From a virus: 30,066 nucleotides of DNA. Position numbers and translations under genes: made by a program. Shown one piece after another: positions 1 to 30,066 of the stretch (position 1 is its first letter; each line of letters begins with the position of its first letter). The stretch lies in IMG/VR virus record IMGVR_UViG_3300027668_000063, positions 1-30,066 of that record; one strand, 5' to 3'. The notes beneath the pieces were generated by a model, which ran no database searches, was not told the DNA's origin, and was given only the letters and a program-made list of their open reading frames with translations.

Positions 1-139
1 ATTGCAGACGATTCTGTGCCTTGTGCAGCTTAACCACGCGGATGGCTTCCGCTATTTTGAGCGCCTTATTTTTTGCGGCCTCATTTTTTAGCGGATCGGT
101 TTTTTTGCGAACCGCTTTTTTTGAAGTTGTTTCTGTCAC
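1..139 (-). CDS. Partial CDS, N-terminus only; probable terminase large subunit
   Basis: An open frame starts with GTG at 139 and runs off the left edge, so only 46 codons are visible. The start is supported by an AGGA sequence eight bases upstream. The visible N-terminus is Lys/Ala-rich, with TDPLKNEAAKNKALKIAEAI followed by RVVKLHKAQNRLQ, and looks like a charged helical lead-in. It lies directly downstream of a terS-like gene on the same strand, where terminase large subunit usually sits. A terminase ATPase would then begin just outside the window. No catalytic motif is visible, so the function rests on gene order alone. That a real gene starts here is fairly secure; its identity is not. 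Confidence 0.5.
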   Translation of the reverse strand, partial: MTETTSKKAVRKKTDPLKNEAAKNKALKIAEAIRVVKLHKAQNRLQ

Positions 140-253
140 AAAGGGCGTCCTATGTGTAACGAGATATGTGGGGGCGTACTGCCCCAGCCGAGTACCTCGA
201 TTTTGCGAACCGGGTCTGAAACCGACCCCCATGGGGCGCTTTCGGACCTCAAA

Positions 254-297
254 TGCTCCAAGGATTGCTCCAAATGGCTGTAAGTCGTTGATTTATA
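254..297 (-). repeat. att-like repeat between the two terminase genes
   Basis: Read on the minus strand, this has TATAAATCAACGACTTACA (297 to 279), a 5-base spacer, TTGGAGCA, four bases, and TTGGAGCA again. The same arrangement occurs on the plus strand at 15917-15959, beside the integrase, with 18 of 19 core bases identical. The two copies are inverted relative to each other. The site lies in the 189-base gap between the terS stop and the next start, a gap that also holds the palindrome CCCCATGGGG at 227-236. Whether the integrase uses this copy is unknown. Confidence 0.6.
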
Positions 298-328
298 TAG
301 GGATTTGTCCCATAGCCAATGGGTGCGA

Positions 329-709
329 TCACAATGATGACGGGTCAACACCAGCATCCTTCAAAGCCTGAATGGCTTCGTCGATGTCATGCGTGACGGT
401 CACATCCGCTGAAATGTTAGCGTCTACTTCCGTCTTGTCCCGCCATCCGCCTCGATTCTTCAGGAAGAATATCTGCGCGGAAGTGTTAGGCTTGTCACCA
501 GTCGCGCCTTCGAACAGAGCGTTCGTGACTGCCGATACGCCAGCCTGCTTGCCAGCCTTTAATGTACGGTCAAACTGATCATCGTCGCGCTTGCGCCTGG
601 TTATCGTGGAGGGTGATATGCCCAGGCTCACAGCGATCTGTTCTTCTGAAAGCCCTATCTTAGCTAGGTCATACAGCTTTTCGTAATCTATCTCTTTGGT
701 ATTCGCCAC
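329..709 (-). CDS. Terminase small subunit-like DNA-binding protein
   Basis: This 126-residue protein resembles phage terminase small subunits, which recognise the packaging site and recruit the large subunit. An N-terminal helix-turn-helix (about residues 12-40; GLSEEQIAVSLGISPSTITR) is followed by the family-typical stretch GVSAVTNALFEGATGD and AQIFFLKNRGGW. I chose GTG at 709, preceded by AGAGG eight bases upstream, over the longer frame from 745. A TATAAT element overlaps 744-749, and transcripts from it would exclude the longer form. The downstream gene is the probable large subunit, and the upstream DNA is a repeat array that could be its binding site. Other small HTH proteins could look similar, so the terS call is probable rather than certain. 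Confidence 0.65.
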   Translation of the reverse strand: MANTKEIDYEKLYDLAKIGLSEEQIAVSLGISPSTITRRKRDDDQFDRTLKAGKQAGVSAVTNALFEGATGDKPNTSAQIFFLKNRGGWRDKTEVDANISADVTVTHDIDEAIQALKDAGVDPSSL

Positions 710-743
710 GCTCACAACCTCTGTTAGATATCCAATGAGGCGC

Positions 744-773
744 ATTATATCGCAGTCTCAACGCATGGTTGAG
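744..773 (-). promoter_or_regulatory. Candidate -10 element and palindrome upstream of terS
   Basis: On the minus strand TATAAT occupies 749 to 744, about 35 bases before the terS GTG. Just upstream is a perfect palindrome, CTCAAC-GCATG-GTTGAG (757-773). No convincing -35 hexamer is present at 17 bases, so expression may need an activator bound at the palindrome. The GTTGA half-site recalls the CAAC/GTTG operators at 6066-6124, but with a 5-base rather than 8-base spacer. Confidence 0.35.
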
Positions 774-813
774 TATCCTCTATCCGGTTGACATTGATGA
801 TTGACCAAATGGG

Positions 814-1161
814 CTGCACAGGCTCACAAATCAGGCTACAACCCGCATAGGCTCTCACTTTTAAGCTTAACCTGCACAGCTTACTCAGGTTCCAAAAAAC
901 GACCTGTGCAGCTACAGGCCATGTCACCAGTGGCTTAGAGCGATTCTGCACAGGTTCACAGGTTATTTTCACTAAATCGGTATGGGGTTTTTAATGCACA
1001 CATACACACCTATACATAGTATTTTATATTTATATTAGATATTAAAAAAAAGGTGAGTAACCTGAGTAACCTGTGTTTGCTCAGTACCCATGCGGCCTTT
1101 AGCTGCACAGGTTTTTTCGTTTAAAAATAATAACCTGTGCAGAAGGGCATAACCTGTGCAG
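814..1161. repeat. Iteron-like array with AT-rich core; candidate replication origin or packaging site
   Basis: This stretch lies in the 776-base gene-free interval 710-1485. The 9-mer CTGCACAGG occurs at 814, 946 and 1103. Its complement CCTGTGCAG is at 903, 1134 and 1153, and an 8-base match is at 872. Several copies extend to AACCTGTGCAG. Partial units (TTCACAGGTT at 955; CCTGAG and CCTGTG at 1061-1075) fill in. Between the two clusters, about 1003-1053 is almost pure A/T with TATATTTATATTAGATATT. Repeats flanking an easily melted core fit a replication origin. The position directly upstream of terS equally fits a packaging site. No protein-coding case could be made for the short frames here. 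The rest of the interval (1162-1386) shows nothing recognisable. Confidence 0.6.
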
Positions 1162-1386
1162 GCACCAAGACTGCCGTGTTTTTCCCACTGGAATTATTCT
1201 TTCCCAGCTGGGAAGACATTACCCTCAAGCGCAACTGCTACCAGCATCATCAACACATATACACACCAATACACCATCATTTACACACAACCTCACCGCT
1301 CAACTGTTTAAAGGATGTGCATTTTAAGGTTATAAGCTACACGCTTCTAATGCTATATGGTTATATCGCTAATATCTTTGAGGCAT

Positions 1387-1411
1387 AAAAAAACCCCACC
1401 GAAGTGGGGTT
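1387..1411 (-). terminator. Rho-independent terminator of the left early operon
   Basis: Read on the minus strand, the stem AACCCCAC-TTCG-GTGGGGTT is followed by seven T residues. It lies 75 bases after the last gene of the leftward operon (stop at 1486), so it closes that operon before the repeat array. The UUCG loop makes it an especially stable hairpin. Confidence 0.85.
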
Positions 1412-1485
1412 AATGCTCTGGCTTGACCCAGCACGAGCAGTGCTGTCATAGGACACGAGGAACGCCCTTGGTCGAGGAAATCTAG

Positions 1486-1767
1486 CTAATCGTTGTCGTA
1501 TTCATCCGAGACATCTATCCAATGCCGCATAATGTAGTCATTTTTCAGCATCTCAATCGCGCCTATCATTGTCGCTGGCGACACGCTTGAGAACCATGTG
1601 TCGATGATCACGCCATTGTCGCCAACAGCAACCGCGCCAAAGCCTTTCACTTTTGAATTTTCCATCATTTCCATAAACTCCATGACAGTCTCGATTAGCT
1701 TTGGATCGATGGCATTGAGATTCGCCTTCACAGTTTTAAGGGTCAGTACCTTCTTGTCTTCGCTCAT
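1486..1767 (-). CDS. Hypothetical 93-residue protein
   Basis: I do not recognise this acidic protein. Residues 9-36 look helical (LKTVKANLNAIDPKLIETVM), followed by a short beta-like segment (GAVAVGDNGVIIDTWF). The C-terminus is acidic (DVSDEYDND). There are no cysteines, membrane segments or known catalytic motifs. The ATG overlaps the stop of the upstream 52-residue gene in an ATGA, so translation is probably coupled. It is the last gene of the leftward early operon, just before the terminator at 1387-1411. Genes in this position in temperate phages are often accessory host-takeover factors, but nothing in the sequence proves that here. Confidence 0.75.
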   Translation of the reverse strand: MSEDKKVLTLKTVKANLNAIDPKLIETVMEFMEMMENSKVKGFGAVAVGDNGVIIDTWFSSVSPATMIGAIEMLKNDYIMRHWIDVSDEYDND

Positions 1768-1922
1768 AAGAGGTACTCAATCCACGTCTCAACGCCTAAT
1801 AGGCCGACCAGCATGGTCATCATAAGGATTGCAGCGAAGCCTTCTTTGATCTCCGACATGATGTGTTCGCGCTGGCTTATCTTATCCAGCATCTTTTTAT
1901 GGCAAACATTGGTCATTCTCAT
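1764..1922 (-). CDS. Small single-span membrane protein, 52 residues
   Basis: This short frame starts at ATG 1922 (a second ATG is at 1916), with a GGTGGGG ribosome site six or seven bases upstream. It ends in an ATGA overlap with the 93-residue gene. The first half is charged (KKMLDKISQREHIMSEIKE). The second half is a hydrophobic span, GFAAILMMTMLVGLLG, ending WIEYLL, so a one-pass inner-membrane protein is likely. A promoter candidate lies immediately upstream. The function is unknown. Small phage membrane proteins of this kind include superinfection-exclusion and membrane-stress factors, but there is no family match to rely on. Confidence 0.6.
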   Translation of the reverse strand: MRMTNVCHKKMLDKISQREHIMSEIKEGFAAILMMTMLVGLLGVETWIEYLL

Positions 1923-1943
1923 TATCTTCCCCACCTTTTCTAA

Positions 1944-1971
1944 ATTATACCACCTGTTGATGAATACACAA
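1944..1971 (-). promoter_or_regulatory. Candidate sigma70 promoter with extended -10
   Basis: On the minus strand TTGTGT (1971-1966) is separated by 16 bases from TATAAT (1949-1944). The -10 is preceded by TGG, an extended -10. It would drive the 52- and 93-residue genes independently of the upstream operon. The neighbouring CAAC-TAATG-GTTG (about 1970-1982) could be an operator. Confidence 0.5.
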
Positions 1972-1990
1972 CTAATGGTTGAATACGCGG

Positions 1991-2167
1991 CTACGCAGAA
2001 ATGCGTCTACCGCAGTTTCGACACCCTACAACCCAATCACCAAAGGGCTGGTCGCATTTGCAGTACGCCTTACGGCTACCCGCTGGATCGCAGTTTTTAA
2101 GGTGGCTAACGACCTGTATTTTAGCTGGGCTTTTGAGCCACCGGATATCTCTCGCTGTCAGTGTCAT
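1991..2167 (-). CDS. Small zinc-ribbon-like protein, 58 residues
   Basis: The ATG at 2167 lies one base after the stop of the 102-residue gene, with AAGG upstream. The C-terminal half has two paired cysteines, C36-K-C38 and C49-R-N-C52, in the context AYCKCDQPFGDWVVGCRNCG. This is the layout of a small zinc ribbon that would bind nucleic acid or protein. The N-terminus is basic and helical (TARDIRWLKSPAKIQVVSHL). The family is not recognised. Coupling to its neighbours and the clean cysteine pattern argue that it is a real gene. Confidence 0.6.
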   Translation of the reverse strand: MTLTARDIRWLKSPAKIQVVSHLKNCDPAGSRKAYCKCDQPFGDWVVGCRNCGRRISA

Positions 2168-2168
2168 T

Positions 2169-2477
2169 TTATTTTCTGCCTTTTTTATGCGCTTGTATTT
2201 TTTGGATTGCTACAGTTAGATCATCGCAACCCCCCAAAAACTCTGAAAACCCATCGTCATCATAGAAACATGGCTGGAAATCATCTGCTACGTTGTCAGT
2301 GCGTAAGTTTACGAATAACTCATAGTTTTGACATGGCGATGCGAATGAAGCGCACTCATTAGCTGCCCAAGAGACATCTGTAAATTTAGCGTCAGCTACA
2401 ATATGCAACTGAGCCGCAGTCATGGCTTCTTTATGCTCTATATGGATATCGTTAAGTTTTATTTTTAAGTCTTTCAT
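2169..2477 (-). CDS. Hypothetical 102-residue protein
   Basis: I do not recognise this protein. It has a strong ribosome site (GAGGTGA, four bases before ATG 2477), and its ATG overlaps the preceding stop in ATGA. The N-terminus looks amphipathic (KLNDIHIEHKEAMTAAQLHI), the middle is acidic (CFYDDDGFSEFLGGCDD) and the C-terminus is basic (KIQAHKKGRK). Four cysteines are present, but not in metal-binding pairs. The position inside a chain of translationally coupled small genes suggests an accessory early function. Confidence 0.7.
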   Translation of the reverse strand: MKDLKIKLNDIHIEHKEAMTAAQLHIVADAKFTDVSWAANECASFASPCQNYELFVNLRTDNVADDFQPCFYDDDGFSEFLGGCDDLTVAIQKIQAHKKGRK

Positions 2478-2632
2478 TTTGTCACCTCAAGTTCAGCCAA
2501 CAAAGCCTCGTAAGTCTCTCTGCCACTCTCAGACATCCTATCGATGTCGTATTCAAGTTCTAAAATAAGATCGATTATTTTTTGCGTTTCTTTAACGCCA
2601 ATAGCTTTGGAGATTTTGTCTAACTTTTTCAT
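2474..2632 (-). CDS. Small hypothetical protein, 52 residues
   Basis: The start ATG 2632 overlaps the upstream stop (ATGA), and the stop TGA overlaps the next start (ATGA), so this gene is coupled on both sides. GGAGAGAG lies upstream of the start. The product is predicted to be almost wholly helical and acidic (KETQKIIDLILELEYDIDRM; ETYEALLAELEVTK), so it could be a small dimeric or adaptor protein. No family is recognised. Confidence 0.65.
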   Translation of the reverse strand: MKKLDKISKAIGVKETQKIIDLILELEYDIDRMSESGRETYEALLAELEVTK

Positions 2633-2985
2633 ATCATCTCTCTCCAATCTTCTGGTGGTGCTTCTTTTACCAGTCCAGCATTGTGTAATTGAACTGCAAC
2701 GCTGCGCTTAAATTGCTTTGCTCGATTGATCAACCACTGACGCTCTTGATCTGCGTTCGAAAATACTTTTAGCGCACAGCCTGCCATCAAAGGATGGACG
2801 GGTGAAGAGCCAGTCTCGTCTGGAACTTCTTCGAAAGGTTCGTCAATATCGATATAAGCCTTAATATCCTTGTCATATTTTTTACCACCATATCCATTGA
2901 TGTAGACCCTTCGGTTTTGCCATATTGAGGCGATGAAGCCGTTGTCGTTCAAATAATTATTTAGACTTTCAATGTGATTGTTCAT
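2629..2985 (-). CDS. Hypothetical 118-residue protein
   Basis: I set the start at ATG 2985, which has AGAGGA seven bases upstream. A longer frame to 3048 has no ribosome site, and its first codons overlap a promoter-like element. The protein begins MNNHIESLNNYLNDNGFIAS, with a segment IWQNRRVYINGYGGKKYDKD that looks like short beta strands, then an acidic linker and a basic helix (DQERQWLINRAKQFKRSVAV). The family is not recognised. It heads a run of small coupled genes extending to 1486. Confidence 0.7.
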   Translation of the reverse strand: MNNHIESLNNYLNDNGFIASIWQNRRVYINGYGGKKYDKDIKAYIDIDEPFEEVPDETGSSPVHPLMAGCALKVFSNADQERQWLINRAKQFKRSVAVQLHNAGLVKEAPPEDWREMI

Positions 2986-3036
2986 ATTGTATTCCTCTTG
3001 GTTTTTATGAGTGTAGCCTGTCTCGACCACATAAAC

Positions 3037-3064
3037 ATAATACCACATTGAGAGTTATTTACAA
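3037..3064 (-). promoter_or_regulatory. Candidate sigma70 promoter with extended -10
   Basis: On the minus strand TTGTAA (3064-3059), a 16-base spacer and TATTAT (3042-3037) preceded by TGG form an extended -10 promoter. It lies in the gap between the 85-residue zinc-ribbon gene and the 118-residue gene. It would give the distal small genes their own transcript. The layout (TTGT.., 16 bases, TGG-TATxAT) is the same as the candidate at 1944-1971. Confidence 0.5.
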
Positions 3065-3078
3065 CCTTTAGTTGACTA

Positions 3079-3336
3079 TTAATGAATGCCTTCAACTTCA
3101 TCGCCGCACCGCGCACAGTTCACAATCCGAACTGGCCTTTCGACCAGGCGATCACCAAAAGGCTCATGGTTAATTTCTAAACTTTCAACGACCTCGGACT
3201 CCTTTAATTTAATGTCGCATCGGTAGCAGACATATTTAAAATCTGGAGCATCAGACTCATCTCTGTCTGCGAAAATCGCGTCCCAATTGTCATAAAATGA
3301 GTCTGCAGTTGGACGTTGCTTACTACCTTTTCCCAT
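3079..3336 (-). CDS. Small zinc-ribbon protein, 85 residues
   Basis: The N-terminus MGKGSKQRP plus an acidic helical region is of a type seen in small phage proteins of unknown function. Two CxxC pairs, C37-Y-R-C40 and C74-A-R-C77, sit in the contexts KYVCYRCDIKLKE and VNCARCGDE. Together they form a likely four-cysteine zinc ribbon. The start has GAGGA seven bases upstream, and the gene begins two bases after the prim-pol/helicase stop, so it is in the same transcript. A nucleic-acid or replisome-associated role is plausible from the fold and place, but unproven. Confidence 0.75.
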   Translation of the reverse strand: MGKGSKQRPTADSFYDNWDAIFADRDESDAPDFKYVCYRCDIKLKESEVVESLEINHEPFGDRLVERPVRIVNCARCGDEVEGIH

Positions 3337-3338
3337 GT

Positions 3339-5606
3339 CTATTCCTCATCCCAGTTGGCCGGGTCAAGAGGATCAGCCTCAACCTCACCCGCGTCAATTT
3401 CGGTCCAATCCACTTGCAAGTTGTTGACCGAATCGAAGATGAATCGGCAACCATCAAGCGTATTCACCTCGATATGCCGGACTCTCACACCGCCAACCGT
3501 TTGCTGCGTTGGCGTGTGAAACATCCCGTCATACTTTTTGAGGTCGCGCCAGAAACTGTTAGACTTTTTGGGCGTTTGATATCTGTTGTCGCGCAAAGTG
3601 CTGACATAAATATCGTGTATTTCTGACTTCGAAGCGGTGGTGCCAAACTGCACCACGTTACCTCCGACACTCGCCTGACGCATTTCACCGCTGTGCAGGC
3701 TGTTCAGTAACCACTCTGTGACTGTGTCCAAAGCTTCTAACTTCTGATCTTGCAGTGCCATCGTCTGCGGCACTAGGCGCAAATTTAAGTGGCTTAGATC
3801 AAAGTTGCGTAGGTAATGCAGCAGTGCAGCAGCACCGCCAGCGTTGTACCAACCGTCTAACTTTGCAAAGTACTCGCTGTCCTGCTGCCTTATAGTTCCA
3901 ACATCGAAAACTGCAAATCGCCTCTCGTCGAGGCTGGCCGGAACAACGAACTCCTCGTTCGAAGTGAACAGAATCCGCGTATAGTTTTGCGCGGTGTAGG
4001 CATCAACGCCTTTACGCTCAATGGTCAACTGATCATTGGTTAATAGGTCTTTCAGTGCGCCTTCAGAGGACTTGGCACCAGCCCAATACGCCTCATCAGC
4101 TTGGAGCAGAAGGCACGATTCTAAATGCCTGTTGAATTTGCCGGTGACGAGTTCGGCACGGCTGACGATCTGATGGTGTGCCGCGAATAAATATCCTAGC
4201 ATCTCGCCGAACTTAGTCTTACCCGTACCCTTGCGCCCTCGCAGGACAAGGCCAACACCGACCTTTGTCATGGGCTTCTGGATGATTTGAGCCGCCCAGC
4301 CGATAATGTAGTTGGCGTGTGTTGCGTCACCATCAGCGATGACATCTGTGACGAAATTTAGCCACGGTGCAACGTCACCCTCGCAGGCTTCCACCGACCA
4401 GCCTCGCCACAGGTTGTACCTGTCGAGAGTCTGCATGTCTGGCGCGAAAGTCAGGCCAGCCGCATAGGTTCTGCGCTCTGGATGCTCTAGCCACATATCC
4501 ACTAGGTTGAGCAGCTTGGGCTTCTCGTCGCCAGACAAGACGCGGCTGTTCATATGTTCTTTCTTCAAATCGTCCAGCTTGTACAGCACCATGTTCTCTT
4601 TATTGAGGTCTTCGCGCAGGACACGCGCTGAACCTTCGACGTGGACAAAAGCCCACTCTCGCAGCATCCGTGGCAATCTTTCCTCGACCACCTTCTCCGA
4701 CACAACGACCTGCTCCATGGCCTTAACGCTGGCGAGAGTCACCGGAGTCTTGCTGCCGCTGTCAAAAGTTTGATATCGACGCTCACACTGACCGTCTTGG
4801 TACTTTGTGCCAAGGCTGGACCACTCGTCCCAAATTTCCCAGCCGATGTCCTGACCGTCAAAATGGTGGTGTAACGCCATCCCAACTTTTACCCACTCGT
4901 CATGGTGAGTGTCAGCATCCAGCCCTTCGAGCATCTGCCGCACAGCCGCATCGTCCATCTCGATCTTAGGTTTGAACATCGACAAGTCATCGGGATCGTG
5001 CGTGACACTAGCCGCGCCTTGCCTTGCCAGTTCCCATCCGTCCTGCTTCTCAGCCAGACTTTCGAAGTAGGCAACAAAAGCCTCTGCCTGATCTTTGGTT
5101 ATAATAGGTAGGTCGTTTTGCTTGATGTCGGCAATGCTCTTGCCGTTTACCCAACGGTACGGCTCGTTGGTGGTTGGGTGAATGCCAAAAGCTACAAACT
5201 GCTGGCCGTCTGCCAATATCTCGACGGCGTGTTTGTTGCCAACGGTGTCGGCATATTCTGCGGAGCGTATTTTGCTGAAACTGCCTTCAACCTTAAAGGG
5301 AAGTATGCACTTCGGCTTCTGACCAATCCTTACAGCCGAATCGCCAACATTGGTTTTCAGCCAATGCAGAAGATCGTAATTTACTTTGGCGTCTAGACAG
5401 TCGATGTCTACGGCCACCGTGTTTCTGCACAACACTCCAACGCCACCATCGGCATGGCCGTTCGATAGCCACTTATCGACATCATTGTGAGTCGCTCTGA
5501 TATCTTGCCATCCTGAGATCATTGGAAACTTCTTACCTTTTTTCAAAGGCACAATCTCGTAACCTTTATCGACAAGCTGATGCCCATATTCTTTTAAAAA
5601 TGCCAC
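3339..5606 (-). CDS. Bifunctional primase-polymerase / SF3-type helicase
   Basis: This 755-residue replication protein combines primer synthesis and DNA unwinding. An archaeo-eukaryotic prim-pol domain covers about residues 1-180 (VPLKKGKKFP; metal ligands in VAVDIDCLD, D67 and D69). A PriCT-like segment (about 225-290; LDADTHHDEWVKVGMALHHH) leads into a D5/NrS-1-type helicase domain of the DUF5906 kind (about 400-570). The helicase domain has Walker A GRKGTGKT (457-464), Walker B LLLQADEA (499-506), a sensor FTSNEE and an arginine motif DERRF (560-564). Starts at GTG 5606, with AAGGGG eight bases upstream. It is the core of the left early operon and would act with the PolA-family polymerase and SSB of the right operon. 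No separate origin-binding initiator is visible, so this protein may load at the repeat array (inference). Confidence 0.93.
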   Translation of the reverse strand: MAFLKEYGHQLVDKGYEIVPLKKGKKFPMISGWQDIRATHNDVDKWLSNGHADGGVGVLCRNTVAVDIDCLDAKVNYDLLHWLKTNVGDSAVRIGQKPKCILPFKVEGSFSKIRSAEYADTVGNKHAVEILADGQQFVAFGIHPTTNEPYRWVNGKSIADIKQNDLPIITKDQAEAFVAYFESLAEKQDGWELARQGAASVTHDPDDLSMFKPKIEMDDAAVRQMLEGLDADTHHDEWVKVGMALHHHFDGQDIGWEIWDEWSSLGTKYQDGQCERRYQTFDSGSKTPVTLASVKAMEQVVVSEKVVEERLPRMLREWAFVHVEGSARVLREDLNKENMVLYKLDDLKKEHMNSRVLSGDEKPKLLNLVDMWLEHPERRTYAAGLTFAPDMQTLDRYNLWRGWSVEACEGDVAPWLNFVTDVIADGDATHANYIIGWAAQIIQKPMTKVGVGLVLRGRKGTGKTKFGEMLGYLFAAHHQIVSRAELVTGKFNRHLESCLLLQADEAYWAGAKSSEGALKDLLTNDQLTIERKGVDAYTAQNYTRILFTSNEEFVVPASLDERRFAVFDVGTIRQQDSEYFAKLDGWYNAGGAAALLHYLRNFDLSHLNLRLVPQTMALQDQKLEALDTVTEWLLNSLHSGEMRQASVGGNVVQFGTTASKSEIHDIYVSTLRDNRYQTPKKSNSFWRDLKKYDGMFHTPTQQTVGGVRVRHIEVNTLDGCRFIFDSVNNLQVDWTEIDAGEVEADPLDPANWDEE

Positions 5607-5618
5607 AACAAAATCCCC

Positions 5619-5762
5619 TTAAATTACGGCTGCGCGACTTGTCATTTCTAATTCTGCCGCTCCAAATTTCTTGGCGCAATATTCAAATATCGACGCCAGT
5701 TTTGCGAAAACGGTTGCCAAAAATCGGTACCCTTTATATCTAAGATTTTCTTGACGAGTCAT
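5619..5762 (-). CDS. Small hypothetical protein, 47 residues
   Basis: This short frame overlaps the end of the Cro-like gene in another frame and ends 13 bases before the primase start. ATG 5762 has GGGGG six bases upstream. The product is basic to neutral and helical (GYRFLATVFAKLASIFEYCA), with one cysteine. The family is not recognised. The ribosome site and the way it fills the gap between two real genes support it, but it remains less secure than its neighbours. Confidence 0.5.
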   Translation of the reverse strand: MTRQENLRYKGYRFLATVFAKLASIFEYCAKKFGAAELEMTSRAAVI

Positions 5763-6021
5763 AAACTACCCCCGTGCTGTTTTCAAATTCATCGACAATG
5801 TCTGGACACAGATTTTTCCAGCTCACTTCACCTTTCGTAATTAACTCCATTTGCAAAGCGCGATGCGCTGGGACGATGCCTGTAATCTTCCACTTAGATA
5901 ATGCTTGCTTTGAAACGTCAAGCCTTCTAGCCAAAGCTGTCTTATTTTTAATTCCCGAAACGGCAATTACCGAATCAATTGCGGCGCTGACCTTCGGCGC
6001 GTATTCACTGATATACATCAT
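5740..6021 (-). CDS. Cro/YdaS-like helix-turn-helix regulator
   Basis: This 93-residue DNA-binding protein has a helix-turn-helix at about residues 24-60 (KTALARRLDVSKQALSKWK), followed by GIVPAHRALQMELITKGEVS. That is the layout of the Cro-like YdaS family, where HRALQMEL-type helices pack the dimer. Starts at ATG 6021 (or the adjacent ATG 6018), with AAGG seven bases upstream. It is the first gene leftward from the divergent control region at 6043-6124 and probably binds the operators there. It could be the lytic Cro or a repressor; the sequence alone does not decide. Confidence 0.8.
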   Translation of the reverse strand: MMYISEYAPKVSAAIDSVIAVSGIKNKTALARRLDVSKQALSKWKITGIVPAHRALQMELITKGEVSWKNLCPDIVDEFENSTGVVYDSSRKS

Positions 6022-6042
6022 CTTTTTACCTTTTTAATAATT

Positions 6043-6124
6043 CAACTCAACTTACTTTGTAAATACAACTTTCTGTGGTTGACACCTTATCATCAAGCTG
6101 TATTCTGTCAACAACAGAAAGTTG
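6043..6124. promoter_or_regulatory. Divergent early control region with two mirror-image operators
   Basis: Two 16-bp operator-like sites, CAACTTTCTGTGGTTG (6066-6081) and CAACAACAGAAAGTTG (6109-6124), are reverse complements of each other except for one base. Each is itself an imperfect dyad with CAAC/GTTG ends. The flanking TGACA/TGTCA also matches, giving a 19-bp near-perfect inverted pair (6066-6084 and 6106-6124). A third element, CAACTCAACTTA (6043-6054), recurs exactly at 12488-12499 in front of the XRE regulator. This lies between the Cro-like gene (leftward) and the nuclease gene (rightward) and is the likely lysis-lysogeny switch. Confidence 0.75.
6079..6106 (+). promoter_or_regulatory. 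Rightward early promoter
   Basis: TTGACA (6079-6084) and TATTCT (6101-6106) are 16 bases apart. The -35 overlaps the first operator and the -10 abuts the second, so a bound repressor would block it. It would drive the replication genes from 6148 onward. The symmetric TTGACA on the other strand (6110 to 6105) with a weak TAAGGT at 16 bases may be the leftward promoter. Confidence 0.7.
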
Positions 6125-6147
6125 AATTGGATAAAAAAAGGTACAAA

Positions 6148-7281
6148 ATGAAACACGCTTTACTTGGAGCCTCAAAGGCTCACAGATGGATGACTTGCCC
6201 AGGTAGCATCATGCTGGAGCAAACTTTTCCAGAGCAAACATCATTTTTTGCAGCAGAAGGCACAGCCGCACATGCACTGGCCGAAGAATGTCTTTTGAAG
6301 CAGAAGCCGCCGGAATATTTTATCGGTGTCGAGTTCGAAGGCTTTATTGTTGATGAAGACATGGCGCATCACGTTGCCACTTATGTCGATTTCTGCAACA
6401 GCCAAGGCGGTGAAGAGAAGCATGTCGAACTGCGCGTTGATTATTCCAAGTGGGCTGCGGGTGGCTTCGGCACAGCCGACTACGTCACTTTGGATGACGG
6501 CATTCTGCACGTCATTGATTTGAAATATGGGCAAGGATTGAAGGTCAACGCCAACCGCAATGAGCAGTTGATGCTCTACGCACTGGGCGCTGCGTTCGAG
6601 TTTATCGACAAAGTCGATATGGTGAGTATGACTATTGTGCAACCACGACTCGACCACATCGACACCTATTCGATGAGAGTTAAAGATTTATTTATTTGGG
6701 CCAATGATGTCGTGAAGCCAGCGGCACTTTTAACAATGCGCCCCGATCCTACTTTTAATCCGACGAAAAAAGCGTGTCACTTTTGTAAAGCAAAGCCGAC
6801 TTGTCGCGCTCTCGCAAAACATAACTACGATTTGACGCTCGGCTCTTTTGACAATTTGGAAGACCCGCTTCTGGTGCAAGTTCCGCACACTTTAAATCTT
6901 GAAGAGATCGCCAACCTGCTGCCGAAAATGGATGCACTCATCGGTTGGGCGCAGGGTGTGCAGAAACACGCTCACAAGCTACTGCTTGATGGCGGCATAT
7001 TGCCAAATTATAAACTTGTCAAAGGCCGAGGTCAGCGCAAGTGGGTTGATCAAAAGATAGCCGAAGAACAACTTATCCAGATGGTCGGTCCCGAAGCCCT
7101 CATCTCGAAACTCATTTCGCCAACGCAGGCAGAAAAGCTGCTTGGGAAGGCGCGATACGGAGAGATCATCGATCTCATCCACAAACCAGAAGGCAGACCA
7201 AGTCTTGCGCCGGACACCGACCCACGTCCAGCGGTAAAGCCTGACGCTGCCGAATATTTCAACGACATAACTGCAAACTAG
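6148..7281 (+). CDS. DUF2800 RecB/Cas4-like nuclease
   Basis: This 377-residue protein belongs to the phage DUF2800 group of PD-(D/E)XK nucleases. The core is visible as FGTADYV (D111) and VIDLKYGQG (D124, K126), followed by the RecB-type motif NEQLMLYALG. One N-terminal cysteine (C17, in TCPGS) and a C-terminal cluster (C210, C213, C219 in ACHFCKAKPTC) match the layout that holds an iron-sulphur cluster in Cas4 and AddB. I chose ATG 6148 (AAGG six bases upstream) because a longer frame would start inside the promoter. It is the first gene of the rightward operon, followed immediately by the DUF2815 protein, a pairing common in temperate phages. It probably processes DNA ends in recombination-linked replication. 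Confidence 0.9.
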   Translation: MKHALLGASKAHRWMTCPGSIMLEQTFPEQTSFFAAEGTAAHALAEECLLKQKPPEYFIGVEFEGFIVDEDMAHHVATYVDFCNSQGGEEKHVELRVDYSKWAAGGFGTADYVTLDDGILHVIDLKYGQGLKVNANRNEQLMLYALGAAFEFIDKVDMVSMTIVQPRLDHIDTYSMRVKDLFIWANDVVKPAALLTMRPDPTFNPTKKACHFCKAKPTCRALAKHNYDLTLGSFDNLEDPLLVQVPHTLNLEEIANLLPKMDALIGWAQGVQKHAHKLLLDGGILPNYKLVKGRGQRKWVDQKIAEEQLIQMVGPEALISKLISPTQAEKLLGKARYGEIIDLIHKPEGRPSLAPDTDPRPAVKPDAAEYFNDITAN

Positions 7282-7291
7282 GTAAAAATCA

Positions 7292-7840
7292 ATGAGCGTA
7301 ATAACACTTAAAAATGTAAGACTTTCTTTTCCACAAATATTTACTGCCAAAGCATTCAACGAAGGCCAGACAGCTAAGTACTCCGCTAACTTTTTGTTGG
7401 ACAAAGACACCGACAAAGAACAAATTGCTGAACTAAAAAAATCAATCAAGCAGGCTGTGACCATTCACTTCAACGGTGAAACACCAAAAGGCTTGAAAAT
7501 GTTTCTTGGCGATGGCGAAGAAAAAGCGTATGACGGCTACGAAAATGCAATGTTTGTTTCGGCCTCCGGTAAAAATCGTCCTACAATTATTGATCGTGAC
7601 CGCTCCCAACTTGTAGAAGAAGACGGTAAGCCATACGCCGGAGCTTATGTGAATGCCGCTATATCGATTTGGATAATGGACAACAAGTGGGGCAAGCGTG
7701 TAAACGCTAATCTAGTGGCAATCCAGTTTGTTAAAGACGGTGAAGCTTTTGGCTCTGGCGCGGTAAAGGCCAATGACATATTTGATGATATCAGCAGTGA
7801 GCAAGCAGCAGATGCCGCTGATGATGATTTTTTGAGCTAA
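7292..7840 (+). CDS. DUF2815 single-stranded DNA-binding protein
   Basis: This 182-residue protein has the DUF2815 hallmarks: VRLSFPQIFTAKAF near the N-terminus, KYSANFLLDKDTD, and KWGKRVNANLVAIQFVKDG. The family is regarded as OB-fold ssDNA-binding proteins related to T7 gp2.5. The acidic tail ending DAADDDFLS fits, because SSB-type proteins use acidic, hydrophobic-tipped tails to recruit polymerase and nucleases. It starts ten bases after the DUF2800 nuclease stop, with AGG upstream of the ATG. It presumably coats unwound DNA for the polymerase at 8201 and the helicase at 3339. Confidence 0.9.
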   Translation: MSVITLKNVRLSFPQIFTAKAFNEGQTAKYSANFLLDKDTDKEQIAELKKSIKQAVTIHFNGETPKGLKMFLGDGEEKAYDGYENAMFVSASGKNRPTIIDRDRSQLVEEDGKPYAGAYVNAAISIWIMDNKWGKRVNANLVAIQFVKDGEAFGSGAVKANDIFDDISSEQAADAADDDFLS

Positions 7841-7842
7841 AC

Positions 7843-7865
7843 AGATACAACACAATGTTGTATCT
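7843..7865. promoter_or_regulatory. Perfect palindrome just after the SSB gene
   Basis: AGATACAACA and TGTTGTATCT are exact 10-base arms around CAA. It begins two bases after the SSB stop codon and 11 bases before the terminator hairpin. It has no T-tract of its own, so it looks more like a protein-binding operator, or an RNA hairpin protecting the 3' end, than a terminator. Confidence 0.5.
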
Positions 7866-7876
7866 ATACCATTCAC

Positions 7877-7902
7877 GGGGCTTTGACAAAGCCCCTATTT
7901 CT
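7877..7902 (+). terminator. Hairpin terminator after the SSB gene
   Basis: GGGGCTTT-GAC-AAAGCCCC (7877-7895) is followed by the interrupted T-run TATTTCTT. Because the operon continues only 12 bases later, it probably works as a partial terminator. It would keep SSB and nuclease transcripts more abundant than polymerase transcripts. Confidence 0.65.
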
Positions 7903-7913
7903 TGAGAATAAAA

Positions 7914-8204
7914 ATGTTACCAACTTTAAGCTACCCCTATGTCGGCGAGAGATTTCCGAACCTGTCGGGCAAAGACGTAATTGTTCACCACATTGCTGAT
8001 CTTGCAGATATTCCATATGTCCTGCTGAAAAATAGGATGGGGATGAAAAAGAAGCGCAGTGCTGGGTTGGCGATGGTAATAATTACGGATCAAGATTTGC
8101 TCCCAAGGCAGCGCAAAGCGGAAAAGAAAATTAAGATTTCGCGCTGGCGACAGGATGACATGAATGGATTTTCAAGCCGCTGGCTCAAGAGGCCAATTGT
8201 ATGA
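7914..8204 (+). CDS. Hypothetical 96-residue protein
   Basis: The start is set at ATG 7914. A TTG at 7902 would extend it by four codons into the terminator stem region, and the ribosome site is weak (GAGA). The middle holds a possible helix-turn-helix (HIADLADIPYVLLKNRMG), followed by a very basic region (MKKKRSAG; RQRKAEKKIKISRWRQ). That suggests nucleic-acid binding. The stop overlaps the polymerase start in ATGA, so the two are co-translated. The family is not recognised, and a small polymerase accessory factor is one possibility. Confidence 0.65.
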   Translation: MLPTLSYPYVGERFPNLSGKDVIVHHIADLADIPYVLLKNRMGMKKKRSAGLAMVIITDQDLLPRQRKAEKKIKISRWRQDDMNGFSSRWLKRPIV

Positions 8205-10099
8205 ATATATCTCTCGACTTTGAGACTTACTCAGAGTGCGACATTCGCAAGGCTGGCGCATACGCCTACGCGGACCATGACACAACTGAAGTATTGTGCA
8301 TGGCGTACTCAGTGAATGATGATCCACCAGAATTGTGGACACCTGACATGCCCGTGCCGCAAAGGCTATTAACTTTGATCGAAGCAGGCGGTGCGACCGT
8401 CTGGGCTTGGAACAGCTTCTTTGAGATGTCGATCTGGAACCTGGTTTTAAAATGGAAGCCAGTGCCAATAGAGCAGTGGCGAGACACTGCAGCACTTGCA
8501 GCCGCACAGGCTTACCCCCGCGCATTAGGAAAATGTGGCGAGGCACTTGGCCTCGATGGCGATGACGCAAAGTCCAAGCGCGGCAAGCTGTTGATTCAGC
8601 GGTGCTGTAAACCATATCGCGGTCAGCGTGTCCGTGATCCGAAACTGTACCAAGAACTGTACGATTATTGCTTGCAAGACGTTGTCGCAGAGCGTGAGAT
8701 TCGTCAGCGGCTTCGCAACCTCAGAGGCATTGAGAGTGCCGTGTGGGAGGCTGACCAACGCATCAACTGGCGTGGCGTTCAGCTAGATCGCAAGTCCATC
8801 GAGAACGGTTTAGCCATCATTGATAAGCACAGCAGCGCGATGAATAAGCGCGTTGAAGTTTTAACTGGGGGCTTTATTGATTCCACGGGGTCACGCGCCA
8901 AGGCAATGCAGTGGTGCGCCTCGCAAAATTATCCACTGTCAAACTACGACAAGGCGGCCATTGCTGACGCGCTGCAGGATGATAACTGTCCTGCGATTGT
9001 GAAAGAATTTCTTGGTATCAGGCAGAGTTTGTCGCGGTCCTCGACTAAAAAGTACAGCGCAATGCTTGAGTGCCTCGGCAAAGATGGCCGTGTTCATGGC
9101 TCCCTGATGTACCACGGAGCCTCAACAGGCCGCTGGTCAGGCCGTCACATTAACCCGCAAAACTTACCACGCCCAACTATTAATGATGTTGATGCCTGCA
9201 TCGTGCAGATGGAGTCCCGTGATCCAGAAGCAATTAGCGGTGAGCCTATGGAATCTTTAGCGAGTTGCTTGAGGGGAATGCTGACAGCGTCAAAAGGTAA
9301 TCGTCTTATAGTCAGCGACTATGCCAGCATAGAGGCAAGGGCGTTGGCTTGGTTGGCTGATCACGATGAGGTCTTGCAAACTTTCCGCGATGGCAAGGAC
9401 ATTTATAAGGCTACCGCATCGGGCATGTTCAATGTGTCATATGAAGACATCAGTTCTGACCAGAGATTTATCGGCAAGGTCGCAACACTGGCCCTCGGTT
9501 ATCAAGGTGGTGTTCGGGCGTTCCAGAAAATGTCTGAGGCATATGGGACTGAAGTGACCGAAGATCAGGCACTAAAAATACGCAACGATTGGCGCGATGC
9601 TAACCATCCTATCGTGCAACTGTGGGTGAACACAGAGAAAGCTGCCAGAAACGCGATTAGCTATTCTGGGAAACCCTTTACAGCCGCAAAAGGAACATTC
9701 CGAATGGTGGCTGGCGATCTATTGTTCAAGCTTCCTAGCGGCAGAATACTGTCTTTTCCAGAGGCGCAACTTCGTCAAGGTGATCGAAATGCTGAGATCA
9801 TCTACAACGGTATGAACAATCACACCCACCGCTGGGACGAGATAAAAGCGTATGGCGGGTCAATCGTGCAATCTATCACTCAGGCTGTTGCCAGAGACAT
9901 TTTGGCAGAAGCAATTCTTCGACTTGAAGCTGCCAGATACCCCATCGTTCTTCACGTTCACGATGAGATCGTGGCTGACGTGCCAGACGCTTATGGATCA
10001 TTGGCTGAGTTTGAAAAGCTAATGTGCGTCTTGCCGACTTGGGCAGAGGGTATGCCCGTTGAGGCAGAAGGCTATGAATCAAATCGATATAGGAAATAA
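8201..10099 (+). CDS. Family A DNA polymerase (phage PolA type)
   Basis: This 632-residue replicative polymerase of the phage PolA group has proofreading. The 3'-5' exonuclease motifs are LDFETYS (D6, E8), WNSFFEMSIWN and YCLQDVVAE (D160). The polymerase motifs are A, SDYASIEARALAW (D373, E378); B, RFIGKVATLALGYQGG (R422, K426, Y434); and C, LHVHDEIVAD (H587, D588, E589). The TGRWSGRHINPQNLPRP stretch before motif A is characteristic of the family. There is no 5' nuclease domain, as expected for phage versions. The ATG overlaps the upstream stop by four bases. It works with the prim-pol/helicase and the DUF2815 SSB. Confidence 0.95.
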   Translation: MNISLDFETYSECDIRKAGAYAYADHDTTEVLCMAYSVNDDPPELWTPDMPVPQRLLTLIEAGGATVWAWNSFFEMSIWNLVLKWKPVPIEQWRDTAALAAAQAYPRALGKCGEALGLDGDDAKSKRGKLLIQRCCKPYRGQRVRDPKLYQELYDYCLQDVVAEREIRQRLRNLRGIESAVWEADQRINWRGVQLDRKSIENGLAIIDKHSSAMNKRVEVLTGGFIDSTGSRAKAMQWCASQNYPLSNYDKAAIADALQDDNCPAIVKEFLGIRQSLSRSSTKKYSAMLECLGKDGRVHGSLMYHGASTGRWSGRHINPQNLPRPTINDVDACIVQMESRDPEAISGEPMESLASCLRGMLTASKGNRLIVSDYASIEARALAWLADHDEVLQTFRDGKDIYKATASGMFNVSYEDISSDQRFIGKVATLALGYQGGVRAFQKMSEAYGTEVTEDQALKIRNDWRDANHPIVQLWVNTEKAARNAISYSGKPFTAAKGTFRMVAGDLLFKLPSGRILSFPEAQLRQGDRNAEIIYNGMNNHTHRWDEIKAYGGSIVQSITQAVARDILAEAILRLEAARYPIVLHVHDEIVADVPDAYGSLAEFEKLMCVLPTWAEGMPVEAEGYESNRYRK

Positions 10100-10880
10100 T
10101 AATGTGGATATTACCAAAGAATTACCCACTGTCATCAGCTTTTGCAGCGGATATGGTGGAATCGAAAGAGGACTTGACCTTGCCGGGGTTGAACATCGAG
10201 TCATCGCTTATGTGGAGATCGAAGCCTTCGCCATTGCGAACTTGGTTAACAAGATGGAAAGCGGACAGCTACCTCCCGCACCTATATATACGGATATTAA
10301 AACCTTCCCATCGGAAATCTTTCGAGGAAAAGTTAGCATCCTCACTGGCGGCTATCCATGTCAGCCATTCAGTGCAGCAGGAAAGCGACTCGGAGAAGAA
10401 GACCCCCGACACCTTTGGCCTCACATCAGGCGACACATCGAAGCAATTAGACCTGTTCGGTGCTTCTTTGAAAACGTCGAAGGACACATCAGCCTCGGAC
10501 TCAGAGAAGTCATTAGCGACTTGGAAGAAGATTGTTACTCAGTTGCGTGGGGAATATTCTCAGCGCGTGAAGTTGGCGCACCGCACCAGAGAAAGCGAGT
10601 CTACATTTTGGCCGACACCGAGAGCCTCCGAGTACAAGGATTGCGGCCCAGTGGGGTCGAAAAGTCAGATTCACATGGACAAGCGAAGTTATCTCTGCGC
10701 CAAAGTCAAAGAACAAGATATGCCACTTGGGATGCTGAACCCGAACTGGGTAGAGTGGTTGATGGGTGTGCCGACCGGGTGGACCGCATTAGGCTCCTGG
10801 GGAATTCTGTCGTACCAGCAACAGCCGCCAAAGCATGGATAACATTACAACACAAGATTGAGGATTCCACTTTTGCGTGA
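10074..10880 (+). CDS. DNA (cytosine-5) methyltransferase
   Basis: This orphan C5 methyltransferase of 268 residues methylates cytosine in a specific DNA site. It has motif I ISFCSGYGGIERGL, motif IV GGYPCQPFSAAG with the catalytic cysteine (C96), motif VI FFENVEGH, motif VIII GAPHQRKRVYIL and motif X IRLLGNSVVPATAAKAW. The target-recognition region between VIII and X is only about 55 residues, so the enzyme is compact. The start is uncertain. ATG 10074 overlaps the polymerase end (GAGG nine bases upstream), while GTG 10104 is in frame behind AGGA. No restriction endonuclease lies beside it, so self-protection against host restriction is the likely role. A 246-codon frame is nested inside it (see 10102-10842). 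Confidence 0.92.
   Translation: MNQIDIGNNNVDITKELPTVISFCSGYGGIERGLDLAGVEHRVIAYVEIEAFAIANLVNKMESGQLPPAPIYTDIKTFPSEIFRGKVSILTGGYPCQPFSAAGKRLGEEDPRHLWPHIRRHIEAIRPVRCFFENVEGHISLGLREVISDLEEDCYSVAWGIFSAREVGAPHQRKRVYILADTESLRVQGLRPSGVEKSDSHGQAKLSLRQSQRTRYATWDAEPELGRVVDGCADRVDRIRLLGNSVVPATAAKAWITLQHKIEDSTFA
10102..10842 (+). CDS. Nested overlapping ORF inside the methyltransferase, +1 frame
   Basis: A 246-codon open frame lies wholly within the methyltransferase gene. It starts at ATG 10102 with AGGA seven bases upstream, the better ribosome site of the two. Its C-terminal half reads QLDLFGASLKTSKDT, FWPTPRASEYKD and LNPNWVEWLMGVPTGWTAL. I recall segments of this type (WPTP, then LNPxWVEWLMGxPxGWT) from many phage proteins listed as hypothetical or methyltransferase-associated. 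The DNA encoding GWTAL here is the same that encodes DRIRLLGNS in the enzyme frame. Either two proteins are made from one stretch, or the conserved enzyme sequence keeps this frame open by chance. I cannot tell which, hence the low confidence. Confidence 0.35.
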   Translation: MWILPKNYPLSSAFAADMVESKEDLTLPGLNIESSLMWRSKPSPLRTWLTRWKADSYLPHLYIRILKPSHRKSFEEKLASSLAAIHVSHSVQQESDSEKKTPDTFGLTSGDTSKQLDLFGASLKTSKDTSASDSEKSLATWKKIVTQLRGEYSQRVKLAHRTRESESTFWPTPRASEYKDCGPVGSKSQIHMDKRSYLCAKVKEQDMPLGMLNPNWVEWLMGVPTGWTALGSWGILSYQQQPPKHG

Positions 10881-11136
10881 GTCTGTTGTTGAGAAGAAAG
10901 TTACCGACTACGCCAAATCTCAGGGCTGGCTCAGTTTTAAATGGGTCAGCCCTAGCCAGCGCGGAGTTCCAGATCGCATGTATTTCCGCAAAGGCTCACT
11001 GGTAATTATCGAGTTCAAAGCACCGGGTAAAAAGGCAACGCCCTACCAGCAGGCAATTCATAGAAGGCTTTTGGCGGTAGGTTGGACAGTACACGTCATT
11101 GATGATATTGAGAAAGGCAAAGCACTATTATGTTGA
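10873..11136 (+). CDS. VRR-NUC domain nuclease
   Basis: This 87-residue stand-alone VRR-NUC protein belongs to the PD-(D/E)XK superfamily and is often found next to phage SNF2-type helicases. Motifs are RGVPDRMYF (D34) and LVIIEFKAPGKK (E47, K49), followed by YQQAIHRRL. The start is set at TTG 10873, with GAGGA eight bases upstream. The N-terminus then reads RESVVEKKVTDYAKSQGW, as family members usually do. The first codons overlap the methyltransferase stop, and the last overlap the helicase start. Stand-alone VRR-NUC proteins cut branched or structured DNA, consistent with resolving replication or recombination intermediates. Confidence 0.9.
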   Translation: MRESVVEKKVTDYAKSQGWLSFKWVSPSQRGVPDRMYFRKGSLVIIEFKAPGKKATPYQQAIHRRLLAVGWTVHVIDDIEKGKALLC

Positions 11137-12473
11137 ACCGAGAAAACCTACACCCGTACCAGCAAAGAGCCGTGGAATTCATAAAGGATAATCCGAAGGC
11201 CGCGCTCTGGATAGACATGGGTTTGGGTAAAACAGTCTCGACGCTCACAGCTTTAATTGACCTAATTGATCAAAAAGTGATCAAAAAGACACTCATTATC
11301 GCGCCCCTGCGCGTGTCAAATCACACTTGGCCGACAGAGATAGCCAACTGGACTCATACGAGCGCGTTAAATTACACCGTTTTAAGTGGTTTAACGCCAA
11401 AAAAGCGTGAGGCTGCGCTGGATGAAGACACCGACATTCACATTATTAACCGCGAAAATGTACCGTGGCTTGTCGAAAAGCTGGGCCAGAAGTGGACTTA
11501 TGATTGCGTTGTGATCGACGAGAGCAGCAGCTTCAAGTCCCACACCTCAAAGCGATGGCGGTCGCTAAAAAAAGTCTACGGTAAGATCGACAGAATGGTG
11601 CAACTTACAGGCACTCCAGCGCCAAACTCGTTGCTAGAACTATGGCCGCAGTTCTATCTGCTCGACAAAGGCAAGCGTTTGGAGAATACCAGGGGTAAGT
11701 TTCTCAACAAATACTGCACCGCCGTGGGTAATCCACAGTGGAACCAGTGGACTGTCAAACCGGACCGCGCAGATGCTATACACAACGCCGTTGCTGATAT
11801 AGCGTTGGTAATGAACGCTGAAGATTACTTGAAACTGCCAGCCCGAATAGACATAAAGGTTGAAGTCGAGTTGCCGCCAAAGGCTCGTAGTATTTATGAG
11901 CAAATGAAATCAGACTTTTTGATTGCATACAAAGGTGGTGAGATACTGGCAGTGAATGCCGCTGTGCAAATTGGAAAGCTGATGCAGATCGCCAACGGCA
12001 ATGTGTATGACGAGGATGGTAAGTATGTGCGCTGTCACCGCGAGAAGTTTGACGCTTTGGAAGAGATCATCGACAGCACAAATGACCCTGTTCTCATCGC
12101 TTACAATTTTAAATCTGACTTAGCTGAACTGCGGTTGCTGTTTCCTGATGCAGAAGTAATAGGTAAAGACCCAACAGTGATTGATCGTTGGAACGCTGGC
12201 GAGATACCTATTCTTTTCGCCCACCCGGCCTCTGCTGGGCATGGACTGAACCTTCAAAAAGGCGGTAATGTGATTGTATGGTTTGGTCTAACCTGGTCAC
12301 TGGAGTTGTACCAGCAGTTCAACGCTAGACTGCATAGGCAGGGCCAGGATAAGCCTGTGCGAATCTTTCATATTTTGACCAAGGACACCGCAGACAAGGC
12401 CGTGCTGGAGGCACTTACAACCAAGAAAGATACTCAAGATACGCTTTTATCCGTTGTTGAATCAATTAAATAA
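11130..12473 (+). CDS. SNF2-type DEAD/H helicase
   Basis: This 447-residue superfamily 2 ATPase of the phage SNF2-like group begins HPYQQRAVEFI (Q-motif-like). It carries Walker A DMGLGKTVSTL (residues 29-39), motif Ia LIIAPLRV, motif II VIDESSSFK (D130, E131), motif III QLTGTPAPNSLLELW (159-173) and the C-terminal motif VI region QFNARLHRQGQDKPV. Its ATG overlaps the VRR-NUC stop. In phages this pair usually sits in the replication/recombination module, where it is thought to remodel or migrate DNA junctions that the nuclease then cuts. It lacks extra chromatin-type domains, as phage members do. Confidence 0.93.
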   Translation: MLNRENLHPYQQRAVEFIKDNPKAALWIDMGLGKTVSTLTALIDLIDQKVIKKTLIIAPLRVSNHTWPTEIANWTHTSALNYTVLSGLTPKKREAALDEDTDIHIINRENVPWLVEKLGQKWTYDCVVIDESSSFKSHTSKRWRSLKKVYGKIDRMVQLTGTPAPNSLLELWPQFYLLDKGKRLENTRGKFLNKYCTAVGNPQWNQWTVKPDRADAIHNAVADIALVMNAEDYLKLPARIDIKVEVELPPKARSIYEQMKSDFLIAYKGGEILAVNAAVQIGKLMQIANGNVYDEDGKYVRCHREKFDALEEIIDSTNDPVLIAYNFKSDLAELRLLFPDAEVIGKDPTVIDRWNAGEIPILFAHPASAGHGLNLQKGGNVIVWFGLTWSLELYQQFNARLHRQGQDKPVRIFHILTKDTADKAVLEALTTKKDTQDTLLSVVESIK

Positions 12474-12483
12474 CAACTGTAAG

Positions 12484-12512
12484 TTGACAACTCAACTTAA
12501 AAGACCTACTCT
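12484..12512 (+). promoter_or_regulatory. Promoter with embedded operator before the XRE regulator
   Basis: TTGACA (12484-12489), 17 bases and TACTCT (12507-12512) form a candidate promoter. A dyad, AAGTTGA-CAAC-TCAACTT (12481-12498), covers the -35. It contains CAACTCAACTTA, identical to 6043-6054 in the divergent control region. One repressor therefore probably binds both places. Confidence 0.5.
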
Positions 12513-12546
12513 CTTCTGTGCAGTCACTAAACAGGGGGACAAAACA

Positions 12547-13155
12547 ATGGACTTTAAAAATAGATTATTGAGATCGTGTGCGTCATCCTCGGCTATTCCA
12601 GAATATGGAATGGGTCGGCAGACGTTTATTGCTAAAGAATTAAAAGTTTCTCAAGAAGCAGTTCGGAAATGGTTCTCTGGAGAATCAAAACCACGCGCCG
12701 CAGCAATGGCGCAGTTGGCAAAAGTATTGAATGTGGAACTTGTGTGGCTTTCTCTTGGCGTCGAGCATAGCGAAACAGAAAGTAACCGTAGTGTGGCTAG
12801 ACGGCAAGATGCTGGACTCTACGCGCTGACCGCGTATTTGATACACGCAGGATACGCGGTTGCTTTTACAACTGAAGGCACTGACTTATCCGACATCACT
12901 GCAATGCGCGATGGAGTCATTAAGAAGTTTCGGACGCACACGTTTTTAGCTGACTCAAGAAAATCGGATATTAACCCGACAGCATCGGAATTAATAACGG
13001 ATGTAGGTTGCGTGATCAACAATGATGGTTTATTTTGCTTGGAGTTTTTAGATTTAACAAGCTTCATGGGCAAAGGCTCATTGACGCTCAAGATGCCAGA
13101 CGCTGACGGAAACTATTGGTCTGGAAAAAAAGTAATCCCACGAATAAATTTATAG
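12547..13155 (+). CDS. XRE-family regulator with unrecognised C-terminal domain
   Basis: This 202-residue protein starts at ATG 12547 behind GGGGGA, and the frame upstream of that ATG is promoter DNA. An HTH_3-type DNA-binding domain fills residues about 22-72 (RQTFIAKELKVSQEAVRKWF, SGESKPR, MAQLAKVLNVELVWLSLG). The remaining 125 residues (LYALTAYLIHAGYAVAF, ELITDVGCVINNDGLFCLEF) do not show the Ser-Lys S24 peptidase core of classical cI repressors, and I do not recognise them. Its own promoter carries an operator shared with the 6043 control region, so it may be the lysogeny repressor or an autoregulated partner. Confidence 0.8.
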   Translation: MDFKNRLLRSCASSSAIPEYGMGRQTFIAKELKVSQEAVRKWFSGESKPRAAAMAQLAKVLNVELVWLSLGVEHSETESNRSVARRQDAGLYALTAYLIHAGYAVAFTTEGTDLSDITAMRDGVIKKFRTHTFLADSRKSDINPTASELITDVGCVINNDGLFCLEFLDLTSFMGKGSLTLKMPDADGNYWSGKKVIPRINL

Positions 13156-13163
13156 GAATTATT

Positions 13164-13373
13164 ATGGAAAAACCATACTTATCGATGCCAGAACTTGCAG
13201 AACTATTTGGGCTGACCACTAAAAGTTTGCACAACAGCTTGCACCACTCAAGATTTCCAGTACCGACTTACAAAATGGGAAAATTTAGAGTTGCCGACAA
13301 GGCGGTTGTTAAGGCGTACTTCGATGCTCAACGCCAGAAAGGATTAGCTGCTGTTGCTGGCGCTGTATTTTGA
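13164..13373 (+). CDS. Small helix-turn-helix protein, AlpA/excisionase-like
   Basis: This 69-residue protein starts at ATG 13164, with AGGA seven bases upstream, and lies nine bases after the XRE gene. A MerR/AlpA-type winged helix is apparent: YLSMPELAELFGLTTKSLHN, then SRFPVPTYKMGKFRVADKAV, where the FPxPxYKxG hairpin is typical of small phage DNA-binding proteins. Such proteins act as excisionases or activators. With an integrase and att-like repeats 1-3 kb away, an excision-control role is plausible, but a transcription activator is equally possible. Confidence 0.75.
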   Translation: MEKPYLSMPELAELFGLTTKSLHNSLHHSRFPVPTYKMGKFRVADKAVVKAYFDAQRQKGLAAVAGAVF

Positions 13374-13533
13374 CGCCTGCAATTTCAACAAACAGTTGTA
13401 TAAACAACACTGCGGGAATGCAATAGCTTGTTGCAAGCTGTCAACAGACTTAGCAATTCCCGACAAAATAGGTATGTATCAAATGCATAAACAGTTACTA
13501 TCGTCAAAAAGTCGATCATCAGAGGCAGGGCAC

Positions 13534-14112
13534 ATGGTCAATAAAGAAGATTTGCCAGTAAATGTTCGCAACTTGCGGCGAATCTGGGAGATCAAAAAGG
13601 GCGTTAAAGGATTCATTCAAGCGGATGCCGCTGCAGACCTTGGATGGACGCAGGGTGGGCTGTCTCATTATCTCAATGGGCAAACTCCGCTCAAAGGCTT
13701 GGCTGTCATCAAGCTGGCAAACTATCTAAATGTTGATCCGATTGAGATCGACCCAGCTATTGAAGCTAATTTACCAAATGTCAGAAAGGTAGCGATCAGC
13801 TACACTTCTGATGACGCGAGCAACAAACAATCCAAGACGATGTACATCCGAGACGATATCGAAAGTTTTTATGTTGAAATCGTTGGGAACCGTCACTTAG
13901 AAAATCATCCAGACGTTGTGCTGATCAACAGTTTGGAAAAAAGCATAACGGGTTTTGCTGTGTGCTGTCTGCCAGAATTTTACACCGAAAATTCTCTTGT
14001 CGCGGTCAGGCTTAAAAAAGAAAAGATTCTTCGATTTTACCTCAAATCCGAAACCCCTCCCGAATCCTCGATAGCCACAATCTGGGCTGTCATATCCATG
14101 AACTATCAATAG
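13534..14112 (+). CDS. cI-like repressor with degenerate C-terminal domain
   Basis: This 192-residue protein starts at ATG 13534, with GAGG eight bases upstream. An alternative ATG at 13474 has only a poorly spaced site. A helix-turn-helix spans residues about 9-70 (AAADLGWTQGGLSHYLNGQ, TPLKGLAVIKLANYLNVDP), as in cI/LexA-type repressors. The C-terminus (YVEIVGNRHLENHP, VVLINSL, VAVRLKKEKILRFYLKS) has the strand order of an S24 peptidase fold. I cannot find the usual Ser or the Lys in the expected places, so self-cleavage is doubtful. The 160-base gap in front has short dyads (GTTG-TATAAA-CAAC at 13395-13408). Confidence 0.75.
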   Translation: MVNKEDLPVNVRNLRRIWEIKKGVKGFIQADAAADLGWTQGGLSHYLNGQTPLKGLAVIKLANYLNVDPIEIDPAIEANLPNVRKVAISYTSDDASNKQSKTMYIRDDIESFYVEIVGNRHLENHPDVVLINSLEKSITGFAVCCLPEFYTENSLVAVRLKKEKILRFYLKSETPPESSIATIWAVISMNYQ

Positions 14113-14129
14113 AAAAAGCACATAAACTG

Positions 14130-14158
14130 TAGATAACTTTAAAACGCCACGTTATACT
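14130..14158 (+). promoter_or_regulatory. Candidate promoter for the DUF3310 gene
   Basis: TAGATA (14130-14135), 17 bases and TATACT (14153-14158) form a fair sigma70 match in the gap after the repressor gene. Transcripts would start near 14165. They would begin with the perfect inverted repeat ATTAATACT-AAA-AGTATTAAT (14167-14187), which could be an operator or a 5' hairpin. Confidence 0.4.
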
Positions 14159-14200
14159 CGATGAACATTAATACTAAAAGTATTAATAGTGTTAGTAATT

Positions 14201-14223
14201 AAACAAGCTTGATTGCTTGTTTT
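14201..14223 (+). terminator. Weak hairpin terminator or leader hairpin
   Basis: AAACAAGC-TTGATT-GCTTGTTT (14201-14222) has exact 8-base arms and ends in a short T-run. It may terminate transcripts from the upstream repressor gene. It may also be part of the DUF3310 leader, since it lies between the candidate promoter and the ribosome site. Confidence 0.4.
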
Positions 14224-14264
14224 AACTACGGGTACAAATACAGATTGATGAGAGGAGAATTAAC

Positions 14265-14561
14265 ATTAATACTACTAATAAAATTAGCCCAGAGAAAGGC
14301 GATGCTGATCCGCAAATAGCAATTGATAAGCCGCCGCATTACACCGCAACGACTATTGAGGCGATAGATTACATCGAAGATAGCCTTGGGGCTGGCTACG
14401 GGTTTTTCCTTGAAGGTTCAGCAAAAAAGTATTTGCACCGCTGGCGACATAAGCACGACTCTCAAGATGGTCGCCTATCCGATTTGAAAAAAGCATCTTG
14501 GTTTCTTGATCGATTAATCAAAGATGTCGAAGGCCACGATGTGCCAGTTTGTAACGACTAA
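14265..14561 (+). CDS. DUF3310 protein with apparent ATT start
   Basis: This 98-residue protein has the DUF3310 signature: KPPHYTATTIEAIDYIED, then FFLEGSAKKYLHRWRHKH and DLKKASWFLDRLIKD. These phage proteins are small helical and poorly characterised. The frame has no ATG, GTG or TTG between the upstream in-frame stop and the conserved core. The only sensible start is ATT 14265, with AGAGGAG ending exactly seven bases upstream. ATT is a rare but known bacterial start that makes poor initiation sites. A G-to-T change at this base would equally explain it. The gene is followed by the terminator at 14574 and is the last of the rightward block. Confidence 0.8.
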   Translation: MNTTNKISPEKGDADPQIAIDKPPHYTATTIEAIDYIEDSLGAGYGFFLEGSAKKYLHRWRHKHDSQDGRLSDLKKASWFLDRLIKDVEGHDVPVCND

Positions 14562-14573
14562 AAGTTACGCAAG

Positions 14574-14599
14574 AAAAAAGGGGCGAAAGCCCCTTTTTT
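14574..14599. terminator. Bidirectional rho-independent terminator
   Basis: AAAAAA-GGGGC-GAAA-GCCCC-TTTTTT is a textbook symmetric terminator. It stops the rightward operon after DUF3310 (stop at 14561) and the leftward integrase transcript (stop at 14613). Confidence 0.93.
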
Positions 14600-14612
14600 A
14601 CGCCTACAGAAA

Positions 14613-15647
14613 TTAAGCTGCTTTCTTTTCTCTGTCTAGCTTTTCAAGAATTAGAAGCACCTTATTGGCATTAATGTGCGTATAACGGCGAAGCATATTA
14701 ATGTCTTTATGGCCGCTAAAAGTTGCCACTACCATGCTGTCGAAGCCCATTTCAAAGAACCGTGATATAGCCTCATGCCTCAGATCGTGAAACCTCAAAT
14801 CCCCCACCCCAGCCCGATTTATCGCTTTTCTAAACGCATTGGTAATTGTGCGAGGATTGTGGGGAAATATAAATTCTGGGTTAGATAACAATCTTGGCTG
14901 TCTTGCAATGATATTTCTTGCTTCTGGGATTAGCGGAACGACCTCGTCTTTTTTGCGCCGAGGGTGTTTTCGCTGACGGATAATAATTGACTTGCCATCA
15001 TCGCTTAGATCGTCCCAGCGCAAACCACCAATTTCTGAAACACGCATTGCCGTTACCAACGCAAAATGCGCCCACTCAGCAACTGGAGTCGCCGATTGAA
15101 CCGCAGACAAGACTTTTGCCAGTTCTTTATCAGAGCATCTTCTCTCGCGCTCATCGCTGTTTGCAATGACTTTTAAACGGTGAAGTTGATCCATGCTTTT
15201 TTTGTACTCGTCAAATTTGGGTTTCGCCCCGAACATCGCTTCTGCGGTGCGTAGCACAACGCCCAAATATGCCATGTCTTGTTTGACCGTGGCTGGGCAG
15301 CAAGCTGAAGCCCTGCCCACCGCATAGTTAATAAGAGTCGGTGCAGTCATATCTTTGATTTTCAAGTACCCTAGTTTTTCTCGCAAAGTATTTAGCACAC
15401 TTGCTTTCGATTTTCCAAAGGGCATAATGGGGCCAATCTTTGAAACGTACTGATCGACAATATCTCCAAACAGTTGCTCGTCTTCGCGGAACTCATTCTT
15501 TGCAATTTTGTCTTCAACAGTTACCGCCCAGGCTTTCGCATCCGCAGCTTTGGAAAAAGATTTTGCAATAGGTTTTTGCCCGGATATTCGAACAGCCGCG
15601 CGGTATTTAATACCAAGTTTGCCAGTTCTTTTCGTGATTGTTGCCAT
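14613..15647 (-). CDS. int: Tyrosine integrase
   Basis: This 344-residue site-specific recombinase integrates and excises the phage genome. An N-terminal arm-binding region (TGKLGIKYRAAVRISGQ, KSFSKAADAKAW) is followed by a SAM-like core-binding domain. The catalytic domain has R202 (TAMRVSEIGGLRW), a lysine in the HPRRKKDEVVPL beta-hairpin, H287-x-x-R290 (FHDLRHEAISRF), H313 (FSGHKD) and nucleophile Y322 (RRYTHI). The start is set at ATG 15647, with AAGGTG six bases upstream; GTG 15656 overlaps the ribosome site. It ends at the shared terminator, and its upstream region holds the att-like repeats. It is complete, so the element should be capable of integration. Confidence 0.95.
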   Translation of the reverse strand: MATITKRTGKLGIKYRAAVRISGQKPIAKSFSKAADAKAWAVTVEDKIAKNEFREDEQLFGDIVDQYVSKIGPIMPFGKSKASVLNTLREKLGYLKIKDMTAPTLINYAVGRASACCPATVKQDMAYLGVVLRTAEAMFGAKPKFDEYKKSMDQLHRLKVIANSDERERRCSDKELAKVLSAVQSATPVAEWAHFALVTAMRVSEIGGLRWDDLSDDGKSIIIRQRKHPRRKKDEVVPLIPEARNIIARQPRLLSNPEFIFPHNPRTITNAFRKAINRAGVGDLRFHDLRHEAISRFFEMGFDSMVVATFSGHKDINMLRRYTHINANKVLLILEKLDREKKAA

Positions 15648-15734
15648 TTGGCGCACCTTTTTTTATTTAGATTTGATAATTATAGGCGCAAACCCTGTAA
15701 ACGCAAGGTAGACAGGCGATATTTATATTTATAT

Positions 15735-15959
15735 TCGGAGCAGTTCTTGGAGCAGTTCGAAAACAAAGCAAAACAATGGATAGTGATAAATCGTTATAAA
15801 TCAACGTCTTATGTGGTTATAAAAGATATACTAAAATTATGTACAAAAAGGCTAAGTGATTGAAAATTAACAGAAAAGTAGTGCGGGTGACCCATGTCTG
15901 ATAGTACCAGCACCCTTATAAATCAATGACTTACAAGGGCTTGGAGCAAATTTGGAGCA
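15735..15959 (+). other. attP: Probable attP region with core-like and arm-like repeats
   Basis: Between the integrase start and the late operon end lies a gene-free stretch (15648-15962). It holds TCGGAGCA/TTGGAGCA (15735-15754) and a core-like TATAAATCAACGTCTTATG (15795-15813). A second core, TATAAATCAATGACTTACA (15917-15935), is followed by TTGGAGCA twice (15941-15959). The second core is bracketed by CCCTT/AAGGG. Paired direct repeats around a core next to int fit arm and core sites of a tyrosine-integrase attP. Which core is cut, and the host target, cannot be read from the window. Confidence 0.65.
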
Positions 15960-15962
15960 AAT

Positions 15963-17273
15963 TTACAGGGGGCTAAACACCGTTCCACCTAAATCCATGC
16001 CGTCCTGCTTTCTTTTCTTCGAATATGGATCATTTTCATCGTACAACATAGGTTGAGTTACAACCTCTGCTCCTTTGGATATTTTGTTAGAAATAGGTTT
16101 TGCCATAAATCGGCTCAGTCCTTCGTCTGCTGGGTCAAATAGCAGCCTAGTAAGATTTGCGGGGCTTAAATAGTCTAGCCCTTTTGCCGTGTCTCTCACA
16201 GCACCCTGCGCCAAAGTCCCGATGACTGGAAGAAGTTGCGATCTGCGGTACGCAGCTAACTCTGACGAAACTTTGCCCCATGAAGAAGAACCCATTTCTC
16301 TTAGCTTTTGCTCTTCAGCCTCTAAACTTTCAAATCTTTGTTGCTCTCTAGCTTGATCCGCTGATGCGCCACCAGAGGCTAATGCTCCAGCCTGTGCGTC
16401 CTCTGGTGTAATTGTCCCCGCAAGGATCGCTCCGGCTACTGGCATGGAGACACCGTACTTACGAGCAATCTCGACGGTCTTGTCATCGAACATGACGTAG
16501 TTATTAGTTCTACCTTTGGGAGAGAATCGGGTTTGGGCATCGGCATACTTGATGCCTTTTACTCCGACATCTTTTAACATTTTAGATGCACCGGAAGGCC
16601 CACGCTCACCAGACAAAGTCTTTAGTATTTCGCTCCCCGTATTTCGGCCACCAAGGCCAGTGCCTATGTATATTGTTTCTGCGCCATCACCGCCATCACG
16701 CACATAAGACTCAACGCCCCTTGACTTCATTAGGTCGTCTATTGATTTTTGTATTTTAGGTGATTGAGTGTTTAACGGCAGGTCGTAATCGAGCAACTCA
16801 TCTGGCGAGGCATCAATATCTACCTCGTACATACGACCAAAGTTAACAGGGTTTCCGTTAGGGTTTACAAACCCCTCCATCTCATCTGCCATGTCAGCAG
16901 CTAACTGGCGATAATCATCGTCATAATCAGCATCAGAGGCTATGTCTCGAAAGTCTGCGGGGGTGTCGTGCTGCATCGCACGTTCAAGCATGTCCATACG
17001 GTTGTAATCTTCCATAGACTCAGCGACTTTGTATTGCTCCATCAAATGCTCTTCGTAATCAAAGTCTCTTGGTGTTAACGCATCTCGGTAAGACATCGCC
17101 GTACCCTCACGTTCGGCAAAGTACAAGCCGTGACCGTAAGCCTGTGCGCCCTCACCTGTTCCAATGTTATCAGTTGAGAAACGATCAAAGTCGTGTGGCG
17201 ATCCGTGATAGGCTTTTAAACGACTTTGTGCGCTTTCCGCTAGTTTCTTTCCTACAGCACTAAATACAGACAT
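15963..17273 (-). CDS. Virion-associated ADP-ribosyltransferase-like polyvalent protein
   Basis: This 436-residue protein has an N-terminal ADP-ribosyltransferase-like domain of the kind found in phage polyvalent proteins. It shows YHGSPHDFDRF (residues 22-32), GHGLYFAE (47-54), YEVDIDASPDELLDYDLPL, and the closing block GASKMLKDVGVKGIKYAD with NNYVMFDD. The C-terminal part has a short hydrophobic stretch (MPVAGAILAGTI) and an acidic coiled region. It is the last gene of the late operon, behind three internal virion proteins, so it is probably packaged and ejected with the DNA to modify host targets early. The start at 17273 has GGAG six bases upstream. Enzymatic activity is not shown, and some family members are structural only. 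Confidence 0.75.
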   Translation of the reverse strand: MSVFSAVGKKLAESAQSRLKAYHGSPHDFDRFSTDNIGTGEGAQAYGHGLYFAEREGTAMSYRDALTPRDFDYEEHLMEQYKVAESMEDYNRMDMLERAMQHDTPADFRDIASDADYDDDYRQLAADMADEMEGFVNPNGNPVNFGRMYEVDIDASPDELLDYDLPLNTQSPKIQKSIDDLMKSRGVESYVRDGGDGAETIYIGTGLGGRNTGSEILKTLSGERGPSGASKMLKDVGVKGIKYADAQTRFSPKGRTNNYVMFDDKTVEIARKYGVSMPVAGAILAGTITPEDAQAGALASGGASADQAREQQRFESLEAEEQKLREMGSSSWGKVSSELAAYRRSQLLPVIGTLAQGAVRDTAKGLDYLSPANLTRLLFDPADEGLSRFMAKPISNKISKGAEVVTQPMLYDENDPYSKKRKQDGMDLGGTVFSPL

Positions 17274-17276
17274 CGA

Positions 17277-17828
17277 TTACTCCGCTAAAGCGCCAGCTTG
17301 AATTAGGTCTTCATCCTGATCGATTAACGCAGGTATAGTCTCTTGGATGATCTCTGGGACAGGCGGCACGTCTGAGACAGATGCCAGGTTATCCTCATAC
17401 TGTTTGACATACGCAGGCGCTGAGGCGGCACTACCAGCCTCCAAGCGTGGAGGCGCAGAGTGCAGTGTCGGAAGACCACCCTGAAGTTGCGAGCCTGCCG
17501 GATTCATAATGCCAGCCTGCGACATTACGCTTTGAAGTCCAGACGTGGAATCGACATACCCAGATGTGTCCATCGCGCCACCCACGCCAATTTTAGTGTA
17601 ATCAGATGCACCTGACGGGCCAGAACCAAAATCAGCGCGTTTACCATCTTGACCTTGGAATGCTTGATGCACTGGTGATTCAAGCACGTTATCTTCAAAG
17701 CCTCGGTACGCCTCTTCAAACTTGCCAAGAGGACTAGCGGCATACATGTCAGACATGCCGCTTTGGATGCCAGCCGTCTTAGCCGCTATTGCTTCAGTTG
17801 CCCCTGTTATAATTGCAAGTAAAGTCAT
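17277..17828 (-). CDS. Hypothetical virion protein, 183 residues
   Basis: Low-complexity protein rich in Gly, Ser and Ala, with a short hydrophobic N-terminus (MTLLAIITGATEAIAAKTAG). The middle is probably disordered (FGSGPSGASDYTKIGVGG) and the tail acidic (LIDQDEDLIQAGALAE). Its start overlaps the stop of the 720-residue internal protein (TAATG), and its stop lies three bases before the ADP-ribosyltransferase-like gene. By position it is a minor internal or ejected virion component. No family is recognised. Confidence 0.75.
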   Translation of the reverse strand: MTLLAIITGATEAIAAKTAGIQSGMSDMYAASPLGKFEEAYRGFEDNVLESPVHQAFQGQDGKRADFGSGPSGASDYTKIGVGGAMDTSGYVDSTSGLQSVMSQAGIMNPAGSQLQGGLPTLHSAPPRLEAGSAASAPAYVKQYEDNLASVSDVPPVPEIIQETIPALIDQDEDLIQAGALAE

Positions 17829-19990
17829 TAATCCATATGCTCCGATTCTGACAGTGCCGCCTTATCTTCAAAGCTGTACTGTTCTAACCCTTGACGCAGT
17901 ATCGCATTAAGGTTTATGTGGTTTTTATCTAGTTTCAGTATGTGATCAACAGTGGCTCTACCTTTATTCCTAATGGCATTCTTAACGACACGTTGATCGC
18001 CAAGTTCTTTAAAACCCGCGCCCATCGTGTACTGCAGCCCTGAAATAATATTGAATACAGCGTCTAATATTTTTGTCGCAGTGTTAGAATAATTTACGGA
18101 GCCTTCTGGATGTATTGTTGCTTTTTTAACTGCATCCTGAAATCCTTTAAGGTTAGCAAACTGCTCTGGTGTCAAAACGGCTTGCAAAACATCTGATTTA
18201 TTTTTAATTAATGTGTTAAGTTTAGTTCCTTGAAAAAAATCTAACTCACCTTTAATGACGTTCGGGTTCAACGCTTGATCAAAAATATCTTTTAGCATGT
18301 AAGTCCGTAAATCTGCTACCGCTTGCTCGTTGCCGTTCTCCATTAGTTTTTGTATAACAGTTCTTGCGTTCTCTGGCGACCTCGTTACTAATTTTACAAT
18401 GTCGCTTGCGGCTCTTATCGGTGTGTCTGTGCCGACTTTTAAACCTGTAGTATCTTGTAAAACGTCTTTAGCCTCCCACAGTGCATGATAGTTATGGTTA
18501 GCGGCTCTTGCCGCTCTTGCTTGAGGCAAGAACTTTTTAGCAGTTCTACCATCTACAGTTTGAGATAGAACATCATCTGCGTTGTCACCTACAGCTTTTT
18601 TAATCTGCGAAAGTATCATGTTGCCAGTGCTATCTGTCGACGAATATTTAGTGTTTAAGAATTTAATAAAATCCTCTACATTTGCAACACTTAGCGAATC
18701 AAAATCTCCTGCCAAACCCCTTCTAGGGATATCGCCTTTAAACTTTGCGGAGTCAAGTACATTGTACTGCGAAAGCTTCCTACCAATATCTTCTAGCAGC
18801 CCCTGGTGTGTACCTAAATGATCGCCTGCTATGTCATAGTACGATTGCGCGACTACAGATTTATCGAGCGGTATGTCTACACCGTCTTCTAAAGAAAGTT
18901 GTTTGGCTTTATCGTACATTGCAATGTAGCCATCTTTATCAGAGTTCTTTGCCTGGTTAAGAGCATCCTGTAATGACTTGCCAGCGCCCTCCTTATCTAA
19001 AGCAGGGTTGCCGCCCATCTCTTCGGCTAACTGCCCACTTCTTACTGTGATGTCTTTATTTTGTTGATTTTTAAAATCACGCATTATATCCCCAGCTTCT
19101 TGCGACTGCCTGACGGCTGACTGCTCTGCTGATATCTGACCGAAATCTTGACTTGCCTCTCCTGCTGTTAGATTGAAACCCTGCTCGTTTTCCACTGCTT
19201 TTTGGACAGCAACGTCAACATCATCAGATCGGCCTATGCTCTCGAGTATTTGCCTAGTCGATTGTTTGAGGTTGCTGTAGTCATACCCCATTTCACGCAT
19301 CGCAGTAGATGCTTTATCTTTAATTGTGTCACTTAACCCGGCAACCCTATCAACCAGCGCACCGAAGGGAATTCTCTTGATAGCTTGCTGAAGAACGGTC
19401 ATAAGAGGTTCGCTGGCTACACCACCAACCGCCGCCATAGCACTGTTACCAGCGCGCGACTCATCGGAAAACGGAATCTCAACCGCGCCCTCAACAGCTC
19501 CTGCTACTCCAGAAATTGCGGTGCGCCCCATCAATCCCAAAGTCTGTGGGGCCGCGTATGTTGCTGCTGCTGTGGTAGGGACTGCGGCTAACACACCCCC
19601 CGCCATGCGGCCCGTGAAGTTTGCGGTTGGTGATTGGGCAGCGAGAGTGTCATCTAGAATTTCCAGCCGTCTGGCATGTTCTTGGTTATCTCCCCCAACA
19701 CCGATCAAGTCACCTACGCCCCTGACAAATTTATCTACGCCTACTCCCGTGGATAATGCAAAGTCTTTAAGGCTGCTGTTATCAGCGTTATTACGAGCAG
19801 AGTCTTGCTTCTCAAGGTACTGGCCGTATGCGGTAATATCCTGCATCATCTGGCTGGATTTGCCAGATGGCGTATTTGCCTGTGACCTTGCCGCTATTCG
19901 GTTTGCAACTTTTTGCTGCTCTCCGGGTGACATACCAAAGAAATCGTCAGGTACGTCTACGACCTGACCGTTAATTTTTGCTTGCGCCAT
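17828..19990 (-). CDS. Internal virion / DNA ejection protein, 720 residues
   Basis: A large, mostly helical protein with an N-terminal charged region and a Gly/Ala-rich hydrophobic section at about residues 125-190 (GRMAGGVLAAVPTTAAATYA; AAPQTLGLMGRTAISGVAGA). A long helical body follows with repeated Gln/Asp/Lys-rich stretches. This layout is common in podovirus ejection proteins, which leave the capsid with the DNA and line a channel across the envelope. There is no lysozyme or peptidase motif that I can see. AAAGGTGTG precedes ATG 19990. It is flanked on both sides by proteins of the same class. Confidence 0.7.
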   Translation of the reverse strand: MAQAKINGQVVDVPDDFFGMSPGEQQKVANRIAARSQANTPSGKSSQMMQDITAYGQYLEKQDSARNNADNSSLKDFALSTGVGVDKFVRGVGDLIGVGGDNQEHARRLEILDDTLAAQSPTANFTGRMAGGVLAAVPTTAAATYAAPQTLGLMGRTAISGVAGAVEGAVEIPFSDESRAGNSAMAAVGGVASEPLMTVLQQAIKRIPFGALVDRVAGLSDTIKDKASTAMREMGYDYSNLKQSTRQILESIGRSDDVDVAVQKAVENEQGFNLTAGEASQDFGQISAEQSAVRQSQEAGDIMRDFKNQQNKDITVRSGQLAEEMGGNPALDKEGAGKSLQDALNQAKNSDKDGYIAMYDKAKQLSLEDGVDIPLDKSVVAQSYYDIAGDHLGTHQGLLEDIGRKLSQYNVLDSAKFKGDIPRRGLAGDFDSLSVANVEDFIKFLNTKYSSTDSTGNMILSQIKKAVGDNADDVLSQTVDGRTAKKFLPQARAARAANHNYHALWEAKDVLQDTTGLKVGTDTPIRAASDIVKLVTRSPENARTVIQKLMENGNEQAVADLRTYMLKDIFDQALNPNVIKGELDFFQGTKLNTLIKNKSDVLQAVLTPEQFANLKGFQDAVKKATIHPEGSVNYSNTATKILDAVFNIISGLQYTMGAGFKELGDQRVVKNAIRNKGRATVDHILKLDKNHINLNAILRQGLEQYSFEDKAALSESEHMD

Positions 19991-20001
19991 TTAACACACC
20001 T

Positions 20002-21201
20002 TTAAATAGGTTCGATTGTTGCGTTGGGGTGTAACTGTTTATATTCGCCCAAGAAGTTTGATACGTCTTCATCGTTGTCTGACAGGTATCTGATTTCCGC
20101 GACTTCTTTATTACGAATCGATTCATACTTATCTTCGTAAGTCTCAATAAGTTGTGCAGCCAAATCTCGCATCTGCTCTCTTGCGATATCGGTAAGCCCT
20201 TTACCAGTCTGGGCTTCTTCTAAGGTGTTTGTTAGACGCTGAAACAAACCCGCCGCGTCTCTGGCTAACGCAAACTCACCTTCCCTAACGACAGAGTCTG
20301 GGTCGAGCGTCTTCATATAGTTAAATACGGCAGAAATATCACCGATACCAGTCTGCGCGTCTAACGCTTTTACCAGTTGTCGATAGTTCATGTACGCACT
20401 GCCAATGTCTTCGCTAACACCTTTAAATCTTGTGCCGATTTTTGCTAGATCGTCATATGTCTGTGTCTCCATAAACCTTTTATCAACACCGACATACTTT
20501 CCTTCCCCAGCGTTAACCCTTGCTTCTCTCGTAAGCTGCTGTATTTTGGTAGGGTCTTGAGAATTGAAGTCAGCCATGCGCCCATTAAGCCGTGCGTAGT
20601 CGAACACCAGCTTCCCTTGTGGGCTTACTGGAGAATTTTGGTCGCGCCTTTTAGCTAACATAGTCTGATCATTGATGTTGTTTGCTTCACGAATTGCGTC
20701 GCGCTGTTCAGCGTGTGCAATTGACTTCTTATACAGTTCGCTTGTATAACCAACTGAAGCTTCAAGCTGTGCGCGATATCCGCTTTTTCTAACCGCTGAC
20801 GGATCGTATTTGCTGCTATCTTCTCCAGACAACCAGAATAGTGGTGACATAAATAGTCGGCCAGTATCAGCCAACGTGTCTCCAATCTTAAACATGGTTG
20901 AGTTGCCTTGCTCGTCGTGTACCGCTTGCCGAGCGTCACGCTTTGCCAACTCGTATTGTTGAAGCTCCTGCGTGAGATCACGCACTGGAGAAACAAACTC
21001 ACCAGGCTTTCCGTTGTTCCGAAAACCAGCGCGTAAAAGTGCTTGTTCTTCAGACGGATTGCTGGCCTTCCGCACAGGCAGATTGCGGATATCTGACGCT
21101 TGGTTAATTTCTAATAAGCGAGGTGAATCTGCACGATTAAGAGATTCAAGGTTAGCTTCCGCTTCTGTGGGGTCGCGGAGCGTGTCAAAATATCTTGCCA
21201 T
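20002..21201 (-). CDS. Internal virion protein candidate, 399 residues
   Basis: A helical, highly charged protein (QELQQYELAKRDARQAVHDE; RDAAGLFQRLTNTLEEAQTG), with one weakly hydrophobic stretch (DTGRLFMSPLFWLSGE). No catalytic motif is visible. The starting ATG 21201 has AAGGA ten bases upstream, and the stop lies 12 bases before the next gene. Sitting between the Asn/Gly-rich protein and the 720-residue protein, it is probably another ejection or internal core component. The family is not recognised with confidence. Confidence 0.65.
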   Translation of the reverse strand: MARYFDTLRDPTEAEANLESLNRADSPRLLEINQASDIRNLPVRKASNPSEEQALLRAGFRNNGKPGEFVSPVRDLTQELQQYELAKRDARQAVHDEQGNSTMFKIGDTLADTGRLFMSPLFWLSGEDSSKYDPSAVRKSGYRAQLEASVGYTSELYKKSIAHAEQRDAIREANNINDQTMLAKRRDQNSPVSPQGKLVFDYARLNGRMADFNSQDPTKIQQLTREARVNAGEGKYVGVDKRFMETQTYDDLAKIGTRFKGVSEDIGSAYMNYRQLVKALDAQTGIGDISAVFNYMKTLDPDSVVREGEFALARDAAGLFQRLTNTLEEAQTGKGLTDIAREQMRDLAAQLIETYEDKYESIRNKEVAEIRYLSDNDEDVSNFLGEYKQLHPNATIEPI

Positions 21202-21213
21202 TCTATCTATTCC

Positions 21214-22788
21214 TTATCCGAATCCCACGCCCATGCTGCTAGATTTACCGCTCGCTTGAGATGAAGCAGTGCTGAGATTATTTGGCCCACCAACTATATT
21301 GTTATAGAAGTTTAAGCTGTTGTACGGCGACATACCCTGCTGGAATTGCTGGGCGTACTGCTGCTGCTCGAATGCGCGTTGTGCGTCTCCTGCACCCTGA
21401 GACATGCCGATGCCTGTATTCATCATACCTTGGCCCATCGCCATATTATTGACGCCCTGCTGCCCAATATTCTGTGCCATATTTGCGCCAAACTGCTGAT
21501 TCTGAGTGTTGCTGTTGAATGCATTTTGACCCATACCCGCGCCGAACTGTCGGGCAGAGTTGAAGGCGTTTTGATTGCCCATACCCGCTTGCTGTGATCG
21601 ATTTAGATTACCTGAAAGCTGATTTGCTCCAATTTGGTAACCCTGACCCATCATTTGATTTTGTGCGCCCATGTTGGCGCTGTTGGCCTGCTGGTTAAAA
21701 CCAGCGTTCTGTGATGCGGCACCAGAAGCCACACCAATGCCAGTGTTCATCATCGAGTTACCAGCGTTCTGATTCGCAAGATTTGTCTGCTGCTGGAATC
21801 CGGCATTCTGACCAGACTGATTACCTGCGATACCCAGACCTTGACTTGTCATGCTGTTTTGAGCGCCAGCATTAAACTGGTTGCCGCCTTGCTGAAGCTG
21901 CGCGTTCTGGGTCGCTCGACCAGCTTCAATATTAAGACCCTGATTGTAGGCTTGGCCCCGCATGTTGGCCGATATGTCGCCGACCCGATCAGCCGCACCG
22001 CGCATAGCGATACCTGCTGCAACACCAGCACGGCTTGACCCGCTGTTGCCTGTTCCAGCAGCCTGAGATGCGATACCTGTTAGCTGGTTCTCGTTTAGAT
22101 TTCTTGTCACATCTCTGCTTGCTGCATCGATCTGACCGTTTAAAGAACTGTTGTTCATGTAGCCGTTAAGGTTGTTCGAGTTGATGCCTTGGTTCTGAGC
22201 GATACCCGCACCAGTTGCCAAGCCACCCGCCTGAGTAGCCGTGTTTGAGTTAAACCCGTTAGCCGATGCGGCAGTGGAGTTTTGTGCCAGACCACCTATG
22301 GCTTGGGCGTTGCCCATGTTTATGCCACCGTTGTTGGCTGCCCCCATTTGACTAGCGTTACCAGCCATGTTCGAAGCCATGCCGTGATTTACGCCGCCAC
22401 CCTGGGCGGCATTCAAACCCATAACGCCATCAGCGTAGGCGTTACCTGCGCCCATCGCCGTGTTAATACCCGCGTTGGGGCCGCCGCCCATCGCACCGCC
22501 AGCGTAATTCATAGCAGCCCCTGTGCCAGCCGTCTGCGCCGCACCAAGCCCCATGACATTAGCACCCGCGCCAGCCTGCATCTGACCGCCTTGGTTAGCC
22601 ATCCCCATTGCGTTCAACTGTGTCTGGTTAAGACCAGCTAAACCTTCAACGGGCATACCCTGCGCGTTTAGATTTTGCGCTTGAGATCGCACATCGTCGA
22701 GATATGGCTGCTGACTTTGGTCAACAAAGGTGTTTGCGCTACTGCTTGATTGGTTTTTACTTTTTGAACCACTAAATGAAAAGCCCAT
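21214..22788 (-). CDS. Asn/Gly/Gln/Ala-rich virion protein, 524 residues
   Basis: After an N-terminal motif (FSFSGSKSKNQSSSS, then QQPYLDDVRSQAQNLNAQG) that I associate with podovirus structural proteins, the protein becomes strongly repetitive. Imperfect units such as NQMMGQGYQIGANQLSG and MMNTGIGVASGAASQNAGF recur through most of its length, with few charged residues. The C-terminus regains ordinary composition (MSPYNSLNFYNNIVGGPNNL). Such a sequence suggests extended or beta-stacked repeats, or a disordered protein held inside the particle. A ribosome site AGGA lies eight bases before ATG 22788. The role is probably structural or in ejection. Confidence 0.75.
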   Translation of the reverse strand: MGFSFSGSKSKNQSSSSANTFVDQSQQPYLDDVRSQAQNLNAQGMPVEGLAGLNQTQLNAMGMANQGGQMQAGAGANVMGLGAAQTAGTGAAMNYAGGAMGGGPNAGINTAMGAGNAYADGVMGLNAAQGGGVNHGMASNMAGNASQMGAANNGGINMGNAQAIGGLAQNSTAASANGFNSNTATQAGGLATGAGIAQNQGINSNNLNGYMNNSSLNGQIDAASRDVTRNLNENQLTGIASQAAGTGNSGSSRAGVAAGIAMRGAADRVGDISANMRGQAYNQGLNIEAGRATQNAQLQQGGNQFNAGAQNSMTSQGLGIAGNQSGQNAGFQQQTNLANQNAGNSMMNTGIGVASGAASQNAGFNQQANSANMGAQNQMMGQGYQIGANQLSGNLNRSQQAGMGNQNAFNSARQFGAGMGQNAFNSNTQNQQFGANMAQNIGQQGVNNMAMGQGMMNTGIGMSQGAGDAQRAFEQQQYAQQFQQGMSPYNSLNFYNNIVGGPNNLSTASSQASGKSSSMGVGFG

Positions 22789-22797
22789 CTTTATATC

Positions 22798-23046
22798 CTA
22801 TGCTATTTTAGTCCAACCACTGTCGTAGTAATAAAGACCACGACCACCGCTGGGATTCCAATTTGTACCGTCAGCAAAAACAACCTGCCCAATTTGAGGC
22901 TTTGAAGGCTCTGCGTTTATTACTGGTATTGTTGTTGTTTGCGACTCGGTTGAGATTGCCAACCCGACCCTTATTAGTTCGTTACTTATCCATGAACGAA
23001 GGTCATTAACCGTATTTGCCGATGTCGGACTTAGCTGATAACTCAT
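22798..23046 (-). CDS. Small virion protein, 82 residues
   Basis: The N-terminal half is helical (TVNDLRSWISNELIRVGLAI). The C-terminal half ends in a beta-rich module, VVFADGTNWNPSGGRGLYYY followed by DSGWTKIA, that occurs in tail and adhesin proteins as a small surface domain. The ATG overlaps the stop of the gp10-like gene (ATGA), so they are co-translated. It is probably a minor tail or neck component. The exact role is unknown. Confidence 0.7.
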   Translation of the reverse strand: MSYQLSPTSANTVNDLRSWISNELIRVGLAISTESQTTTIPVINAEPSKPQIGQVVFADGTNWNPSGGRGLYYYDSGWTKIA

Positions 23047-24599
23047 CGACCAGCTACCTCCGACACATCAATATCTAGCCCGGTGAGTCGCCAGAAATCT
23101 TCAATGTGGTTACTTTCAATTCTGAGCGCGAAGTAGCGTCCAGACGTTCTAACGTCAATTTTGTGATCTGACTCAATGTTATAAATCACAGGTGCTTTCC
23201 ACTGGATGCCGCCTTGCGGTGAATCGCTGACACCGATAGAAATCGATACCTCACCCTGGCCTTCAATCTGCGGGAGTATTCCAACCATCTGCTTGATAGC
23301 GTTATTAGCTTTTCCAAGTACAGTGTCTAAATCTATTTTAGTCGCTTCCAAATAAGCGTTTAACGGCTGACCAGCCGCACCGTGAGTGCTGTTCATCTGA
23401 AACAGCTTGCTGCTTTCCGAACCTGCGGCGTAAACACCGATGCCCTTATTGGTTGTGTTTAGGCTAGACGTTGACCAATATTCGTTGCTGTTTGCCCATG
23501 TGAGGTTGTTGGCGTCCCACCCGCCAGTCGTGTCAAGTACATCGCTGGATGTCAGAGAGCGAATATTGGGCAGATCGATAAACGTGAAGGCGTTCTGCGC
23601 CCAATTGTAAATTAAAGCCCTATTGGCGCTTAAAACATTGTCAGCGTCTTCGTCGGCATAGCATATCCACACTTCTGATTTATCTTCTACGGTGTGGCAG
23701 AAGACAGATCGGGTATCTTGAACAGCGTTGAAGAATGTTCTTCGCACTCTTTTATCAACAATTGATTCTTTGCTGTTTCCATCGTGAACATAGATGTCGT
23801 TGTTGCCCACAACCAAATGCTTGTTGAAAAAAGCAGCAACCGCCCCTCTGTTAATAATGCCGTCATCAGCAAAAACTTCGCGGAAGCTAAATACAAAAGG
23901 TGCGCCGATAAAGTCCATCGCAAATACGCCCGACTCTGCATAAATTATCTGTGAGTTGTTGAGCGGCAACTGATCTATTAATTCGCCATTATTGCCAGAC
24001 AGAACATTCTCGCCTGCTAGGTTCGTAGTTGATGTAATGCTGTAATCGCCGGGAACAGATGTTGGGTTATATTCGTCCGACCAACGCACGGTGTATGGAT
24101 GCTTTGTCGATGATGTTTCGTAACCAGCCATAATTAGAAAACTGCGATAAGGCTTTATGCAGTTGCTTGTCACAGTTGAGGGCCAGTTTGGTAAGTCAGC
24201 AAATCGTGTTCCAGTTGGCAACATATACTGTGGCGTCTGGCTACCATTATTAAGCATCATAGCAAGACCTAACTGCTCCGACTGCCACCGTGGTGAGTTA
24301 GAATAATTAGTAGCGTCACTTGTCTTTGTCACGTTGGTAACTGCCGTACCGTTATACCTATACAGCTTATTCAGAGAACCGATTATGACTGTGTTGTTAC
24401 CAGCATATCGCCATCCCTGCACATGCGTTGGTGAGAAGGGCAGCGCGTTTGAAATGCTATGCCCCAAGGCTTTGCCAATACGGCCTTCATGGAACTGCAC
24501 GTTGTTGCCGTCAGGAAACTGCGTCAATTCTAAGTCATAGGGGTCTTGGTCGGTGACTATACCGCCACTGCCAATTTTCCGAAGCGGGACAAATGCCAT
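23043..24599 (-). CDS. P22 gp10-like tail accessory/stabilisation protein
   Basis: This 518-residue beta-rich protein resembles the phage stabilisation protein group of P22 gp10, a tail hub component that plugs the portal and anchors the needle and fibres. Family-like features are the N-terminus MAFVPLRKIGSGGIVTDQDP with DLELTQFPDGNNVQFHEGRI. Propeller-type blades follow, such as WRYAGNNTVIIGSLNKLYRY and NKHLVVGNNDIYVHDGNS, and the motif YTVRWSDEYNPTSVPGDY. It follows the tail fibre gene with a three-base gap and a weak ribosome site. Its presence argues for a podovirus-type particle. Confidence 0.75.
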   Translation of the reverse strand: MAFVPLRKIGSGGIVTDQDPYDLELTQFPDGNNVQFHEGRIGKALGHSISNALPFSPTHVQGWRYAGNNTVIIGSLNKLYRYNGTAVTNVTKTSDATNYSNSPRWQSEQLGLAMMLNNGSQTPQYMLPTGTRFADLPNWPSTVTSNCIKPYRSFLIMAGYETSSTKHPYTVRWSDEYNPTSVPGDYSITSTTNLAGENVLSGNNGELIDQLPLNNSQIIYAESGVFAMDFIGAPFVFSFREVFADDGIINRGAVAAFFNKHLVVGNNDIYVHDGNSKESIVDKRVRRTFFNAVQDTRSVFCHTVEDKSEVWICYADEDADNVLSANRALIYNWAQNAFTFIDLPNIRSLTSSDVLDTTGGWDANNLTWANSNEYWSTSSLNTTNKGIGVYAAGSESSKLFQMNSTHGAAGQPLNAYLEATKIDLDTVLGKANNAIKQMVGILPQIEGQGEVSISIGVSDSPQGGIQWKAPVIYNIESDHKIDVRTSGRYFALRIESNHIEDFWRLTGLDIDVSEVAGR

Positions 24600-24602
24600 T
24601 AT

Positions 24603-25949
24603 TTAGTAACCAATCGCAATGAAGCTAAAAGTCTTAGCAGTACCGACACCATTTGTGACGGAAAATCCTGTGGTAGATGGTGCAGATGTTCCCAAAGACC
24701 AGTTGTCCTGAGTATTTGTTCCGGTGTCCTGCATGCTTGTCACGACTTGAAAACAGGCATTTCCAAAGCCAGTTGGAAAGCTAATAGCGTGATTTACAGC
24801 GTTACCGGGTACAGACGCGCTGCCCCACATAATTCCTAAACCATTGCTCAAACTAACATATCCGTTAGCCGTCAAGCTTGATGTTGCGACCTTTAAATAG
24901 CTTGCGCCAGAGAGTCCGTCAAGCAGGTCTGCGTCAAGACCGGAGCCTGCACCGTCAACTGTTTTTATTTTATTGAGAACATCAGCCGCTGTGTAAGCAC
25001 TCGTCGAAACTCTCGCATTAAGCGCAGCGTCAAGTCCGACAATTGTAGATAGCGTGTGTGAGTGGCTATCATTTTTAATTTGTGCGTTAATTTCTATATT
25101 CGTAGATCCATCGAAAAACGCTGATCCAGTTAAGTCTGACGCAGAGGCAAAGCCGATAGAACGTGAAGTTTCTAGCTTTGTGGCAGTTGCGGAATTACTA
25201 AATGTTTCAAGCTTTGTATTAAGCGCAGCTTGTAGCCCCGTAATATTAGCGATGGTGTGGGTGTGTGAGTTATTCACCACCGTAGCATCTAGCGTTGCGT
25301 TTGTGCTGCCGTCAATGCTCACCGAGCCTGATAGGTCGCCAGATAAAAGCAAAGTTCTTGCGGTAGTCCACTTCCCTGCCGAAGTTACTGCGGCTCCCGA
25401 AACAGTAGCTTCAATACGCGCTAGTTCAACTCCTAAATCTGTAATGTCAGCCATCTGATGCGAGTGCAACGACCCATCAATAGTGCATGTAATTGTTGGG
25501 TTCGATGATCCATCGAAAGACGCAGTTCCTGTTACATCGCCAGCTAAAGCAATCGTTCTGGCAGTCTGTAACTTAACAGCCTGCGCTGCCAAAGTGGCGT
25601 TCGATGCGGTGGAGGCATTACCTGTCAGGCTACCAGTAACAGCACCTGAAACTGTAATGTTTCCAACAATAAGATTGGTCGCAGTAAGCTGTGACGCAAC
25701 AAAGTTTCCACTTGCATCTCTTTTGACCACCGCATTTGCGGTATTCAAATGAGTTGCGGTATTAGCTAGTGCAATACCAGAGTTTATCTGCGTATGCGTT
25801 GGAGTAACTGCACCCGCGATGGCTGGAAATGTAAGTTTGATAGCATTTTTTGTAAGTCTAATGTGATTATCGCCATCGCCAACATTGTCACTAGACGTTG
25901 GGTTAGTCGCTACTAGTCCATCGATATAGGTTGTCGTTTCTAGTGCCAT
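24603..25949 (-). CDS. Tail fibre protein with three His-rich repeats
   Basis: This 448-residue fibre contains three copies of a roughly 65-residue unit (about 128-175, 196-242 and 260-308). Each has TxRxI/LxLxGDLTGSxxxDGSTN followed by an SHSHT-type histidine motif and ITGLxAALNxK. Such HxH motifs bind metal ions along trimeric fibres. Before the end is GLDADLLDGLSGASYL, a common fibre element. The C-terminal domain (GYVSLSNGLGIMWGSASVPG, then AISFPTGFGNACFQVV and FSFIAIGY) matches the gp53-like tail fibre tip. The start has AAGGA ten bases upstream. It probably forms the receptor-binding fibre. Confidence 0.88.
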   Translation of the reverse strand: MALETTTYIDGLVATNPTSSDNVGDGDNHIRLTKNAIKLTFPAIAGAVTPTHTQINSGIALANTATHLNTANAVVKRDASGNFVASQLTATNLIVGNITVSGAVTGSLTGNASTASNATLAAQAVKLQTARTIALAGDVTGTASFDGSSNPTITCTIDGSLHSHQMADITDLGVELARIEATVSGAAVTSAGKWTTARTLLLSGDLSGSVSIDGSTNATLDATVVNNSHTHTIANITGLQAALNTKLETFSNSATATKLETSRSIGFASASDLTGSAFFDGSTNIEINAQIKNDSHSHTLSTIVGLDAALNARVSTSAYTAADVLNKIKTVDGAGSGLDADLLDGLSGASYLKVATSSLTANGYVSLSNGLGIMWGSASVPGNAVNHAISFPTGFGNACFQVVTSMQDTGTNTQDNWSLGTSAPSTTGFSVTNGVGTAKTFSFIAIGY

Positions 25950-25950
25950 G

Positions 25951-26331
25951 TTACTTATTCCTTAGATTCATCAGCTTATCGGCTCCGCGAATACCGAAAG
26001 ACGATGAGACTGCTATAAATAGCAAATATTGATACCACTCTGGTAATCCACCGAGTGCGTTAAGACCTTCTTTGACTCGCAGGATAATTGCAGGATCATC
26101 CACCGCGATTGAGTACCCGATAAAGAAAATTGGAGCCGATAGCACTATTACGAAAAACTCATCTTTATAGCTATCGGCTGACGCAGCAGCCATTTTGGTT
26201 TCCCAATCGGCATTATTTTGTATCGTTGACATTGTTGCGTCATGCTTGGCAGCTTTTACTGCGGCCTTATTCGCAAGGTAAGTCTTGCCAACGTCCGTTA
26301 CTGAGCCTAGAACCATACTTAAAATATTCAT
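25951..26331 (-). CDS. Holin, GTA-type three-TM family
   Basis: This 126-residue protein is set to start at ATG 26331 (GGA seven bases upstream, TAATG overlap with the endolysin stop). A TTG at 26343 would add four codons. After an N-terminal helical region come hydrophobic segments FFVIVLSAPIFFIGYSIAV and LPEWYQYLLFIAVSSSFGIR. The LPEWYQ motif followed by a glycine-rich helix is characteristic of the 3-TM holin group first described in gene transfer agents. The basic tail DKLMNLRNK faces the cytoplasm. Together with the M15 peptidase it forms a holin-endolysin pair. Confidence 0.8.
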   Translation of the reverse strand: MNILSMVLGSVTDVGKTYLANKAAVKAAKHDATMSTIQNNADWETKMAAASADSYKDEFFVIVLSAPIFFIGYSIAVDDPAIILRVKEGLNALGGLPEWYQYLLFIAVSSSFGIRGADKLMNLRNK

Positions 26332-26681
26332 TAATACGTCCAAATTACCGGAGTGTCGACGCGGCTATCTACATGCACAAAGGTCTTAGCGACTCCGACA
26401 GAAAATCCCATCGCTGTAGCATGTTTGACAATATCGTGCTTCTGCTTACCGCTTGATACTGCTATATCTGCAGCAACGCCTTTGGTGTGATACCCACCAC
26501 CAGAAAGCTTATTTATTTCAGCCGAATGTGACGTATCTCTAAATCCAGATGTCACGATAAACGGCCATCCGCATGCTTCTCGGAGATGATCGAGTTTTTT
26601 GATAAACTCGTCTTCCATGAAGTTAGCACCTGTCTCTTGGCAGTCGAAGTCTGATACGTCAAAGTATTTGTACTCGCTCAT
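26331..26681 (-). CDS. M15 peptidase endolysin
   Basis: This 116-residue zinc peptidase of the M15A group would cut the peptide cross-links of peptidoglycan at lysis. The motifs are SGFRDTSHSAEI (R48), GGGYHTKGVAADI (H65 and D72 as zinc ligands) and FVHVDSR (H103). There is no signal peptide, so it depends on a holin, and a GTA-type holin follows immediately. ATG 26681 overlaps the nuclease stop and has AGGA eight bases upstream. The length is normal for phage M15 endolysins. Confidence 0.92.
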   Translation of the reverse strand: MSEYKYFDVSDFDCQETGANFMEDEFIKKLDHLREACGWPFIVTSGFRDTSHSAEINKLSGGGYHTKGVAADIAVSSGKQKHDIVKHATAMGFSVGVAKTFVHVDSRVDTPVIWTY

Positions 26682-27022
26682 AAATATTGTCCTAATACCG
26701 CGTCAAGGCTTTCTATTTCACCGCGCTCAGTCATCTGATCTTCGCGTATCCTGCACACTTTTTTAACGTCTGAAACTGCCCTAAAAAATACTAATCTGCG
26801 TGGAAGCGATACAAGCGCAAAGAAATCAACCTCAGTTTCTAAATAGGCTCCAGCCTTATTGCTAGTGTGGAATCTCCAATAACGGCATCCGTTAATGACG
26901 TTGACGCTATCGCACGTCTTTACCTGACATTTTAGAAAACTGCCGCCGTAGCTTTCAGCTACAAGGTCATATGGGCTTGGAATATTTGGAAAGGCTATCG
27001 CCTTGAAATGGCGTTGTAGCAC
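26678..27022 (-). CDS. PD-(D/E)XK nuclease, group-I-intron-endonuclease type; start unclear
   Basis: The protein shows the layout of the PD-(D/E)XK family typified by I-SspI: SPYDLVAESYGGSFLKCQVK, with an aspartate (D19) and Q33-V-K35 in place of E-x-K, then a distal YLETEVDFF (D66). GTG 27022 is the first accepted start codon in frame. Yet the matching N-terminal motif continues upstream as LQVGQAGEYLAAAV to at least 27061, and no ATG, GTG or TTG exists before the in-frame stop. Initiation may be at CTG 27061 (AGGA four bases upstream). It lies between holin and endolysin, so it could be a resolvase-like or host-DNA-degrading enzyme. Confidence 0.7.
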   Translation of the reverse strand: MLQRHFKAIAFPNIPSPYDLVAESYGGSFLKCQVKTCDSVNVINGCRYWRFHTSNKAGAYLETEVDFFALVSLPRRLVFFRAVSDVKKVCRIREDQMTERGEIESLDAVLGQYL

Positions 27023-27139
27023 TGCCGCCGCCAGGTACTCGCCAGCTTGGCCGACTTGCAGACAATCCTGATTATATGGGATACACGATCCTTTTGGTTG
27101 TATATTCTACCATTAGTTGAATGCATAGCCAAAAATCCG

Positions 27140-27319
27140 CTACTTTTCAGCTTTATTTACATCTTTTCTAAAAACTCTCTTCACTGTGTCGGTTTCAATA
27201 ATCCGAATGCCGAGCCATACGATTGTAAAAAGCGAAGCAGTTGGTGGCAGCCATGCTGCAAGGCTTAATACACCTGTTGACGCAGCAGCAATGTCTATAA
27301 TTTCTTTTGGATCAGCCAT
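27140..27319 (-). CDS. Small T7-type (class II) holin candidate, 59 residues
   Basis: This short frame starts at ATG 27319, adjacent to the upstream stop, with AGG eight bases upstream. The hydrophobic segments are IIDIAAASTGVLSLAAW and LPPTASLFTIVWLGIRIIET. The WLPP...WLGIRIIETDTV arrangement and the short charged C-terminus (KRVFRKDVNKAEK) resemble the T7 gp17.5 holin group. With the GTA-type holin at 25951 this gives two possible pore formers. One may act as holin and the other as antiholin or as a DNA-entry membrane factor. Confidence 0.7.
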   Translation of the reverse strand: MADPKEIIDIAAASTGVLSLAAWLPPTASLFTIVWLGIRIIETDTVKRVFRKDVNKAEK

Positions 27320-27787
27320 TTAAGTAACCTGCGGCAAGTAAATAAAGTAGTAAGCCAACGCTGCGCTCAGAATTACGCAGACAGCACCCAATGCATTTTT
27401 GAAAAGTGTGTCAATCTTTGAAATTCTTCGCACCTTCGCCAGGCGTATTTGTTCAAGTTTGAATTTGTGATTTGCTAGGGATTTTGATTGCAAAAACAGC
27501 ATGTCCCTCCACACTTGATGTGGAACACTGCGCTTCAAAGCTCGCTCTTTCTTTTTGATGTCATCGCGAATCCATGCGAGCGAAAGCGCCTCTTCTTGTG
27601 TCAAAACTTTGCCATCCTTGGCATCTGAAGTTTCAGATTCAATCGTTTCAACCGCAGCTTTGCTTGCTGTCAGCGTATCAAAAACCGCAGCGAGGCCAGT
27701 CAGGTTTTCACCAGATTCTTTGACAGTTTTTATACCGTCATTGAGAGTCTTGAGTACACCGACCACCACTGTGATTTCAGCGAGCAT
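27320..27787 (-). CDS. Membrane-anchored coiled-coil protein, 155 residues
   Basis: The N-terminal half is helical and heptad-like (VLKTLNDGIKTVKESGENL, SKAAVETIESETSDAKDGK). A very basic segment follows (KKKERALKRSVPHQVWRD). The C-terminal end is a single hydrophobic span, NALGAVCVILSAALAYYFIY. I associate this arrangement (TxKES...TM) with proteins found in marine phage lysis regions, where it may be a spanin-like or other membrane factor. That assignment is weak. GGGGA precedes ATG 27787, and the T7-type holin gene follows without a gap. Confidence 0.7.
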   Translation of the reverse strand: MLAEITVVVGVLKTLNDGIKTVKESGENLTGLAAVFDTLTASKAAVETIESETSDAKDGKVLTQEEALSLAWIRDDIKKKERALKRSVPHQVWRDMLFLQSKSLANHKFKLEQIRLAKVRRISKIDTLFKNALGAVCVILSAALAYYFIYLPQVT

Positions 27788-27788
27788 A

Positions 27789-28085
27789 TTAGTCCCCTAA
27801 AGTAGGCCGAGTACTGGGAAACGCATCCGTGGATGGCCATTGACGCAATGCAGTCCTATACGTCAGGATATTGTCACGGTTTGGCCAGTCTGGGGTTTGT
27901 GCTGCTGTGTCTGTGGATGACAGTTCGCCATCACGCCATCTACGTCCAGCTTCTGCTGCTGTAGGCTCTACAGGTGTAGGTGCAACCCACTCTTCGTAGT
28001 GTTCAAAGTTAGCTGCAACAAACGCAGAATCTGCAATGATGGTGTTTGTGATGTTGCCATCAGCATCTTTAATATTATATTTCAT
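27789..28085 (-). CDS. Tail fibre assembly chaperone-like protein, copy 1
   Basis: This 98-residue protein has an N-terminal strand-rich part (YNIKDADGNITNTIIADS). The C-terminal motif reads RRWRDGELSSTDTAAQTPDW, NILTYRTALRQWP and FPSTRP. This W-R-x-x-E-L...YR..LR.WP...FP..RP signature marks phage tail assembly chaperones that fold or trimerise adhesins. A related copy lies at 29336-29542. The ribosome site AAGGAG is strong. It follows the glycine-rich adhesin gene, its likely client. Confidence 0.8.
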   Translation of the reverse strand: MKYNIKDADGNITNTIIADSAFVAANFEHYEEWVAPTPVEPTAAEAGRRWRDGELSSTDTAAQTPDWPNRDNILTYRTALRQWPSTDAFPSTRPTLGD

Positions 28086-28097
28086 TTCATATCTCCT

Positions 28098-28958
28098 TTA
28101 TGGGATGTACTGGATAACGACAATGCCTTCACCGCCACGACCTGTTACGCCTTGCTCACCATTTTTTGTAGTACAAGCACCACCGCCTGCTCCGAAACCC
28201 CCATCACCTCCATATACAGACCCGTTCTGAGACATACTTTGAGTGTAAAGGACGCTCCCTCCTCCAGCTAACGGCTCTCCGTCTATTGGCATAGTGGCTG
28301 GGCTACCGAAAGCACTGGACTGCTGCCAAATTCCTCTCGCTCCCTTGCCGCCCATTAATTCACCCTCTTTAGAATCCCAAAAGTTTCCTTGAACTTGAGG
28401 ATAACCTGCGTAGAAACCTGAATTCCATGCTATATTAGTTGCGTTATGAGCAGTTCCTGTGTTTGTTAAATTAACACCACCACCACCAGCATAGGTTTGG
28501 CCGTTACCGCCTGTGTAATTTAAATCACCGTTACTTGCAGGAGAACCAGCACCGTATTGAGCGCGACCCCCTCTCTGACCTCCCTCAGCAGTTAAGGTAG
28601 AAGAAAGACCTGTACCAGCAACTGTTGAAGTGCCTCCGTCAACACCTGCGATGTTCGTATTTGTCGCGCCGCCAGAGTTGTTAAATGCAGGCGTACCTCC
28701 TGAACCTATAACTACAGTAAAAGACCCTGAAGTGGTGACAGCTAGGGTGTTCTTTTTACAGTAACCGCCTGCTCCACCTCCTCGCATATTAGCGGCGTTT
28801 TCCCAGCCTCCTAGACCTCCGCTACCTCCAGCACCAATAACGTGAATGCAGATGTTACCGTCCTGCGGAGGAACCCATGTCTGGGACTTTCGTAAAAAGA
28901 TTGTAGGGAATGACGCAGAGCCACCGCCTGCTGATACGAGTGAACTTAGTGTAGCCAT
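28098..28958 (-). CDS. Glycine-rich receptor-binding protein
   Basis: This 286-residue protein is set to start at ATG 28958, which overlaps the upstream stop (TAATG). It is dense in polyglycine motifs: IHVIGAGGSGGLGGW, MRGGGAGGY, GGNGQTYAGGGG, LAGGGS, GGDGGFGAGGG, and the end GRGGEGIVVIQYIP. Glycine-rich loops separated by variable residues are the pattern of tail-tip adhesins such as gp38 of T-even phages. There they form a sandwich of polyglycine helices exposing variable loops. It is preceded by a fibre-like protein and followed by a chaperone, so it is probably a host-range determinant. Confidence 0.82.
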   Translation of the reverse strand: MATLSSLVSAGGGSASFPTIFLRKSQTWVPPQDGNICIHVIGAGGSGGLGGWENAANMRGGGAGGYCKKNTLAVTTSGSFTVVIGSGGTPAFNNSGGATNTNIAGVDGGTSTVAGTGLSSTLTAEGGQRGGRAQYGAGSPASNGDLNYTGGNGQTYAGGGGVNLTNTGTAHNATNIAWNSGFYAGYPQVQGNFWDSKEGELMGGKGARGIWQQSSAFGSPATMPIDGEPLAGGGSVLYTQSMSQNGSVYGGDGGFGAGGGACTTKNGEQGVTGRGGEGIVVIQYIP

Positions 28959-29332
28959 TAGATAAATACCCATGCTGAAGTTGATACACCGACAAATCCA
29001 ATTGACATATTTGCCACATCGATAGTCAGGTTTTCTGAAGAGCCTGCAATGGTGCTGCTGTTGCGGCCAATGATTGTGTTCACAAAGTTACCTACAGTGA
29101 CGTAGACCCTCATGCCCACAGTTGGCGTAGGTAGCGTCAGTGTTACACCAGCAGTACCAACAAAGTGATGTGTGTTAGCCGTAGCGTTACCGTTGCTGCC
29201 AACAGTAGCGGTGGGAATACCTGCGGCTATAGTAGAGGCTAGAGCAGATGTACCTACAGCACCATCAGCTATTTGCGCGGAGCCAATGCTGTCATCAGCA
29301 ATTACACCTGCTTTTACTTTTGTTAAAGCCAT
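28958..29332 (-). CDS. Fibre/adhesin-associated protein, 124 residues
   Basis: The N-terminus ALTKVKAGVIADDSIGSAQI with ADGAVGTSAL is a motif widespread in phage tail fibres and structural proteins, where repeated IADxSIGSxxI units form a fibre shaft. The rest is beta-rich (TANTHHFVGTAGVTLTLPTP, VGMRVYVTVGN, TIIGRNSSTIAGSSENL) and ends WVFI, as fibre tips do. AGAGG lies before ATG 29332. It is probably a short fibre or baseplate-tip protein partnered with the glycine-rich adhesin. Confidence 0.75.
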   Translation of the reverse strand: MALTKVKAGVIADDSIGSAQIADGAVGTSALASTIAAGIPTATVGSNGNATANTHHFVGTAGVTLTLPTPTVGMRVYVTVGNFVNTIIGRNSSTIAGSSENLTIDVANMSIGFVGVSTSAWVFI

Positions 29333-29335
29333 GTT

Positions 29336-29542
29336 TTAAACCTCTATAACTGGGCGTGTGTCTGGAAAATTATCACTCGCAGGCCAATTTCTTAGCAATA
29401 TTCTGTAGGCTAAAATGTTAGCAGCATTAGGATAATCAGATACTGTGGCGGCTATATCAGTGCGAGCGAGTTCATCATTGCGCCAGAAGATTGCTGCTGA
29501 AGTTGGCGAGACATGGTCTGCTTGTATCACAAAAGTCATCAT
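29336..29542 (-). CDS. Tail fibre assembly chaperone-like protein, copy 2
   Basis: This 68-residue protein contains the same C-terminal signature as the copy at 27789: FWRNDELARTDIAATVSDYP, NILAYRILLRNWP and FPDTRP. The two differ strongly outside this block and in length, so they are diverged paralogues, not a recent duplication. The ATG overlaps the stop of the beta-propeller gene, with GAGGA upstream. It probably assists that adhesin. Confidence 0.8.
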   Translation of the reverse strand: MMTFVIQADHVSPTSAAIFWRNDELARTDIAATVSDYPNAANILAYRILLRNWPASDNFPDTRPVIEV

Positions 29543-30066
29543 TTAATCCTCGTGTAGTTTTGGCGGCCCTCAAGATGATGGTCCGTGTGGTTTGCATTAA
29601 CGCCAATTTGGTTTTGGTATTTGTATACCTTTTGAGTAGAGTTACCTGCAACATAGAAAGCAGGGCTAACCCAAACAATTCCTTCTGCGCTTGAGTCTTG
29701 AGAAGCTACAGAAAAACTCTCATTCTGGTACACGCCTGAAGTACTATATTTATGAGCTTTATCAGAAGCAGTACCGACTACCCAAAGATACGTCCCGTCA
29801 AAGGTAATCCCTTTTGGATTGGTTTCTTGAGCAGCAACAGAATAACTTACTCCTTGGTCTACACCAGCAGCGTTAAATTTGCGTATAGTGTCTGTGGCAT
29901 TGCCTACCACATAAAAGAACGTTCCATCCCATGCCAAATCTTCTCCGTCCATAGTAGTTACAGCGTTATACTCCCAAAATACATTCTGATACACGCCACT
30001 AGCATTATATTTACTAACCCGTTTGTACGGAGAGGCTGCATTATTAATCACCCAGAAAAAGCTACC
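29539..30066 (-). CDS. Beta-propeller-like adhesin, C-terminal part only
   Basis: The frame is open at the right edge, so the N-terminus is missing. A GTG at 30051 lies inside a repeat and is not the start. About four units of roughly 41 residues are visible. Each reads GTFFYVVGNATD-type strand, xxxKFNxxGVxQ, then a variable stretch and GITFDGTYLWVVG. This is the pattern of NHL/WD-type beta-propeller blades. The last 25 residues (QNQIGVNANHTDHHLEG) are His-rich. By position at the head of the fibre cluster it is probably a receptor-binding or fibre-head protein. Confidence 0.75.
   Translation of the reverse strand, partial: GSFFWVINNAASPYKRVSKYNASGVYQNVFWEYNAVTTMDGEDLAWDGTFFYVVGNATDTIRKFNAAGVDQGVSYSVAAQETNPKGITFDGTYLWVVGTASDKAHKYSTSGVYQNESFSVASQDSSAEGIVWVSPAFYVAGNSTQKVYKYQNQIGVNANHTDHHLEGRQNYTRIK

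Follow-up and report, generated by a model that had tools for sequence, protein, structure and literature searches.

A nested reading frame in a phage C5-cytosine methyltransferase gene that most likely encodes the specificity half of the enzyme

Our results suggest that the C5-cytosine methyltransferase of the phage studied here is very likely a split, two-polypeptide enzyme, with both of its chains read from the same DNA in two different frames. The enzyme frame encodes the catalytic chain, here called alpha, and the +1 frame nested in it encodes a second protein, beta, which would be the specificity half. Judging from sequence comparison, it is most likely beta, a protein that usually goes unannotated, that picks the DNA sequence to be methylated in this phage and in hundreds of its relatives. 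The window, by which we mean the whole stretch of DNA that was analysed, comprises the 30,066 nucleotides of a 30-kb IMG/VR virus record (IMGVR_UViG_3300027668_000063). The elements of the gene pair are as follows.

10091..10094, plus strand: AGGA Shine-Dalgarno sequence, 7 nt upstream of ATG 10102 and within the final codons of the upstream polymerase gene
10102..10106, plus strand: overlapping start codons ATGTG, with ATG 10102 for beta and GTG 10104 for alpha
10104..10880, plus strand: alpha, the catalytic polypeptide of the C5-cytosine methyltransferase, with motifs I-VIII and X (phrog_363 / PF00145)
10102..10842, plus strand: beta, the nested protein of 246 aa (phrog_1008), +1 relative to the alpha frame

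The 246-codon frame, the AGGA ahead of it and the overlap of its ATG with GTG 10104 had been pointed out in a first-pass annotation of this DNA, and all of them are found in the sequence as described. The pair follows a family-A DNA polymerase gene and is itself followed by genes for a VRR-NUC-like endonuclease (phrog_93) and a SNF2-type helicase, and both products match PHROG families, alpha with an E value of 2.1e-57 (phrog_363) and beta with 1.3e-17 (phrog_1008). Elsewhere in the window, a 720-aa ORF on the minus strand (17828-19990) is without a PHROG match at E up to 1. The nested start stands at the identical codon in all 71 aligned non-redundant relatives, as ATGTG in 68, GTGTG in two and ATGTA in one, and a Shine-Dalgarno-like G-rich run lies ahead of it in 69 of the 71. 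In 35 of these relatives no further start codon occurs in the alpha frame from the upstream stop to the GTG, so the only upstream start left for alpha is the GTG that overlaps the nested ATG. The studied virus does have an alternative ATG at 10074, inside its polymerase gene, and initiation of alpha there is a possible option. The conservation of ATGTG and of the Shine-Dalgarno sequence supports the earlier proposal that one ribosome site could feed both frames, and both proteins would then start from ATGTG behind a single shared site.

A second frame could in principle stay open merely through codon usage or as a consequence of the enzyme's amino-acid sequence, a by-product explanation that the first-pass annotation had left standing. 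In the studied gene the first stop of the +1 frame is the nested stop itself, whereas synonymous codon shuffles give a mean of 7.8 stops, and an equally long +1 opening appeared in none of 300 such shuffles; the +2 frame has 16 stops where 16.3 are expected. Relatives were gathered as 80 viral loci by the nested protein and 80 by the enzyme protein. In 85 non-redundant relatives nearly all stops of the +1 frame fall within the final 60-120 nt of the gene and the frame is open over almost the whole length before them, whereas shuffles mostly predict 5-13 stops; the +2 stop count across the same 85 equals expectation. The openness persists in a broader and more distant set, so that the proposed comparison with codon-shuffled controls finds an open +1 frame in virtually all close homologues and in the majority of the distant ones; in some distant members it opens only part-way into the gene. 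The by-product explanation would suit some GC-rich relatives (L223, L236-L238 and L240), for which shuffles expect fewer than one stop and openness is uninformative, but the AT-richer relatives expect about 5-13 stops, and ordinary single-frame C5 methyltransferases with motif IX in frame are not open (406 +1 stops against 409.1 expected; 0 of 30 open). A sequencing or assembly artefact was considered as well and rejected, because hundreds of contigs, and finished phage genomes too, show the same arrangement. As a separate observation, the Pseudodesulfovibrio locus L178 has two tandem methyltransferase genes of different kinds (1380-2333 and 2346-3275), each carrying its own nested +1 ORF (282 and 239 aa).

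The substitution pattern shows where each frame is under selection. Codons with a single difference were classed by whether the change is silent in each frame, using 253 pairs that are 72-97% identical. The rate of changes that are silent in alpha and alter beta was 0.10-0.19 over alpha residues 1-80, 0.25-0.37 over residues 81-130, 0.12-0.14 over residues 131-160, 0.02 over residues 171-210 and 0.46 over residues 231-250. Helicase and polA genes read with a fake +1 frame served as controls and gave 0.455 each, from few pairs (3 and 10). Changes that alter alpha and are silent in beta occurred at a rate of 0.09-0.17 over residues 171-210 and of 0.005-0.10 elsewhere in the catalytic part, and alpha dN/dS over residues 171-210 is about 0.8-1.35. 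From these rates it follows that the first part of the gene is dual-coded, that motifs IV-VI and X belong to alpha, and that the stretch between motifs VIII and X belongs to beta, which divides the DNA as follows.

10102..10341, plus strand: beta residues 1-80, an N-terminal segment constrained in both frames, overlapping alpha motifs I-III
10344..10490, plus strand: motifs IV to VI, with constraint acting mainly on the alpha frame and nested dN/dS near or above 1 in most windows along it
10609..10728, plus strand: beta specificity (target-recognition) region, WPTPRASEYKD..., supported by substitution rates and nested codon periodicity
10729..10791, plus strand: beta motif IX, GMLNPNWVEWLMGVPTGWTAL, which single-frame relatives and Firecracker gp5 read in the same frame as motif X
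10794..10838, plus strand: alpha motif X, LLGNSVVPATAAKAW, with alpha dN/dS of 0.02-0.04, third-position identity of 0.48 and an unconstrained nested frame

Over 10344..10490 beta is largely a passive open frame. Between motifs VIII and X it is the alpha frame that drifts neutrally and is filler, and constraint there is confined to the nested frame. Within the types of target-recognition domain (TRD) described below, nucleotide identity by nested codon position is 0.87/0.88/0.57, and in five TRD types the within-type identity is 81-86% for the nested protein as against 48-57% for the alpha-frame translation of the same bases. The analysis of synonymous constraint that had been suggested thus reveals purifying selection specific to the nested frame, and the pattern as a whole indicates that this frame is a real protein-coding gene. 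The nested-frame substitutions and the conserved nested start, together with the openness in homologues and the 30 ordinary enzymes at shuffled expectation, exclude the by-product explanation for practical purposes, and we give it next to no probability. The first-pass annotation had further quoted two peptides of the nested frame and set them over motifs VIII and X. Both peptides are present, but they lie over the stretch between the two motifs rather than over the motifs themselves: FWPTPRASEYKD starts at the final codons of motif VIII and LNPNWVEWLMGVPTGWTAL stops just short of motif X, so that they overlie the part of the gene that normally holds the TRD and motif IX.

This is the part that alpha lacks as protein. 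The match of alpha to PF00145 (E 2.5e-31) is limited to profile positions 2-179 of 324, and the catalytic motifs I, IV (PCQ), VI (ENV) and VIII occur together in the one alpha chain and are invariant in 51 relatives. AlphaFold gives alpha a confident C5 large domain (residues 8-172) and motif-X helix (residues 225-257), with residues 175-223 at pLDDT below 50 and disordered, and a Foldseek search with the model leads to M.HaeIII and M.HhaI. In PF00145 enzymes the TRD and motif IX share a chain with motifs I-VIII, whereas alpha is without a folded target-recognition domain and without motif IX.

The missing parts have their counterpart in beta. Its tail, WPTPRASEYKD...LNPNWVEWLMGVPTGW, shares homology with the part of single-frame C5 methyltransferases that comprises the target-recognition region and motif IX. 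Over TRD and motif IX, BLASTP of the tail from the studied virus against the single-frame enzyme L386 gives 3e-9, and an HMM of beta tails matches L386 with an independent E value of 4.5e-20 and L361, L363, L366, L359, L362 and L367 with values down to about 1e-6, the weakest value among L361, L363, L366 and L367 being 3e-6. In a profile comparison with canonical enzymes the pattern G-LNPxWVEWLMGxPxGW falls exactly on motif IX, with a score reached by 1% of column-shuffled nulls, and a motif-IX position matrix built from canonical enzymes did not place the beta motif above shuffled sequence; the homology of beta to motif IX rests on the single-frame relatives. In several relatives (L168, L169, L171, L173 and others) the nested frame is wholly or largely open with no match to the LNPxWVEW pattern, which may mean that the motif has diverged or that the contigs are cut.

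Between WPTP and LNPxWVEWLMG the sequence occurs as recurrent types on one backbone. There is no linkage of these types with the alpha backbone: alpha identity is 0.782 for pairs of the same TRD type and 0.778 for pairs of different types (permutation p 0.21), and the nearest alpha neighbour is of the same type in only 16 of 49 cases. Many of the proteins have two to five WPTP-like units. Such interchangeable and repeated types look like target-recognition modules, and for an orphan phage enzyme with changing TRDs the probable use is protection from host restriction.

A real nested protein might still not be the specificity half: it could regulate or inhibit the methyltransferase, or it could be a DNA-binding protein unrelated to it. 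The first 80 residues of beta (10102-10341) matched no Pfam or PDB family, though they are conserved in both frames, and the absence of a homologue for this segment would be in keeping with such a role, as would the poor AlphaFold model of beta alone (mean pLDDT 52), which does not yield a known fold. Searches of beta against Pfam and PDB sequences gave chance matches only, and PHROG support for it begins only around residue 75. Against this stand the homology of the C-terminal half of beta to the TRD and motif IX of single-frame methyltransferases, and an alpha chain that offers no TRD elsewhere and whose corresponding stretch evolves neutrally and is disordered. We therefore judge a regulator or unrelated protein to be highly improbable and favour beta as the specificity half. 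The idea that the nested product is a partner of the methyltransferase, raised in the first-pass annotation, was right but understated, since what alpha is missing, the specificity region and motif IX, is found in this product.

The same parts are found in other arrangements. In L386 motifs I-VIII, the region WATPTANDAKN..., LNADWVEALMGYPQGWTDL and GLGNAVVP are in one chain, and L361, L363, L366 and L367 are single-frame enzymes resembling it; the full-length +1 frame is not kept open in the single-frame members. These five enzymes have several tandem PTP units ahead of motif IX and are probably multispecific. In the cultivable Mycobacterium phage Firecracker (Corndogvirus; L355), gp6 (801-1391) contains motifs I-VIII and ends after motif VIII, and gp5 (1183-1746), which lies in the +1 frame and partly overlaps gp6, carries the TRD with motifs IX and X. 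Gordonia phage Neville (L351, 993-1856) shows a third arrangement, where the enzyme frame includes motifs IX and X and the +1 frame supplies the WPTP region. Two apparent stand-alone beta genes, in Stenotrophomonas phage SOVA965 (L004) and Klebsiella phage BUCT711 (L353), were rejected as such, as both have an unannotated open alpha frame.

Public annotation of the pair is uneven. In SOVA965 and BUCT711 the name 'DNA cytosine methyltransferase' is on the nested frame only, in Salmonella phage SAP012 (L009) neither frame is annotated, and the label of phrog_1008 is DNA methyltransferase. The K1G and fTaEco03 records annotate both overlapping genes and give the function only as 'Mte8-like' or 'DNA methyltransferase'.

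Programmed frameshifting would offer another way of bringing the parts together, in that a +1 shift after motif VIII would produce a single chain in which the catalytic domain is followed by the TRD and motif IX. The parts follow one another in the DNA (I-VIII, TRD, IX, X) as they do in a single-frame enzyme, a form that some relatives have, so one shift into the nested frame and one out of it would rebuild a normal enzyme. However, motif X is strongly constrained in the alpha frame, and because it stays there the type found in the studied virus would need a second, opposite shift. A shift product would also have use neither for the conserved Shine-Dalgarno sequence at the nested ATG nor for the nested-frame selection on the first 80 codons. 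We consider frameshifting very unlikely, and the two-polypeptide enzyme remains the reading that we prefer.

In such an enzyme alpha would bind AdoMet and carry the catalytic cysteine, and beta would supply the major-groove reading domain and motif IX, as expected from C5-methyltransferase biochemistry; in M.HhaI-type enzymes that domain and motif IX form the small domain (PMC3404938). The two chains would presumably join one-to-one into a complete enzyme, by analogy with M.EcoHK31I, with beta choosing the DNA site, and the N-terminal segment of beta (residues 1-80) might, as a guess, dock on alpha. A broader reading, to which we attach moderate confidence, would be that of a very widespread phage family whose specificity subunit is permanently dual-coded in the catalytic gene. 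The ATGTG would fix the subunit ratio, TRD modules of one to five units would be swapped where alpha tolerates anything without a stop, and a new, conserved N-terminal segment of beta would hold the split enzyme together. Single-frame, AquI-like, TRD-only and EcoHK31I-like forms among the relatives would interconvert by simple frame changes.

It is rare for a long same-strand overlap to encode two proteins that are both under selection, and in this case the pair appears to form the two halves of a single enzyme. This explains phage 'Dcm' genes that seem to be without a target-recognition domain, and why databases give the same gene now as one frame and now as the other. Cloning of the single ORF with re-coding would destroy the specificity subunit, and the enzyme could be wrongly called inactive. 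The coexistence of single-frame, partly split and fully nested forms of this enzyme opens the evolution of overlapping genes to direct testing. Among open-licence PMC papers we found none that places the specificity region of phage C5 methyltransferases in an overlapping frame. What is already known are the split C5 enzymes M.EcoHK31I and M.AquI, and the pair itself, annotated and unexplained, in kagunaviruses and in PHROGs (phrog_363 and phrog_1008).

A protein hidden in another frame of a phage methylase gene has a precedent in the ShiLan domain, an out-of-frame HNH endonuclease within an actinobacteriophage DNA methylase gene (PMC11855218). Unlike beta, it is a homing insertion in a helicase/methylase gene rather than an enzyme subunit, and represents a different phenomenon; the paper describing it makes no mention of a TRD, motif IX or subunits (PMC11855218). 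In the kagunavirus K1G, ORF31 (C-specific methylase) and ORF30 (putative Mte8-like protein) are the same pair as described here, phrog_363 with phrog_1008, although in K1G and fTaEco03 beta starts 88 nt inside alpha, unlike in the studied virus. M.AquI is a two-polypeptide C5 methyltransferase (PMC3404938) that is split after motif VIII, with motif IX in the second polypeptide, and Firecracker gp6 and gp5 show the same division. In the M.AquI type the small polypeptide has motifs IX and X, as does Firecracker gp5, whereas in the studied virus alpha retains motif X and the whole of beta overlaps with alpha. The small polypeptide of M.EcoHK31I is also encoded within the gene for the large one in another frame, as beta is within alpha. 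M.EcoHK31I is a two-polypeptide C5 methyltransferase (YGGCCR; Lee, Kam and Shaw 1995, as summarised in PMC3404938) whose large polypeptide has motifs I-VIII and X and a predicted TRD, with motif IX in the separate small polypeptide (PMC3404938). Alpha corresponds to this large polypeptide in carrying motifs I-VIII and X, and motif IX is again only in the small polypeptide, beta, where the position-matrix scan was negative. The phage enzyme differs from M.EcoHK31I in that the TRD is read in the nested frame as part of beta, that beta begins two bases before alpha, and that it is an orphan enzyme of a phage with interchangeable TRD types.
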